Below, piece after piece: positions 1-64,000 of a DNA stretch of 64,000 bases (the stretch's first letter is position 1; the number at the start of each line of letters is the position of its first letter). The notes under the pieces were generated by a model, which saw only the letters and a list, made by a program, of their open reading frames with translations, was not told where the DNA came from and searched no databases. Location: positions 1 to 64,000 of the forward strand of contig NZ_JABXYX010000008.1 of assembly GCF_017982655.1 (NCBI RefSeq), read 5' to 3'. This DNA is from Brasilonema sp. CT11 (lineage in GTDB: Bacteria > Cyanobacteriota > Cyanobacteriia > Cyanobacteriales > Nostocaceae). The position numbers were made by a program, and so were the translations under genes.

Positions 1-432
1 CTTTATAAGCATCAATCACACGTTGACTCACGATCTGTTGAGTAAGGAGCAGGCATGATGACCGAGTATTTGTACTGTTCCTCTAGCTTACTAAATTTGT
101 AGTCTACTCAACTGAAAACCGCTGTAAGGTGAGTGGCTTACGTAATGCTCAAGCTGTTGGAAATATTGTCGGTTTTGGAGATGATGTTGGGTACGATGCG
201 CTGCTTGTACGAGGAAACTACCCACAACCGCACATGAACAATCGTGCTGGAGAATTTCTTTGTCTGTTCAATCGGAAAACTCGCAAGGCTTATACTAATG
301 AGGCAAACCAACTGAGGCAGCCATCTGTACAGTCCAGTCAACGTCAGCGTTAAGACAGATTTCACACCTCGTGGTAATGTACATACCGTGATTGAGGTGC
401 GTCATCATAAGCAAGAAATCACATCGTAGTAG
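1..432. other. Left-edge region with a possible gene remnant
   Basis: No convincing complete gene. A plus-strand open stretch (129-353, up to 74 codons) reads as protein-like in its middle part (GDDVGYDALLVRGNYPQPH, then FLCLFNRKTRKAY), which could be the tail of a degraded gene. It lacks a clear ribosome binding site and I do not recognise the family. The opposite strand is also open over the same span and looks like a shadow. Confidence 0.3.
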
Positions 433-1146
433 TTAGACGTGTATTTGGGATGCGATCGCTTTAGCTGTTCTCTTGTCATCACGCTTTTTGATTACTTGTG
501 CAGGCACGCCGACTGCAACTGACAAAGGTGGAATATCTTTAGTCACAACCGATCCTGCACCAATAATACTACCCCGCCCAATTGTAACTCCATCTAGTAC
601 TCTCACCCCACTTCCCAGCCAGCAATCATCCTCAATCACAATTCCTTTCACACTTAATCCCTGTTCTCTGAACCTCCGATTAGGATCTGCAAAAATGTGA
701 TTATTGGCGTAGAGTGATGAGTGCGATGCAATCATACAATCTTTACCAATCTTGATGAAACCTGGGCCAGCCATACAAACGTAGGGACCGATGTAAGTAT
801 GTTCACCAATATGAATATGACCATCTTGGTGACCACCGTAAGCTCTAATATCAACACCACGATCAATTGACACGTTTGACTCCAAGCAAATCTTATTACC
901 TTTATTGCTCAGATAAGTGCCACTATATATACGGACATTATCTCCAATCTCAATAGTGCGCGTGCCGATAAACCGGACATTAGGTTGGATATAAACGGAT
1001 TTTCCGACTCGACCGAAAATAGTGCGATAGACTATGTTTCGTAGCACTTTACCGATGGGGGTAGGAATTCCTCCCAGGAGTCCTGTTAAGATGTATTCCT
1101 TCCCGTAAAGCTGCAATAATTGAAAAGTTGAATTTTCTGCACTCAT
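433..1146 (-). CDS. Hexapeptide-repeat (left-handed beta-helix) acyltransferase
   Basis: 237 residues. The C-terminal two thirds carry the hexapeptide periodicity of left-handed beta-helix acetyltransferases (for example GIVIEDDCWLGSGVRVLDG, then VTIGRGSIIGAGSVVTKDIP), closest in style to the WcaF/NodL/maltose O-acetyltransferase group that decorates exopolysaccharides or lipopolysaccharide. The YANNH segment supplies the usual catalytic histidine region. The ATG start is preceded by a good AGGGGAG ribosome binding site. It stands alone with no polysaccharide genes next to it in the window. The acceptor sugar cannot be told from sequence; acyl transfer from acetyl-CoA is family knowledge. Confidence 0.85.
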   Translation of the reverse strand: MSAENSTFQLLQLYGKEYILTGLLGGIPTPIGKVLRNIVYRTIFGRVGKSVYIQPNVRFIGTRTIEIGDNVRIYSGTYLSNKGNKICLESNVSIDRGVDIRAYGGHQDGHIHIGEHTYIGPYVCMAGPGFIKIGKDCMIASHSSLYANNHIFADPNRRFREQGLSVKGIVIEDDCWLGSGVRVLDGVTIGRGSIIGAGSVVTKDIPPLSVAVGVPAQVIKKRDDKRTAKAIASQIHV

Positions 1147-1779
1147 GCTTTTTAGCTCCCCTGTTGAATATAAACTGAAGCTTAGATTCCAGAAAAAATA
1201 ATGTGTTCTGATGAGAAAATATCAGATGCGTAACATCAGGTTTGTCAAATTCTTGCCCAACCTGAGGACTTATTAAAATCAAGAGTCCTCAAGTTAGTAT
1301 TAAGTATTCATAGCAACGCAAACAAGGAGTGAAAAAGTTTCACTTGTATGCAAATGTCATTGTTGATTTTAGGAGTGAAATTTACCGCCAAATATCAGTA
1401 CATCAAGTCAGGGTGGAGTGTCTCCAACTTCGGCCATCACATTAAAGTTGATCATCGGAGCGAACAAATAAACACTTCCCCGATAACTATAACGGCTCTC
1501 TTGCAGCCAATTTTTGGATTCCGCTGCTCTAATCATGAGGTGCAAAGAGAATTGACATCTTAACTACAGCGCCTTTATAGTGACGCGGATAATAATTATA
1601 TTACATCTTAAAATTTGATTTAAAAATTTTTTTTTCAATAACCTATAATATTTTCATCAAAATCAAAAAATTCAAAAGATTATACATGTGGTCATCCTAA
1701 ATGAGCCGTGAAGCGTTTTACCTGAGTAAGTTTTCTGATAACTCAAATAGGATTGCGATTGTACTGAGACATTAAGCGT
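1147..1779. other. Intergenic region, no supported gene
   Basis: 633 bases between the acyltransferase start and the ResB stop, AT-rich in its right half. A 71-codon plus-strand frame at 1348-1563 has no recognisable similarity and no convincing ribosome binding site. The acyltransferase promoter must lie near 1150-1300. I see no RNA gene or strong hairpin. Confidence 0.5.
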
Positions 1780-3165
1780 TTAAACTTCGATAGGTGAAGA
1801 TCCCTCCTGATTTGGCTGTAAGCTCAACTTATCCAAAATTTCCAGCATTTCCCGCTCAAAAGTAACTTGAGCACGATTCGTTTTTCCACCCACATATAAG
1901 CGACTATCTTTGTGCAACACCCAAATTTGGGAGTGAGAAAAGTAACTCATTACCACACCTAACATCAGCAAGGCAAATCCTGTATAAACAACTGGTATTC
2001 CTGGATCTGCTTTAATTTGCAAGCCAGTACTACCAAGGACATCCAGAATTTTCAAGGTAACACCATTGACAGATGTGGACATTCCAGTGCGAACAGTGTC
2101 AACCAACTTGCCAGTTGCATCATAAATCAACACCGTTCCCTGCAAGTCTTTTGTGAGTAGAGAGACACCCTCACTCAAATCTGGTTTAGTTGGAATCCAA
2201 GTTCCCCAGATGCGTCCCTGACCGTTGGTGTTTAGTTGCGCCATTGGTATTTGAAAAATGGGGCTTTTGTTCACACGGACTCGAACTGCAGAAATTCCCC
2301 AATCCGTTTGATAGAAAGTCACGCCGCGATAACGCAGAGGACTGTTAACGAAAATCGTCTTGCGGTCAACTTCCTGTTCTTGATTGTTCAAAACAGACAT
2401 GTCTGAGTAAAACTGGTCAATTCCACCAGAAGCAGTGTAGTCAATCCAAAAGCGATTGACTCGCACAGACCAATCTTTGGGTACTGCTGCTGCCCAAGGC
2501 CCCGCATCTATGATATTTTTCACTTGAAAGGTATTACCACTGCTCACCATTTCCTGAGCAACAAAACCAGTCATTGCTCCCCAAATAGACCCCAGAAGAA
2601 TTGTCACAATACCTACGTGAACCACAATAGGTCCAATTCGTCCGATGATACCTTTGCGGGCGTAAAGAGTGTCATCTTTTTCTTGAAAAACTTTGTAGCG
2701 GCGATTTTGCAAAAGTTGAGTCAGGGAATTCACAGAACCATTGTCTAGTTCTGCACTCAAAGCTAACTTTTGAAATTGACGGGGTTCATCATAAAATTTC
2801 CACCGACGGGCAGCTTTTAAAGCTGGTAGTTGACGAGTAAAGGTACAAGCAGTTAAACTTGTCCCAAAAAAGATGAGTAATGCTAAAAACCACCAAGTTC
2901 GATAAACATGGTCTAAGCCCAGTGTTAAGAGAACTTTCCAGGTGAGAAAACCAAATAAAGCTGGGTGTTCCGGGTAGTTAGCTTGGTAAAACGCGACTGA
3001 TTGACCTTGCTCTATGACTGTACCAGTGACGCTGAAGATTGCAATCATTAACAGCATCACAATTGCTAAGCGTAAATCTGTCAGCACGGGCAATAACTCT
3101 TGTCGCAATAACCGCCCAAATACTGACCAAATAGGTTTTTTGTCAACTGAATTTTCTATAGTCAT
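1780..3165 (-). CDS. ccs1: Cytochrome c biogenesis protein ResB/Ccs1
   Basis: 461 residues, the usual length for cyanobacterial Ccs1. Three N-terminal membrane segments (around residues 30-50, 85-105 and 170-190) are followed by a large lumenal domain and a last membrane segment near residue 400 ([20 protein letters not shown]). With CcsA, Ccs1 forms the System II haem-delivery and ligation complex in the thylakoid membrane, which attaches haem to apocytochromes c such as cytochrome f and c6. The gene lies 21 bases downstream of ccdA on the same strand, a standard cyanobacterial operon that joins haem ligation with thiol reduction. Confidence 0.95.
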
Positions 3166-3186
3166 TTATCTAATATTTACCTGTAT

Positions 3187-3930
3187 TTACCTGAAAACTT
3201 CTACTGGAATCCGAGAAACTAAAGAAAGCACACCAAATCCTACCAACAAAGCACCGCTTATTGGGTTAATCCAACCTGACCAACGCCGCAATTCTAGCAA
3301 TTTCTTAATCGAAGCTGTAAACGTACCCGCTAAGATTAACGGTGCGACATAACCTGCTGTGTAGGAAATCAGCAAAACAGCACCTAGAATTAAGTCTTGC
3401 GTGTTGGCAACCCAACCAAGTAAGCTTGCTAAAACAGGAGTACTGCAAGGAGAGGCGACGACACCGAAACTCACACCAATCAAATAAGCCCGCACTCCTT
3501 GGGGTAATTCTTTAGAAATCCACTCTGTTCCACCAAAAGAGGGCAATTGCAATGGTAAGGCTTCTAATAAATTCAGCCCCATGAGAATGGCAATGATACT
3601 GACAATAATTGGTAACCCAATTCCTACCTGACCATAGACTTTTCCCACAAAAGCTGCTATAATACCTAGTGCTGCTAATGTAGTAGCTAATCCCAAAGCA
3701 AACCATGTTGATTGGGCAACGGCTTGTAGACGGCTTTTCGCTTCATAACCACCGATATAACCAATCGTAATCGGTAGCATCGAAAGCATACAAGGTGTAA
3801 GGCTAGTGAGCAACCCAGCGATAAAAATGACGCCAACACTCAGCAAACTTAAGTGCGTGAGTTGGTTGGCGACAAGGGCGTTAGCGAATTGTTCTAGTTC
3901 GTAAAGTCGGGTTTGCAGGGTTTCAAGCAT
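3187..3930 (-). CDS. ccdA: Cytochrome c biogenesis thiol-reductant transporter CcdA
   Basis: 247 residues with about six membrane segments. The signature SLTPCMLSMLPITIGYIGG holds the first redox cysteine and GVVASPCSTPVLASLLGW the second. CcdA carries reducing equivalents across the thylakoid membrane to keep the CXXCH cysteines of apocytochromes c reduced before haem ligation. It sits directly upstream of ccs1, and both likely come from one promoter in 3931-3975 or further upstream. Start is the ATG ending at 3930. Confidence 0.95.
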   Translation of the reverse strand: MLETLQTRLYELEQFANALVANQLTHLSLLSVGVIFIAGLLTSLTPCMLSMLPITIGYIGGYEAKSRLQAVAQSTWFALGLATTLAALGIIAAFVGKVYGQVGIGLPIIVSIIAILMGLNLLEALPLQLPSFGGTEWISKELPQGVRAYLIGVSFGVVASPCSTPVLASLLGWVANTQDLILGAVLLISYTAGYVAPLILAGTFTASIKKLLELRRWSGWINPISGALLVGFGVLSLVSRIPVEVFR

Positions 3931-3975
3931 GGGAGATCTAAAAGCAGGGAATGCTTAGTATGCTTGAATTTTAGC

Positions 3976-4440
3976 TTAATTTTGCATTGAGGCTCCACGG
4001 GTCACCACACCTCTTGGTAACCCAAGCTGTTCTGGAGTGACAGGTTTACCCTCCTGCACGAAATCAAAACTGTTTTTCATCATTGGCCCGTGGATAAATA
4101 TTGTCCACGCTGCTTGATTATCTTTGATCCAGATATTGTGGTGTTTGTATGCAGAGCGGAAAATAATTGAACCTGGTCCATACCACTTTACCCCGTCCTC
4201 GGTTTTCTCCCAATAGCCACCCTTCAAAATCAGACTGACGTTAGGCCAAGGATGATTGTGAAGTACTCCTTTATACCATTCTGGTCGGTCTAAAATATGG
4301 TTAAGTGTGATATTAAACCACTTATTTGCTGAGAACAAGATAAAGTGGGTATGCTGTCGAGCTTGTGTCTTTGCTAGATTGTTGTAGGCAGTTAGGACAG
4401 GTCGAGACTCTAGATACTTTTTGAACCATTTTTGAAGCAT
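3976..4440 (-). CDS. Small cupin-like protein of unknown function
   Basis: 154 residues. The core has cupin features: HNHPWPNVSLILKGGYWE (metal-type histidines followed by a Gly-rich turn), then GPGSIIFRSAYKHHNIWI and a final strand TIFIHGPM. This resembles small metal-binding cupins or dioxygenase-like folds, but no substrate can be named. It is a single gene between ccdA and the Rieske oxygenase, all on the minus strand, with its own 107-base upstream gap. The cupin fold is inferred from motif spacing only. Confidence 0.65.
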   Translation of the reverse strand: MLQKWFKKYLESRPVLTAYNNLAKTQARQHTHFILFSANKWFNITLNHILDRPEWYKGVLHNHPWPNVSLILKGGYWEKTEDGVKWYGPGSIIFRSAYKHHNIWIKDNQAAWTIFIHGPMMKNSFDFVQEGKPVTPEQLGLPRGVVTRGASMQN

Positions 4441-4547
4441 AGTAGATATCGTCTATCAAGCAAAAAAGATGCCATTACACTGATAGGATATCATGAGAAT
4501 TCTGCTAAAAAAAATACCAGAGTTAACAAGCTCGCAAATTTGAGGTT

Positions 4548-5885
4548 TTATCTTTGGGCATGGACATAGTCTACAAAGTAAAATTTAGGACTCAGCCAGA
4601 ATTTGAGCCAAGTATAAACTGATAGACTTAATAGTGCGGTAATAACTAGAGGTAAACCAACCTTAACTCGGAGTGTATCAGGAAGGATCGCAACTCCGGA
4701 AACAGTAATCGCAAAATATGCTAAGAGCACTACCTGCAAACGCTGTATTGTCCTCAGGGCACCTCGGCAGCTACTGCAATGCTGAGTGTGTTGTTTGTAG
4801 CGATCTAGCATTACAGAGCGGTTATCATTAATTTCCAAGTTTTCGGGAACACTTGTTTCGGTTTCGTTCCACGGTAGCTGTCCCTGGCAATACTTGTCAA
4901 ACCAATTCCTAAACTCAATCACTAAACGATCTGCGCTTGTAGGTAGCTTGTAAGCAGTTTTCCAGGTTTCAAAAGATTTTTTCTTCTGCTGAAAAAAGTG
5001 CTCTTGCTGATGTAGAAGTATCATATCTCCATCAAGCACCTGATTACGAACTGTGATGTGTTCCCACCAACGGGGTTTTAAACGATGGAGTGTTTTAGCA
5101 AAGTTAAGGGGAAATTGAGCGACAATTCTTGACTTACCTGGGGACACTGGAATGCAATAAGTGACAAGTCCTATCTGCTTTCCGGAGTCACCAAGATTAA
5201 ATGTATACTCTAAGCGACAAGGTGGCTCAAAAGTGATTGTTGATTTTGTGAAACTTGTTTTATAAGTTGCTTCAATCACATTTAGTGTTGATTGCTCAAT
5301 TTTCATGGGGATGGGTATTGCTTTTTCTCGATCGCCCTGCACCCCATGATGAGCAAAAGGAACATGACTCGGATCAGTCACATTTTCAATTAGGGTTTGC
5401 CAGTCATATTCCAAATCGCGCACATAAGAAGACCAAACAAACCCTTTATTAGCATCCACTTGAGGTGACAGAGGTAACGGCGTGGTAACAGCTTGTGCTG
5501 CTGACTTCACATCAGGCCAAACCCAAAGTAAGTCATTTTCCTGGCGAACTGGGAATGTGACTGCACAGAATTTTTCTTGGTTCTTGGTAAGAATCTCTGG
5601 ATTTTCTGCTTGGGGAATGTGTGTACAGATTCCTTGAGAATCAAACTGCCAGCCGTGATAACTACACATTAAATCACCCGTCTGCTCATCAATACGCCCT
5701 TCACTTAAAGGGGCAAGACGATGAGGACATTGATCTAAAAACACCTGGTAAGTCCCAGATGACTTAGGCTTCCAGATAACTAGGCGGAGTCCCAAAAGAG
5801 TGACTGCATTTGGGCGCTTTGGATCAAGATCTTCAACGGGTGAGAGAGGATACCAGTGTTGAAAAAAGTTGAATTCAGATTGCAT
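4548..5885 (-). CDS. Rieske oxygenase of the pheophorbide a oxygenase/Tic55 family
   Basis: About 445 residues from the ATG at 5885; an in-frame TTG at 5903 is less likely. The Rieske 2Fe-2S site is C53-x-H55 and C74-x2-H77 (DQCPHRLAPL and MCSYHGWQ). The mononuclear iron site is NVTDPSHVPFAHH (D171, H174, H179). The C-terminal part has a CSSC pair near residue 372 and one or two membrane segments, as in chloroplast PAO, Tic55 and PTC52. PAO opens the pheophorbide a macrocycle; related members oxidise other tetrapyrroles. A tetrapyrrole substrate at the membrane is a fair inference, but the exact reaction is open. The next gene upstream is a chlorophyllase-like hydrolase. Confidence 0.85.
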   Translation of the reverse strand: MQSEFNFFQHWYPLSPVEDLDPKRPNAVTLLGLRLVIWKPKSSGTYQVFLDQCPHRLAPLSEGRIDEQTGDLMCSYHGWQFDSQGICTHIPQAENPEILTKNQEKFCAVTFPVRQENDLLWVWPDVKSAAQAVTTPLPLSPQVDANKGFVWSSYVRDLEYDWQTLIENVTDPSHVPFAHHGVQGDREKAIPIPMKIEQSTLNVIEATYKTSFTKSTITFEPPCRLEYTFNLGDSGKQIGLVTYCIPVSPGKSRIVAQFPLNFAKTLHRLKPRWWEHITVRNQVLDGDMILLHQQEHFFQQKKKSFETWKTAYKLPTSADRLVIEFRNWFDKYCQGQLPWNETETSVPENLEINDNRSVMLDRYKQHTQHCSSCRGALRTIQRLQVVLLAYFAITVSGVAILPDTLRVKVGLPLVITALLSLSVYTWLKFWLSPKFYFVDYVHAQR

Positions 5886-6201
5886 GTTACTTCTAAGGAT
5901 CAAATAAATTAATACCCATTGGAAAAATGATTGCGACAGATGGAACGCATTAAGCGATTACCAGTAACTCTTTCACAATTGGTAAATCTAAAATCTAAAA
6001 TCCAAAATGGTATAAGGTTTAACAACAAATAACTTACCAACTTAATTGTCAGAATTGAGAAGCCAAAATTTTGGGAAGCATCCCAATGCATGAAAAAAGA
6101 CGATTAGTTAAATTTTAACCAAAGCTAGCTAGAAGCCAGCTAATGGTGTTTCTTTGATTCGTTGCGGGTGGCGCGCCGTCTGGGGGCTGCTCCTAAACAA
6201 A
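5886..6201. other. Intergenic region between Rieske oxygenase and hydrolase
   Basis: 316 bases. Contains a short tandem motif (taaaatc) near 5985-6005 and a GC-rich stretch near 6165-6190. The 60-codon minus-strand frame here has no family features. The gap makes a shared transcript of the two flanking genes possible but not obvious. Confidence 0.5.
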
Positions 6202-7185
6202 TTACTTACGCTCAAAGGATTTTATCAGAGGATTAGTAGCATTTAGCAATTGCTCTAGTTGTTGAGAAGCTTCTGGTTGAAGACGAATATGAGTATCAAT
6301 AAATAACTCAATGATTTCAGCTATCAGTAGACGGAAGTTTTCTTGGGGTTGGGTAGCGGGGAAGTCAAGAAAGGGTCTACCTGTAGTAAAGTCTGAGGTA
6401 TCAGCCATCGAAAAGTGATTTGCCCCCTCTAGAAGTACCAGATAGCTGTCATTTCGTCCTCCAGCGATCGCTTCTTTGAATGTACGTATGACTGAGGTAG
6501 TAGCATCACCAGGATTTATACCATAGCGATAGCTACTATTAGCAATCACCCCATCACAGGTTCCTCCTATCAGCAGCAGTGGTAAGGAGTCTGGTAAAGG
6601 TAAAATAGTACCAGCCTCATAACCCAAATTCACCCCTCCAGCGCTATGTGCGCCATAAGCAAAAGCAGCAGTGACTTGAGAGAAAAAACGGCGATCAGCA
6701 TTTTCGATCGCAACTCTCCCACCAGCCGAGTGTCCGCCTAAAATAATTCGTTGCAAGTCAAGCGTCCCTGCTAAAATCCCTTTTGCCTGTAAGTCTTCCA
6801 GTTTCGCCAATAGTGCAGGCAAAGCCGCAGCCGTGGGAGCAGTACCATAAACTCCCCGCTTCCACTTCGCCAAATCAACCCCAGGAGTCAGCCCAATAAT
6901 CCCTGGGATACTTTCCGCAATCCAGTTAAAGAGGACTACCACCAGTCCACGTTCAGCTAGTTTAACCGCTAGCCATTGGTATTTTTGTGCTTCACAGTTA
7001 ACGCCGTTGAAGAAAATCACTACCGGAAAGGGAGCTTGTTCTGGATTGACAGGTACAATTCCCATATCTTTTTCTAAGTCATTTCCCGACATTTTTGCTG
7101 GGTAAAAAACTTTCAGATGAACTGTATCGTAAGGGGATTTAGCACTCTCAACATTGACAGCTTCAAAAAAAGCACGAACTATCAT
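6202..7185 (-). CDS. Chlorophyllase-like alpha/beta hydrolase
   Basis: 327 residues. The nucleophile elbow is GGHSAGGRVA (Ser153), with an oxyanion-hole strand FPVVIFFNGVN and a late histidine in EGANHFSMADTSDF. This layout fits the dienelactone hydrolase/chlorophyllase/PET-hydrolase-like superfamily. There is no signal peptide, so it is cytosolic. AGGAAG eight bases upstream supports the ATG at 7185. Chlorophyllases usually have GHSRGG, so GHSAGG makes the specific call uncertain. Its position upstream of a PAO-like enzyme on the same strand makes ester cleavage of a tetrapyrrole a testable idea. It could also be a general carboxylesterase. Confidence 0.75.
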   Translation of the reverse strand: MIVRAFFEAVNVESAKSPYDTVHLKVFYPAKMSGNDLEKDMGIVPVNPEQAPFPVVIFFNGVNCEAQKYQWLAVKLAERGLVVVLFNWIAESIPGIIGLTPGVDLAKWKRGVYGTAPTAAALPALLAKLEDLQAKGILAGTLDLQRIILGGHSAGGRVAIENADRRFFSQVTAAFAYGAHSAGGVNLGYEAGTILPLPDSLPLLLIGGTCDGVIANSSYRYGINPGDATTSVIRTFKEAIAGGRNDSYLVLLEGANHFSMADTSDFTTGRPFLDFPATQPQENFRLLIAEIIELFIDTHIRLQPEASQQLEQLLNATNPLIKSFERK

Positions 7186-7290
7186 TTGCTGCTTCCTAAG
7201 ATAATTTCAAGAAATTCTTTCTAGTAACATAGTGTATGACTGGCTCCCAAACTCCAAAAAACCAAAAGATTAAATGGGTTACCCTTGAAA

Positions 7291-8361
7291 CTATTTATTT
7301 TGCGACTCTCCCCAGCGATACCACTTGCGAAAGTTGGAACCATCACTCACTGCTAACCCGATCTGGTGCTGTGATGACAGTTCATCGTAGCCGCCTTCGT
7401 TCGCACCAATATAGTACATGCGAAAACTTCCATCATCCATCGGCACCACACAAGGGGTACCAATTGCCATTGCATCCCAATATCCAGAACCCTTTTGGGC
7501 ATGGCGAAAAACGGGACCACCGGGTTGCTCACCCTCATCTTTTTTCCAATGAATGCCGTCATCAGATATGGCAACACCGATGGAACGGTATCCACTACTG
7601 TTGACACCTTCGTAAAACATCACGTACTGATGATTGATTTTCAGCACATGACGAGTAGCAATGCCTCGCTCATCAAAGCTACCCGGCTCACCTGGTTCCA
7701 GGATCTGACCGACTTTTTCCCAACGCAAACCATCACTAGAGACTGCTAGTCCCACGAGAAATTCTCGCTGGCGGTTGAGGGTATGGTAGTACATTTTCCA
7801 ACTACCATCATCATCGCGCAGTACCTGTGGCCACGAACAAAACAGTTCATCAAACTCCCCCGCCTTGCCGACATCCAGGAATGCTCCGAGGTTCGGACCT
7901 TCAAGACGCACCCAATTAATACCATCCCGAGAAAGCGCACAACCGGGACGCATTTGGATGCCTTTAGGTTTGAATTTTCCTAATTCTAGAACTTTGTGGT
8001 CACCACCGAAATACCACATCCAATAGAGATTATCGAAGTATGTCACATCACTGACCCCAACATGGGCTGAGTCAAATCGACTTGGACCTGGACTCGGCTC
8101 AAACACAGCACCCATAGTTAGAGAACCTTTTACCCTTTGCCAGTCAACACCGTTAGCGGAAATTGCCAAACCACAGCGACCAGTAGGCAAATTAATTTCT
8201 CGGTCAAAGCTGGCATCTCGACCGTAATACCACATTTTCCAACTTCCATCAAGACAGCGCATGACATGAGGTGAGGAAACACGTTCGGAATCCCACCACC
8301 CCTCTGGACCTGGTGTCAATATTAAACCAGGTTGATTAACTGTTGTTATTTGATTGCTCAT
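7291..8361 (-). CDS. Glycosyl hydrolase-like five-bladed beta-propeller with Asp-box motifs
   Basis: 356 residues. At least four sialidase-type Asp-box motifs recur: SANGVDWQRV, SRDGINWVRL, SSDGLRWEKV and SDDGIHWKKD. Each is followed by a blade with W-K-M-Y/W-Y strands (WKMWYYG, WKMYYH, FRMYYIG). This fits the GH43/GH32/GH130-like propeller superfamily annotated in cyanobacteria as glycosyl hydrolase. There is no signal peptide. I cannot identify acidic catalytic residues with certainty, so it may be a sugar-binding or noncatalytic propeller. Start is the ATG at 8361. Confidence 0.7.
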   Translation of the reverse strand: MSNQITTVNQPGLILTPGPEGWWDSERVSSPHVMRCLDGSWKMWYYGRDASFDREINLPTGRCGLAISANGVDWQRVKGSLTMGAVFEPSPGPSRFDSAHVGVSDVTYFDNLYWMWYFGGDHKVLELGKFKPKGIQMRPGCALSRDGINWVRLEGPNLGAFLDVGKAGEFDELFCSWPQVLRDDDGSWKMYYHTLNRQREFLVGLAVSSDGLRWEKVGQILEPGEPGSFDERGIATRHVLKINHQYVMFYEGVNSSGYRSIGVAISDDGIHWKKDEGEQPGGPVFRHAQKGSGYWDAMAIGTPCVVPMDDGSFRMYYIGANEGGYDELSSQHQIGLAVSDGSNFRKWYRWGESQNK

Positions 8362-8556
8362 AAAATTTTCTTAAATAGTCGAGACAGCAAAAGTTGATGT
8401 TTTAAATCAGCTAGTCAACTTGAGTGCAGTCAGGCATATCCTGTCAGTGAGAGGTAACTTGTTAGCATAGCACTGCTTGATGCACTTTTGTAAGCATATT
8501 TGTAAGTATAGCAGTCCTAAATCCTGAGCCGCTGCGGGCATGCTTTGCGCTTACGT

Positions 8557-8606
8557 GAAAAACAAGATCCCCGACAACTCTTACGAAATCAGGGATCTTG
8601 TTTTTC
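8557..8606 (-). terminator. Rho-independent-type hairpin after the flavin monooxygenase
   Basis: gaaaaacaagatccc (8557-8571) pairs with gggatcttgtttttc (8592-8606). The stem ends in A/T runs and overlaps the stop codon of the minus-strand gene ending at 8605. A related hairpin core (agatccccgac) recurs at 35326-35360. Confidence 0.7.
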
Positions 8607-9909
8607 AATTTTCAGAAATCAAAGATTCGTTTGATTTTTTAACTTTGGATATCCAGCCTTTGTATGAATCCAAAATTTCTGAGTAGGGAACTGTAGTGTC
8701 AAATATCAACTCTGAGATAGAAGGCGCAAAGCGTTTAGAAAATATTTTGTGCATAATTTTAGCAATGCTTTCTCTCAAGACAAACTCAATAAATAATCCT
8801 GCAGATGAAGGAAAAGCATTATCACCAAGTTCAACTAAAGCATGAGCATCACACTTGCGGCGAATAGTAAATTGTTCAAGTGCCACTGCTAAATTATCAG
8901 AATATTCGTTCAACAGATTGTCAAACAAGACAACATCTTCAAATGCTGCATTGCAACCTTGACCGATAGAGGAAGATACCGCGTGTGCCGCATCTCCAAT
9001 GAGCAGTACACTGTCTCCTTGATGATAGCGACTACAGCGAACTGTTAAAATTCTTGATACTGGTCTATTCAGAAAAGCTTCAGCTTCCTCTTTTGGCATC
9101 AGCCCAGCAACTTCTGGGAAATTCTTTTGAAAGAATTGGAGGACTTCCTCTGTGGTGGAAAGATTAGCTATCTGATTTTTATTGTGAAGAAACAGAATGA
9201 CACCACCCATAGACTCATCACGTTGATGTAGTAAAACTACGAATGTGCCATCTTTAAGCATCCATGAGTGGATTTTACCTTGTTCTAAGTGAATGCCAGA
9301 ATTTTCGTCGGGGCGAGGAAGGAAAATTGATTTGTAATCATTGGGGACGTAGTTCTGTTCACATTCAAAATCTTCTGTAGTCAGAAAAGACTCTCTCACC
9401 AGAGAACGTGATCCATCTGCACCGATTAACAGATCATAGTCAATGGTGAAATCCTCTTCTGTTTCCAAGTTTTGCAGCTTTACCTTTTTGGGTGCCAAAT
9501 CTACAGAAGTGCATTGACAGTTGAAGTGAATATTGAGCCGGCTGTTATTGTACTTTTGAGTCAAACTTTCTAGTAGGGCGATCGCCAACTTTGTACGATC
9601 CAGTGTGGTGAGAGGTTTCTTTCTTGGCGTCAACCGCGTCTTGCCATTTTTTTGATGAAACATCGTTCCCGTCATCTCTACACTAATCGCTTTGATTGCT
9701 TCTTCTAAGCCCTCAATTTTTCTCAAAGCGCTCATTCCCCTTTCGTTTAGGGAGATGGGGTAGGTTCTAGATTTTGAGAATGAGACAGTTCTGGGATCGC
9801 TGCGGCGCTCATAAATGTCAACTTGATATTTGTCGCCACGACGCAACAGGTAGTGAGCAAGTAGGAGTCCGCTAGGTCCTGCACCGATAATTGCGATTTT
9901 TTTGACCAT
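8605..9909 (-). CDS. FAD-dependent monooxygenase, kynurenine 3-monooxygenase-like
   Basis: About 434 residues from ATG 9909; an in-frame TTG at 9921 would add four. It has the class A flavoprotein hydroxylase layout: N-terminal GAGPSG dinucleotide fold with YERR acid end, the DG motif LIGADGSRSLVRE, and LLIGDAAHAVSSSIGQG for FAD ribityl/phosphate contacts. The C-terminal helix region resembles kynurenine 3-monooxygenase more than salicylate hydroxylase. It uses NAD(P)H and O2 to hydroxylate an aromatic substrate that cannot be named here. No other kynurenine-pathway gene is in the window. Confidence 0.8.
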   Translation of the reverse strand: MVKKIAIIGAGPSGLLLAHYLLRRGDKYQVDIYERRSDPRTVSFSKSRTYPISLNERGMSALRKIEGLEEAIKAISVEMTGTMFHQKNGKTRLTPRKKPLTTLDRTKLAIALLESLTQKYNNSRLNIHFNCQCTSVDLAPKKVKLQNLETEEDFTIDYDLLIGADGSRSLVRESFLTTEDFECEQNYVPNDYKSIFLPRPDENSGIHLEQGKIHSWMLKDGTFVVLLHQRDESMGGVILFLHNKNQIANLSTTEEVLQFFQKNFPEVAGLMPKEEAEAFLNRPVSRILTVRCSRYHQGDSVLLIGDAAHAVSSSIGQGCNAAFEDVVLFDNLLNEYSDNLAVALEQFTIRRKCDAHALVELGDNAFPSSAGLFIEFVLRESIAKIMHKIFSKRFAPSISELIFDTTVPYSEILDSYKGWISKVKKSNESLISEN

Positions 9910-10100
9910 GATTTTTACCAATTGAGACTTAAACTTTATAGCTCTTTTGGAACATGGGTTGCTTTATTCTGTTATACTACAGGTTGACATATTTTCATCC
10001 TCCTTCAGAGAGAACTGACAAACTTCTTCCCAGCGAAAGGAGAATGACTAGCAGACATTTCTGCCCATGACTTCAAATTACCAAAACCCCAAAAGCAAAG

Positions 10101-10144
10101 TGGCGTAGATGTGCAGTTGAAGTATCTACTCCACATCTACGCCA
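10101..10144 (-). terminator. Stem-loop downstream of tonB-like gene
   Basis: tggcgtagatgtg (10101-10113) pairs perfectly with cacatctacgcca (10132-10144), an 18-base loop lying 31 bases after the tonB stop. It has no strong U tract, so it may be a weak terminator or a repeat. Confidence 0.5.
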
Positions 10145-10174
10145 GGTCTGTATTGCATCACTTTTTATACAGCC

Positions 10175-11839
<1,665 letters not shown>

Positions 11840-12373
11840 AGTTAAATGCTACGGATTATCAGCAACTTAGGAAGATTAAAACATTTACGAGCAAATGTCA
11901 ATTAGGCTATTAGGACTATTACTGACTTTGTATCGAGTGAAATGTAGCTTCAGCTTAGTATCTGTAGTAATTCAACAAATTTAGAGATCATGGTTGATTA
12001 CTAACAGAGAAACAACTTCGATCCCTACATGGCGAAATAAGTAGACAATCATAGGTTTAATCTTTGAGCTGCTAGCTGTATCAAAGAAGCTTATAGTTTA
12101 ATGCCATCTATTATCAGCGGCGATATAGTAAAATATTTATAAGCAAATGTCAATCAGGCTATCAAAATAAACGCTGACTGTATTTAGAGTGAAATATCGC
12201 CGAAACATATAACCTGTGCTAAGTTGAGAACGCTAAACAATAAACTAAATTGAAAGTTAATTGTCAGAGTATGAACACAATTTTTAATTTCTTGAAAATA
12301 TATTGAGAAGTTATATCATTTACAATACATAATCTGGTAGCCTAACAAAATTAGTGGCTTGAGAGAATAGTAC
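11840..12373. promoter_or_regulatory. Divergent tonB / exbBD control region with an internal imperfect duplication
   Basis: 534 bases. The stretch around the tonB start (about 11815-11925) reappears at about 12070-12175. Both share a gaagct-at-agtt-aatgc core, then attatcagc and later agcaaatgtcaat-aggctat. In the second copy the start codon is mutated. No gene-like frame remains. It must hold promoters for tonB (leftward) and exbB (rightward). I see no certain operator. Confidence 0.55.
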
Positions 12374-13027
12374 ATGGCGATTAAAAATCTGTTTGCGGAA
12401 GGCGGTGTGATAATGTGGCCTCTGCTGGCTTGTTCAGTCTTAGCAGTGGCGCTAATTATCGAACGTGTTAAATTTTGGTATGGCATTAATAACCGTCAAG
12501 GCCGTGTGGTGGGAGAAGTACTGAAGCTTTACCGTGGAGGTAATGTGGTTGGTGCTTTGGATACACTTCAGAAAAATGCTGATTTACCGCTCTCACGCAT
12601 TTTTCTTTCTGCTTTAGAACTGGAGGAACCAACGCCAGAAGAATTTCGCTTGGCACTAGAAAGTGAAGCACAAGCAGAGATACCTTTGCTCAAGCGCTTT
12701 CAAAATATCTTTGAAACCATTGTCGGTCTTGCTCCATTGTTGGGTCTTCTGGGCACGATTTTGGGATTAATTGCCTCATTTGCTGGATTGAATGTAGGTG
12801 ATGTCGGGGGTACTAAAACTACAACAGTCACAGGGGGTATTAGTGAAGCACTCATTGCTACCGCCTCAGGATTGGTCGTTGCTATTTTTACCCTACTTTT
12901 TGCCAATACCTTCCGGGGACTTTACCAGCGCCAAATTGCCCGGATTCAGGAATATGGCGGACAGCTAGAATTACTTTACCGTCGTCGCTATCAACGAGGA
13001 GACAGAACTTATGCGCCTACTAGATGA
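12374..13027 (+). CDS. exbB: ExbB/TolQ/MotA-type proton channel protein
   Basis: 217 residues with three membrane segments: near residues 10-30 and, around the conserved channel core, 118-140 (IVGLAPLLGLLGTILGLI) and 160-185 (EALIATASGLVVAIFTLLF). ExbB pentamers surround ExbD in the inner membrane and harvest proton motive force for TonB. The stop overlaps the exbD start by 17 bases, showing translational coupling. Partner TonB is encoded divergently. Confidence 0.92.
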   Translation: MAIKNLFAEGGVIMWPLLACSVLAVALIIERVKFWYGINNRQGRVVGEVLKLYRGGNVVGALDTLQKNADLPLSRIFLSALELEEPTPEEFRLALESEAQAEIPLLKRFQNIFETIVGLAPLLGLLGTILGLIASFAGLNVGDVGGTKTTTVTGGISEALIATASGLVVAIFTLLFANTFRGLYQRQIARIQEYGGQLELLYRRRYQRGDRTYAPTR

Positions 13028-13415
13028 TGAGCCAGAACTACCACTGACTATCAACGTTGTGCCGTTGATTGATGTGATGTTTGCACTATTAACCTTTTTT
13101 ATCATGTCAACGCTATTTTTAACGCGATCGCAAGGATTACCAGTCAACCTACCCAAAGCAGCGACAGGACAAGTAGAACGCCCAGCACAAGTCACGGTGA
13201 CAATCAATAAGAGTGGGCAAATGTTTTTAGACAAGCAGGCGATTAGTATAGAACAGTTAGAAAACGGTGTGCGACAAAAAGTTCAACCGCAACAGCAAAT
13301 GATGGTTGTGATAAATGCAGATGAAGGAGTAAGTCACGGGCAAGTTGTAGCAGTCATGGATAAAGTGCGGCGAGTGGACGGAGCAAAATTGGCGATCGCC
13401 ACTCAAAAACCATAG
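13011..13415 (+). CDS. exbD: ExbD/TolR-type biopolymer transport protein
   Basis: 134 residues. One membrane helix holds the conserved proton-carrying aspartate in INVVPLIDVMFALLTFFIMS, followed by a periplasmic domain ending in a typical KVRRVDGAKLAIATQ segment. It overlaps exbB by 17 bases. Together they form the motor for the TonB-like protein. A HIP1 site lies near the 3' end. Confidence 0.92.
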   Translation: MRLLDDEPELPLTINVVPLIDVMFALLTFFIMSTLFLTRSQGLPVNLPKAATGQVERPAQVTVTINKSGQMFLDKQAISIEQLENGVRQKVQPQQQMMVVINADEGVSHGQVVAVMDKVRRVDGAKLAIATQKP

Positions 13416-13915
13416 TTATTTGTCATCTGCAATATTGGACATCTTGCATGAAACTTAAAAATTTAGAGGGAATAGCAAAAAGGGAACTCTTAACACCAGT
13501 GCAGCCCAGAACGTGGGATTGAAATAAGGACACCTTGTTTTATCAGCCTTGTCGTGCCCTCAAAACAATTCTTTGTTTGAAATGGGCTTTTAACCCACAA
13601 CGCGCATTTTATTTTCTGTACCCTGTTAAGCGTTAAGCGTTCCCTGTTACCTCTTTTTTATTACAAATAAAATGCAAGATGACTATAAATTATGTATTTT
13701 CAGGGGTACCTACCACCCAAGTATCAGTTGGTATTTTTGTTTGCAATTCACTCATTTGCTAACTGTTGGACTTTAGACTAAGACACAACAAAACAGCGCA
13801 ACAGTAAGAATTTGATGCGCGTAATCCAGAAGTAATGTAGAAATTAAAAAAATAAAGTTTTTAAGCGGGTAATGGTTGTTTCTGAGTCCGATTTTTTGTG
13901 CTTTTTTTAACGATA
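13416..13915. other. Intergenic region, AT-rich, no gene seen
   Basis: 500 bases between convergent exbD and the LCP gene. It includes a short reiterated gttaagcgttaagcgttccctgtt stretch near 13625-13650 of the heptamer repeat type common here. No tRNA, CRISPR or convincing frame. A strong terminator hairpin was not found. Confidence 0.5.
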
Positions 13916-15430
13916 TTAGGGCTTATGATCCAGATGAAAGACATATTCATCTGTGTTTATCTGCGGTTGCTGAACTGTTTGATGTATTTTACTCAATTGA
14001 AAACCGCTATTTTGTTGCTGCAACCAATCCTTACCTAACACAATAGTGATGTGCGAGTCGATCTCAGGAGTGCTTGGCGCTTGAACTTTTCCAAATCCCA
14101 AAGTCTTGCGAATGACTTCAGCACTTGCGCTATCTATTTGTTGGGCGACAATCTCAGTCACACTAACAGGTTCACTCCAAGAGTAAGACATAGAAACGTT
14201 GGTATAACCTGCTTGTTGCAATTTTGTGATCAAATCTTGCACACTGGTGCTATCGCTAGCTGTAGTATCTTGAATATCTATTTGTAAAGTACTTGGATCG
14301 GATGCTTGTAATGTCTTAACAGGTTCCAAATCAAAGTTTTGAGTCATCATAGCTGCGATGCGATCAGAATCTGGTAGCCAATAGCTAGCATCAAATTCTC
14401 CCTTCTGGCTATATCTACCTGGAACCGTTAAGATTTCTACATTTGACCCTTTGTTTTGCATTCCAAAGCCTGCGAGTGTCATCAATTCTTCAACTGTCAA
14501 ATTCGTGTCGATGTGTGCTTGAATGACCTTGATAATTTCTGGCAATCGTCCTAAAGTTTTAGGGTTAAGAGTTTGCTCCATCAGTGTTCTCATAACCATT
14601 TGTTGTCGCTGAACCCGACCAATATCCCCAAGCCCATCATGACGATAGCGTAACAGTTGTAGTGCTTTGTCGCCATTGAGATGTTGCTTTCCAGCTTTTA
14701 AATTGATGTATAAATGCTGGGAATCATCTTGATACTTCATATCTTTTGGCACATTAACCGTCACTCCTCCCAAAGCATCTATCAGCTTGCCAACTCCTAA
14801 AACGTTAATCCGCACATATCGGTCAATTTCTACTCCTCCCAGCAATTGACTAACAGTCTTGGCACTTAAAGAAAGTCCACCTTGAACATTAGCGGCATTA
14901 ATTTTTTTCACACCATGCTCCTCAATAGGAACACGGGTATCTCTTGGAATAGAAAGCATGGTTATTGTTTTCTTTTCTGGATGAAATCGTACCAAGAGCA
15001 TGACATCCGAAAGACCATCAAATGAGTTTACCTGGGGCAGATATTTGAGATTTTTAGCTTCTTTTGGGGGACTTTGAATATCTGATGAAAGTACGCTCAT
15101 TCCCATAACTAAAATATTTACGGGGCGAGTTAACTCGGGAAATTGTAACCTTTGTTCCAATATGCGATTACTACCAAATACTGCCGCCTCCTGTGGACTC
15201 AAATCTGCTTGCATTAAAGGTTTACTGTTTAAGGAAAGTGTCAACACCTCTCCTACTATTGCTGAAACAATTGCAAGTCCGGTCAAACCCAAGCACAACC
15301 CTAGCCAATTTTTTGTGTTATAATTCTTATGGCAATATTTTTCGGTTGCAGAAGTTTTTTGAACGGTAACAGGTTTTTTTGTACTCACGGATAAAATACC
15401 GATAAATTTATAAACTTCAATTGCGATCAT
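13916..15430 (-). CDS. LytR-CpsA-Psr (LCP) family envelope protein
   Basis: About 504 residues from ATG 15430 (an in-frame TTG lies just upstream). A cytosolic N-terminus and one membrane segment (about 48-72) precede an LCP domain (about 100-290) with the diagnostic TMLSIPRDTRVPI and INAANVQGG segments and the Arg-rich LLRYRHDGLGDIGRVQRQQ. A LytR_C-type domain follows (about 390-480). LCP enzymes transfer lipid-linked glycopolymers to peptidoglycan at the outer face of the plasma membrane. In cyanobacteria the polymer is unknown. It is transcribed divergently from the SDR gene. Confidence 0.9.
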   Translation of the reverse strand: MIAIEVYKFIGILSVSTKKPVTVQKTSATEKYCHKNYNTKNWLGLCLGLTGLAIVSAIVGEVLTLSLNSKPLMQADLSPQEAAVFGSNRILEQRLQFPELTRPVNILVMGMSVLSSDIQSPPKEAKNLKYLPQVNSFDGLSDVMLLVRFHPEKKTITMLSIPRDTRVPIEEHGVKKINAANVQGGLSLSAKTVSQLLGGVEIDRYVRINVLGVGKLIDALGGVTVNVPKDMKYQDDSQHLYINLKAGKQHLNGDKALQLLRYRHDGLGDIGRVQRQQMVMRTLMEQTLNPKTLGRLPEIIKVIQAHIDTNLTVEELMTLAGFGMQNKGSNVEILTVPGRYSQKGEFDASYWLPDSDRIAAMMTQNFDLEPVKTLQASDPSTLQIDIQDTTASDSTSVQDLITKLQQAGYTNVSMSYSWSEPVSVTEIVAQQIDSASAEVIRKTLGFGKVQAPSTPEIDSHITIVLGKDWLQQQNSGFQLSKIHQTVQQPQINTDEYVFHLDHKP

Positions 15431-15533
15431 CAAACTATCTCTATCTACATTTTTATCGTTAAATGTCCTTTGTTCCTACTTTCTGAGGGTAGGAATTGAA
15501 GAAAATCAAAAAAACACTTTTTTTGAAACAAGC

Positions 15534-16340
15534 ATGAAAGGTTTAAAAGGTAAGAATGTATTGGTGACGGGTGCCAGTTCGGGAATTGGGCAAGCAATTG
15601 CAGTGAGATTTGCTCAAGAAGGAGCAAACGTTGCCATCAACTACAGGAAAAGCCCCGAAGATGCTAAAGAGACTGAGGAGATGGTGGAAAATGCTTGCGG
15701 TGAGATTCGAGGTTGTGGTGTTGAAAACATCCTAATCCAAGCAGATGTCTCTAAAGAAGAAGATGTCGTCAAAATGGTGGTTACTGTTGTGGAAAAGTTT
15801 GGCAGCTTGGATATTTTAATTAACAATGCTGGCATTCAAACGGAGGGTGCAGCTCATGAAATTAAAATAGAAGATTTTGACAAAGTCATTTCCGTAAATA
15901 TCCGAGGTGCATACATCTGCGCCCGTGAAGCCATCAAACATTTCCTTTATCGTCAGGATACTGGAGTCATTATTAATATATCTAGTGTTCACGAAGTCAT
16001 TCCCAAACCCCAATATATAGCGTATTCTGTGAGTAAAGGAGGAATGGAAAATCTCACTCGTTCTCTAGCTTTGGAATACGCATCTCATAACATTCGCGTG
16101 AATGCAATTGCACCAGGAGCAACAATAACACCAATTAACAAATCATGGATTCATGACCCAAAGGGCAAGGCTGAAGTTGAGAGCAATATTCCTATGGATC
16201 GCGCTGGAACCTCAGAAGAAATGGCAGCAGCTGTAGCATTTCTTTGCTCAGATGAAGCCGCTTATATTACTGGTCAAACTTTGTTTATTGATGGGGGATT
16301 AACACTTTACCCTAGCTTTCGCGAGCCTTGGTCTTCGTAA
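15534..16340 (+). CDS. Short-chain dehydrogenase/reductase, glucose 1-dehydrogenase type
   Basis: 268 residues, classical SDR. The cofactor motif is TGASSGIGQ near residue 13, with NNAG near 98, a catalytic Ser in NISSVHEV and the YSVSK active site. The C-terminus ITGQTLFIDGGLTLYP is typical of the glucose/ribitol dehydrogenase group. The NYRKSPED stretch after the second strand suggests NADP(H) preference. The substrate is not determinable. A 103-base divergent spacer separates it from the LCP gene. Confidence 0.88.
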   Translation: MKGLKGKNVLVTGASSGIGQAIAVRFAQEGANVAINYRKSPEDAKETEEMVENACGEIRGCGVENILIQADVSKEEDVVKMVVTVVEKFGSLDILINNAGIQTEGAAHEIKIEDFDKVISVNIRGAYICAREAIKHFLYRQDTGVIINISSVHEVIPKPQYIAYSVSKGGMENLTRSLALEYASHNIRVNAIAPGATITPINKSWIHDPKGKAEVESNIPMDRAGTSEEMAAAVAFLCSDEAAYITGQTLFIDGGLTLYPSFREPWSS

Positions 16341-17408
16341 GAAATACATTATAAGTGAAAAAACAACATCTCCGACTTTTCTCAGAAGTGGGGGAGCGCA
16401 TTAACAATTCAAAATTCACTTAGGGACTGCGTCCCGCTGCGTTAACAAAATTCAAAATTCGTCTTGAAAAGTTTTGCGCAGGGAAACCCAGACGCACAAA
16501 CTTTTCGCAAAATTAAAGACATTTTTAGTTGGGGTCACCGAACCCTTTAATTTACGAGAAAAGTTAATTTCTGCGCTGAGTCCTAAGCCCTATGCCCTAT
16601 GCCTACGGCACTAACTGGCTTGGGCGAACAGACACGCTGGTTTGTATGCCGAAGGGCACGCTTTGTGCTTACGCATAGGCTACGCCAACACAAATGTGCT
16701 CCGGATTGCTATATTTACAATAATTCGTCAAACAAAAATATTGGGTTTCCCATCCAGGAAAACCCAACAAGCGAGTTTTTACTGCTTTACAGTACTAGAT
16801 TAACCAGAAGCCAGTAACCGAGAAGCACAAGAAAAACGCTTAACCACAACACAATTGGTCTGTCCGTAAACATATGTTTTAGAGTGATTTTTACTGGTTT
16901 AACGAATACACGGTGTACAAACTAGGTAATAGCAAATATCTTTTTCTCAACTCTCTAAGTCATGGAGTACGAGAACTAAAGTCTAATTGCTATTCCTGAT
17001 TTTTTTCAAATTTTCTTCAAACGATGCCAGTATTCCGCAGGACTTTTGTCCTTTGGTTCTGGTTGATCAACCACATTAAACTTTGTGGATAAAACTATTC
17101 TAGCGATATTAATAATGTTTTGTAGGGATAAATAACTTTATATGTGTTTACAAAACTCTTTTCAAAATTATGTAAAAAGGGTAGTTGACAATATTGCAGA
17201 TAATGAAAAATAAATTTTTTATATTTATTTTGTCCTATTCTTTGCGATATAAAAATGGTAGTTATAAGAACATTGTATCATTTTTTATAAACTGTAATCC
17301 ATCAATGGAAAGAAATTTTGTAGTTTTTCTCATTATGAATCACAAGGGTATATTTTGATTACGTAGAGAATAACTTCCCTACCTCAGAGAGATAAACAGA
17401 CAAACAAT

Positions 17409-17461
17409 CTTTAACAAAGAAGTCAGAATGGGCTGCGCCCATTCTGACTTCTTTGTTAAAG
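17409..17461. repeat. Perfect long palindrome
   Basis: Arms 17410-17433 and 17437-17460 pair over 24 bases with a three-base loop (tgc). The arm reads tttaacaaagaagtcagaat then gggc. There is no U tract and no adjacent gene, so it is either a hairpin-forming mobile repeat, a small structured RNA or a remote terminator. Confidence 0.85.
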
Positions 17462-17587
17462 CTACATATAAAAATATTATTAAATTCTTACTAAAAAAGA
17501 ACGGGCTGCGCTGACCAGGGCGTCCACTAGCACACCACGGCATAAATAAACCACCCATTTGAGATCAATGAAACGCTTACGCTGTAT

Positions 17588-17632
17588 TCATTTTGAATTT
17601 TGAATTTTGAATTTTGAATTTTGAATTTTGAA
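17588..17632. repeat. Heptamer tandem array (tgaattt/ttgaatt)
   Basis: Head-to-tail copies of the heptanucleotide tttgaat, a short tandemly repeated repetitive sequence of the kind known from heterocystous cyanobacteria. A second array of the same unit is at 45766-45797. Confidence 0.85.
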
Positions 17633-18003
17633 TTCCGCCTTGCGGTACTAGCCCCTAAAAGGGGCGGTGCGCAAACGTTAACGCTGCGCTAACAGAACAC
17701 AGTTGTTAGAACTGGTGAATAAAAAACTTTCATGTGTAGATCGGTATAAGTTCTGTACAACGCCCTTGGAGAGTATTGGTATCAAGGATCGTAATTTTTT
17801 TCCTAGATACGAAAAGAATTTTTTTATTGCCAAATACAACACATTTTATTTACGGGAAATTCTCTCGTTCTGCGTTCTGTCTTGTTATTAATATACGATT
17901 TTATCTGCAAACTCAGATATCACCATTCTGAGTATATGGGAATTCTTGATTAGTCAGAGAGAACACTCTTTTGATTTAAGACTTACTTTTTAGGAGAGTT
18001 TTT

Positions 18004-19083
18004 ATGCGAATAGCCCAAATTGCTCCACTCTGGGAAAGAGTACCACCTCCAGGTTATGGCGGTACAGAGTTAGTAGTTGGATTGTTAACTGATGAATTAG
18101 TCAGACGTGGACACGAAGTTACGCTATTTGCATCGGGAGATTCTATCAGTTTGGCAAAGCTTGAATCAGTTCATCCTCATGCCATACGACTTGATGAGAG
18201 TGTGAAAGAGTACAGTGTGTATGAGATGCTGAATTTAGCTCGAGTGTATGAGCGAGCGAACGAGTTTGATATTATTCATTCTCACACGGGACACATCAGC
18301 TTGAGCTACGCCAATCTGGTAAAAACACCCACCGTTCACACATTGCATGGAATTTTTACTCCGGACAACGAAAAATTATATAAATATGCAAAAAATCAGC
18401 CTTACATCAGTATTTCCGATGCACAGCGAGAAGAAAGGCTAGGGATGAACTATGCAGCGACAGTTTACAACGGGATTAATGTTGGCAGTTATAAATTTCA
18501 TCCCCAACCACAAGAGCCACATTATCTGGCTTTTTTAGGTCGAATTTCTCAACAGAAAGGAACGCATTTGGCGATACAAATTGCTAAACAAACAGGCTGG
18601 CGCTTGAAGATAGCGGGTAAAGTGGATGCGGTTGATATGGAATACTTTGAAAGTAAAGTCAAGCCTTTTATTGATGGTCAGCAAATTGAATATTTGGGTG
18701 AAGCCAATCATGAGCAAAAGAATGCTTTGATGGGAAGTGCAGTAGCCACTTTGTTCCCAATTACTTGGCGAGAACCGTTCGGGTTGGTGATGATTGAATC
18801 TATGGCATCTGGTACTCCAGTGATTGCGATGAACATGGGGTCTACAAAAGAGGTTATTGCCCACGGTAAAACAGGCTTTCTCTGCAACAATGTTGAAGAA
18901 TGTATCAGTGCCGTTAGCAAGGTTGCTGAACTTGATCGCTATGCTTGTTGGGAGTATGTCTGGGATCATTTCAGTGTTCAGCAGATGACTGATGGCTATG
19001 AAGCAGTTTATCGCAAGATTGTGGGAGAACCGTTTGCTTCGAGTAATGGACATTTGCCCAATCCAGTGATTTCAGGAAACTAG
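18004..19083 (+). CDS. Family 4 glycosyltransferase
   Basis: 359 residues, two Rossmann-like halves (GT-B). The N-terminus MRIAQIAPLWERVPPPGYGG has the glycine loop seen in GT4 enzymes. The C-terminal donor site has GRISQQKGTHLAIQIAK, then the EPFGLVMIESMASGTPVIA motif with the EX7E pair. It transfers a sugar from a nucleotide donor, and the acceptor is unknown. A TAGGAGAG ribosome binding site lies seven bases before the ATG. A strong hairpin follows the stop. It is monocistronic. Confidence 0.92.
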   Translation: MRIAQIAPLWERVPPPGYGGTELVVGLLTDELVRRGHEVTLFASGDSISLAKLESVHPHAIRLDESVKEYSVYEMLNLARVYERANEFDIIHSHTGHISLSYANLVKTPTVHTLHGIFTPDNEKLYKYAKNQPYISISDAQREERLGMNYAATVYNGINVGSYKFHPQPQEPHYLAFLGRISQQKGTHLAIQIAKQTGWRLKIAGKVDAVDMEYFESKVKPFIDGQQIEYLGEANHEQKNALMGSAVATLFPITWREPFGLVMIESMASGTPVIAMNMGSTKEVIAHGKTGFLCNNVEECISAVSKVAELDRYACWEYVWDHFSVQQMTDGYEAVYRKIVGEPFASSNGHLPNPVISGN

Positions 19084-19102
19084 TCTATTTAGGAAAAGCA
19101 AG

Positions 19103-19142
19103 TGTGCTCTTTGGGGCGATCGCCCCAAAGTCACAGAGCACA
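19103..19142 (+). terminator. Compound hairpin after the glycosyltransferase gene
   Basis: The core ctttggggcg/atcgccccaaag is a 22-base perfect palindrome centred on a HIP1 octamer. It is extended outward by tgtgct/agcaca with a four-base bulge. It lies about 20 bases after the stop of the GT4 gene. Confidence 0.65.
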
Positions 19143-19444
19143 TTTGCTGCTAGTCAGAGTCGGGGGAGGGTAGTTTTCCAAACTGCCCTCCTTTGCAAAT
19201 AAGGGCGATTGATTACAAACAAAAAACCTCAACCTTGAGGCTGAGGATTGTAAGAAATATTTCAAAAAATTAAAGCAAGCGCTTGTAGTCCAGATGATCA
19301 AACAAAATCACACGTACCGCGAAATTCAATCAGCTTGATGATATTTGATGAAAAACCTGAGGGAGAAATGGTTTTGGTTGCCAGATACAATTGTCTTGTG
19401 ATTCCACAAGCTGTCGTATGAATTCTTGTGCTGTATCACTCAGC
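19143..19444. other. Short spacer with a cctcaa/ttgagg hairpin
   Basis: About 300 bases between converging genes. A small hairpin (cctcaa-cc-ttgagg) at about 19226-19239 could terminate either gene. No frame is supported. Confidence 0.45.
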
Positions 19445-19843
19445 TTATCCATTACTATGCTGAGGCGTCTGAGTGTAGCGTTTTTGAAAAATAATTGCCC
19501 CTACGTTTACCACCAAACAGGTAAGTGCTAGCCACAGCAAGATATAGGTGGGAGCCATGACCACGCCAATCATAAACCAAGTATATACGTGCAATACCAT
19601 TACTGATGCAAATATGTTGCCAATTCCGGCTACTTGCCATACATAATGTGACGGACGATGGAGTGCGACTAAAATCATGGTCAACAGTGTGGTAAGCAAG
19701 TTGGCTGGTACCAAAAATGCACAAATACTTACACAGTTGGCACGGGAGAACTCAGCAAGGCTGTTAAGGTCAAGCATTAATATTTTGGGGATAATGTCAG
19801 CATTTTGTAAGAGACTTAACATACTTATAAAATAATGCAACAT
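19445..19843 (-). CDS. Small membrane protein of unknown function
   Basis: 132 residues with three or four hydrophobic segments (about 38-60, 68-88, 90-118). It has balanced composition and a charged tail (QKRYTQTPQHS). No family recognised. The start could be the ATG at 19843 or the internal Met eight codons later. It is a lone gene between the GT4 gene and a repeat-rich region. Confidence 0.55.
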   Translation of the reverse strand: MLHYFISMLSLLQNADIIPKILMLDLNSLAEFSRANCVSICAFLVPANLLTTLLTMILVALHRPSHYVWQVAGIGNIFASVMVLHVYTWFMIGVVMAPTYILLWLALTCLVVNVGAIIFQKRYTQTPQHSNG

Positions 19844-20009
19844 AGCTTAGTACAGACATTTAATAAAAACACGATTAAATTAACATAAGTTTAGATAAGT
19901 AAAGTATTTTTATCGATCCAAGCAGAAAAAGTGGAGCAAAATCCAGTATAGGTAAGCTTTTCTAAGGTATTCTCATATAATATTTTAATTGAAATATCAC
20001 TCTCTTCAT

Positions 20010-20073
20010 TTTAAAAAAATGTAAAGAAATCAAATCAAAATAACTCTATCAATCACGTGAATCAAAACCCTAT
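20010..20073 (+). repeat. Left copy of direct repeat flanking the NACHT-HEAT-caspase gene
   Basis: Shares taaaaaaatgtaaa, gaaatcaaa, and aatcacgtgaatcaaaacc with 24763-24825 in the same order and orientation. There is one small indel and two substitutions. Confidence 0.8.
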
Positions 20074-20294
20074 GATGTTGCTGAGGGTAAGTTTGCTAAA
20101 ATCTCCATGATCAAGAAAGGGTGTAGGGGTATGGGGGTGTAAGGGGAGCCAGTGCGTTGGGCGGGTTTCCCGACTTGAAGCACCTGGCGTTGTAAGGGGA
20201 AGAGAAAATTTTTTGTGGTACACCCTGCGGGCAGGCTGCGCGTTAGCCTCCGGCGTGCGCTCTGCGCATACGGAGAAGTCAAAAGTCAAAAGTC

Positions 20295-20427
20295 ATACTA
20301 AGTTGCAATCAAACGTAGCATCTGTCATTGCGAGCGAAACGAAGTGGAGCGTTCGCGAAGCGTGTCCCCTTGGGACTCAGCAATCTCCCCTAACCACAAA
20401 TTACTACAACAGAACGCAACTTGGTAT
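20295..20427. repeat. MITE-like element, terminal repeat atactaagttgcaatc
   Basis: The left end atactaagttgcaatc is matched by the inverted right end agaacgcaacttggtat. The 133-base interior has no frame. Another element with the same ends is at 49521-49615. Confidence 0.65.
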
Positions 20428-20482
20428 CAAAAGTCAATTCAATCTATAGATGGTTGTATCACTTTAATCAGTCGTAAATTTA

Positions 20483-20586
20483 ATAGGACTTACGCACTCG
20501 TGACGAAAAAGAAGGCTTTGCGATTGCTTCCCTTCGGTCGCAATGACAGAAATCCGTTATTTTTGCGTAAGTCGTGTTTAAGTCAG
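20483..20586. repeat. MITE-like element, terminal repeat taggacttacgca
   Basis: ataggacttacgca at the left faces tgcgtaagtcgtg at the right. The same ends bound a longer element at 50533-50766. Confidence 0.55.
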
Positions 20587-20604
20587 CATTATTTTCAATT
20601 GCTA

Positions 20605-23600
20605 TCATCCAGAAGAAATATCACCAAATGTAATATTTCCGGCAGTACCTATATTAAAGCCAACATTTCTATCACCAACAATCCCCACGCCATTATTAAC
20701 TTGATTGCTGATACTGCGAATGTTTTCTTGCGCTTCTGTTTTCACGTTATCCCATCCCTCTTGAGGTAAACCTTTACCTCCGCGTAACGATACGACAGGG
20801 AAATCTTCAGTTGCAAAGTCAAAAAATGGGGTTTGTTCGGCTTTACATAATTGTTGTGCGCTTTCGGGAACGGTTTTCCCTAAATAATTCATTAAATGGG
20901 AAACCCGCACGACTTTATCTCCTGGTTGGTTGGCTGCACCTTGCAATGCTTCGAGGAAATGGTATGTGTAGACGCTCATTTTGCCATCAGGACGAATATA
21001 AGATGATTGGTTTCCTGTGGAGGAGGTAAAAACAACTCTTCCTGTACCTTGTTTTAGTTCGTTGATGATATTTTTGGGTAAAGCTGTTTGAGTAAAACCT
21101 TTGGGTAGGGTAGAACGATTATTTTTCCCTGCATTATCCTTTGATGCTGCCATTCCTTGGGCATGACAACTATCAATAATTACCAGTAATTGTTTAGCAG
21201 GTATTTGTTGAAGTGCTGCGTTAAATTTTGCCGCAGATAAGGCAGTATTGGGAATATCTACACGGTCAGTTTCGTGAGGGATAAGATAGTAATCTCCAGA
21301 TTCATCCAAGCAACCATGACCGGAGTAATAAATAAATATAGTTGCTTCTGGGTCATTTTCTGCTTGTTGTTTTAGCCAGTTTAAACTATCTAAAATATTT
21401 TGAGTTGTTGCAGTTTCGTCATGGAGTAAACGTAGATGTTGATCATTATCAATATAGCCGCATAAATTCTGGTCAATGAGGAGACTTTTTAGGGTTTGAA
21501 TGTCTTTAACTGTGACGGGTAAGGATAATTTAGGTTCTTCGCATTCCCCAACGCCGATGAGTAAGGCGTAGTTGTGAGAGAGTGGGTTAGACATGGTACG
21601 TATTGGAGTTGGTTTGTAGCGTTTACAGTGTTGTTGAATAGTTTCTAGTGCTTGAATCGCTCCAGATAAATTATCCCCTTCATTCGCTGCAACAAAAGTC
21701 TCGATACTTAAAGATTGAATTAGCTGCGGCACAGCTTGTGATGAACCTATTTGTCCCAGCGCATATGCGGCACTCAAACGAACAGATGAATCTTGGTCTT
21801 CCAGAAGTTTAATTAACCCAGGAATTGCCTGTGATGAACCTATTTCTCCCAGCGCAGATGCGGCACTCAAACGAACAGATGAATCTTGGTCTTCCAGAAG
21901 TTTAATTAACCCAGGAATTGCGTGTGATGAATCTAGTTTTCCCAGCGCTTTTGCGGCACTCAAACGAATAGATGAATCTTGGTGTTCCAGAAGTTTAATT
22001 AACTCAGAAATTGCGTGTAATAAATCTAGTTTTCCCAGCGCTTTTGCGGCACTCAAACGAATAGATGAATCTTGGTGTTCCAGAAGTTTAATTAACTCAG
22101 ATATTGCGTGTGATGAATCTAGTTTTCCCAGCGCATATGCGGCAATTCTACGAACAAATGAATCTTGGTGTTCCAGAAGTTTAATTAACCCAGGGATTGC
22201 CTGTGATGAACCTATTTTTCCCAGCGCAGATGCGGCTATTCTACGAACCTCTGAATCTTGGTGTTCCAGAAGTTTAATTAACCCAGGTATTGCCTGTGAT
22301 GAACCTATTTTTCCCAGCGCATATGCGGCAGTCCTACGAACCTCTGAATTTTGGTCTTCCAGAAGTTTAATTAACCCAGGTATTGCCTGTGATGAATCTA
22401 TTTTTTCCAGCGTATATGCGGCAGTCCTACGAACAAATGAATTTCGGTCTTCCAGAAGTTTAATTAACCCAGGAATTGCCTGTGATGAACCTATTTCTCC
22501 CAGCGCAGATGCGGCAGTCCAACGAACAGATGAATCTTGGTATTCCAGAAGTTTAATTAACCCAGGAATTGCCTGTGATGAACCTATTTTTCCCAGCGCA
22601 TATGCGGAACTCCTACGAACCTCTGAATCTTGGTGTCCCAGAAGTTTAATTAACCCAGGAATTGCCTGTGATGAACCTATTTTTCCCAGCGCAGATGCGG
22701 CATTCCTACGAACAGATGAATCTTGGTGTCCCAGAAGTTTAATTAACCCAGGGATTGCCTGTGATGAACCTATTTCTCCCAGCGCAGATGCGGCTATTCT
22801 ACGAACCTCTGAATCTTGGTGTCCCAGAAGTTTAATTAACCCAGGGATTGCCTGTGATGAACCTATTTCTCCCAGCGCAGATGCGGCTATTCTACGAACC
22901 TCTGAATCTTGGTGTTCCAGAAGTTTAATTAACCCAGGGATTGCCTGTGATGAACCTATTTTTTCCAGCGCAGATGCGGCACTCCTACGAACAGATGAAT
23001 TTTGGTGTTCCAGAAGTTTAATTAACCCAGGGATTGCCTGTGATGAACCTATTTTTCTCAGCGCAGATGCGGCATCCCTACGAACCTCTGAATCTTGGTG
23101 TTCCAGAAGTTTAATTAACCCAGGGATTGCTGCCTCAGATTTAGTGATACCTAATAATCTAATTTCCAACAATCGCGGCAAACCTAAATGACTAATTAAC
23201 CCAACAGTTTTCTCCTGCCACTGTGATTTTACTGCCCCCGCTAACCTTGCCCCTAACTGCCAATCAACCTGTAGGGCTAACTTCACAACTCGCAACGCCA
23301 AAGCTTCATCTTCTACCAACTCTATCATCAGCACTACTGGTTCTGTCCATTTCAAATCATTCAAATAATCCCATTGCAACTCATCATCACTCAGATTTTT
23401 TACCTCTTGCAAAAATCTTTCTGCGGCGTAATACTCTTGAATAAGTTGATGGCGAAACTCGATTTTATTTTCTGCTCCTAATTGGATCAGGTGATGCTTG
23501 AGTAAATCATCTAACCAAGCGATCGCATTATCTGCGGCACAAGCAACTTTACCTTCGAGAAATTCCGTGAATATTTCTTCGGCTTGCTGTCGGGGTATAG

Positions 23601-24645
23601 CAACCAAAAATTCCGTCGATGTAGAGACGTTACATGTAACGTCTCTACAATCCGGGTTTCCTCCCATCATCACCCAAGCTAAATGCTGCAACAACCGCTT
23701 CCGCCAACGACGAGATTCTTGAGAAATCGGGACATCTTGCTTGAGTTGATCGTCATAAATTTCTGTGAAGCGGCGAAACACCGAACCTAAATTCGGCGGT
23801 AATTTATTCTGGTTGCTAGCAAACACCGAACACAGCATCATTAACAGCAGAGGTGTTTCGCCAAACTTCCGCAAGCGATCGCCTAACTGCTTCAACATTT
23901 GTTCTCCCACCTCTGGGAGATACCCCCGCACGAAATCTCGCATCTGGGTTTCCGTCAAAGGTTGCATTTCCAATTTTTTGCTGATTTCTAAATCACCACC
24001 CACCCCCAAATCCCGCGTTGTAAAAATCATCGGTGTGGTTTTGTGGAAATCTTGGCGAAATTTCTGTAAATTTCGTCTGGCTTCAGGTGACGGTAATTCG
24101 TTTACACCGTCGAGTAGCAGTAAAAATTGCCCTTGTCGCAATAATTCTTTGATCTTTTCGCCGCCATCGATGGGTAAACTGGGGTGATGGCGATGGAGAA
24201 AGTCTTTGATGAGATCAATAATTGAGGTTTGGTAGTAACGGAGTTCCACGAGGACGGGGATTTGGGTTTTCCCACCAGTTGTTGAGATTGCTACCGCTTG
24301 TTCTAACAACAAACGCTTCAAAGCAGTCGATTTTCCCGAACCTGGACGACCAATTAACAATACATGTTCTGATGCATATTTTCGCAAGCCTTCCAGAACA
24401 TTTAAAATTTCCCTTTTTTCGCTTGCTTCTGATAATAGTTCGTTCTCTGGTTTAACTGCTTCTGGTTTAACTGCTTCTGGTTTAATTGCTTCTGGTTTAA
24501 CTGCGATCGCCTGTAAATCTAACAATAGAGATTTTCTCACCTGGCTGTGATGCTTTTTACCCACAACATCTGTGAGAGTGTAAACTTCCCACAACTGATC
24601 GTAAGTAGCGCAAATTGATTGTAGATATGGCTTCCAGTCAACCAC
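20605..24645 (-). CDS. NACHT-type ATPase / HEAT-repeat / caspase-like fusion protein
   Basis: 1346 residues from a GTG start with AAGGAG six bases upstream. N-terminal part: helical, with an EAVKP tandem (about 48-67). NACHT STAND NTPase: Walker A GRPGSGKST (99-107), Walker B FLLLLDGVNEL (174-184). Residues about 500-975: fifteen PBS-lyase/HEAT repeats of 31 residues (SSQAIPGLIKLLEHQDS then VRRIAASALGKIG) plus a degenerate sixteenth. C-terminal peptidase C14 domain: His1110 in YYSGHG, Cys1160 in IIDSCHAQG, so the dyad is intact. The tail ends in GFNIGTAGNITFG, a motif seen in other cyanobacterial caspase/CHAT proteins. By family it senses a ligand with the repeats, oligomerises through NACHT and activates a protease, probably for defence or cell death. 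Target unknown. Confidence 0.9.
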   Translation of the reverse strand: MVDWKPYLQSICATYDQLWEVYTLTDVVGKKHHSQVRKSLLLDLQAIAVKPEAIKPEAVKPEAVKPENELLSEASEKREILNVLEGLRKYASEHVLLIGRPGSGKSTALKRLLLEQAVAISTTGGKTQIPVLVELRYYQTSIIDLIKDFLHRHHPSLPIDGGEKIKELLRQGQFLLLLDGVNELPSPEARRNLQKFRQDFHKTTPMIFTTRDLGVGGDLEISKKLEMQPLTETQMRDFVRGYLPEVGEQMLKQLGDRLRKFGETPLLLMMLCSVFASNQNKLPPNLGSVFRRFTEIYDDQLKQDVPISQESRRWRKRLLQHLAWVMMGGNPDCRDVTCNVSTSTEFLVAIPRQQAEEIFTEFLEGKVACAADNAIAWLDDLLKHHLIQLGAENKIEFRHQLIQEYYAAERFLQEVKNLSDDELQWDYLNDLKWTEPVVLMIELVEDEALALRVVKLALQVDWQLGARLAGAVKSQWQEKTVGLISHLGLPRLLEIRLLGITKSEAAIPGLIKLLEHQDSEVRRDAASALRKIGSSQAIPGLIKLLEHQNSSVRRSAASALEKIGSSQAIPGLIKLLEHQDSEVRRIAASALGEIGSSQAIPGLIKLLGHQDSEVRRIAASALGEIGSSQAIPGLIKLLGHQDSSVRRNAASALGKIGSSQAIPGLIKLLGHQDSEVRRSSAYALGKIGSSQAIPGLIKLLEYQDSSVRWTAASALGEIGSSQAIPGLIKLLEDRNSFVRRTAAYTLEKIDSSQAIPGLIKLLEDQNSEVRRTAAYALGKIGSSQAIPGLIKLLEHQDSEVRRIAASALGKIGSSQAIPGLIKLLEHQDSFVRRIAAYALGKLDSSHAISELIKLLEHQDSSIRLSAAKALGKLDLLHAISELIKLLEHQDSSIRLSAAKALGKLDSSHAIPGLIKLLEDQDSSVRLSAASALGEIGSSQAIPGLIKLLEDQDSSVRLSAAYALGQIGSSQAVPQLIQSLSIETFVAANEGDNLSGAIQALETIQQHCKRYKPTPIRTMSNPLSHNYALLIGVGECEEPKLSLPVTVKDIQTLKSLLIDQNLCGYIDNDQHLRLLHDETATTQNILDSLNWLKQQAENDPEATIFIYYSGHGCLDESGDYYLIPHETDRVDIPNTALSAAKFNAALQQIPAKQLLVIIDSCHAQGMAASKDNAGKNNRSTLPKGFTQTALPKNIINELKQGTGRVVFTSSTGNQSSYIRPDGKMSVYTYHFLEALQGAANQPGDKVVRVSHLMNYLGKTVPESAQQLCKAEQTPFFDFATEDFPVVSLRGGKGLPQEGWDNVKTEAQENIRSISNQVNNGVGIVGDRNVGFNIGTAGNITFGDISSG
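21720..23143 (-). repeat. Near-identical 93-base tandem repeats coding HEAT units
   Basis: About fifteen 93-base units, each with ccagaagtttaattaaccca and gcctgtgatgaacctat. They differ mainly at positions encoding repeat residues 13-23 (for example HQDSEVRR, YQDSSVRW, DRNSFVRR). High DNA identity, not only protein similarity, shows recent duplication or gene conversion. Confidence 0.92.
23621..23648. repeat. 28-base perfect palindrome inserted in frame in the caspase gene
   Basis: gtagagacgttaca followed by its exact reverse complement. It encodes residues about 333-342 (within CRDVTCNVST). A sister palindrome with gcatgc at the centre is intergenic at 35115-35142. Confidence 0.85.
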
Positions 24646-24873
24646 TTGTGCTCCTTACAAATTAGAAGAAGAACTTAAAAAGTACTACAGCGTGAGTAAC
24701 ACGTTGCCAGGATATATTTAGAGATTAGCGTAACAGGAAGAAAATCAACAGCTCAGGCGCTATTTAAAAAAATGTAAACAAAGAAATCAAAATAACTCCA
24801 TCAATCACGTGAATCAAAACCTTATCTCAGCTTTGCTGTAGGATAATCGCAGAAAATATAATTGATTTCCTTC
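24646..24873. promoter_or_regulatory. Divergent control region with right copy of the flanking direct repeat
   Basis: 228 bases between the caspase gene and the reductase gene. Positions 24763-24825 are the right copy of the 63-base repeat also found at 20010-20073. Promoters for both divergent genes should lie here. Confidence 0.55.
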
Positions 24874-25815
24874 ATGTCCAAACGCACGTACGCGATACTG
24901 GGAACTGGTGCATTAGGTGGCTTTTACGGTGGTAGACTGCAAAAAGCTGGCTTAAATGTCCACTTTTTGCTCCATAGCGACTACGAACACGTCAGCCAAC
25001 ATGGTTTAATTATTCAGTCTGTTGACGGCGACTTCAGTTTACAGCAAGTCAATGCTTACGGCGATGTGGAAAAGATGCCTCAATGTGATGTCGTAGTTAT
25101 TGCACTCAAGACGACGCAAAACCATTTGCTGCCTAAAATGTTACCGCCTGTCGTCAAGGATGATGGGGTAGTATTGGTTTTGCAGAATGGACTTGGCGTG
25201 GAGGAGGAAGTTGCCCAAATTGTCGGTAGTGATAAGGTTATTGGTGGGTTGTGCTTTCTGTGTTCAAATAAAGTGAAACCAGGACATATCTGCCACCTGG
25301 ACTATGGACAAATTACCTTAGGAGAGTATGCAGCTAACTATTATCCAGCTGGTATCACAGAACGGCTGCGGCAAATTGGTGAAGATTTTGAAAGTGCTGG
25401 CATCAAGATTGAATTAACTGAAGACTTGCTGTTGGCGCGTTGGAAAAAACTGGTGTGGAATATTCCATATAATGGGCTTTCTGTTATTCTCAACGCTGCA
25501 ACCAATGAATTAATGGCAAATGTTCACACCCGCAAGTTAGTGGAACAGCTGATGTATGAAGTAGTGGCAGGGGCAAAGGGTTGCGATAGCATTATCCCCG
25601 ACAGCTTCATTCAAACAATGCTTGATTATACCGTGAAGATGAAGCCGTATCGTACCAGCATGAAAATAGATTACGACGAACGCCGCCCCTTGGAGGTAGA
25701 GGCAATTTTCGGCAATCCGTTACGAATGGCACAAGCTGCAGGTGTGAATTTACCGCAAATTTCTTGTTTATATGGGCAACTCAAGTTTTTGGATGCCAAA
25801 CGCAGAGGAGAATAA
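24874..25815 (+). CDS. Ketopantoate reductase-like (2-dehydropantoate 2-reductase) protein
   Basis: About 313 residues from ATG 24874; an in-frame TTG lies 12 bases upstream. The N-terminal Rossmann motif is GTGALGGFYGGRL, followed by VVIALKTTQN and LQNGLGVEE, where ketopantoate reductases place the cofactor loop. The ApbA_C helical domain has the catalytic-type Lys in ARWKKLVWNIPYNGLS. It reduces 2-dehydropantoate to pantoate with NADPH in coenzyme A synthesis, but cyanobacteria often hold several paralogues of uncertain substrate. Monocistronic. Confidence 0.85.
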   Translation: MSKRTYAILGTGALGGFYGGRLQKAGLNVHFLLHSDYEHVSQHGLIIQSVDGDFSLQQVNAYGDVEKMPQCDVVVIALKTTQNHLLPKMLPPVVKDDGVVLVLQNGLGVEEEVAQIVGSDKVIGGLCFLCSNKVKPGHICHLDYGQITLGEYAANYYPAGITERLRQIGEDFESAGIKIELTEDLLLARWKKLVWNIPYNGLSVILNAATNELMANVHTRKLVEQLMYEVVAGAKGCDSIIPDSFIQTMLDYTVKMKPYRTSMKIDYDERRPLEVEAIFGNPLRMAQAAGVNLPQISCLYGQLKFLDAKRRGE

Positions 25816-25865
25816 GGGAGTGAGGGAATGAGGGAAAATTCTCCTCACTCTAAACTCCTCATTTT

Positions 25866-26099
25866 TTAACGTAATGACTCTGAAATGACAGCTATTGCTA
25901 GCAAACATAATAAGAGAATTCCCACTCGCCACAACCAACTTCCTACCAGGGGTAATAGCATGGCGGCAATATGCAACATACCAAAACAGAGTGACATTAC
26001 GTAGGCGATCGCAAAGCCAAATATGGCAATCAAGAAATATTTGAGACACTTAGAAGCCAACTTGAGAAGACGACTACGGTCATCTATGATAGTTTTCAT
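25866..26099 (-). CDS. Small two-helix membrane protein
   Basis: 77 residues from the ATG at 26099. After a basic N-terminus (MKTIIDDRSRLLKLASKCLK) two hydrophobic segments follow (about 20-42 and 46-70). No family recognised. It lies 58 bases downstream of another small membrane protein on the same strand, so the two may be cotranscribed. Confidence 0.5.
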   Translation of the reverse strand: MKTIIDDRSRLLKLASKCLKYFLIAIFGFAIAYVMSLCFGMLHIAAMLLPLVGSWLWRVGILLLCLLAIAVISESLR

Positions 26100-26157
26100 G
26101 GATCGGAAAATAGGTAAAGATATACTGTTAATATTTGAGACAAGCAAGACGTACTTG

Positions 26158-26415
26158 TTATTTCATGGTTTGCACAGGAGTTTCTATTTCAAATTGAGAG
26201 TCAATAGTTTGACGGTGATTGCTCATCATGGCTTGAATCACCATCATTAGGCAGACAACTAAGGCTGCTATGACAAAAAAATTGCTAAAACCATTGCGGC
26301 GAAAAAAGTAGTCCTGTCCACATTTGACACATACCTGTCTGTTGGGATTATAAGGATCACTCATGAACGGACAATTATCGTGATTACACTCATTATTGCA
26401 AATAGGAGATTTCAT
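26158..26415 (-). CDS. Small Cys-rich protein with C-terminal membrane anchor
   Basis: 85 residues from ATG 26415 (or 96 from ATG 26448). The N-terminal part has a cysteine cluster, CNNECNHDNC, then CVKCGQDYFF, resembling a small zinc-ribbon. One membrane segment follows (FFVIAALVVCLMMVIQ) and a short tail. Function unknown. It is probably in an operon with the next small membrane protein. Confidence 0.5.
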   Translation of the reverse strand: MKSPICNNECNHDNCPFMSDPYNPNRQVCVKCGQDYFFRRNGFSNFFVIAALVVCLMMVIQAMMSNHRQTIDSQFEIETPVQTMK

Positions 26416-26611
26416 GCTCAAAGCCTCATTTATGGGAAGTAAAAACATCTATATTTTTAGAATGACTGAAGCAATTAGCTTGGAAGGCTCACTATTTAGC
26501 TCAATTTTTAGCTCACTATTTAGCTCAGTTGGCTCGGTTTATACGTTAGTTGCTATCGAGTACCAGAGGAAATGTAACATAAGAAGAAAGATGATGCGAA
26601 ATTTTTGAAAA

Positions 26612-28927
26612 ATGGCGAATTCTGTTAGAGCATCTACACGGGGGCTAGAAATCGTCGAGCAAGCTAGGCTGAGAATGGGCTGGAATAAATACGCTGATAT
26701 TTGGTGGCAGACAGCATTAACTTCAAAAGCTACTTTGAGACGGTTTTGGGCAAGGGAGGCAATTCAGAGACAAACTTTTATACAAATTTGTGAGGCTGTA
26801 GGGGTGACAAGGTGGCAAGATATTATTGAGCACAGCCAAATTCCCATTACTGAACCTGATCCTGATTTTGTTGGGCGTGAGGAGGCGATTGCCCAACTCA
26901 ACGATATGGTTAACCAAAGCGCAAAGATTATTGTCATCCAAGGTGAGGGTGGCATAGGCAAAACAAGACTAGCTCGTAAATATTTTGAAAGTAAGGGTTT
27001 CAAATGTTTAGAACTGTTGATGGCAACGGAACCCCAAAACATCATTTCTCTAGAGTCTGTAGAGAGTGTAGTTGCGGAATGGTTATGGCGAGAGTTTGAT
27101 GAAGAACCAGGACGCAGTCTAGGGATCAATTTGCTGAGACTAAGACGGATACTTCGAGATGAAACCAGAAGAATCGGTATATTAATCGACAATCTCGAAA
27201 CTGCTTTAGATATCAATAGAACATTTATTGAGCCTCATCGCCATTATGTAGAATTATTGAGAGTTTTGGCAGATCCAGCAATGAATTCAGTCACACTGAT
27301 CACTAGCCGTGAACGCTTATGCGAAGCTAGTGTTGATGTGAACTTTTATATGCTCAGGGGTTTGGATGAGTCGGCATGGAGACAGTTTTTTGCTAGTAGC
27401 AAGATTAATCCTCATCCTGATTCTACAGCGCTGCGTGAAATATGCAGGGCATATGGAGGCAATGCTAAAGCAATGCGAATCATCAGCGGTGTCATTCGCG
27501 CAGATTTTGAATGTGATATAGATGCTTATTGGCATGTCACTCAAGATGATTTGTTGATTGAACAAGAGTTAAAAAATTTAGTTGTCAGTCAGTTTAATCG
27601 GCTGCAAGAAATTGATCCTGAAGCATATCGGCTTCTCTATCGTTTGGGATGCTACCGCTACCAAGATGTGCCTTTTGTAGCAATTGATGGGCTTCTTTGT
27701 TTACTGTGGGATGTGCCAGAGTCGCAACGTCGGCGGGTGGTTAATAGCTTGCGCGCTCGGTCTTTGGTAGAATGTGCTAAAGGAGAATACTGCTTACATC
27801 CAGTCATTTTGGCGGAAGCGATCGCTCGGTTGCGACTGAGTGGAGAATGGGAGAGAGCAAACCGCAAAGCTGCCGATTTTTGGACAAATAGTGTGAAGAC
27901 AGTTCAAGGTACAAAAGATGCATTAAAAGCCTTGGAAGCTTATTATCACTATGTCGTTATTGAAGACTTTGAACAAGCTGCGGATATCATCATTAAACAG
28001 AGAAAGAATAAATGGGGGACTCATGAATCTCTTGGACGATCATTTTATAAACGAGGTTTATTAATACCAATAACCGATGCAATAAACGAGATATTAGATA
28101 AACTTAATCGAGGATGCCGCAGTGCCAAACTTTATCACACATTAGGTGCTATATATTGGCTCAAAGGTGACATTCACCAAGCCATCCAGTATTGTGAGCA
28201 AGCAAGGGAGATAGCAAGCACCTGCTTACAATCCATGCCACAAGAAGAGGACAATGAGACAATTAAAAAACTTCAATTAATCAGAATCAACTCGTTATTA
28301 ACTATCGGAATTTGTCAAATTGGTTTTTGGGAACTCGAAGAAGCAGTGACAACTCTAAAGCGAGTCGTTGAACTTTGTGATGAACTTAACTATGAAAAAT
28401 ATGCTCCATCCGCTTTGTTTTACCTAGCATTTTTAAATTCATGGTTGGGACGAACAGAAGAAGCAATTGAGATTGCTAATTACCTTTACAATAGACTACC
28501 GCAAGAAGGACTACCTTCATGGGTAACAGAGTATAGATTGTTTTACTTATTAATAGCCTATAGAAATTTAGGAGAAATACAAAAATCATTTTACATCTAT
28601 CAAAAAAATATTTTTTATGCTGAAAACAGTCCTTATCCTCAAGCAAAAACTAAAGCTTTAATTGGTTTAGCACAGTTATATCGAGAACAAGGAGAATTTG
28701 AAAAAGCAGTAGCTTGTCATCAAGAAGGAATCAAAGTTTTAGATGAAATAGGCGCTAAATGGGACTTAGCAGAGGCTTACTATCAAATTGCATTAACTTA
28801 TCAAAAGATGGGTAAGCAGCCAAAGAGTGAGGAACACTTTGAGCGTGCGATCGCACTTTTCCAAGAAATGCAAGCACCCAAACAAGTTGATAAAGTACAA
28901 GCAGCAATGATTTTCATAAATAACTAA
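26612..28927 (+). CDS. STAND ATPase (NB-ARC-like) with N-terminal HTH-like domain and C-terminal TPRs
   Basis: 771 residues. Residues 1-75 form a compact helical domain found at the start of many cyanobacterial STAND proteins (GLEIVEQARLRMGW to GVTRWQDIIE), likely a death-fold or HTH-like adaptor. P-loop GEGGIGKT is at 111-118, Walker B GILIDNLE near 189-196, and a sensor ITSRE near 232. A winged-helix segment follows, then TPR-type helical pairs (about 500-760). By family it is a signal-regulated ATPase switch. There is no effector domain, so the output is unknown. Lone gene. Confidence 0.85.
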   Translation: MANSVRASTRGLEIVEQARLRMGWNKYADIWWQTALTSKATLRRFWAREAIQRQTFIQICEAVGVTRWQDIIEHSQIPITEPDPDFVGREEAIAQLNDMVNQSAKIIVIQGEGGIGKTRLARKYFESKGFKCLELLMATEPQNIISLESVESVVAEWLWREFDEEPGRSLGINLLRLRRILRDETRRIGILIDNLETALDINRTFIEPHRHYVELLRVLADPAMNSVTLITSRERLCEASVDVNFYMLRGLDESAWRQFFASSKINPHPDSTALREICRAYGGNAKAMRIISGVIRADFECDIDAYWHVTQDDLLIEQELKNLVVSQFNRLQEIDPEAYRLLYRLGCYRYQDVPFVAIDGLLCLLWDVPESQRRRVVNSLRARSLVECAKGEYCLHPVILAEAIARLRLSGEWERANRKAADFWTNSVKTVQGTKDALKALEAYYHYVVIEDFEQAADIIIKQRKNKWGTHESLGRSFYKRGLLIPITDAINEILDKLNRGCRSAKLYHTLGAIYWLKGDIHQAIQYCEQAREIASTCLQSMPQEEDNETIKKLQLIRINSLLTIGICQIGFWELEEAVTTLKRVVELCDELNYEKYAPSALFYLAFLNSWLGRTEEAIEIANYLYNRLPQEGLPSWVTEYRLFYLLIAYRNLGEIQKSFYIYQKNIFYAENSPYPQAKTKALIGLAQLYREQGEFEKAVACHQEGIKVLDEIGAKWDLAEAYYQIALTYQKMGKQPKSEEHFERAIALFQEMQAPKQVDKVQAAMIFINN

Positions 28928-29010
28928 CGAGGACAAAATAAAACCACAGATTCATACAGATGCACATAAATAAATTATCTGAGCGTCTCTGCGGTTCATT
29001 GATCAAATCA

Positions 29011-30579
29011 TCAATCAGAATAATCACTACCTGAACCATACTTCCAACCATCAGTCCAACGATTCCAATAATATTTAGATATACTAGGCAAATTTTTCTT
29101 CCACGGTTCTAATATTTGACTCAGCCAAAATAAAACAGAGTAAATTCCTAAATTCCCATAGTGAACCATCCAACCCAGTAAAGTTCCCAAACCGACTTGA
29201 GGAATCACTTTGGCAATTAATCCTGGATGTGTTACAGCAGTTTTTATGAGCGTTTTTGTCAGCGCTGGAAACTGCACCACATCTTGCAAAAAAGGTTTGA
29301 GTACAGGTTCACCGAGTTGTTGCATTTGTTGAAACACCACAGACAGGAGTTGATTAATTTGATTTGGATCAATTTTTTGATTAACATCAACACTCATTGC
29401 TCTTTGGAATAGCCAAGTCACAGCTAAACTAGGTTGGTATGGTTGCAGTGGTGCGATCACCCTTTGGGTGGCTCCCTGCTGGAGCATCGCCTTTGCAGAT
29501 AACTGATCTATTTCTAGCGCCTCGTGAATACCTAATGTTAAACGCCGTAAGTGACGCACCATCGCACCAAAACCGCCAAAACTCAAGGGTGATTGGCTTC
29601 CACTACTATCTCCAACAGGTAAAATGCGATTCCAAGGTGTCTTGAGTGGAGAACGATAGGAGGGAAAAAAGCCAAATAGCGCTCGTTTAAATGTCAGCTG
29701 GCTCAACTCCACGCCTTGATATTCCGGCATCAAACGCAGGTAATCCTCAAATAGAGCTTCTAAACCCAAGCGTTGTGGATTGGCATCCATGTAAGTAAAC
29801 ATGTAAGTGGTTCTACCATCTCTTGCTGGGAAAGCTTCCCAAAAGTATTGGCATTGATTTTGCACAGGTGTGAATGATAACAGCAAGTCGCCTGTGTGAT
29901 TTTCTGGAAAACCTTGAGCACAAGTTCCTACAACTAAACAAAGTGCATCTGGTTTTTGTCCCTGACGTGCTTGCTGGATTATGGGAGAAAGATATCCCAT
30001 TGCATCAATTAACAACCTGGTTTTGAATTGGTTATTTACCATCACTCCATCAGGATGAACAACTGCTTCTGTAAACGGAGTGTTTTCAAATAACTTTCCA
30101 CCAGATGTAAGAAATCGCTGCTTTAAAGTTTCCAGCAAATAAACTGGATCGACACCAATGTTCAGAACATCTGTTACCCAAACTTCTGTACCACCAAAAA
30201 AGCTGACTCTCGCGGGGTTGTATTGTGTGGCGATCGCCTCCTCCAATTCCACATCCGTCAGTAAATTTAACTCCAAGAAAACTTGTAATTCTTTACGAGA
30301 AATATTCCATTCTTGCTCTCTACCACGTAACATTGAGCGTTCTATTAACGCCACTCGCACTCCCTTCACAGCTAAGGCACAACCAATTAAAATGCCTAAT
30401 GTTCCGCCGCAAATGACAACATCCCAATCTATAGCACCCAAAGGTTGCTGAGTTTCTTTTACTACCATTGGCACAGGAGCGTTATCCTCTCTCACTGATG
30501 TCAAAATGCGATCAGCTTGGCGTAACTTATCTAAAATATTTCCTGGTAGTTGTGAAAGAACATTTTCAGTCAGGGACAT
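29011..30579 (-). CDS. FAD-dependent oxidoreductase, lycopene cyclase/geranylgeranyl reductase-like
   Basis: About 522 residues from the internal ATG at residue 6 of the longer GTG frame. The dinucleotide motif is VVICGGTLGILIGCALA, with the acid end in VALIERSML. A mid-protein RLLIDAMGYLSP segment corresponds to the DG region, and LPVGDSSGSQSPLSFGGFGA to the second FAD contact. The C-terminus has one or two hydrophobic stretches, suggesting membrane association. It is widespread in cyanobacteria but its substrate is unknown to me; carotenoid or isoprenoid chemistry is inference. Confidence 0.75.
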   Translation of the reverse strand: MSLTENVLSQLPGNILDKLRQADRILTSVREDNAPVPMVVKETQQPLGAIDWDVVICGGTLGILIGCALAVKGVRVALIERSMLRGREQEWNISRKELQVFLELNLLTDVELEEAIATQYNPARVSFFGGTEVWVTDVLNIGVDPVYLLETLKQRFLTSGGKLFENTPFTEAVVHPDGVMVNNQFKTRLLIDAMGYLSPIIQQARQGQKPDALCLVVGTCAQGFPENHTGDLLLSFTPVQNQCQYFWEAFPARDGRTTYMFTYMDANPQRLGLEALFEDYLRLMPEYQGVELSQLTFKRALFGFFPSYRSPLKTPWNRILPVGDSSGSQSPLSFGGFGAMVRHLRRLTLGIHEALEIDQLSAKAMLQQGATQRVIAPLQPYQPSLAVTWLFQRAMSVDVNQKIDPNQINQLLSVVFQQMQQLGEPVLKPFLQDVVQFPALTKTLIKTAVTHPGLIAKVIPQVGLGTLLGWMVHYGNLGIYSVLFWLSQILEPWKKNLPSISKYYWNRWTDGWKYGSGSDYSD

Positions 30580-30694
30580 AATACTAAATTCCACTATCGT
30601 ACAATATTAATCCCACGCTTAACTGTTGCACTAGCCTGGTGCGCTGCGCGTACTCAACCGTTACATTCTTCTCAATTAGCTTGGTTGGAGAAAA

Positions 30695-31810
30695 TTAAAC
30701 ACCTACACTAATTGCAGCAGCGCTCGCAGCAGCAGCAGCGGAGAAAAAAGCTGTGCCAAACAGCCACCAAGCAGCAGTTTCTGCCACCTTTTGGGTAGCT
30801 TCCGCTTGCTGTCTAGCTTGCTGCTGGCTAATTTGGTTAATGAATTGCTCTAGCTTGGCACTCAGTCGTTCGGGCTTTAGCTCTTTTGGTTCGGCAGACT
30901 TTAGAGCGATCGGCAATCCATTAGTTTGGACTTTCTGGGGTTGATTCCCCCAAATTTGCTGCCAAAAGCCTTCAAAAGAGTCTACAAACCAATTAATGTC
31001 TTGTTTTGACCAATGTGTGCCACTATCGACTATATCCACAAAGGTTTTACGACCGATATTGCGTAAGTAATTCTCCTTAGTGAGAGATTGCATTTCTGGT
31101 TGGGCGACTAATTTTTCAAACTCATCTTCAATTTCTAGTCGCGCTTCCTCAGAGAGTTGTAGCTGGTTTAAATAATTGTCTATTGCTTTGCGGATACTGG
31201 TTCGATCCACCGCTGAACCCAGTTCGTTACGAACTGTGGCTGCAGCTGCATCTGCTGTGGAAACAACGCGATCGCTGATCGTCTTCGCACCAAAGCCTAT
31301 AGTTGCTGTGCCGATAATGCCTTGCAAGCCAGAAGTTGCCTGATCCAAAACGGAACTAATTACCGAACCTACCGTAGCAGCACTGACGCATACCACTAAA
31401 AAGAAGTAGGCTGCCCAAATGACCAGACCAATAATTGCTGCCAATAGCGGATCATGTAATGGGCAAAGTTTCACTGCTAGAAAACAAGCAAAAAATAATG
31501 TAATGCTGACAGTTCCTAACGTTCGCAACCCAATTATTATCCCAACTTGATTAATCTTATCGTCCATTGATGCTTGGCCGTTAGTATCTAATTCATGCTC
31601 TGGAGTTGAGTCTGAAATTCCCAAGGCAATGAAGAAGTTAGCTAGCAGCAGCCCAAAGGCAAAGGCGAGCAACAGTCCAGCTATCAAGACTAAAAAACCT
31701 TGAGTGCCTGACAACAGAAGCGCAGCATCAACTGGCGCCGTAAATTCTTGAGCGATGACAAGCTGTGCTATCCAACACTGCGTGCTGCACAGTCCCACTA
31801 TTGTATCCAT
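30695..31810 (-). CDS. Membrane protein of unknown function
   Basis: About 371 residues from ATG 31810. It has hydrophobic segments near residues 35-65, 95-115 and 120-150, a soluble helical middle (AAAATVRNELGSAVDRTSIR, LQLSEEARLEIEDEFEKL) and a last membrane segment at the Ala-rich C-terminus (WWLFGTAFFSAAAAASAAA). No family recognised. It is not obviously in an operon with its neighbours. Confidence 0.6.
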   Translation of the reverse strand: MDTIVGLCSTQCWIAQLVIAQEFTAPVDAALLLSGTQGFLVLIAGLLLAFAFGLLLANFFIALGISDSTPEHELDTNGQASMDDKINQVGIIIGLRTLGTVSITLFFACFLAVKLCPLHDPLLAAIIGLVIWAAYFFLVVCVSAATVGSVISSVLDQATSGLQGIIGTATIGFGAKTISDRVVSTADAAAATVRNELGSAVDRTSIRKAIDNYLNQLQLSEEARLEIEDEFEKLVAQPEMQSLTKENYLRNIGRKTFVDIVDSGTHWSKQDINWFVDSFEGFWQQIWGNQPQKVQTNGLPIALKSAEPKELKPERLSAKLEQFINQISQQQARQQAEATQKVAETAAWWLFGTAFFSAAAAASAAAISVGV

Positions 31811-32206
31811 ACCCACCAAAATACTAAAAAGTTAGTCTTGCTACTGTTTATTTATTAGTAATATGTTTGCTGTTGATTTTAATCTCTCTAATGGTCTAGA
31901 AAAGCGCCTAGAGTTAGGAGTTTAGTTTTTCATCCATGAGGCGAAAACGTCTTCAATTGCAGCTAATAGCAGAGCAAAGTTAAAAGCGAAAAGCTTAGAA
32001 AATACTAACTTGACATAATGAAGTTTTATGAATTCATTAGTGTTAATGACTAGCAATAGTGTATTTAAAATTTACCTACTAAATGTAAATTTTTGTTTGT
32101 TGTCGTTTGATTAAGCTTGCTTTATCAGTGCAAATCAATTTCAATAGTTTTTTATGCTAGCGTCATCAACTAAAGATTCGTGCTGTGACGGAGTTAGAGA
32201 AAAATA
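31811..32206. other. Spacer, nothing recognised
   Basis: About 400 AT-rich bases between divergent genes. They probably carry both promoters. No hairpin or frame of note. Confidence 0.45.
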
Positions 32207-32353
32207 ATGAAATCTAAGCAGCTTGTTTCAGGTCTGTTGCTATCAAGCGTAATTTTTGTGTTGGTCACATCTTTTACTAGAAGCGAGGAAATATTAATAA
32301 GTGAAGTTGGCAAAGTACAGCATCCGCCAACACGGTTCGCGGACTCTACTTAA
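32207..32353 (+). CDS. Possible 48-residue secreted peptide or gene remnant
   Basis: ATG at 32207, with a GGAG motif 11 bases away. It encodes MKSKQLVSGLLLSSVIFVLV (a good signal-peptide core) followed by a short polar tail ending TRFADST. It could be a genuine small exported peptide or the 5' end of a truncated gene, since 176 bases of noncoding sequence follow before the acylase. No homologue recognised. Confidence 0.35.
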   Translation: MKSKQLVSGLLLSSVIFVLVTSFTRSEEILISEVGKVQHPPTRFADST

Positions 32354-32592
32354 GAAATACTTGTGGTTACCTTTACACGGGAGGTTGAACTAATCCGACA
32401 AATTAGGCGATTAAGTGAGATAGAGCCAAGAGCCAAGAGCGACACAATGCTCCCGTCGCCTACGTTACCAAACACGCCGTCAGTCAAACTTAACTGACAA
32501 CTAAATCTCCCAAAATCCATGCTCCAAAATTGAGATCCAACAGTGGTGAGCAACTCATTTGCTTTTCTCGTTATGAATTCCTAAATAGAAAT

Positions 32593-34707
32593 ATGGGTCA
32601 TCTACATAAAACTTTGGCGCAAAAACCATTCCGACTTCTAGCATTTTTACTTGGCATCATCTTTGCTTTAGTTTTGGGATGTCACACCTCGGCACAACTA
32701 GCAAATTCGACGGAAATACTGTGGGATACTTACGGCATACCCCACATCTACAGCAAAGATACCCGAAGTGCATTTCAAGCCTTTGGTTGGGCACAGATGC
32801 AAAGTCATGGTAACTTGCTTTTGCGTCTTTACGGTCAAGCACGCGGACGTGCAGCCGAATACTGGGGAGAAAAATATTTAGAATCAGACCGTTGGGTTCA
32901 GACTATGGGAGTGCCAGAACGCGCCAGTTCTTGGTACGCTGCACAAAATCCAACTTTTCGCAACTACCTGGATGGTTTTGCTGCTGGAATTAATGCCTAT
33001 GCTAAGGAGCATGGAGACAAGCTTGACGATGAAGTAGAGGTTGTGCTGCCAGTCAAAGGGGAAGATGTACTGGCTCACCTAAACAGAGTCCTGCATTTTA
33101 CTTTTATTGTCAACCCACAGGAGGTTGCAGGCGTCGCCAAGGAAGAATCAAAAGCCGGGTCTAATGGTTGGGCGATCGCCCCATCACATTCTGAAAGTGG
33201 CAAAGCGATGCTGCTTGCAAATCCACATTTGCGTTGGTCGGATTTATTTTTGTGGTACGAAGCACAACTTAAGACTCCCGATATTGATGCTTATGGTGCA
33301 ACACTTGTTGGAATTCCGGTGTTGGCGATCGCCTTCAACAATAATTTGGGCTGGACTCACACCGTCAACACTTACGATGGTTGGGATACGTACTCACTCA
33401 AATTAGTAAAAAATGGTTATCGCTTCGATGGCAAAGTGCGTCCCTTTGAGACTAAAACCCTTTCGTTGAAGGTAAAACAATCTAACGGTACGTTAAGCGA
33501 ACAACCCCTCATCGTCAAACGTTCTGTTCACGGTCCTGTGGTCACACAAAAAGATGGTTTGGCTTTGGCGTTGCGCGTTGCTGGTCTTGATCGACCTGGT
33601 GTGCTTGAACAATGGTGGGATATGGCGCGTTCCCAAAACCTCACGCAGTTTCAATCTGTTCTCAAGCGTTTGCAACTACCTATGTTTACGGTGATGTATG
33701 CAGACAAAGATGGGCATATCATGCACCTGTTCAACGGTGATGTTCCAATTCGTTCTCAAGGTGATTTTAAATACTGGGAAGGGATTATTCCTGGTGACAC
33801 GTCTAAAACACTATGGACGAAAATCCATCCCTACCAGGATTTACCGCGCGTTATTGACCCAAAAAGCGGTTGGTTGCAAAATACTAATGATCCACCTTGG
33901 ACAACGACGTATCCTACTGCTATTAAAGCAGATAATTACCCTGCTTACATGGCACCGAGTTCCCTAGATTTTCCCGGCAAGTTTCGGACGGAGCGTTCTA
34001 TAAGAATGCTTTCTGAGGACGACAAAATCTCTTTTGATGAGATGGTGCAATACAAACATTCGACCCGCATGGAACTGGCAGACCGCATTTTAGATGACTT
34101 AATTCCTGCAGCGCGAAAGCAGGGGGGTGAATTAGCGCGGCGAGCAGCTGATGTCCTGTTGGCGTGGGATAGACAAGCGAATGCAGATTCTAAGGGTGCT
34201 GTACTTTTTGCCTTTTGGGCACAACAGATGGACTTGGATGATAAATCGTTCAGCAAACCTTGGAATCTAGACTCTCCACGTACCACCCCAGACGGTTTAG
34301 CCGATCCCAACAAAGCAGTTGCAACACTCGAAGCTGTTGCGGGCAAAGTTGAAAAAGCTTATGGAAAACTAGATGTCGCGTGGGGAGATGTTTTCCGGCT
34401 ACATGTGGGCGATAAGGATTTGCCTGCTAATGGTGGTGATGGAAGTCTCGGTATTTTCCGCGTCGTCGATTTTGCACCAGCTTCGGGTGGTCGTTTCCAA
34501 GCAGTTCATGGTGATTCGTTCATCGCTGCTATTGAGTTTTCTCAACCAGTAAAGGCGATGGCGTTGATTGGCTATGGTAATGCAACTCAACCGAATTCGC
34601 CCCATGTCGGTGATCAGTTAGAGTTGTTCACTCGCAAGCAGTTACGTCCAGTTTGGCGCGAGCGTCAGGATATTCTAGGGCATTTAGAGGAGCGCAAGGC
34701 ATTCTGA
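32593..34707 (+). CDS. Penicillin acylase-family lipoprotein, AHL-acylase-like
   Basis: About 704 residues from the ATG at 32593; an upstream TTG frame is unlikely because the signal sequence begins at this Met. N-terminal hydrophobic segment ends in VLGC, a lipobox. The alpha chain starts TEILWDTYGIPHIYSKD. The self-cleavage site is AGSNGWAIAP, making Ser190 the N-terminal nucleophile of the beta chain. Later LLANPHLRW and the Asn-rich TVNTYDGWD segment match Ntn-hydrolase acylases. Anabaena AiiC and Pseudomonas QuiP of this family degrade acyl-homoserine lactones, so quorum quenching is plausible but not proven. A hairpin follows. Confidence 0.88.
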   Translation: MGHLHKTLAQKPFRLLAFLLGIIFALVLGCHTSAQLANSTEILWDTYGIPHIYSKDTRSAFQAFGWAQMQSHGNLLLRLYGQARGRAAEYWGEKYLESDRWVQTMGVPERASSWYAAQNPTFRNYLDGFAAGINAYAKEHGDKLDDEVEVVLPVKGEDVLAHLNRVLHFTFIVNPQEVAGVAKEESKAGSNGWAIAPSHSESGKAMLLANPHLRWSDLFLWYEAQLKTPDIDAYGATLVGIPVLAIAFNNNLGWTHTVNTYDGWDTYSLKLVKNGYRFDGKVRPFETKTLSLKVKQSNGTLSEQPLIVKRSVHGPVVTQKDGLALALRVAGLDRPGVLEQWWDMARSQNLTQFQSVLKRLQLPMFTVMYADKDGHIMHLFNGDVPIRSQGDFKYWEGIIPGDTSKTLWTKIHPYQDLPRVIDPKSGWLQNTNDPPWTTTYPTAIKADNYPAYMAPSSLDFPGKFRTERSIRMLSEDDKISFDEMVQYKHSTRMELADRILDDLIPAARKQGGELARRAADVLLAWDRQANADSKGAVLFAFWAQQMDLDDKSFSKPWNLDSPRTTPDGLADPNKAVATLEAVAGKVEKAYGKLDVAWGDVFRLHVGDKDLPANGGDGSLGIFRVVDFAPASGGRFQAVHGDSFIAAIEFSQPVKAMALIGYGNATQPNSPHVGDQLELFTRKQLRPVWRERQDILGHLEERKAF

Positions 34708-34720
34708 ATGTAACCAGGGT

Positions 34721-34747
34721 CAAAAAGCCTTGATTTCGGGCTTTTTG
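34721..34747 (+). terminator. Rho-independent terminator of the acylase gene
   Basis: caaaaagcc (34721-34729) pairs with ggctttttg (34739-34747), beginning 14 bases after the stop. Confidence 0.75.
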
Positions 34748-34852
34748 GCTGTCTGGGATGTTATATTTATTTACGCGCCTGGTGCACCACTATGTGCTAT
34801 TGCAATTTTAATATAAGGATATTACTATATCTTAACATTACAGGTGAGATTG

Positions 34853-35053
34853 ATGAATCGTGGGAAAATAGTTGCAATTATCACAGGTGCGGTTTCCATA
34901 ATTTTGGCACTTGGCTACCTTGTGCTTGTACAACTGCTAGACTTTAGGGGCGAAATGAAACCTGCTCCTATGAGTGAGTCGTCGCACCAGTCATCAGTAG
35001 TAGCCTATATTCTACCAGGAAATGCGCAAGCAATAGTAGAAAAAATCTACTAA
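34853..35053 (+). CDS. Small single-pass membrane protein
   Basis: 66 residues from ATG 34853, chosen because AGGTGAG lies just upstream. One N-terminal membrane helix (VAIITGAVSIILALGYLVLVQLL) is followed by a short Ser-rich polar part. It looks like the small cyanobacterial membrane proteins conserved near stress genes, but I do not recognise it. It has a separate promoter from the acylase, which ends in its own terminator. Confidence 0.5.
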   Translation: MNRGKIVAIITGAVSIILALGYLVLVQLLDFRGEMKPAPMSESSHQSSVVAYILPGNAQAIVEKIY

Positions 35054-35062
35054 CTAGTATGG

Positions 35063-35193
35063 TACTAAGTTGCAATACGGTTCAGTTAAGAAAATTGATC
35101 TAGCGTCAACCTTCGTAGAGACGTTGCATGCAACGTCTCTACACACTAGAAATTCATATCGTTCAGCCCTAACTGAACCGTATTGTACCAAGT
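35063..35193. repeat. MITE-like element, inverted caatacggttcagtta ends with nested palindrome
   Basis: caatacggttcagtta (35073-35088) is exactly inverted at 35170-35185. The centre carries the palindrome gtagagacgttgca plus reverse complement (35115-35142). Confidence 0.75.
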
Positions 35194-35325
35194 AGCATTC
35201 AAACAAGAGAGAACTTTTGAGATTGGGTGTGAGCGGTGTAAAAATTCTAGCTAAGTTGCAAACAGTGATGGAGAAAATGGATCACAGATCGCACTCGTAT
35301 TTGATTTGGTGAGAATTGAAAAACA

Positions 35326-35360
35326 AGATCCCCGACTCCTTTAAAAGTTGTCGGGGATCT
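35326..35360. terminator. Hairpin agatccccgac
   Basis: Perfect 11-base stem 35326-35336 with 35350-35360. The flanking aaaaacaagatcccc also occurs in the hairpin at 8557-8606, showing that this is a dispersed hairpin family. It lacks a gene immediately before it. Confidence 0.5.
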
Positions 35361-35622
35361 GTGGCTTTCCAAACAGTCATAGATTGCAAACAATAATAAC
35401 TATTAGAATTTTTAAAACTATAAGAATTTCTTAGAGTCATCATTGATTAATGATTTAGCTGACTTATTCCCCTTTTTATAGATATACGGTAATCTATGAC
35501 TTAACCAAGATAAAATATAAAATAAAAGTTAAATTTTTCGACTCGCATATCTGCGTTGTAGAAAACAATGGTTGTTCATTGACAACCGCGTCCTGTTATG
35601 CTGCAAATTGAGAGGAGAATTA

Positions 35623-37485
35623 ATGGCTCATTTTCTGCTTGAAACTGTTTGGTTAGTTCCTTGCTATGCCTTAAGTGGTGCGCTTTTAGCCGTGCCTTGG
35701 TCTCCAGGAATCATTAAACGCACAGGACCAAGACCAGCAGGTTACATTAATTTGGTAATGACATTTCTTGCGTTTATTCATTCTGCTTTTGTCTTACCAA
35801 TCACCTGGAATCAACTGCCATATGAGATATCCATACCTTGGCTGAGTACAGCTGGTTTAAACCTTTCTATTGATTTGGAAATCTCCTCATTAAGTGTCGG
35901 CGCGATGGTTGTCATTACCGGCTTAAATTTGCTTGCACAAATTTTTGCTGTCGGCTATATGGAGATGGACTGGGGTTGGGCACGCTTTTATTCTCTGTTG
36001 GGATTGTTTGAAGCTGGGTTATGCGCCCTTGCATTATGCAACTCTTTGTTTTTCAGTTATGTGATTTTGGAAATCCTAACTTTAGGAACCTACTTATTAG
36101 TAGGACTTTGGTTTAGTCAGCCTTTGGTTGTCACAGGTGCTAGAGATGCTTTCTTAACCAAGCGGGTGGGAGATTTATTTCTGCTCATGGGAGTATTGGC
36201 AATATGGTCACAAGCTGGGACTTGGAACTACACCGATTTAGCAGAATGGGCGACTACTGCCAATGTCAACCCAACTTTAATAACATTAACATGTCTGGCA
36301 TTAATTGCAGGTCCGATGGGTAAGTGTGCCCAGTTTCCCTTGCATTTGTGGTTAGATGAGGCAATGGAAGGACCTGTTCCCAGTACCATTCTACGGAATT
36401 CCGTAGTCGTTGCGACTGGTGCTTGGGTGCTGATTAAACTGCAACCTGTTTTCAGCTTGTCACCAATAGCGACTTCTGCAATGGTGGCTATCGGTGTTGT
36501 GACAGCAGTGGGTGGTTCTTTGATTGCGATCGCCCAAGTTGATATCAAACGCTGCTTATCTTACTCTGTCAGTGCTTACATGGGTATGATCTTTTTCGCT
36601 GTGGGGACACAACAAGATGAAGCAGCACTGTTGTTAGTCCTCACCCACGCCTTAGCCTCAGCACTCCTAGTCATGAGTACTGGTGCAATTGTTTGGAACA
36701 GCATCACTCAAGATGTCAGCCTTTTGGGGGGACTTTGGTCACGCCGTCCAGTATCAGGCTTAGCATATATAGTAGGGACTCTAGGACTAATTGGGTTTCC
36801 ACCCTTAGGCGGCTTTTGGGCATTGCTGAAATTAGCGTCAGGACTGTGGACAACACAACCTTGGCTTGTGGGAGTCATTATAATAGTCAACACTTTAACA
36901 GCCTTTAGCTTAACCAGGGAATTTAGTTTAATATTTGGTGGAAAACCAAAGCAAATGAGCGATCGCTCACCCGAAGTCAGTTGGCAAATGGCTCTACCCA
37001 CAATCATTTTGCTTGGCTTTACTCTCCATTTACCCTTAGTGTTACAAAGTTTATCACTCCTACCAACTTGGGAAACTCTTAACAAAGATGTCGGACTTCT
37101 GTTGATGTGGTCAAGTATTTTTGGCTGCACTATTGCAAGCGTTGTTTATCTAAGCAACGTCATTCCCAAACCAATTCGCTTCCCTTTAAAACCTTTGCAA
37201 GACTTGCTAGCATACGACTTTTACACTCCAAAACTGTATCGGGTGAGCATAGTTTTCACTGTTGCTATGATTTCAAAACTAGCAGACATGATTGATCGCC
37301 TCATATTCGATGGAATTGTGAACTTAGTTGGCTTAGTTTCCATATTGAGTGGAGAAAGTTTGAAATATAGCACATCAGGACAAACCCAGTTTTATGCATT
37401 CACCGTACTATTGGGAGTAGGTATTTTAGGAATGGTAGTGAGTTGGCAACACTGGGGTTCTTATCTTTTAAATTTGATGTTTTAG
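35623..37485 (+). CDS. ndhF: NAD(P)H-quinone oxidoreductase subunit NdhF (CO2-uptake type)
   Basis: 620 residues from ATG 35623 behind GAGAGGAG; the longer frame upstream has no support. About 15-16 membrane segments, with the proton-channel core conserved (AQFPLHLWLDEAMEGPVPST, then AQVDIKRCLSYSVSAYMG). Followed by ndhD and a CO2 hydration protein, so it is the NdhF3 or NdhF4 form used in NDH-1MS/MS' for CO2 uptake, not the respiratory NdhF1. I lean to F4 (constitutive) because no cupS follows, but this is weak. It acts in the thylakoid membrane, linking cyclic electron flow to CO2 hydration. Confidence 0.93.
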   Translation: MAHFLLETVWLVPCYALSGALLAVPWSPGIIKRTGPRPAGYINLVMTFLAFIHSAFVLPITWNQLPYEISIPWLSTAGLNLSIDLEISSLSVGAMVVITGLNLLAQIFAVGYMEMDWGWARFYSLLGLFEAGLCALALCNSLFFSYVILEILTLGTYLLVGLWFSQPLVVTGARDAFLTKRVGDLFLLMGVLAIWSQAGTWNYTDLAEWATTANVNPTLITLTCLALIAGPMGKCAQFPLHLWLDEAMEGPVPSTILRNSVVVATGAWVLIKLQPVFSLSPIATSAMVAIGVVTAVGGSLIAIAQVDIKRCLSYSVSAYMGMIFFAVGTQQDEAALLLVLTHALASALLVMSTGAIVWNSITQDVSLLGGLWSRRPVSGLAYIVGTLGLIGFPPLGGFWALLKLASGLWTTQPWLVGVIIIVNTLTAFSLTREFSLIFGGKPKQMSDRSPEVSWQMALPTIILLGFTLHLPLVLQSLSLLPTWETLNKDVGLLLMWSSIFGCTIASVVYLSNVIPKPIRFPLKPLQDLLAYDFYTPKLYRVSIVFTVAMISKLADMIDRLIFDGIVNLVGLVSILSGESLKYSTSGQTQFYAFTVLLGVGILGMVVSWQHWGSYLLNLMF

Positions 37486-37674
37486 TTTCCAGATGTCTTT
37501 GTAACATGGGGCGCAAACTCTTGCGCCCGGAAAAAGTTGTCAACTCACAATCAAGAACTAACAAGCAAAAATTTCTACTAACTGATAAAACTTCTCTCTC
37601 TTCTCCCTTCCTCTGCGTTCTCTGGAACTCTGCGGTTTTTTACTCCTTTCGTCAATTACATCACCAACCAATTT
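37486..37674 (+). promoter_or_regulatory. ndhF-ndhD intercistronic region with hairpin
   Basis: gggcgcaa (37509-37516) pairs with ttgcgccc (37521-37528) just after ndhF. It may be an RNA-processing or partial-termination element that adjusts ndhD expression. The rest is AT/TC-rich. Confidence 0.5.
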
Positions 37675-39177
37675 ATGCTCAGTCTCTTAATTTGGCTACC
37701 TATTTTAGGAGCCGCTGTTATTAGTTTATTACCTCGTGCCATTCCCGCAATCAATATTCGTTTAACAGCCCTAACCGTTACTGGATTAGTTCTTCTTTGG
37801 AATATTTTCCTGCTGTTGAAATTTGATATATCTCTTCCTGGAATGCAGTTGCAGGAATATCTACCTTGGAATGAAACCCTTGGTTTAAGTTACCAATTAG
37901 GGGTTGATGGACTATCCATACTGATGCTGCTATTAAATAGTTTGCTCACTTGGATTGCGATTTACAGCAGCAACCAAGAAACAGAACGTCCCCGGCTTTA
38001 TTACTCCCTCATCTTATTAGTCAGTGCAGGAGTTGCAGGTGCATTTGCGGCGCAGAATTTATTGCTTTTCTTCCTGTTCTACGAACTAGAATTAATACCC
38101 TTCTATCTCCTGATTTCCATATGGGGAGGAGAAAAGCGGACTTATGCAGCCATGAAATTCCTAATTTACACCGCTGTTTCAGGAGCATTAATTCTAGCAA
38201 CATTTTTGGGTACAGTTTGGCTTAGTGGTTCAACTAGTTTTGATTACAATACACTCTCAACTCAAGCCTTATCAACAACACTACAAATCATTCTACTTGT
38301 AGGAATCGTGCTAGGGTTTGGAATCAAAATTCCCCTCGTTCCCTTACACACTTGGTTACCAGATGCTTACGTTGAAGCCTCAGCTCCGATTGCGATTCTT
38401 CTTGGTGGAGTGCTGGCAAAGTTAGGAACTTATGGTGTTTTACGATTTGGAATGGCGCTGTTTCCTGAAGCTTGGAGTATTCTTGCACCCAGTTTAGCAA
38501 CTTGGGGGGCAATTAGTGCTATATACGGGGCTGTGACTGCGATCGCTCAAAAAGACATCAAGCGCATGGTTGCATATAGTTCCATTGGGCATATGGGGTA
38601 TATATTGTTAGCAGCAGCAGCTAGCACTTCGTTAGCATTGATTGGTGCGATCGCCCAAATGTTCAGTCACGGTATTATCCTCGCCATCCTCTTCCATCTT
38701 ATAGGAGTTGTGGAAGCCAAAGTAGGAACCCGTGAATTGGATAAACTCAATGGCTTAATGAGTCCTATACGCGGATTACCCCTAACGAGTGCTTTACTCA
38801 TTTTAGGAGGTATGGCAAGCGCTGGTATTCCTGGTATGACAGGATTTATTGCTGAATTTATCGTGTTTCAAGGCAGTTTCTCCGTCTTTCCTATACCAAC
38901 ACTATTGTGTGTCGTCGCCAGTGGCTTAACGGCAGTTTACTTTGTCATCCTGCTTAACCGTACCTGTTTTGGCAAACTTGACAACGATTTAGCTTACTAT
39001 CCCAAAGTTCTGTTGTCTGAGAATATACCAGCTCTTATTTTAGCAGCCCTCATCTTGTTCTTGGGAGTACAACCGAGTTGGTTAGTGCGTTGGAGTGAAC
39101 CAACAACGACAGCAATAGTTGCGGCTATTCCTCCTATTGAAAAAACCGTAACGGCTCAAGTTGCTCTTAATCAATAA
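37675..39177 (+). CDS. ndhD: NAD(P)H-quinone oxidoreductase subunit NdhD (CO2-uptake type)
   Basis: 500 residues, about 14 membrane segments. Conserved antiporter-like motifs: VPLHTWLPDAYVEASAPIA and AQKDIKRMVAYSSIGHMGYI, with the key Glu in FYELELIPFYLL. Pairs with the upstream NdhF to form the distal membrane arm of the CO2-uptake NDH-1. Whether it is D3 or D4 cannot be settled by eye. It starts at ATG 37675, 189 bases after ndhF. Confidence 0.94.
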   Translation: MLSLLIWLPILGAAVISLLPRAIPAINIRLTALTVTGLVLLWNIFLLLKFDISLPGMQLQEYLPWNETLGLSYQLGVDGLSILMLLLNSLLTWIAIYSSNQETERPRLYYSLILLVSAGVAGAFAAQNLLLFFLFYELELIPFYLLISIWGGEKRTYAAMKFLIYTAVSGALILATFLGTVWLSGSTSFDYNTLSTQALSTTLQIILLVGIVLGFGIKIPLVPLHTWLPDAYVEASAPIAILLGGVLAKLGTYGVLRFGMALFPEAWSILAPSLATWGAISAIYGAVTAIAQKDIKRMVAYSSIGHMGYILLAAAASTSLALIGAIAQMFSHGIILAILFHLIGVVEAKVGTRELDKLNGLMSPIRGLPLTSALLILGGMASAGIPGMTGFIAEFIVFQGSFSVFPIPTLLCVVASGLTAVYFVILLNRTCFGKLDNDLAYYPKVLLSENIPALILAALILFLGVQPSWLVRWSEPTTTAIVAAIPPIEKTVTAQVALNQ

Positions 39178-39547
39178 AGCTTTGAAACTCTACTTTCATT
39201 GCTTATTAGAAACAACGTTCATAGTATTTCTTGCAAAAGTCCATTGTATAAATAAGACTTACGCAAAAACTCTCTCAAACTCTTATTCCTTTGCGTTCTA
39301 TGCGCCAAGGGCGCACGCTACGCTAATGCGTCCTTGGTGAGTCCAGCCCCCGTCTTGGCGGCTTCCGTCACGTTAAGCGTTAGCTCCGGCTCCCTTAGGG
39401 GCTAGCGTCTCCGCAGGAGATTGGGGGACTGGCGGAGCGCGTTAGCTCCGGCTCCCTTAGGGGCTAGCGGAACCGGAGGTTCTCCCCGAAGGGCGGTCCG
39501 TTCGTTTTTCATAATCTTGCCCAAACCTTGACGAAGAGGAAATCAAA
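39178..39547. repeat. Repeat-dense spacer between ndhD and the CO2 hydration gene
   Basis: A 31-base unit (gcgttagctccggctccctt then aggggctagcg) occurs twice, near 39378-39408 and 39439-39469, with nested ccggctccct/aggggct complementarity. No gene. It is unusual inside an operon. Confidence 0.75.
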
Positions 39548-40861
39548 ATGGTACAAACTCCAAACAAAACCGAAGCCAAATTACCTCCTTCTACTCATGA
39601 ATTTGCAGAAGTGATTCATCGGTTAGAAGCAGGCGGTGCAATGTTGCCCGACACGCCAGAAAACTTAATGCAAATCATCGGTCTTTACAAAGCTTACGCA
39701 GTACCGATGGACTTTTACTGGCGCGACTTATTATATATTGCTGAGCAGGTATTTTTAGATCCATTTCCCTTTTTTAAATACTTCATTTCTCAGGAGTATT
39801 TAGAACGTCACAATCATTATGCTGGTGATGATGCTGAGTTGAGAGTTTGGCGCGGTGAGGCGACTGCTCATCCGGAACTCTTAGCATTTATGCAAAAGGG
39901 TGAAACCTTCAAAATGCCTAAATTATTGCATCACTTATTCCATGATCGAATTAACATGGAATTTGCTGAAGCTTGTATGCGAGCAATGCTTTGGCATAGA
40001 GGAATGGGTGGAAAATTTGACCCTTACCTGGATACTGAAGAATATAAAGCGAATGCCGATAGGGCAATAAAAGCTTACTTCAAAGGTAATCCTGTTATGT
40101 TGGGACTCTACAAACTGTTCCCAGATATGTTTATAGAACAGTGTCGTCAGATGTCTTACTACTCTAACCTGGGTTTGTTCTGGGAAATCATGGCTGCCGT
40201 GTTTTTTGAAATGTCAGACTTATATGACGAAGGAAAAATTACGAGTGTCCCAGAGGCGATGAATTTCTTGGTGAATGGAATTCTTGCAGTCGCAAATCGT
40301 CCTATTTACCATAACGTTTACATCCGTGGCGAATGCTACGAAATCGTTCCCAAATCTAAAGGCTTTGTCTGGCTTCACGAAGCTGCATTACCTTATGTGG
40401 AAGCTGTTTTTTACCGTACTGCTCCCTTCCGAGGTACAAAATCTTATAATGCTCAAGCAGGACAAGTGCCAACAGATCAAAAAGACTTTCACTACGGAAT
40501 TCTTTATGCAGATGTCTTTCCAGTAGGTACCGCAGGTATTCCACCAACACTATTGATGCAAGATATGTTGCATTTCTTGCCATCGTATCTTGTTGATTAC
40601 TACAAGAATTATTGCCGAGGCGAAGAAGATATGTTGATTCAGTTAGGAATTAGTTTCCAACGTTCAATGTACTGTGTCACTTCTGCAGTTATTCAAGCAT
40701 TACGAACAGCACTTTTACATCCTTTAGATGACCCAAATCCCGAACATTTACAAGCAAATCGGGACTTTTTTGAAACTCAGTTAAATCGTTTTACTCGTCC
40801 TGAGTATGGTATTCGTAATGCTGCTCGTCTGCGGGATATTCAGAGACAGGATTATAGATAA
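39548..40861 (+). CDS. CO2 hydration protein (CupA/CupB, ChpX/ChpY family)
   Basis: 437 residues, soluble, rich in aromatic and His residues (KLLHHLFHDRINMEF, NHYAGDDAE). The family sits on the NdhF/NdhD arm at the cytosolic face and converts CO2 to bicarbonate, driven by NDH-1 electron flow. A GAGGAAA ribosome binding site precedes the ATG. Third gene in ndhF-ndhD-cup order. No CupS-like small gene follows within 700 bases, a mild argument for the CupB (constitutive) system. Confidence 0.92.
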   Translation: MVQTPNKTEAKLPPSTHEFAEVIHRLEAGGAMLPDTPENLMQIIGLYKAYAVPMDFYWRDLLYIAEQVFLDPFPFFKYFISQEYLERHNHYAGDDAELRVWRGEATAHPELLAFMQKGETFKMPKLLHHLFHDRINMEFAEACMRAMLWHRGMGGKFDPYLDTEEYKANADRAIKAYFKGNPVMLGLYKLFPDMFIEQCRQMSYYSNLGLFWEIMAAVFFEMSDLYDEGKITSVPEAMNFLVNGILAVANRPIYHNVYIRGECYEIVPKSKGFVWLHEAALPYVEAVFYRTAPFRGTKSYNAQAGQVPTDQKDFHYGILYADVFPVGTAGIPPTLLMQDMLHFLPSYLVDYYKNYCRGEEDMLIQLGISFQRSMYCVTSAVIQALRTALLHPLDDPNPEHLQANRDFFETQLNRFTRPEYGIRNAARLRDIQRQDYR

Positions 40862-41635
40862 TATCGTGTCCGGATAAAAATTTATAACCAAAGTAGCAGG
40901 GGACACCCAGAGATGGTTCTCACCCCCGCCCTTTCAGGGAAGTCAAAAGTCAAAGCTTCGACTTCGCTCAGCTTTGACTTTTGACTTGTTTTGCCCTTAC
41001 ACCATTTCACGAAATTCCTGATACAAATGATATTAAATCCGGTAGCATCTGAATGATTAAAAAACCGCTCCAGACGCAGAGAACGCCGAGGGAGAAGAAA
41101 GAGAAATAATTCCGATACAAGCGGATTTGATATGATTGGTTTCTAATTCTTTCCCCCTGCTCCCTGCCCCCCATTAGTATCAACCTTAAAGTGAAACGGT
41201 ATTAAGTAAGTGGGCGCTAAAAAACACAACTAGATTAAGAAATGTAAATTGCTTAAAAGCCTATTTTTCAAGCGTTTCTGGCGCGTTACATAAGTTAATA
41301 TAATTCGGTTTAATCATGCCTACCTACTTACACCCCTGTTAACCATTTCAATGCTGTTGGCTTGTTCAGCAGCATTTACGGCTTGCACTCGTAGTGAATT
41401 CATTTTTATTGAGAATATTTTTTATAGATATGTCTATCTATAGATTGAAGCAATTGATATTTAGAATCCCTAATATAAGCTCCAAGATGTGTTTTATATT
41501 TGCTAATGTGTCTTTTGCGCAGGACAAAAATAATACACAGGCTCTGAATCTGAACCAGAGCAAGAACAAATTTTAACAAAAACTAAGAACCAAATCATTT
41601 AGGACAGCTATAGTCATAATTTAGGAGAAATTAAC
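40862..41635. other. Spacer upstream of aldolase, with hairpin and duplicated leader
   Basis: A 16-base-stem hairpin (agtcaaaagtcaaagc, 40941-40956, with 40971-40986) may end the ndh operon. From about 41390 the sequence matches 43104-43230 and again at the last 20 bases before the aldolase start (matched near 43425-43446). A 60-codon frame at 41394-41576 has a similar partner at 43108-43272. Confidence 0.65.
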
Positions 41636-42676
41636 ATGAGCACTTACGCCAAGGAATTGAGAGCCACAGCCCAAGCTATGGTTGCTCCTGGTAAGGGCAT
41701 TCTGGCAATGGATGAAAGTAATGGCACCTGTAACAAGCGGTTTGAGAAACTGGGGATTCAACCGACAGAGGATCGCCGACGTGCTTACCGGGAACTAATT
41801 TTGACAACTCCTAACTTGGGTGAGTTCATAAGCGGTGCGATTCTGTATGATGAAACAATTCATCAATCTACACAGGCTGGTAAACCCTTTACCCAGGTGA
41901 TGCCGGAAGCAGGCGTGATCGTAGGCATCAAAGTAGATACCGGAGCAAAAGATTTGTCGGGATGTCCGCAAGAGAAGATCACAGAGGGACTTGATGGATT
42001 GCGCGATCGCATTGCTGAGTACTATAAAATGGGTGCGCGATTTGCGAAGTGGCGAGCTGTGATTACCATCGGTAACGGTATTCCCACCCGTACTTGTATT
42101 GAAGCTAATGCCCATGCCCTTGCTCGGTATGCAGCACTGTGTCAAGAAGGGGGATTGGTGCCGATTGTAGAACCAGAAGTGCTGATCGATGGCGATCATA
42201 CCATTGAGCGATGCTATGAAGTTACCGATCAAACCTTGCAAGCCGTATTCACTCAACTGCGGTTGAACAAAGTGGCATTCGATCAAATGATTCTCAAGCC
42301 AAGTATGGTGATTGCAGGATTAAATTGTTCTACTCAATCAACAGTAGATCAAGTGGCCGAAATGACGATCCAATGCTTGCTCAACAATGTACCTGCAACA
42401 GTTGCGGGTGTGGCATTCCTGTCTGGTGGACAAACGAATGAAAAGTCAACCGCACACCTAAATGCAATGAATCTCAAGTATGGTGCAAAGTGTCCTTGGC
42501 CTGTGACTTTCTCATATGCTCGTGCGATTCAGCAACCTGCTCTAGAGCACTGGCGCGGAGAGGATGACAATATTAAAGCCGCACAACAGTTGCTTTTTAA
42601 TCGGGCAAAGTTGAATGGTGCTGCAAGTCTTGGTAAGTACAACGTGGAGATGGAGAAAACACCTGCGTTAGTCTAA
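41636..42676 (+). CDS. Class I fructose-bisphosphate aldolase
   Basis: 346 residues. Class I signature: GKGILAMDESNGTCNKRFEKLG at the N-terminus (first acid and Lys) and the Schiff-base lysine K221 in QMILKPSMV. It cleaves fructose 1,6-bisphosphate (and sedoheptulose 1,7-bisphosphate) reversibly in glycolysis and the Calvin cycle without a metal, unlike the main class II cyanobacterial enzyme. TAGGAGAAATTAAC before ATG. Flanks are duplicated downstream without the gene. Confidence 0.95.
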   Translation: MSTYAKELRATAQAMVAPGKGILAMDESNGTCNKRFEKLGIQPTEDRRRAYRELILTTPNLGEFISGAILYDETIHQSTQAGKPFTQVMPEAGVIVGIKVDTGAKDLSGCPQEKITEGLDGLRDRIAEYYKMGARFAKWRAVITIGNGIPTRTCIEANAHALARYAALCQEGGLVPIVEPEVLIDGDHTIERCYEVTDQTLQAVFTQLRLNKVAFDQMILKPSMVIAGLNCSTQSTVDQVAEMTIQCLLNNVPATVAGVAFLSGGQTNEKSTAHLNAMNLKYGAKCPWPVTFSYARAIQQPALEHWRGEDDNIKAAQQLLFNRAKLNGAASLGKYNVEMEKTPALV

Positions 42677-43107
42677 TTCACTGCAATTCCTGCGGAGGTT
42701 TGATGGAAAATACCATCACTTGTGTATTAAAGTGCAGTTAGCTTCTTCGCCCCCTCGCCCCGCACCATACCCTTCGACTTATCTCGACTTCGCTCGATAC
42801 AAGTCGCTCAGGGTTGGTGTTGCAATATTCAGTTTAAGAAGGTACGTTATGGCAAAGCCATAACGTACCTTTTGGCTATGTATCTGATTCTGGGGATGAT
42901 TAGGAATACAGCGTAAGCGTTTCATCAATTTGGAATGGTGAGGCAGTCCGGTCTTGGGGAGCCAGTTCTGCAGGAGGGTTTCCAACGCCAGATGCTCCAC
43001 TTGGGGAGACCCCAAGACCGCACTGGCTCCTCCGTAGGAATCTGGCGTGGTTCCCCCCATGAGGAACTGCCGAACCCGAAGGGGTGGTTTATTTACGCCG
43101 TTATATA
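42677..43107. other. Spacer with copied lysS 3' end and inverted repeats
   Basis: 42829-42902 matches the last nine codons and terminator of lysS (45831-45902). 42939-43080 is a large imperfect inverted repeat built on ctggcg/agccag-type arms (for example ggtcttggggagccag against tggggagaccccaagacc). No functional gene. Confidence 0.6.
42829..42902 (-). pseudogene. Duplicate of the lysS 3' end and its terminator
   Basis: On the minus strand it still reads SSPESDT then stop, as lysS does. The hairpin arm aaggtacgttatggc (42839-42853) with 42857-42871 differs from the lysS hairpin by paired changes that keep the stem intact. Confidence 0.75.
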
Positions 43108-43504
43108 CTAATGAATTCATATTTATTGAGAATTTATATGAGAAATCTTCCAATCCATAAATTGAAGCTATTGATATTTATAATCCCTAATCCAATTTCC
43201 AAGATGTCTTTATATATTTGCTTTTATGTATTTTTTGTAGTACATAAAGAATACATTGACTCTTGGTATTGACAAAAAAGCTCTGGAGCACTTTTTGGTC
43301 AATTTCATAAACATCGGCTGGAACCCTCATTCTTGCGTTCAGTGAAAAATTTTTCAATTTACTGAGAATAGATCCTAGACTTATTTAGAAAGAATTGCAA
43401 TAATGAGGCTGGTGGTTCCATAATAGTCATAATTTAGGAGAAATTTACTGCAATTCCTGCGGAGGTTTGATGGAAAATACCATCACTTGTGTATTGAAAT
43501 TGCC
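43108..43504 (+). pseudogene. Ghost copy of the aldolase locus lacking the coding sequence
   Basis: 43108-43203 is about 80% identical to 41394-41489 without indels. 43424-43444 repeats the ataatttaggagaaatt leader. The next bases (actgcaattcctgcggaggt and onward to 43504) match the sequence right after the aldolase stop (42680-42737). The join falls at an aatt shared by both flanks. Confidence 0.75.
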
Positions 43505-44073
43505 ATTTTATGGAGATGGGCGCTCTCCACCCAATGCAACTAAAGACTCCTGTCATCCTCTGAGTCGATAGGAAAACCTGCACAAAACGCAAGGGCCGTT
43601 ATACGATTGCCCGTTCTGCGCATTGCGCGTTTTGTTGTGGAGTGCACCCGAAGGGTATCTCCTGCACCAGACGCTACGCGTTAGCCCTTTGGGCGTGCGC
43701 TTTGCGCATACGCAGTCCCCTAGGTCGGGAGACCCTCACAACGACCACGCTCAGTGCACAGCCTGCGCCGTGCTGTCTCACTAAATCAAGCTCTTTGACG
43801 AAGTACTACAGCCGATGTGTTGTAGCCAACGCAGGAGCAAAGATTACAACCTATCAACGAACTACACCTAGATTGCAGTGGGGTTAAAACAAGCGATCGC
43901 CCGTATACGCCCAACCAAGCTTTGCTTGGTTCCCTGAACGAAGTTCAGGAGAGGCACTTTGTGCCTCGGGCGTAGGGCGCGCCAAGGGCGATCGCTACTG
44001 AACAAGTCTGGGGTAGACAGAACACGAACAAAGCAAAATTAAAAGCCAAAACAAACACTGTTAAGGAGCAAAA
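43505..44073. other. Repeat-rich spacer upstream of flavodoxin
   Basis: About 570 bases with palindromic dispersed repeats (gcgttagccctttgggcgtg, gctttgcgcatacgcag, aagctttgcttggttccctg). An 81-codon frame at 43642-43887 is composed of these repeats. The last 60 bases are the flavodoxin leader. I see no convincing Fur box. Confidence 0.55.
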
Positions 44074-44586
44074 ATGTCGAAGATTGGTTTATTTTATGGA
44101 ACTCAAACCGGAAACACTCAAAACATTGCAGAGTCGATTCAAAAAGAGTTTGGCGGTGATAGCGTTGTAACACTGCATGATATTGCCGATGCTGGTACGG
44201 ACGACTTTGAGGAGTATGAAAATATCATTGTTGGTTGCCCAACCTGGAACGTTGGTGAATTGGAGGGCAGTTGGGAAGGCTTCTACGAAGACCTAGACGA
44301 GATTGACTTTAATGGTAAAAAGGTGGCTTACTTTGGACCTGGCGATCAAGTTGGCTATGCTGCGAACTTTCAGGATGCAATAGGTATTTTAGAGGAAAAG
44401 ATTTCAGAACTCGGTGGCAAAACGGTTGGACAGTGGTCTACAGAGGGTTATGAATACGAGGAGTCTAAAGCCGTCAAAGATGGCAAGTTTGTGGGCTTGG
44501 CGTTGGATGAAGATAATCAATCTGACCTGACGGATCAGCGCGTCAAAAAGTGGGTAAGTCAGTTGAAAGGAGAGTTTAGCTTGTAA
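44074..44586 (+). CDS. isiB: Flavodoxin, long-chain
   Basis: 170 residues, standard for cyanobacterial flavodoxin. FMN phosphate loop FYGTQTGNT at residues 7-15, and the flavin-sandwich loops PTWNVGELEGSWEGFYEDL and GDQVGYAANFQDA. It replaces ferredoxin as soluble electron carrier from photosystem I, typically under iron limitation. AAGGAGC six bases before the ATG. Neighbours are a metal-free aldolase and a Mn-type SOD, in keeping with a low-iron role, though no operator was identified. Confidence 0.97.
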   Translation: MSKIGLFYGTQTGNTQNIAESIQKEFGGDSVVTLHDIADAGTDDFEEYENIIVGCPTWNVGELEGSWEGFYEDLDEIDFNGKKVAYFGPGDQVGYAANFQDAIGILEEKISELGGKTVGQWSTEGYEYEESKAVKDGKFVGLALDEDNQSDLTDQRVKKWVSQLKGEFSL

Positions 44587-45041
44587 GATTCCTCTGAAAT
44601 ATAAGCCATTAAGGCGTTGTGATATATCCGAGCACTGCATCGGTGGGTTTGGTGTCATTGCTTTATGCCCAACGCATACCTTGATGCAAGCATGGTTTCG
44701 ATGGCTGATGAAGTCCGAATTTCGGAGATAACTAATGCCACAGACCTTTTTGACGGATGTAGTGCTAATTTTAGGAGCGTCTTTATGTCCACTAGTTTTA
44801 TTAGTCTTGCTAATGAACTTTCTGTGGGCGGTTTGTGCTGCTTTTGTTTAGTCGTGTAACTCGACTCAAACGCCTCGATTGAATTGAGTGCGTCGCGTTG
44901 AGCTTTGCGTTGGCGTATTCCTTTGGGCGGGACGCTTTGCGACGAGCGCCTGCCCTTTGGGCATAGGACTCGTGGCAAACCTTTCACAGGTTGCCACTCT
45001 CTCAAATGCATCGCTTTAGTTATTAAACGAGGAGAAAACTC
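44587..45041. other. Spacer between flavodoxin and SOD genes
   Basis: About 455 bases. Contains a tiny frame (44785-44859) with a good ribosome binding site and dispersed repeat pieces near 44895-44975. No strong terminator recognised. Confidence 0.5.
44785..44859 (+). CDS. Possible 24-residue peptide with double-glycine-like motif
   Basis: ATG preceded by TAGGAG with a 7-base gap. It encodes a short leader-like part (SLANELSVGG) and then LCCFCLVV. The ELSVGG pattern resembles double-glycine leader ends of exported peptides, but the core is only eight residues. The frame is also open upstream. Treat as speculative. Confidence 0.2.
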   Translation: MSTSFISLANELSVGGLCCFCLVV

Positions 45042-45659
45042 ATGGCTTTTGAACTACAACCATTACCCTATTCTGAAAATGCTCTAGAACCATACATTGA
45101 TGCTCAAACGATGGGGATTCACCACGGCTTTCATCATGGTGGTTATGTTAAGAATCTCAATACAGCTTTAGAAAAGCATCCAGATCTACAGAATCAAACC
45201 ATTGATGATTTAATTCGGAATCTTAGTACATTGCCTGAAGGTGTTCGTAACGCGGTTCGCAATAATGGTGGTGGACACTTTAATCACTCCATCTTCTGGA
45301 CAATTATGGGTCCTAATGCAGGTGGTGAACCAACCGGAGCGATCGCTACTCTTATCAATGAAGTCTTTGGCGACTTCGAGAACTTCAAGACTCAGTTCAA
45401 TGATGCAGGTGCAAAGCACTTTGGTAGTGGATTTGTCTGGCTGGTGCGAACAACCGACAATAAATTTAAGATCGTCAGTTTGCCTAATCAGGATTGTCCT
45501 TGGTCAGAAGGACATTACCCCATTTTATGTAACGATGTTTGGGAACACGCCTACTATCTCACCTATCAGAACCGTCGCCCAGAATATCTCAAACAGTGGT
45601 GGAATACCGTTAACTGGAATGCGGTTAACGAACGGTATAATATAGCAACTAGCGCTTAA
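45042..45659 (+). CDS. Superoxide dismutase, Mn-type
   Basis: 205 residues. Metal ligands H27 (MGIHHGFHH), H82 ([11 protein letters not shown]), D165 and H169 (NDVWEHAYY). The [14 protein letters not shown] segment and [17 protein letters not shown] follow the Mn-type pattern, not the AAQVWNH pattern of iron SOD. No signal peptide, so cytosolic. It converts superoxide to peroxide and oxygen. GAGGAGA lies seven bases before the ATG. Odd: Cys163 just before the DVWEH ligand motif, and the usual PLM segment reads CPWSEGHYP. Confidence 0.92.
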
Positions 45660-45875
45660 AAATCGCGTTTTGCATGAAATATCAGCAGGATTATAGATAA
45701 TACCAATTTGAAAAAAGAATGCGACAGATACACACTTCCAAACCCTTGTTATCTTAGGCTTTCTTCATTTTGAATTTTGAATTTTGAATTTTGAATTGGT
45801 ATAATCCCTCCTGCATTCTTGCATTGGTATCAGTTTAAGATGGTGCGTTAGGGAAAAGCCTAACGCACCTTGTGG
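45660..45875. repeat. Spacer with ttgaatt heptamer array and lysS terminator
   Basis: Array of ttttgaa units at 45766-45797 and an inverted accaatttgaa/ttgaattggt pair bounding about 45703-45810. The lysS hairpin ggtgcgttagg/cctaacgcacc lies at 45842-45869, just after the lysS stop on the minus strand. Confidence 0.7.
45842..45869 (-). terminator. lysS terminator hairpin
   Basis: ggtgcgttagg (45842-45852) pairs with cctaacgcacc (45859-45869), seven bases after the lysS stop. A covarying copy is at 42839-42871. Confidence 0.75.
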
Positions 45876-47399
45876 CTATGTATCTGATTCTGGGGATGAT
45901 TCGGATTTTTCAGGTTTGAGTAATGGGAATGCGATCGCATCTCGAATACTAGCGCAGTCTGTTAATAACATCACTAACCTGTCAATTCCAATTCCCAAGC
46001 CACCTGTGGGAGGCATACCATATTCCAACGCCGTCAAGAAGTCTTCATCCACTTGCGCTTCCAAATCACCACCGGCTTTTTGTGCTACTTGCGCTTCTAA
46101 ACGTTGTCTTTGGTCGATAGGATCAGTCAACTCTGAGAAACTGTTGGCAGTTTCCCGCCCAACAGCATATAACTCAAATCGTTCCACTAAACCAGGTTTA
46201 GAACGGTGCGGCTTTGCCAGTGGTGAAATTTCCACGGGAAAATCGGTAACAAAGGTAGGCTGAATGAGGTTTTCCTCTACTTTTTGCTCGAATCCTTCAT
46301 TTAACAGCTTGCCAATTGAAGGGCAATCTTCTACATTTTCAAAACCAGCATTTTTACTAGCTACTTTTGCCTCTTCCAAAGTTTGAAACGAGTTGAAATC
46401 CAAACCTGTGTATTCCTTCACCAAATCGTTCATTGTCGCCCGCCGCCAAGGGGGAGTCAAATCCACTGGTGTGCCTTGGTAGGAGATTTGCAGCGTGCCG
46501 AGAACTTCTTTGGCAACGGTGGTAATTATACCTTCCGTCAGCGCCATCATATCGTTGTAATCGGCATAAGCTTGGTAAATTTCAATTGTGGTAAATTCAG
46601 GGTTGTGACGAGTTGATATTCCTTCATTGCGGAAAATCCGCCCCAGTTCAAACACCTTTTCAAACCCACCGACAATCAAGCGCTTAAGATGGAGTTCTGT
46701 CTCAATTCGCAGATACAGCTTCATCTCTAGAGTGTTGTGGTACGTAATGAAGGGACGCGCGTCTGCACCACCCGCTTCTTTTTGGAAAACAGGAGTTTCA
46801 ATTTCAATAAAATCACGTTGTTCCAAGTAACGACGAATACCAGCAGTAATGAGAGCGCGACGGCGAAAAGTTTGGCGGACTTCAGGGTTTACTATCAAGT
46901 CAACGTAACGCTGACGGTATCGCTTAGCAACATCCGTCAACCCATGCCATTTATCAGGCAAGGGCAAAAGAGATTTTGTGAGAATCGTGTATTTTGTGAC
47001 AAAAACAGATAGCTCGCCCTTTTCAGTCCGTTTAATTGTCCCACAGGCTCCCAAGATATCGCCGACATCTGTGAGTTGCTTGAGGTGATTGAAAGCATCA
47101 GCATCAACATCTGCCATGCTTTCTTGAATGCGGTTTTTTTCCAAATAAAGCTGAATTGTGCCGGTTTCATCTTCCAAGGTGAAGAAAGCCAATTTCCCGA
47201 AAACACGACGCGCTATAATGCGTCCAGCCACAGTCACGTTTAAATCAACTTCTTCACCGTTAGGCAAATCAGCATATTTTTCCTGTAATTGAGCCGCGTG
47301 ATGGCTGGATTCCCAATGGTAGGCATAGGGGTTCATCCCCAGTTGCCTTAGCTGTTCTACTTTTTCTAGCCGTGTAGCACGGATATCTTCTTCCGACAT
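45876..47399 (-). CDS. lysS: Lysyl-tRNA synthetase, class II
   Basis: 507 residues, normal for bacterial LysRS2. N-terminal OB-fold anticodon domain (about 55-160, [19 protein letters not shown]). Class II motifs: motif 2 [20 protein letters not shown] and motif 3 [15 protein letters not shown]. It charges tRNA-Lys with lysine using ATP. Start ATG at 47399. Essential housekeeping gene with its own terminator; its 3' end was copied into the aldolase spacer. Confidence 0.98.
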
Positions 47400-47643
47400 G
47401 GTTGACGAACTAAATAGGGCAAGATTTCATTATTGTATTTAATTGTAAGAATAGCTGTAGCTTTGTCAGACCACAAACTAGTCAGATTGCGTCTGCCGAT
47501 GTTCATCAAAGCACAGTGCGTTTTGCGCGTAGCAAAAACCAGCTGAGTGTTAAATATGGCTTCTTGGAATGAGCTTGGGTGATATCTGGCGATAAGCTGC
47601 TATCGTTCAAGAAAGATTTCACCGAACGCATCTGGGCACTTAT

Positions 47644-47862
47644 TTATCTATTTTCTAGAAATTCATCTACCGTAATTCCTGCTTGTCGAATCAAACTTCT
47701 CAGTAACCCTGGTGCTAATTCCCGATGATTGGGAACTGATAAAGTTGGTTTTGAGTCGTGCCAAAGAATCATGTGACTTCCAGTTTGATGATCCAAGACG
47801 TAACCAAACTTTTCAAAAATTTTAACAGCTTCTTTACCGGAGATATTTGATAAACGCCCCAT
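47644..47862 (-). CDS. hicA: HicA-family mRNA interferase toxin
   Basis: 72 residues. The dsRBD-like fold shows the usual KIFEKFGYVLDHQTGSHMIL with the active-site His in the GSHMI segment, and ends LRSLIRQAGITVDEFLE. HicA cleaves mRNA during stress when freed from HicB. Its start abuts the hicB stop directly, so the pair is a single operon with antitoxin first. Confidence 0.9.
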   Translation of the reverse strand: MGRLSNISGKEAVKIFEKFGYVLDHQTGSHMILWHDSKPTLSVPNHRELAPGLLRSLIRQAGITVDEFLENR

Positions 47863-48081
47863 TTAGACTACGACTTCTCCAATAAAAGTGTGCGATTCTT
47901 TAGGAACATAAGGATTTCCATGTTTAGCTTGGACGTGAAGATAACCCCTAATAGCATCTTTAATATTTTCAATTGCCTCATCCATTGTCTTACCTTGACT
48001 CACACAACCAGGAAGTTCGGGAACTTCCGCAACGTAACCTTCATATTCCGAATCAAATGTAAAAATTACTTTGAATTTCAT
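47863..48081 (-). CDS. hicB: HicB-family antitoxin
   Basis: 72 residues. Partial RNase H-like fold with YEGYVAEVPELPGCVSQGKT and MDEAIENIKDAIRGYL, both typical. No DNA-binding C-terminal domain is visible, which is common in short HicB forms, so autoregulation may depend on other factors. Neutralises HicA. Start ATG at 48081. Confidence 0.9.
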   Translation of the reverse strand: MKFKVIFTFDSEYEGYVAEVPELPGCVSQGKTMDEAIENIKDAIRGYLHVQAKHGNPYVPKESHTFIGEVVV

Positions 48082-48181
48082 AAGATATTAATGTTTTTTC
48101 ATTAAGTGAAGATAACTGGACTTTTCTTAAATATATCAAACATATAATACATCAAAATTCTTAAAATCATCTTCAGATGTA

Positions 48182-48433
48182 CTACCTCTTAATCAAAGTG
48201 AATAGCGAGTAACCACTGACAGCCAAGATGAAAACGAAGGCGGCAGAAAAAACTACGACATCTCTGACAATAAACAAAATCCAATCTTTCCTTAGTTCCT
48301 GTTTATACTTTAGTTCCCGCAACTTTCGTTCAAGTGCTGCGTCTTCTTGAGAATGCACATTTAGTGATGATAAAATCAGCGGATTATTACCTTGTTTAGC
48401 AATTAAATTGGATAAATCTTTTAAATCTGCCAT
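48182..48433 (-). CDS. Small C-terminally anchored membrane protein, partner of the RHH gene
   Basis: 83 residues from ATG 48433; a TTG start at 48448 would overlap the upstream gene. It is polar and helical with a charged coiled-coil-like section (AALERKLRELKYKQELRKDW), then one or two membrane segments (ILFIVRDVVVFSAAFVFILAVSGYS). No family recognised. It lies four bases from the RHH-like gene, so the two are cotranscribed. Confidence 0.6.
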   Translation of the reverse strand: MADLKDLSNLIAKQGNNPLILSSLNVHSQEDAALERKLRELKYKQELRKDWILFIVRDVVVFSAAFVFILAVSGYSLFTLIKR

Positions 48434-48437
48434 TCTG

Positions 48438-48665
48438 TTAAATGCCAATAATTTCAGTCTCTAGAGTTTGATTTTCGTCAGTAATCCACAAATGCTTCCT
48501 GTTTTGCTTTGCTTCTACTGCTACCTGCATCAAAACTATACCTTTCACCAGAACCTCAGCCATGTCTCCATCAAGCTGTTGAGCCACATTCTTTAAAGTC
48601 TCATACAGTTCTGGTGACAAATCCAAGCTGATTTTTACACGCTGATTTTTATCTTGTACAGTCAT
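48438..48665 (-). CDS. Ribbon-helix-helix-like small protein
   Basis: 75 residues. QRVKISLDLSPELYETLKNVAQQ has the strand-helix pattern of MetJ/Arc-type DNA-binding proteins, and a second helix MAEVLVKGIVLMQVAVEAK follows. The tail KHLWITDENQTLETEIIG is unlike plain antitoxins. It is the first gene of a two-gene unit with a small membrane protein. Could be a regulator or antitoxin, or a structural adaptor. Confidence 0.65.
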   Translation of the reverse strand: MTVQDKNQRVKISLDLSPELYETLKNVAQQLDGDMAEVLVKGIVLMQVAVEAKQNRKHLWITDENQTLETEIIGI

Positions 48666-48938
48666 TTTTGTTGCCCCAGAATGTCACTACCTCTATTGTG
48701 CTTAAAAATTTAAGGCGATCGCCCTACTCCTTGCCGTTACCTATAAGTATATTTCAACACTCATAAGGCAAAGTCCAGTTTTCCATTTGTAGTTCGACGG
48801 GTTATTTAACACTTTTTTCAATTCATCTAAATTAGGTAGTTAGAAATTAGATATTTGAGTGCTTGTAATCCGTTACCTCAACTCAAGCTACAGAAAATTA
48901 CCTTAAACTCTATAGTCCTCTTGAAAATTCAGTAGCGC
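48666..48938. other. Spacer with HIP1 site, no gene
   Basis: 273 bases with the promoter of the RHH unit. Nothing else seen. Confidence 0.4.
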
Positions 48939-49389
48939 TTAGTCAGCGGATATTATTTTTGTTTGTGTCAAAGAGCTTGGTTCTAATAATGTGAGTTGTG
49001 TAGGATATTTGTGACGACGCAACTTATGACAGACGCCAAAATTTTGGTACTGCTTTATATCTATAATTATTTTACTAGCAAGTTCTTTGGCTAGTAATAC
49101 AGGTACAGCATTTCCAACCATTTTATATCCATCAAGTAGATTGTTGTATTTGAAAATAAAATTATCTGGAAAAGTTTGAATTCTGGCACATTCTCTAACA
49201 GATAATCTCCTGTATGGTTTGAATGAATTAGGATCGAAAATCCATTTGTCTTTCTCAACCCAAATCATTTTTTGTGCTTGAGGATGTATCGGAGCATGTC
49301 TACCACCTGCTTGAATTGTAAAAGATGGCTCATCCCAGGTTCTGACTCTATTTCTTGACATATAAATACTAGAAAAGCTACCTTCCATA
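48939..49389 (-). pseudogene. C-terminal remnant of a DNA cytosine-5 methyltransferase
   Basis: About 150 residues remain: SRNRVRTWDEPSFTIQAGGR (end of the target-recognition region), then motif IX-like YRRLSVRECARIQTFPDNF and motif X GYKMVGNAVPVLLAKELA. The catalytic PC loop and SAM-binding motifs are missing because the frame runs into MITE sequence at 49390. It must be inactive. It once belonged to a restriction-modification system or was a solitary methyltransferase; no restriction enzyme gene remains nearby. Confidence 0.85.
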
Positions 49390-49517
49390 TATAGCAATCC
49401 TAAATGAATTGTGAAATTATTCGTTGAGGTAGGGAACAGGGAACTCTTAACAGGGAACAGGGAAGAAGAATGTACAAATGTACTTTGTTTTTTTACAAAT
49501 GAAATAGGACTGCTATA
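49390..49517. repeat. MITE with IS630-type ends at the methyltransferase truncation
   Basis: tatagcaatcctaaatgaat at the left faces aaataggactgctata at the right, 128 bases in all. The ends resemble the right end of the IS630-like remnant at 52720-52740 (atcatttaggattgctata). The interior carries gaacaggga repeats. Confidence 0.7.
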
Positions 49518-49520
49518 CTT

Positions 49521-49615
49521 ATACCAAGTTGCGTTCTGTTGTAGTCGCGGGTTAAGCAAGATTGCTTCCTTTCACTCGCAATGATAGGTACTACCGGGGA
49601 ATTGCAACTTGGTAT
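49521..49615. repeat. MITE-like element, terminal repeat ataccaagttgc
   Basis: ataccaagttgcgttc faces gaattgcaacttggtat, a 95-base element of the same family as 20295-20427. It lies directly beside the IS630-type MITE. Confidence 0.65.
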
Positions 49616-50282
49616 TAATGTAGTGAAAATTGTCTGACTGGGGAACCAATTGGTGTCAACTTAAAGGACAAGTGATCGCCTTTGGCAGCACGGAGCATCG
49701 CCCACAACCAAATACTTTTCATGTGAGACCGAGTTACGCGAGGAGGCTAACTCGCACCTGTTTTAATGTAATGCCTAAGACAACAGTAATTTTATCTCAT
49801 AAGAATTAAAAACTTCTTGATAAATTTTACATTTATTTTTTCATTCATGATTTTTACATATGTGCAAATAATCATGGCTCCTAAAATTTTGGATATCTTC
49901 AGAACAATTTTAAACTTGTAAAAATGACTTGATATTAGATGGCTATTTTAATGTTGCTATTTAGTTCTAAAACATACTTCAAAATAAGTGTAGTAATTGT
50001 ATAGAAACGAAAAATGTATTAATTTAAATCATTCCAGCTAAAAATAGTGGTTTTTATTTACGCTGGATTACTAAATATATAAGTTATTTTTTTTACATTA
50101 TTAAAGTTTTACAAAAAAAAACTGACAAACACTATACTTTTTTGTCTGTTTATTGTAATTCGATACTTGTGAGCCAAAAACAACAGTAATTCCAACTAAG
50201 CAAAGCGATTGTGCATTTACTTTTTTGAGAACTTATTGTGAAAAAAGTAACTGGTATTTCCTAGCAGTGGATATTGGTGAAA
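49616..50282. other. AT-rich spacer, no gene
   Basis: About 670 bases, extremely AT-rich from 49790 to 50170. No frame, hairpin or RNA gene recognised. Confidence 0.45.
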
Positions 50283-50475
50283 TGGGGCAAAAATTCTGTG
50301 GGCTTGCACTTTGGATTTAAACTACATCTGAATTATTAATGATTGTGGAGAATTACTCCATTTTCACTAACTCCAGCCAATGTGGATGACCGAAAACCAG
50401 TGCCAGATATGACTCGTGACTTAATTGCTAAATTATTTGGTGATAGAGGATACATCTCTCACCAAATAATTTGAG
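50283..50475 (+). mobile_element. IS982-family transposase remnant
   Basis: Disrupted coding remains across frames: NSVGLHFGFKLHL, then [10 protein letters not shown], then [19 protein letters not shown] and [11 protein letters not shown]. These match the DDE core of IS982 transposases. At least two frameshifts and no start or stop context, so it is inactive. Confidence 0.8.
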
Positions 50476-50532
50476 GAGTTATATGAGCGAGGGTGGTCAT
50501 GCTGACTGTCCTTCTCTTATCCCTGTCTTTAA

Positions 50533-50766
50533 TATAGGACTTACGCACTGTACAAAGAGAAAATAATGTGCATTAACTAAACCGCAACCTGAATGACGTT
50601 TTTCTTCAAAAAAATTTACAAAATCCTCACAAGATCCTCACATTTCGTATTTATGTTGGAAATGACAATTCTTATTGAGCCAAAATAATGCGTCTTAAAA
50701 AAAGTTAAAACTGAAGATTTGACTCAATTCACATAATCAATTTTTTGACAATGCGTAAGTCCTATA
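50533..50766. repeat. MITE-like element, terminal repeat tataggacttacgca
   Basis: tataggacttacgcactgt (50533-50551) is inverted at 50748-50766 with one mismatch. 234 bases with a noncoding AT-rich interior. Related ends are at 20483-20586. Confidence 0.75.
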
Positions 50767-50893
50767 ATACCTGAATCTCTACTAAAAATCTTGTATCACC
50801 ACAGATACGGCAGAGCTAAACGGAGTAATTGACAGCGTTCAAAACAATTGTCATTTGATACATTTTTTGTGTTCTTTACCACGGTACTAATCA

Positions 50894-52354
50894 ATGAAAT
50901 CTAATTTGAATAAGAAATCTTTGTTTTCCAGCTTGATAGCCGTAGCAAACTCTCTAGTCTTTTCCACGAATGGAAATCATCAAAAAGAAAAGCGAATTAA
51001 GTCAATGAAGTCTGGGGGTTCAAGCAAAACTATTACGATAAAATTTCTTCCATTCGCTGTGTTCACATCTATTTTTACAATCGGCTGGTTGACACCATGT
51101 AATGCAAATATCATGACAGTGACAATGAGTAGTGCGACCACTATAGATACCACTCAACTTGATTCGACAAATAACTTCAATCCTAATCAAAGGACTTTTT
51201 TCTTAATACATGGATGGAATTCTAAGCCGGATGATAATTTAAAGAATGTGGCTCTTTTTTTAAATGCATTATATCCCAACGCAAACATAATCAAAGTAGA
51301 TTGGAGTGCGGTAGCTGCGTCGTGGAGTTATCCATATGTTGCAGGACAGGTTCCATGGGTCGCGGATACGTTGGCAAGAAAAATAAATAGTTTGGGAATT
51401 GATACCACTCAAACTACCTTTGTAGGGCATAGTTTAGGAGCCCACATATCAGGATTTACTAGTGGACAATTGCAAAGACAGTATAACAAAAACGTCAAAC
51501 AGGTTGTTGGACTAGATGCAGCCGCTCCGTTTTGGCAATATTACGATCCAACAGGAACCGGTAACCAAGGTGCATATTCGGCCGGATTAAATAAAGGGCA
51601 AGCCCAGAGGGTCGTTGCAATACATTCGAGTAATTCTGCCTGTGCTGCTGGTTATGGAAATAATTCCCGAATTGGTGATATGGATATATACCTTCGTAGG
51701 GGAAACCAGGTATACGGTGGAAATTGTTTTATGCCTCAAGATCATAGTTTAGCCGTCTGGACATATCAGTATATGGCGGAGCGTCTATTAGCAAGACCAA
51801 AAACCAACGACTATACATATGCAAAAGGATATGCTTTTTCTGGAGAAACTGGAGCCACTTTCCCACCTGAAAGCTACACTAAAACCATGCAGTTTTTCGA
51901 TCTTAACGACTCAGCTCTTCAAGGAGCATATACTCTCGATGTTAGTGCACAATTTAGTGGACAAGATGGTAACAGTTCTTATCGTGCTGGAGATTTTAAA
52001 TTCCCTAATAAATCAGGGCAGTACTACTCCGACGGTTCTAATCATTATTGCCAACGGCCCAATAGCCCAGATCAAGATCCGGGTTCCTTCAATGGAAATG
52101 TATTAGGCGGTTATTACTCAATGACTTACGATGGTTTTTGTGATGGTTCCAAAAAACCATTCACCGGGGTCGGTCCGTATAAATTTGATAATAAGAACTT
52201 GCTTTTCTGGAGCAACGGTGGAGGGCATTATTGCCTTTATGACTCTTGGAATAATTTTACCAAGTTAGCTCCTTGGGCTAATGGACAATACACGACCGTG
52301 CACGGTGATATGACTGAAAATCAATTAACTTATGACGTGGTGTGTGGAGGGTAA
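50894..52354 (+). CDS. Secreted lipase of the animal (pancreatic) lipase type
   Basis: 486 residues, or 449 if translation begins at the ATG at 51005, where a better signal peptide starts (TIKFLPFAVFTSIFTIGWL ending near CNA). Lipase domain: FFLIHGWNS oxyanion region, nucleophile GHSLGAH, acid in VVGLDAAAPFW, histidine in FMPQDHSLAVW. This is the order in pancreatic/lipoprotein/phospholipase A1-like lipases. The C-terminal 150 residues (FKFPNKSGQYYSDGSNHYC; LLFWSNGGGHYCLYDSW) form two repeated Tyr/Cys-rich segments that may bind a surface. Likely exported triglyceride or phospholipid hydrolysis. It lies between IS remnants, suggesting acquisition by transfer. Confidence 0.85.
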   Translation: MKSNLNKKSLFSSLIAVANSLVFSTNGNHQKEKRIKSMKSGGSSKTITIKFLPFAVFTSIFTIGWLTPCNANIMTVTMSSATTIDTTQLDSTNNFNPNQRTFFLIHGWNSKPDDNLKNVALFLNALYPNANIIKVDWSAVAASWSYPYVAGQVPWVADTLARKINSLGIDTTQTTFVGHSLGAHISGFTSGQLQRQYNKNVKQVVGLDAAAPFWQYYDPTGTGNQGAYSAGLNKGQAQRVVAIHSSNSACAAGYGNNSRIGDMDIYLRRGNQVYGGNCFMPQDHSLAVWTYQYMAERLLARPKTNDYTYAKGYAFSGETGATFPPESYTKTMQFFDLNDSALQGAYTLDVSAQFSGQDGNSSYRAGDFKFPNKSGQYYSDGSNHYCQRPNSPDQDPGSFNGNVLGGYYSMTYDGFCDGSKKPFTGVGPYKFDNKNLLFWSNGGGHYCLYDSWNNFTKLAPWANGQYTTVHGDMTENQLTYDVVCGG

Positions 52355-52390
52355 GCGCATTTTATTGGACTTTGGATAAAATCAAAAACC

Positions 52391-52422
52391 GTATTTGCGT
52401 AAGTTTTACGCAAATACGGCAA
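52391..52422 (+). terminator. Hairpin after the lipase gene
   Basis: ccgtatttgcgtaa pairs with ttacgcaaatacgg around a three-base loop, about 35 bases after the stop. Confidence 0.65.
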
Positions 52423-52445
52423 AATCGCACTAACTCAGGGAATAA

Positions 52446-52740
52446 TCAACAAACTATCGTTCTGCCGAAATTCGAGCGTACTTAGACTCTTTAAATCATG
52501 CTCTTGATGAACACCAATGGAAAATTACTTGTCTTCGGTTTGCTCCTAATGACCCAGAACAAAATCCAGTGGAAGATATTTGGTTGCACGCCAAAAACTT
52601 TGTCAAAGAGTTTTATCATCTATGTAAATCTTTTGCTGCGGTTAAGAAATTATTTGAACTTGTGACTCACCATCAAATCTTCGATTTTCCGAAAATATTT
52701 ATGTATGATTCATTTTCACGAATCATTTAGGATTGCTATA
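52446..52740 (+). mobile_element. IS630-family transposase C-terminal remnant with IS end
   Basis: An open stretch of 94 codons without a start encodes the DDE transposase tail, FAPNDPEQNPVEDIWLHAK with the catalytic Glu in PVEDIW. It ends in TAG inside the terminal repeat atcatttaggattgctata. The 5' two thirds are gone. Confidence 0.85.
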
Positions 52741-52818
52741 TTTTAATTAGATAATAAAGATTATGCCGCTCCTCATGTGTGAAGAGCGGTAAAACCGTAT
52801 CGTATCAGATTGCTAAAT

Positions 52819-55032
52819 CTAACCCACCAATTCAATCCCCCGCTTCACCAAGGCCTGTGCAGTCAAACCATTAAACGCCATCAACTCGCCAGCACTCGCT
52901 GTGGTTTCCCCACGCTTCCACGCGAAGGTATCGCGCTTGCTGGTACTCCGTAACATGATGGGTTCCAGTATCGCCGCAGCACCACCAGTCACACCAATGA
53001 GTGCATCGCCATCAAACAATTCGGCAAATTTCTCATCATCCACAAAATCGCCATCAGCTTCAGAACAAATATCCCAAGCAGTATCATGGGGACGATATAA
53101 ACGACGGGGGTTAATAACAGAAACAATTTTTGCACCAATACCTTCTTTTTCTAATAAAGCAGCAGCTTCAAAGACTGGTATTAATGTCATATCCCCAATA
53201 ACAGCAAAGACAACTTTCTTATTACCAGAAACTTCTTGTAACACGACTGCACCATCGCGTAACCCTTGACTTGTTTGTTCAAAAGTAGTGCGAATTTGCA
53301 ATGGTGACTTACTCGCAGTAATCACAATTCCCTTATTTTTAGTCGTCAATGCCCAGTCATAACAAACCTGAATACTGTTAGCATCAGGAGGAAATAATGG
53401 GAAGACATTACCATTGCGCATTAACGAAGCAAAATAAGCTTCAATTTCCGGACGTTGGTGAGTCCAACCGTTGCGTCCTTGCTCTAATGCACCAGCGGTG
53501 AATAATGTAATAGTCGAAGGAGTGCGACGCCGCAATTCTGCCATTGCTTGCGTGACTGTTTGCCAAATTGGTAAACCGTTGATGGCAAAAGATTCGTAGG
53601 AACACCACAAAGTCCGCGCACCCATTAACGCTAAACCAGCAGCTAACCCCGCACAAGCATCTTCACTCAAAGGTTCGTACACTTGTCCATTGGGTGCTTG
53701 GTAATATAAGTCATCTGTCGTGGGGTGGATAATTTTGAGTGCTTGGTTAATATTGGCAATACCAGATGCTTCGTTACCGTCGGCGTTAGTCACGAAAAAG
53801 TTGCGATCTATCTGTCCTACCTTAGCCACCAATGTTCCCATAGATGTGGTGGAAACTTTCGGTTCGCCACCCACTGGATATTCTTCCAAAGGCAATTCGC
53901 CTAATTCTGGCAACTTATACTCAAATTCTGTCACAACTGTTTTCGCTGCTGGACCTCCGCCTGCGCGTTCACAGTTTGTCCGTACGAGTTGCCAAACTTC
54001 TGGAGGTAAGGCACGTTCTTTCAGCGCACTGACAATATGGGGAGCATCTAAGGTGTCTTTAGCATAGAGGTTGTGAGACTTGGAACCCCGTGCATGCACT
54101 CCAGCACCTTTGAGTTGTTTGATGATAAATACGGTTAGCTTACCACTTAGTGCAGAACGCGCTGCTTCATCTACACCTGTGAGTACAGCTTTGGTAAAAG
54201 CTAGCCGCTGCTCAAAGGAAAAGGCGGTACTATCAACATAATCCCCCTTTTGATTTGCGTCGTCAAAGTCTTTGGCATCGACTAACACGACTTTTTCAAA
54301 ACCGTTACCTTGCCAGTATGCCGTCATTTGTTCATTGGTTTTGAGAGACACCATGCTGTGGTGTTCTTGGCTGTAACCGTTCCACACCAAAACTGGTAAG
54401 AAGTTGGTGACACTTGGAAAAGCGGTGTGGAAGTGTGCTATTGAACTGATGATATACGGTTCACCCAATCCACCATCGCCAACGGTGAAGGGAAAAAGCT
54501 TGTCTTTGTGCAACAATGCAGCTGACATTGCAAAGTGTTGTCCTTGTCCTAAAGGACCTGCAGGTCCAAGAATACCAGGAATATAGCCAGAAAGGTGTCC
54601 TAACAGCCCATGTTTTTCCCGGAAGCGATCGCGCAATTGTTGCACTGTCTCAATTCCCATGTCCTCTAGTGATCGATCCAAGAACATGGCACTATAAAAT
54701 CCAGGGGCATGGTGTCCCACTTCGGTAATAATGTTTTTGTAACCGAGCATGACAAGCGCCGCATAAGCTTCCGCTTGAGAAGCAAAACCACCTGGGTGTC
54801 CAGAAGCTTTACTTGCTGTGACTTGCAGTATTAGGTAACGCAAAGCGTCAGCAGTTAGTAAGGTTTGGAAGGCGGCGGTTGGATCATCAGGATTGGCGAT
54901 CGCCACTTTACCTGACTCTATGACAGGTGTTCCACCATATTTTTCAAAACCGGGGATTGCTTCACCAAAGTATTGAATACCTTCACAAAAATTAGGAGCC
55001 GCTGAAGTTTCCTTTGGGGTTGTTGCCGTCAT
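52819..55032 (-). CDS. Transketolase-like thiamine-diphosphate enzyme
   Basis: 737 residues. N-terminal ThDP domain: ASKASGHPGGF, then GLLGHLSGYIPGILGPAGPLGQG and the GDG motif at 185 (VGDGGLGEPYIISS to the Asn in VLVWN). The middle pyrimidine-binding domain follows (about 430-580), then a transketolase C-terminal domain. It diverges from canonical transketolase and from phosphoketolase (about 800 residues), so the substrate is uncertain. A two-carbon transfer on sugar phosphates is family inference. ATG at 55032. Confidence 0.8.
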   Translation of the reverse strand: MTATTPKETSAAPNFCEGIQYFGEAIPGFEKYGGTPVIESGKVAIANPDDPTAAFQTLLTADALRYLILQVTASKASGHPGGFASQAEAYAALVMLGYKNIITEVGHHAPGFYSAMFLDRSLEDMGIETVQQLRDRFREKHGLLGHLSGYIPGILGPAGPLGQGQHFAMSAALLHKDKLFPFTVGDGGLGEPYIISSIAHFHTAFPSVTNFLPVLVWNGYSQEHHSMVSLKTNEQMTAYWQGNGFEKVVLVDAKDFDDANQKGDYVDSTAFSFEQRLAFTKAVLTGVDEAARSALSGKLTVFIIKQLKGAGVHARGSKSHNLYAKDTLDAPHIVSALKERALPPEVWQLVRTNCERAGGGPAAKTVVTEFEYKLPELGELPLEEYPVGGEPKVSTTSMGTLVAKVGQIDRNFFVTNADGNEASGIANINQALKIIHPTTDDLYYQAPNGQVYEPLSEDACAGLAAGLALMGARTLWCSYESFAINGLPIWQTVTQAMAELRRRTPSTITLFTAGALEQGRNGWTHQRPEIEAYFASLMRNGNVFPLFPPDANSIQVCYDWALTTKNKGIVITASKSPLQIRTTFEQTSQGLRDGAVVLQEVSGNKKVVFAVIGDMTLIPVFEAAALLEKEGIGAKIVSVINPRRLYRPHDTAWDICSEADGDFVDDEKFAELFDGDALIGVTGGAAAILEPIMLRSTSKRDTFAWKRGETTASAGELMAFNGLTAQALVKRGIELVG

Positions 55033-55229
55033 GCTAAGTACCTTAATCTAAGTATGAGGAGACACTGGAGATGCTCTTCAATTTAACAAAGATTTTACAA
55101 CTTTCAGGTTGTAACAGTTTATTGTTCTTTCGCAATATAAATATAAGGAGATTCAATCTAAATTCAAAAAATTAATTTTGTTTTTTGAATTTCAGTGGCA
55201 AAAAAGAATAAAAGCAAAAAACAAGGCTT

Positions 55230-56606
55230 ATGAAACTACCAAATGGACCGCAAACTCCAGGGCTGGTACAAATGCTCCAGTGGGTTTTCAGCCCCATGTC
55301 ATTTATGGAAGCTTGTACTAAACGCTACGGGGATATCTTCACATTGCAGCTAAATCGTCCGGTGGTTTTTGTCAGCAATCCTGCGGCGATGCAGCAGATG
55401 TTGACGAGCGACACAAAGCAGTTTGAGGCTCCTAGTGACTGGAACACTCCTTTTGAACCTATGCTTGGCAAGAATTCTGTCATCACTCTTAGTGGTAAGG
55501 CACACCAGCGTCAACGACAGTTAATGATGCCTTCGTTTCATGGTGACAGAATGCGAACCTACGGTCAGGTTATTGGCGATATTACAGAGGAAATTAGCAG
55601 CCAGTGGCAGATAGACAAACCCTTCTGCGCACGGTCTGCAATGCAAGCTATCACCTTGCGGGTGATGATGCAAGCCGTGTTTGGCTTATATGAAGGTTCA
55701 CGCGCCCAAGAATTGGAGGAAGTTTTAAGTCTGATGATGGATGAAGGAGGACAATCTCCTGCAAGAGCGCTCATCCTTTATTTTCCAGCCCTACAACGGG
55801 ATTTAGGTTCACTCACGCCTTGGGGAAAGTTCTTGCGCCGCCGGGAACGAGTTAACCAAATGCTGTACGCGGAAATTCGCGAACGGCGAGAGCAACCAGA
55901 CTCATCGCGGACAGATGTCCTCAGCTTGCTGATGGCGGCGAAGGATGAAGCAAACCAGCCAATGACTGATGAGGAATTACGTGATGAGTTAATGACTTTG
56001 TTAGTAGCAGGTCACGAAACTACAGCCACAGCGTTAACCTGGGCATTGTACTGGATTCACAAACTGCCAGGAGTACGAGAAAAACTTCTAGAGGAACTTG
56101 ATACTTTGGGCGATCGCCCAGACCCCAGCACCATTTTCAAATTACCCTATTTAAATGCTGTGTGCTGTGAAACCTTGCGGATTTATCCAGTGGCGATGCT
56201 TACCTTTCCACGAGTGGTGAGAACACCCGTATCGTTGTCTGGACAGGAACTTGAACCAGGTACAGTTGTCATGGGCTCAATTTATCTGACTCATCAGCGT
56301 GAGGATTTATATCCCCAACCCAAACAGTTTAACCCAGAACGTTTTCTGGAAAGGCAATTTTCCGCTTATGAGTATTTGCCGTTTGGTGGTGGTGTCAGGC
56401 GTTGCATAGGTATGGCATTTGCCCAGTTTGAAATGAAAGTTGTGCTTGCTACCATCCTGTCGCGCTGGGAATTGGCGCTGGTTGATGAGGGTGATGTGGG
56501 ATCAAAACGCCGTGGTTTGGTTTCAGGTCCCAACCGTTCTATCCAAATGGTTGTTAAAGGTCAGCGATTGGTTAAGTCTAAAATTTTGGAATCTATCGCT
56601 GGTTAA
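55230..56606 (+). CDS. Cytochrome P450, CYP110-like
   Basis: 458 residues, soluble. Substrate/oxygen helix AGHETTATALTW, ExxR (CCETLRIYP), and haem loop FGGGVRRCIG with axial Cys392. N-terminus KLPNGPQTPGLVQMLQWVF is typical of the cyanobacterial CYP110 group, which hydroxylates fatty acids or terpenoids. No redox partner nearby. It is upstream of a second P450 on the same strand, 305 bases away. Confidence 0.92.
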   Translation: MKLPNGPQTPGLVQMLQWVFSPMSFMEACTKRYGDIFTLQLNRPVVFVSNPAAMQQMLTSDTKQFEAPSDWNTPFEPMLGKNSVITLSGKAHQRQRQLMMPSFHGDRMRTYGQVIGDITEEISSQWQIDKPFCARSAMQAITLRVMMQAVFGLYEGSRAQELEEVLSLMMDEGGQSPARALILYFPALQRDLGSLTPWGKFLRRRERVNQMLYAEIRERREQPDSSRTDVLSLLMAAKDEANQPMTDEELRDELMTLLVAGHETTATALTWALYWIHKLPGVREKLLEELDTLGDRPDPSTIFKLPYLNAVCCETLRIYPVAMLTFPRVVRTPVSLSGQELEPGTVVMGSIYLTHQREDLYPQPKQFNPERFLERQFSAYEYLPFGGGVRRCIGMAFAQFEMKVVLATILSRWELALVDEGDVGSKRRGLVSGPNRSIQMVVKGQRLVKSKILESIAG

Positions 56607-56812
56607 GTTTTTAAGGAACAATATTTTGATATAGTTTTCTACGCAGAATAACTGAGTAGTTGTAGGTAAGGCATATGCCTTACCTACAAATTTTGAGTGA
56701 GAAATTTGAAGAAAACGAACCGCCCAGGACACCAAGTTAAAACAATAAAGAAATATCTGAAGTTCTATAAAATCCCTATTTGATTTTTGAACGGAACTCA
56801 GTAAAGTTTATG

Positions 56813-56872
56813 TTCTCTGTTCCCTGTTCCCTGTTCCCTGTTCCCTGTTCCCTGTTCCCTGTTCCCTACCTC
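56813..56872 (+). repeat. gttccct heptamer array invading the second P450 5' end
   Basis: About seven tandem copies of the 7-mer ttccctg. It is in frame with the P450 and would encode VPCSLFP units if translation began at 56810. The same heptamer appears singly at 13640, 49435 and 63270. Confidence 0.88.
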
Positions 56873-56911
56873 AACGAGTTCGTTCGTAAACCATACCGGA
56901 TTCCTATATAT

Positions 56912-58258
56912 ATGATTGGTTCTTTGAAACAAACACTGCAATTAATTATTAATCCAACGAGGTTTTTAGAAGATTGTGCGGCTAAGTATGGTGACACGTT
57001 CACGGTTCGAGTATTAGGGATAAATTCGCCGCCAGTGGTGTTTTTTGGTAGTCCGGAAGCGATCGCTGAGTGTTTTGCTGTGCCTGCTAAAGATTTGGAT
57101 TTTAAGAAGGCAACTCATGTTTTTGAGCCTTTGTTTGGGGAGAATTCGATTGTTTTGCAAGAGGGGCGATCGCACAATCGCCAACGCCAATTATTGATGC
57201 CACCCTTTCATGGCGATCGTATGAAAACTTACGGTCAAGTCATTTGCCAAATCACTGAAAATATTATTCAAAATTGGACACAAGGCAAATCTATTTCTGT
57301 ACAGCATGTTATGCCAGATATTACTTTACAAATAATTTTACAAGTAGTATTTGGGATCAGTCCCGGTGTCCGTTATGAAAAATTAAAACAACTGCTGAGT
57401 TCTTTATTAGAAGATGTAACGAAACCTTTATATTCTACCTTCTTTTTCTTTCCACCACTACAAAAAGATTTAGGTGCATGGAGTCCTTGGGGAAATTTCC
57501 AAAAACGTCGCGAGGAAATTGACAAACTGATTTATGCAGAGATTTCTGAACGACGTTTATCTAACGATGCTTCACGTACAGATATTCTCAGTCTGCTGAT
57601 GTCAGCGCGTGACGAAAATGGACAGCAAATGACAGATAAAGAGTTACGTGATCAATTAGTTTCACTGTTGCTTTTAGGATATGAAACGACAGCTGCTGTC
57701 TTAGCTTGGCTATTTTATTTAATTCACTTCCACCCACAAGTAAAAGATAAGCTGATGCAGGAATTGAGGACTTCAGGCGATACACTTAATCCCGAAACTA
57801 TCACTCAATTACCATACCTGAGTGCTGTCTGTTCGGAAACACTCCGACTTCACCCCATTGCTCTTATTTGTACGCCACGAATGGTAAAAGACAAAGTAGA
57901 AATTGCTGGTCAAAAATTGACATCTGGGACAGTTTTAGTTCCCAGTATTTATTTAGCTCATCGACGCGCAGAAACTTACCCAGAACCAGAAAAATTTCAA
58001 CCAGAAAGATTTCTCAATCAAAAATTTTCACCTTATGAATATTTACCCTTTGGAGGAGGTTATCGCGGTTGTATAGGTGCAGCATTTTCTATGTATGAAA
58101 TGAAATTAGTTACAGCAACTATTTTGTCACGTTTTCAGCTAGAGCTTACTGATAAGCATCCAGTGCGTCCAGTACGTCGCGGAATTACGATTGTTCCCTC
58201 TGGTGGTGTACAAATGGTTGTTACTAACCAGATAAATAAAGCGAAAGTTTTTATATAA
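56912..58258 (+). CDS. Cytochrome P450, second CYP110-like paralogue
   Basis: About 448 residues from the ATG at 56912; a longer form starting at ATG 56810 would begin with heptamer-encoded sequence. Helix motif LGYETTAAVLAW, ExxR in CSETLRLHP, haem loop FGGGYRGCIG with axial Cys387. The usual Pro-rich N-terminus (KLPxGPxxP) is absent; the frame here reads KPYRIPIYMIGSLKQTLQL after the repeat, so the true start may have been destroyed or shifted. The protein core is intact. Confidence 0.88.
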   Translation: MIGSLKQTLQLIINPTRFLEDCAAKYGDTFTVRVLGINSPPVVFFGSPEAIAECFAVPAKDLDFKKATHVFEPLFGENSIVLQEGRSHNRQRQLLMPPFHGDRMKTYGQVICQITENIIQNWTQGKSISVQHVMPDITLQIILQVVFGISPGVRYEKLKQLLSSLLEDVTKPLYSTFFFFPPLQKDLGAWSPWGNFQKRREEIDKLIYAEISERRLSNDASRTDILSLLMSARDENGQQMTDKELRDQLVSLLLLGYETTAAVLAWLFYLIHFHPQVKDKLMQELRTSGDTLNPETITQLPYLSAVCSETLRLHPIALICTPRMVKDKVEIAGQKLTSGTVLVPSIYLAHRRAETYPEPEKFQPERFLNQKFSPYEYLPFGGGYRGCIGAAFSMYEMKLVTATILSRFQLELTDKHPVRPVRRGITIVPSGGVQMVVTNQINKAKVFI

Positions 58259-58667
58259 GAATCCAGTTTAAAGTAGGTAGGCGTAATTAATTCGTAGATA
58301 GCAGTAGTGCGAGCGTCTCGCTCGCGGGCAAGATGCCCGCACTACATTTTATATTTAATTAAACCCACTTACTAATTTGGTGAACTAACTCATAGAGGCA
58401 CTTAACAAAGATGGAGTAGGCAGCTATTCTATAAATAGCTTTGTTGAAAAGTAAGAGCAAAACAAAGAAATCACCGGGACAGATGAGTTTACCTTGGGAC
58501 AAGCAAAGAGTGACAGAATGTACTGAGGTTACGGAGGTAGCGGAAAAATTTATTCAAGCCAATGGCTATCATCTGCCTGTGCCAGGTATCCGATTCATGG
58601 AATGCTGATGACTTCGTGGTTTGGGGTGCTGTAATAAATCTTTATAAAATTCGGAAACACTTAGATG
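58259..58667. other. Spacer with nested hairpins and a short frame
   Basis: 58304-58345 is a dispersed repeat with an outer gtagtgc/gcactac stem and inner gcgagc/gctcgc and gcgggca/tgcccgc stems. A 41-codon frame at 58483-58608 (see separate entry) lies in the right part. Confidence 0.6.
58483..58608 (+). CDS. Possible 41-residue protein or gene fragment
   Basis: ATG frame encoding LPWDKQRVTECTEVTEVAEK then FIQANGYHLPVPGIRF. Composition is protein-like, but there is no ribosome binding site, and it may be the remnant of a longer gene. No family recognised. Confidence 0.25.
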   Translation: MSLPWDKQRVTECTEVTEVAEKFIQANGYHLPVPGIRFMEC

Positions 58668-61232
58668 TTACAGTTTACAAGTCGCAACGCGAGAAAAGAA
58701 GACCTCTACACCCCCGCGACCCGTCATCCAACTACTCCAACCCACTATTCTATCTGCATCTCTCATTATTTGATCACGCTTGGTAACCAATGGTAGCGAC
58801 CCTTTATACATCTTGGGGTTACTTTTTATACCCTTAATCACTTCTTCATCACTTCGTAAGTTACTTGTTATGTACGTAACTCTTGAGTCTCTTGTTTCAT
58901 TCTTGCTTGCCTTGTAATCATACCACCCAACTGCCTTAGCAAACCGTAAATAGTTTGTAACATTAAAGTCATTCGGGTCCATACGCAGTCGATTTTCAGT
59001 CCGTATCCATATTTCCTTTTGTACACCAAAGCCAAAACGTTTGTCTGAATTGAACCAAAGTTTGTCTATTCTTTGTAGGTCTGGACAAGAAAAACTCTTA
59101 ATACTGTCATCATCAAAATTTTCCTTTTTAGCTATGTTGAGCATGAGTTGGAGTGTTTGTCTATCAGCTTCAGCCCAGTTTTTAGCATTCAAAAAATATT
59201 TAAGTTGAGCATATAAATGTTCGGTAAGAGATCGTTCAACATCTTTTCTCAAATCTGATTCTGTATTATTTTTAGAGAGGACTTCAATTAAATCTAGATG
59301 AACAGAAGTGATATTTCCGTATGTAATGAACTGATTATCTTTGGTAAAGTCAGTTTCCTTTGGATGTTTATTTAAAATATTAAATGCTGTCTTGTAAGCT
59401 TTAATAGCTTGCTCATTTTTATTTGTTTGAGCTAAAAAACTGCCTTGAATTTTGTAGAACAATACTTGAATCTGTCGTAAGTCAGCTTCTTTCGCTTTTT
59501 TATCGGCTTCTGCTATGTGTAAATTTGTCTCGCTTTTCTCAATTTTCTCTTTTGCTTCTTTCGGTTTTTTCAACTGTTGATATGCTTGGGATTGAGCAGC
59601 AAATACTAGTGCTTGTTTTAAGGAATAATTATCAATGTTAAAAGATAAGGCAGATAGCCTTAGAGCTTCGTTGTAATATGAATTCGAGGAATTCTGATTT
59701 TCTAATTCTCCGGCTAGTTTATTTAATTGCTTAACAGCTTTAACTTCTTCCAAAGTTTCATTGAGTTGCTTTTTCGACAATAGCCCTACAGTTGCTGCTC
59801 CTAAAATTGCTACAATTACAACAACAACTCCAATACTAATTCGTCGTTGAGCTTTCTTATTAGCTTCCCTAAGCATTTTATTTCTTGACTCTGCTGCTTC
59901 TTTGTCTTTCCTTTCTCTCTCCAAAGCAGCTTTTTGTTCTGACGCAGCGATTTTCTCTTGAATTTCTTTCTCTTGGCTAGCAGCTAAATACTGTTTATCT
60001 TGATAACTTAAATTTTTCTCTTTCGCCCATTCAAGAGCTTCTTGTAATGCCTTGCCCCGCAATAATCGTGATTCATCAGTTCCTCCAGAATCTACCCAAC
60101 CACGGAAATTCTCTGAATATGGACGCAGGTTATTTAACTGAGTTTCAATCCAATTAAGGTCAAATATTTGTTGATAAATGCGGTTATAAACTTTTAACTT
60201 TTCCTGTCTTTTAACAACTAATCCCGATAACTGCAATTCATTGACTTCAATACTATTATTGCTAGCTATTTCTCCTTTTTTTCGAATTTGTTGATACAAT
60301 TCCAGCAGATAACTAGCGCGTTGCCCATGTGAAAGAATCCGATCTCGTATGGTTCGCAAGTGTTCTGGATCATCCTGAGATTCCCAGTTTTCAATAATCC
60401 TCGATGTTACTACTTCCCCAACTGAACGACGATTATCCTTAAAAGACTCCTCAACCATAAACTTACACAACTTTTGAGTCAGAAATGGTTGTCCACCTGT
60501 CCAATCTAAGATTGACTCCATGACTTGTTCGGGATTTGATACTATGCCTTGCAATCCGTTGATCAGCGGTTGGACTTCATCAATACGAAAACCATGCAGT
60601 TCAATTCCTTCTCCAATATTAAAAGGGGTTTGGGTTTTATCAGTTATCAAATCGCTGGGAGTCGCCACCCCCAACAAAGCAAACGTCAACCGCTCAAATA
60701 TCGGATTATCAACTCGTTGATTTTGAAAGAACCGAATCAGAGCAAAAAAATCATCCAGAGAAAAATCTTGACTCAGTACCCTGTCAATTTCATCGACAAA
60801 AATGACTATCGGTTGCTGAATTTTTTCCAGTAAGACTTCTTCGATAAACAATCTCAAGCACGTGACTGGATCTAGTATTGATTGTTTTTTTTGCCACCAT
60901 GTCTGCCAATCAAAATCAAATTTATCTTCCAACTGGCAACTTTCTACCAAACCGTAAACAATGCCCCCATACCACTGTGATAGTGTTACCTTGTGCTTAC
61001 CAATCCCTGTCAAATCTATCGCCGCACAGACAGTCCCTTCTGATTGCAACCGTTGCATCGTCTGCACCCGCAAGCTAGACTTACCCATCTGCCGGGAATT
61101 CAGCACGTAACAAAATTTCCCGGCTCGTAATTTTTGGTAAAACTCCTCGTCCGCTTCTCGGTGCACATAGCTCTTAGCATCAACCGGAAGACTTGCACCT
61201 AGTTGATAGAAGTTGGAACTGCTGGCTACCAC
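58668..61232 (-). CDS. STAND-like ATPase with transmembrane helix and C-terminal GUN4 domain
   Basis: 854 residues from a GTG start. AAA-like ATPase (about 15-330): P-loop NSRQMGKSSL, Walker B PIVIFVDEIDRVL, and LLGVATPSDLI. A helical winged segment is followed by a charged coiled coil (about 415-465), one membrane helix (about 466-490, ISIGVVVVIVAILGAATVGLL), and a TPR-like helical region. The GUN4 domain is at about 670-854: LKYFLNAKNWAEADRQTLQL, CPDLQRIDKLWFNSDKRFGF, GVQKEIW, NYLRFAKAVGW and a FFSRVATCKL end. GUN4 binds porphyrins. It is downstream of the CHAT gene; the CHAT stop TAA lies within its AAGGAG, so translation is coupled. Confidence 0.88.
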   Translation of the reverse strand: MVASSSNFYQLGASLPVDAKSYVHREADEEFYQKLRAGKFCYVLNSRQMGKSSLRVQTMQRLQSEGTVCAAIDLTGIGKHKVTLSQWYGGIVYGLVESCQLEDKFDFDWQTWWQKKQSILDPVTCLRLFIEEVLLEKIQQPIVIFVDEIDRVLSQDFSLDDFFALIRFFQNQRVDNPIFERLTFALLGVATPSDLITDKTQTPFNIGEGIELHGFRIDEVQPLINGLQGIVSNPEQVMESILDWTGGQPFLTQKLCKFMVEESFKDNRRSVGEVVTSRIIENWESQDDPEHLRTIRDRILSHGQRASYLLELYQQIRKKGEIASNNSIEVNELQLSGLVVKRQEKLKVYNRIYQQIFDLNWIETQLNNLRPYSENFRGWVDSGGTDESRLLRGKALQEALEWAKEKNLSYQDKQYLAASQEKEIQEKIAASEQKAALERERKDKEAAESRNKMLREANKKAQRRISIGVVVVIVAILGAATVGLLSKKQLNETLEEVKAVKQLNKLAGELENQNSSNSYYNEALRLSALSFNIDNYSLKQALVFAAQSQAYQQLKKPKEAKEKIEKSETNLHIAEADKKAKEADLRQIQVLFYKIQGSFLAQTNKNEQAIKAYKTAFNILNKHPKETDFTKDNQFITYGNITSVHLDLIEVLSKNNTESDLRKDVERSLTEHLYAQLKYFLNAKNWAEADRQTLQLMLNIAKKENFDDDSIKSFSCPDLQRIDKLWFNSDKRFGFGVQKEIWIRTENRLRMDPNDFNVTNYLRFAKAVGWYDYKASKNETRDSRVTYITSNLRSDEEVIKGIKSNPKMYKGSLPLVTKRDQIMRDADRIVGWSSWMTGRGGVEVFFSRVATCKL

Positions 61233-61245
61233 TTTTCAAAACTCC

Positions 61246-62919
61246 TTACAAGACGCGGCGGAAATACTCACGGTAAAGTTGGCAACGGGGTGTAACATAA
61301 TTATTATGTTTTTGTACCAACCCCAAACTGTGTAATTTATAGATAAGCATTGGATCTAATTCTACTTCTACATTTGAATTAACGACTCGTTTAAAACTTG
61401 TTTGCAGTTCTGGTACTGTTTGTAAAACTCCCAATAGAGATCGTAAGTGATTATTATAAATCCCTGCTTCTGTTGTCGCCGATTGTAATAAATTTTTGAG
61501 AGCGACTTTCCCCATTGCAATTTCATACATCGCCAACCGCAACAGGTAGGGGTGTCCTCCTACCATTGTCCCTAATTCTTCTAAAACAGCATCCGCATCT
61601 TGTATTCCGTGTTTTCTTATCAATTCTCTAGTCTGTTGTTGATTAAACTCTTCAAGTTCTACAGGTAATCCAGCATTAAAAGGAGATTGATGGACATCTA
61701 AAGGAATGTAAACTTCCGTCGAATGCGCTAGAACTAAATGTAGTTTTTTCCAAATATCAGAAGTTTTCCCTTTCTCATGCCAAGAACGTAACAATCCTAA
61801 AAAATCTTCCACCACTTCACTATAAGTAAATAATCTATCTACTTCATCTAAACCTAAAACTACATGTTGATTAATTTTAGCTAAAATATACTTCTTAAAA
61901 TAAGCTGTACAATTATCGTTGCTACCGAGAATGTTCAGATTCCATACTTCGGAAACCTTATTTTCCAGGTTTAGCTCATCACTAACCCTGACACAAAACC
62001 AACGTAAAAAGTTATCAAGATTTGTTAATATTGCTTTGTCTATACTACCCAAGTCTAAATAAACTGATTGCGCATTCTGTTGAGCAGCGTCAGCCATAAG
62101 CCTAGTCAATAAAGAAGTTTTCCCCATCAGTTTTGGCGCTTTAATCCGAATTAGGGAACCAGGCTTCAAGAGTGTTTCGTAAACAGACTTAATGCCATCT
62201 TGTTCTATATAAAAAGGTGAGATAAGTGGCACAGAGCCATCGGGATATTCTAATTCCATAACTGGAGAAGAGTTATATATATTATTTCCGTCAGTTGCTC
62301 GTTCAATATGTATACTTGTCGCTGGTTCCGGTTTTGGATTCTCAATCCATTCAAGTTTTCTTTTCAAGACTGGTATCTGCCCCTGTGAAACATCTTCCAT
62401 TTGAATGGCAACCAATCCTTCTTCAAAAGCCCTCTGAATAATATCAAGACTATCTGGATTTTCGTACCCTAGTCCATCATAAAATCCAATAGCAAATACA
62501 ATCGCTGCTTTGTCACCAATCGGCTGATTCATGCCGATTGTATAATTAATATGTTGGCTAATAGCCACTGCCGATTTTTCGGAATAACAGGCGTTAAGTA
62601 ACACACACTTAACATGATTGGCGTGTAGCTTAAATAATGCTGCTAATGCGAATGCTGAAACAGCTTTATGATTTCCCGAGTCATCTTCTAATGCTAAGCT
62701 GCCATCCTCCATTCCATGTCCACAAAAATGCACAATTTGAGGAAGTTCTTCTGCTAAAGCCCGACGAATATCTTGGGGGCGTACAGCAGTTCTAATTTTA
62801 ATTTCCCACTTATCTCTTTTGACTCCCCGTCTAATAGCTTCAACTATATCCCGAATTTCTTTATCCAAACGTAATCCCTCTGGGATTGCTGTCAAAATTA
62901 ATACTTTATCCAAAGACAT
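61246..62919 (-). CDS. CHAT protease-like domain fused to a STAND-like ATPase
   Basis: 557 residues. CHAT (caspase HetF-associated with TPRs) domain at about 1-185: catalytic His68 in IVHFCGHGMEDGSL and Cys111 in CVLLNACYSEKSA, both present. ATPase part (about 235-557): P-loop APKLMGKTSLL (near 261-271), Walker B VVLGLDEVDRLF (353-364), and a winged-helix-like end. Family reading: an ATPase-controlled protease that cuts an unknown partner on signal. GGGGAG nine bases before the ATG. It overlaps the upstream small gene by 14 bases and is coupled to the GUN4 gene. Confidence 0.9.
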   Translation of the reverse strand: MSLDKVLILTAIPEGLRLDKEIRDIVEAIRRGVKRDKWEIKIRTAVRPQDIRRALAEELPQIVHFCGHGMEDGSLALEDDSGNHKAVSAFALAALFKLHANHVKCVLLNACYSEKSAVAISQHINYTIGMNQPIGDKAAIVFAIGFYDGLGYENPDSLDIIQRAFEEGLVAIQMEDVSQGQIPVLKRKLEWIENPKPEPATSIHIERATDGNNIYNSSPVMELEYPDGSVPLISPFYIEQDGIKSVYETLLKPGSLIRIKAPKLMGKTSLLTRLMADAAQQNAQSVYLDLGSIDKAILTNLDNFLRWFCVRVSDELNLENKVSEVWNLNILGSNDNCTAYFKKYILAKINQHVVLGLDEVDRLFTYSEVVEDFLGLLRSWHEKGKTSDIWKKLHLVLAHSTEVYIPLDVHQSPFNAGLPVELEEFNQQQTRELIRKHGIQDADAVLEELGTMVGGHPYLLRLAMYEIAMGKVALKNLLQSATTEAGIYNNHLRSLLGVLQTVPELQTSFKRVVNSNVEVELDPMLIYKLHSLGLVQKHNNYVTPRCQLYREYFRRVL

Positions 62920-63103
62920 TACTGCTCGCTCCCCAATTGTTAGTGGAGGGGGTAACTAGATTAGGCTGATTGGATAGGGAATCTTCGTTTTGTTTTAGCA
63001 ATTGCTCAATTAGCTCAGTTATCACTTTACTCAAAATGATTCCACAAATAGCACAGGCTGCGTGAAATATCTTTTTTATATTGTTGGCGATACTAGTATG
63101 CAT
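62906..63103 (-). CDS. Small hydrophobic protein upstream of the CHAT gene
   Basis: 65 residues. An amphipathic to hydrophobic N-terminus (IKKIFHAACAICGIILSKVI) precedes an acidic/polar tail (LLKQNEDSLSNQPNLVTPST). Its stop overlaps the CHAT start by 14 bases, the usual sign of a translated upstream gene. No family recognised. It could be the membrane partner or the protease substrate of CHAT. Confidence 0.5.
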   Translation of the reverse strand: MHTSIANNIKKIFHAACAICGIILSKVITELIEQLLKQNEDSLSNQPNLVTPSTNNWGASSNVFG

Positions 63104-63825
63104 AACTTTTACAGATCTGAGGCTGCTTTGAAACAGTATCCAAACAAATTTACAAATGTATAAAATACTATTCCAGAATTGATACTATCAATTTCAGCTT
63201 GATTTTGATAGCCTGATTCATAGAGGAATCCGGTTTGATTTGGTGAACGAACTCGTAGGGGGAGGGAACGCTTAACAGGGAACAGGGAACAGGAAAGAAG
63301 AAATAAAGCTGTACCTAGCTTCGTCAAAACTCAAATAGGAATCCTAAGAGCGATCGCTCTTAGGATTGCTTTCCTCAGCACAATCTTGTACAAAATTGTA
63401 TATTTACTCACAATTGGTAATGTTACAAAAAAATTGCCATGAAGCAATGGGAGCGATCGCTCTGACTCACTGTAGAAACATAACTCCCTGAACCCACAAT
63501 CCGTCTTAACGGACTTGCGATACGCGCAGCGTCAAGCCAAGGGCTTATCGCCCGCGCCCCCCCAAATAGCATTTTCCGCGCCAACTGATTACTGACATTG
63601 GATACTCTCGCATCGCCACATCAATGGTCATAACGTCATACCGTGGATCAAATGATCGCCTGTTTTTAATTGGAATTAGCACTGCCAATTGGGTTGTAGA
63701 ATCTCATTTAGCTTCAAAGTTTTTGGAGGGTTGAAAGGCGCGCCAGTTTGAAGTTTTAGAAAATTTTCATAGGTAAATTAAAATGAGGTATGTGGTTCAA
63801 AACCACATGCCTCACTCTGAACTCA
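63104..63825. other. Spacer with repeats and a hairpin
   Basis: About 720 bases: gaacagggaacagg heptamer-type repeat near 63277-63293, HIP1 palindromes near 63350 and 63455, a repeat patch near 63515-63560, and a 13-base-stem hairpin (63785-63813). A 72-codon frame at 63109-63327 is repeat-derived. No gene supported. Confidence 0.55.
63785..63813. terminator. Hairpin just inside the transposon-end array
   Basis: gaggtatgtggtt pairs with aaccacatgcctc (one G-T pair) around a three-base loop. Confidence 0.5.
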
Positions 63826-63952
63826 GTCAGTGACATTAATTTGTTAACGGCTGTCAGGAGTCACCCGACGACATTAATTTGTTAAAACGACAGATAATAT
63901 GTTAATAACGACATTAATCTGTTAACGACGACAAATAATGTGTTATTCGACA
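63826..63952 (-). mobile_element. Tn7-like / type V-K CAST-type transposon end
   Basis: Five copies of a roughly 20-base unit (gacattaatttgttaacg and variants such as gacaaataatgtgttatt) start near 63832, 63870, 63889, 63910 and 63930. Read on the minus strand from 63952 the end begins TGT, with TTTGTCGTCG and TTAACAGATTAATGTCG blocks. From memory this closely resembles the TnsB-binding ends of cyanobacterial CRISPR-associated transposons. It stops eight bases from a tRNA 3' end. No transposase, Cas12k or CRISPR array is in the window, and I find no second end. Confidence 0.65.
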
Positions 63953-63960
63953 TCTATCAA

Positions 63961-64000
63961 TCGGAGCGGCGGGATTCGAACCCACGACCTCCACTACCCC
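63961..64000 (-). tRNA. tRNA-Pro (anticodon GGG), partial, cut by window end
   Basis: Read on the minus strand from 64000: anticodon GGG, then G37 and U38, anticodon-stem 3' strand AGTGG, a 5-base variable loop, T-arm GTGGG-TTCGAAT-CCCGC, acceptor 3' strand CGCTCCG and discriminator A. The 5' half lies outside the window. Confidence 0.85.

Follow-up and report, generated by a model that had tools for sequence, protein, structure and literature searches.

Hypervariable 3' ends of GUN4 genes in putative conflict receptors of cyanobacteria, including a GUN4-CHAT ATPase pair of Brasilonema sp. CT11

What does a GUN4 domain recognise when it forms the end of an ATPase that is encoded directly behind a CHAT protein? 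This question is raised by a locus in a stretch of 64,000 nucleotides from Brasilonema sp. CT11, here called the window, which an earlier note had read as a sensor of free tetrapyrrole or of the light/oxidative state wired to a protease. The locus consists of three minus-strand genes, namely S (62906..63103, 65 amino acids), A (61246..62919, 557 amino acids) and B (58668..61232, 854 amino acids). The open reading frames confirmed the close packing that had been described, since S and A overlap by 14 bp and A lies upstream of B with a gap of 13 bp. The stop codon of A was likewise found where it had been placed, inside the ribosome binding site of the GUN4 gene, with its TAA abutting the GGAG of B.

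Gene A encodes a putative effector ATPase in which both a CHAT and an AAA_35 domain exceed the Pfam cut-offs. The part of CHAT matched by Pfam covers residues 18-119 (62563..62868, minus strand; 33.6 bits, cut-off 24), and a full AAA_35 domain, designated type A, covers residues 225-554 (61258..62247, minus strand; 452 bits). The His68/Cys111 dyad reported earlier as intact is indeed present, with H68 within HFCGHG and C111 within NACYS, and such a dyad was retained in 35 of the 37 CHAT homologues examined; judged by this dyad, A is a CHAT protease and may act by proteolysis. In the closest homologue of A (locus L101), the ATPase is 90% identical and the N-terminal part is EAD1-CHAT. When A was compared with a paralogue (L054), the CHAT domains were 83% identical and the ATPases 42%, and therefore CHAT and ATPase of A appear to have partly separate histories.

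Gene B encodes a candidate receptor, in which the AAA_35 and GUN4 domains also exceed the Pfam cut-offs. Its AAA_35 domain, of type B (residues 14-357; 60162..61193, minus strand; 120 bits), contains the P-loop LNSRQMGKSS and the Walker B motif VIFVDEID. Because the P-loop is without its first glycine (LNSRQ[MS]GKSS) in nearly all members, ATP turnover by B is uncertain. Of the membrane-anchored ATPase proposed for B, the ATPase part is upheld by Pfam, and the anchor corresponds to a single hydrophobic segment, a probable transmembrane helix recognised by eye (residues about 465-487; 59772..59840, minus strand), which is followed by a helical region and then by GUN4. The GUN4 domain said to end this protein was recovered: Pfam (PF05419) matched its core at residues 670-774 (58911..59225, minus strand) with 72.7 bits against a cut-off of 29.2, GUN4 chains were the best matches in a sequence search of the PDB (2e-7), and the AlphaFold model of residues 561-854 (pLDDT 76, pTM 0.77) had as its top two structure matches the GUN4 entries 1y6i and 4xkb, with a probability of 1.0 and weak E values (0.014 and 0.025). 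A match of the domain to the PADLOC model PD-T4-6 was rejected as antiphage evidence, because this model, one among many PD-T4-6 models, merely represents a kinase-GUN4 cluster.

The two ATPases belong to a larger set of paired systems. The genome of this strain has 43 AAA_35 matches, which are either strong (type A, 370-510 bits) or weak (type B, about 95-125 bits), and genes of the two types mostly adjoin each other, forming about 15 pairs. Modules are exchanged on both genes: CHAT, CHAT-TIR, Ser/Thr kinase, trypsin and HTH-like modules are found at the N terminus of type A, and WD40, CHASE2, PBP (periplasmic-binding-protein-like) and GUN4 modules at the C terminus of type B, one copy of which has a GAF domain N-terminal to the ATPase. 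The modules of B are of the ligand-binding or repeat kind and those recognised on A are of effector type, which puts GUN4 in the place of the sensor and CHAT in that of the effector.

When 99 genomes were searched, including that of this strain, 42 GUN4 matches stood clearly above the remainder. A type-A gene was located upstream on the same strand in 35 of these 42 GUN4-B loci, no more than 25 bp away in 23, and in seven there was no A neighbour upstream. CHAT was present on A, or on the gene just before A, in 32 of the 35 paired loci, compared with only 4 of 17 in a control of 20 B genes with other sensors (17 of which had an A gene nearby), which demonstrates a preference of CHAT for GUN4 within the pairs. 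The earlier note would have been refuted by the lack of a GUN4 match or by separation of the two genes in nearly all relatives; such a match exists, and the genes are not found apart. As GUN4 stands at the position of the sensor domains of paralogous B proteins, the note's sensor wired to a protease has good support as an architecture. Related loci were also found on four plasmid records (Nostoc sp. HK-01, Nostoc sp. C057 twice, and Tolypothrix), and thus the module is also plasmid-borne.

The small protein S, which had been described merely as hydrophobic, has to be reinterpreted. It has six relatives, of which five are encoded directly upstream of a paired CHAT gene (L109, L117, L127, L129 and L130) and the sixth upstream of another CHAT gene (L101); their consensus is MHISIADDLKKRFHAACALRGRKMSQVVTELIEQWL. 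Two of the three homologues tested passed the Pfam cut-off for ParG (26.4 and 28.3 bits, cut-off 21.4), and other ribbon-helix-helix models ranked behind ParG. The copy in the window, with 15.7 bits, is below the cut-off and looks degenerate. Most likely, S is a small DNA-binding autoregulator of the ribbon-helix-helix type.

The most unusual feature of the locus, which had been missed previously, lies at the 3' end of the GUN4 gene, where a hypervariable stretch is followed by a conserved element. From just after the GxLP motif of GUN4 to this element, the sequence is unrelated from gene to gene, whereas both flanks are constant. The variable region (VR) is 29-193 bp long across loci and 96 bp long in the window, where it lies between GSLP and the element (58695..58790, minus strand) and contains the codons for the final approximately 30 amino acids of B. 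In 34 of 37 gene pairs, not all of them independent, whose preceding 300 bp were at least 84% identical, the identity within the VR was at the level of shuffled sequences, and the lengths differed. For instance, two Microcystis loci (L175 and L190) are 95% identical in the core and 98% identical in the element plus 95 bp, and their VRs, of 76 and 44 bp, are unrelated. The borders of the VR are sharp on both sides in many pairs. These comparisons draw on genome collections that contain one genome per species. In three of the 37 close pairs the VR was common to both members, and therefore it is heritable and its renewal is not constant. Altogether, there is little doubt that the 3' end of these GUN4 genes is hypervariable.

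In 85 of 87 loci the VR has no stop in the frame of GUN4, against 35 ± 4 for dinucleotide shuffles. Altogether this frame contains 2 stops in 2135 codons, and the two remaining frames contain 104 and 107. Openness was not a criterion in choosing the loci, which were located by motif and are thus biased towards well-kept elements. Because the VR is kept free of stops, the tail that it encodes is not ignored by selection. Its composition, unlike that of the core, hardly differs between the first, second and third codon position (G.35/.31/.32; A.21/.20/.19), and G greatly exceeds C, with G runs of at least 5 in 32 of the 87 loci and C runs in none. In these respects the VR looks like random G-rich DNA that has been filtered for the absence of stops. 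A search of this genome with eight of its VRs, and one with the VR of the window, detected no second copy, and no template or donor was found. Duplications templated by the flanks (9-mers or longer) were in slight excess (14% versus 7%), and this excess is too small for flank duplication to be the mechanism.

The conserved element became apparent from the ends of the proteins. The C termini of 33 aligned GUN4 ends are of three kinds, FSRVATCKL, LFSRCDL and SFLALRFVNCNI, and all three result from a single DNA sequence, TTCTTTTCTCGCGTTGCGACTTGTAAACTGTAACATCTAA, translated in its different frames. With stops in all three frames, this element terminates translation whichever frame enters, and it is read in the three frames in 40, 23 and 24 loci, respectively. 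Its core is located in the window at 58665..58694, and the remainder of the conserved region, about 200 bp as judged by alignment of 83 loci, at 58460..58664, both on the minus strand. We found 31 copies in 14 relatives, compared with none for a reversed-pattern control; 27 copies were directly behind a GUN4 match, two were at contig ends, one followed a degenerate GUN4 and one followed a TIR gene. Among 292 genomes spread over the phylum, the element was present in 38, which belong to the window's own order or to a small number of further families in its class; lineages with small genomes (about 2 Mb) yielded none. The element is also missing from the housekeeping gun4 of this strain.

At the edge of the VR, the element begins with 16 bp that form a small hairpin (stem of at least 4) in 91 of 122 loci. 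A hairpin was found in 24 of 44 distinct versions of the element, which are related by descent, compared with 2.6 expected from shuffles. Only this edge hairpin stands out, as the DNA fold of the whole element was no better than that of shuffles (z of -0.5 and -0.2), and a search of Rfam gave no credible family. Conservation owing to a gene on the opposite strand was rejected for the element, which lies outside the Y1 transposase ORF described below, and it is partly true further downstream, where the C terminus of Y1 is encoded. Among 57 additional GUN4 proteins that have the element, the modules included protein kinase (22), NACHT (14), TIR (9) and caspase (3); the hypervariable GUN4 end is thus linked, in general, to proteins of the conflict and cell-death type.

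The presence of the VR bears directly on the ligand. In Synechocystis GUN4, the motif GHLP is located at 205-208, with W192 before it and N211 and R214 after it; these residues have a role in porphyrin binding. In the window and its relatives, the pocket segment NQLRG, containing N211 and R214, is replaced by the VR, and the surroundings of W192 are not conserved in B either, whereas the strain's housekeeping gun4 has retained the segment after GxLP. This replacement lowers the likelihood that B is a mere tetrapyrrole sensor and raises that of a variable surface for recognition. B thus shares with Synechocystis GUN4 (1y6i, 4xkb) the core fold, and differs from it in that the last segment is a hypervariable tail and in being fused to an ATPase and a transmembrane segment. 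It could still be argued that the GUN4 domain binds free porphyrin and thereby licenses the CHAT protease, the tail being an unimportant appendix, since the profile and fold matches are to GUN4, the domain occupies the sensor position of a modular pair, and Kaur et al. 2020 (PMC7159879) already propose tetrapyrrole sensing for GUN4 in conflict systems. However, a pocket segment that is random-looking here and kept in the housekeeping protein, together with a tail that is under selection, renders this quite unlikely, and the tetrapyrrole, light or oxidative stimulus of the earlier note is weakened accordingly. GUN4 and EAD domains are listed for conflict systems by Kaur et al. 2020 and 2021 (PMC8195603), and the parts of these two papers that were consulted contain no mention of variable GUN4 ends or AAA_35 pairs.

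How the tails could be renewed is the second part of the question. The sole candidate enzyme seen is a Y1 (HUH, RAYT-like) transposase, the gene or remnant of which is found behind the element in 39 of 122 loci (0 of 122 in an upstream control), always in an orientation convergent to the GUN4 gene and with a stop codon that in most cases lies about 90 bp away from the element. The window contains only a remnant, the C-terminal 56 codons (58438..58605, plus strand), with 70% identity to residues 201-256 of an intact protein; many other copies are decayed as well, and no intact transposase of the element-linked family was found in the window's genome. Intact relatives match Y1_Tnp with 69.6 bits (cut-off 23) and have the HUH motif SNHVHYL. 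They resemble RAYT in belonging to the Y1 HUH family and in lying beside a small hairpin element, and differ in remaining below the cut-off of the NCBIfam RAYT model (NF047646; 71.9 bits, cut-off 80) and in always being convergent to GUN4 genes. HUH enzymes recognise small hairpins, and a nick at the border between element and VR is therefore an attractive idea. Against it stand the result for the window's own genome and the two thirds of loci in which no Y1 is seen.

Whether renewal is programmed and proceeds without a template can be answered only tentatively, and we place the likelihood slightly below even. The tails might instead be by-products of a Y1 transposon that, itself or by its end, repeatedly lands at or leaves GUN4 3' ends and makes new junctions, the open frames being those of the survivors. 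The regular position and orientation of Y1, its many decayed copies and the hairpin at the junction would be explained in this way. Less easily explained would be the near confinement of the element to GUN4 genes, since all but four of its copies lie directly behind GUN4 and two of these four are at contig ends; tails of such different lengths that are nearly all stop-free; borders that are sharp on both sides in many pairs; and tails in lineages without a visible Y1. On balance, such an origin is unlikely. A diversity-generating retroelement (DGR), in which a mutagenic reverse transcriptase rewrites the VR from a template repeat, would account for the position of the VR at the 3' end of a gene and before a conserved site with a hairpin, and other conflict proteins of cyanobacteria are diversified by DGRs. 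The likeness to DGRs acting on FGS/C-type-lectin domains of such proteins extends to the kinase, NACHT, TIR and caspase modules to which the hypervariable domain is joined. The fold here, however, is GUN4; length and frame of the VR vary; the variation is not restricted to A positions of a common template; no template repeat was found for the eight VRs; and a crude motif scan detected a reverse-transcriptase-like motif in 1 of 118 loci and none in the window. These results contradict a DGR, which has next to no probability. Gene conversion between GUN4 paralogues, or from silent cassettes, could draw on the several paralogues in each genome, which share their flanks, and on CHAT domains that look exchanged between paralogues, as judged from their identity relative to that of the neighbouring ATPases. 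It is nevertheless very unlikely, as a second copy was found for none of the eight VRs in an assembly that is 96% complete.

In our own reading, random G-rich DNA of free length would enter the gene at the junction of the GUN4 core with a frame-tolerant element, with a nick at the element hairpin, by an HUH enzyme or otherwise, as the probable start. The result would be tails reminiscent of antigen receptors on conflict proteins of the NLR, kinase, TIR and caspase types, with the GUN4-CHAT pair of the window as one example of a receptor and its executioner. We advance this as a possibility whose chances fall a little short of even. For the pair itself, we lean, by a small degree, towards a functional model consisting of receptor B with its variable GUN4 tail, the paired ATPase A with its CHAT protease, and the regulator S. 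In this model, the probable ribbon-helix-helix protein S would keep the operon off. The GUN4 domain with its tail would meet a ligand, which may be a component of an invader or an altered component of the cell, and the variable end of B would decide what is recognised. B, anchored in the membrane by its probable transmembrane helix, would then change its nucleotide state through AAA_35 and engage the cognate A, which would assemble, so that the CHAT cysteine protease could cleave its target and thereby cause dormancy or death of the cell. The ligand, the contact between A and B, proteolysis, cell death and repression by S are what we infer from domains and gene order.

The operon can be placed among known systems. 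With the modular NTP-dependent conflict systems (Kaur et al. 2020, 2021) it shares swappable effectors and sensors, modules such as TIR, kinase, trypsin and caspase, the EAD1 on the closest homologue, and an occurrence in multicellular cyanobacteria; it differs in that its core is a pair of AAA_35 ATPases and that there is no MoxR-vWA. It also recalls the sensor-executor logic of STAND proteins (NLR, the APAF-1 apoptosome) in its NTPase switch, in the WD40 sensors of sister pairs and in the output by a caspase-fold protease, and differs in having sensor and protease on two paired ATPases; this is a likeness of logic, which does not imply membership of the AAA_35 family in STAND. The main novelty lies in the hypervariation rather than in the operon. 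A literature search of sources other than subscription journals found no paper on hypervariable GUN4, on the PF14516 (AAA_35) pair core or on a link between RAYT and GUN4. GUN4 and hypervariability were mentioned together only in Kaur et al. 2020 and in a DGR survey, in other contexts.

The best reading of these proteins is that they are conflict receptors with a diversified recognition tail. The known sources of targeted protein hypervariation in bacteria are DGRs, silent-cassette recombination and slippage. If the variation described here is programmed, it would represent a new route to receptor diversity, one that in appearance resembles junctional diversity more than it resembles DGRs. A smaller novelty beside it is the paired AAA_35 system, as a two-ATPase scheme of receptor and effector with exchangeable ends. 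The variation of the tails is located in NACHT, kinase, TIR, caspase and CHAT-pair proteins, that is, in those that run bacterial immunity and cell suicide, and the expansions of GUN4 in cyanobacteria, which have so far been read as photosynthesis sensors, would thereby gain a different purpose.

Two distinct suicide-type effectors are borne by one ATPase in the CHAT-TIR-AAA_35 proteins of the window's own genome, G000 (L060, contig C22:118000-123347, and L061, contig C129:1-6500), and their partner, of type B (the kind that generally bears the sensor), is divergent. A trypsin-AAA_35 gene (L059:1977-3899), with WD40 on its B partner, is preceded by a gene for a 115-aa protein, which by eye is similar to the trypsin-co-occurring (Trypco) small proteins. 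The conjugative plasmid p057_H of Nostoc sp. C057 (L365) carries an AAA_35 pair that matches the window's, and there CHAT and the GUN4 gene stand separate, adjoining the pair.

A GUN4-B paralogue in the window's genome (L056:4347-5945 and 5949-6836) is interrupted by a single in-frame TGA between the TM region and GUN4, and a single open frame at L102:2509-5733 spans CHAT-A and GUN4-B, which looks like a deletion fusion of these two genes. The 3' element, the conserved DNA behind the hypervariable end of GUN4 genes, is tandemly duplicated at L364 (G348:C1:1168992-1169072), with 51 bp from the first copy to the second.

Immediately past the remnant of the convergent Y1 transposase, the window contains two adjoining genes named by eye as cytochrome P450-like (55230-56606 and 56780-58258, both on the plus strand). 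Elsewhere in the window, an AAA_16-TPR protein of 771 aa (26612-28927, plus strand) is STAND/AP-ATPase-like, and its gene lies 2 kb from that of a 1346-aa NACHT-HEAT repeat-caspase protein (20605-24645, minus strand). The latter, whose HEAT repeats are numerous and nearly identical to each other, is a further protein of the conflict/cell-death type in addition to the GUN4-CHAT pair.
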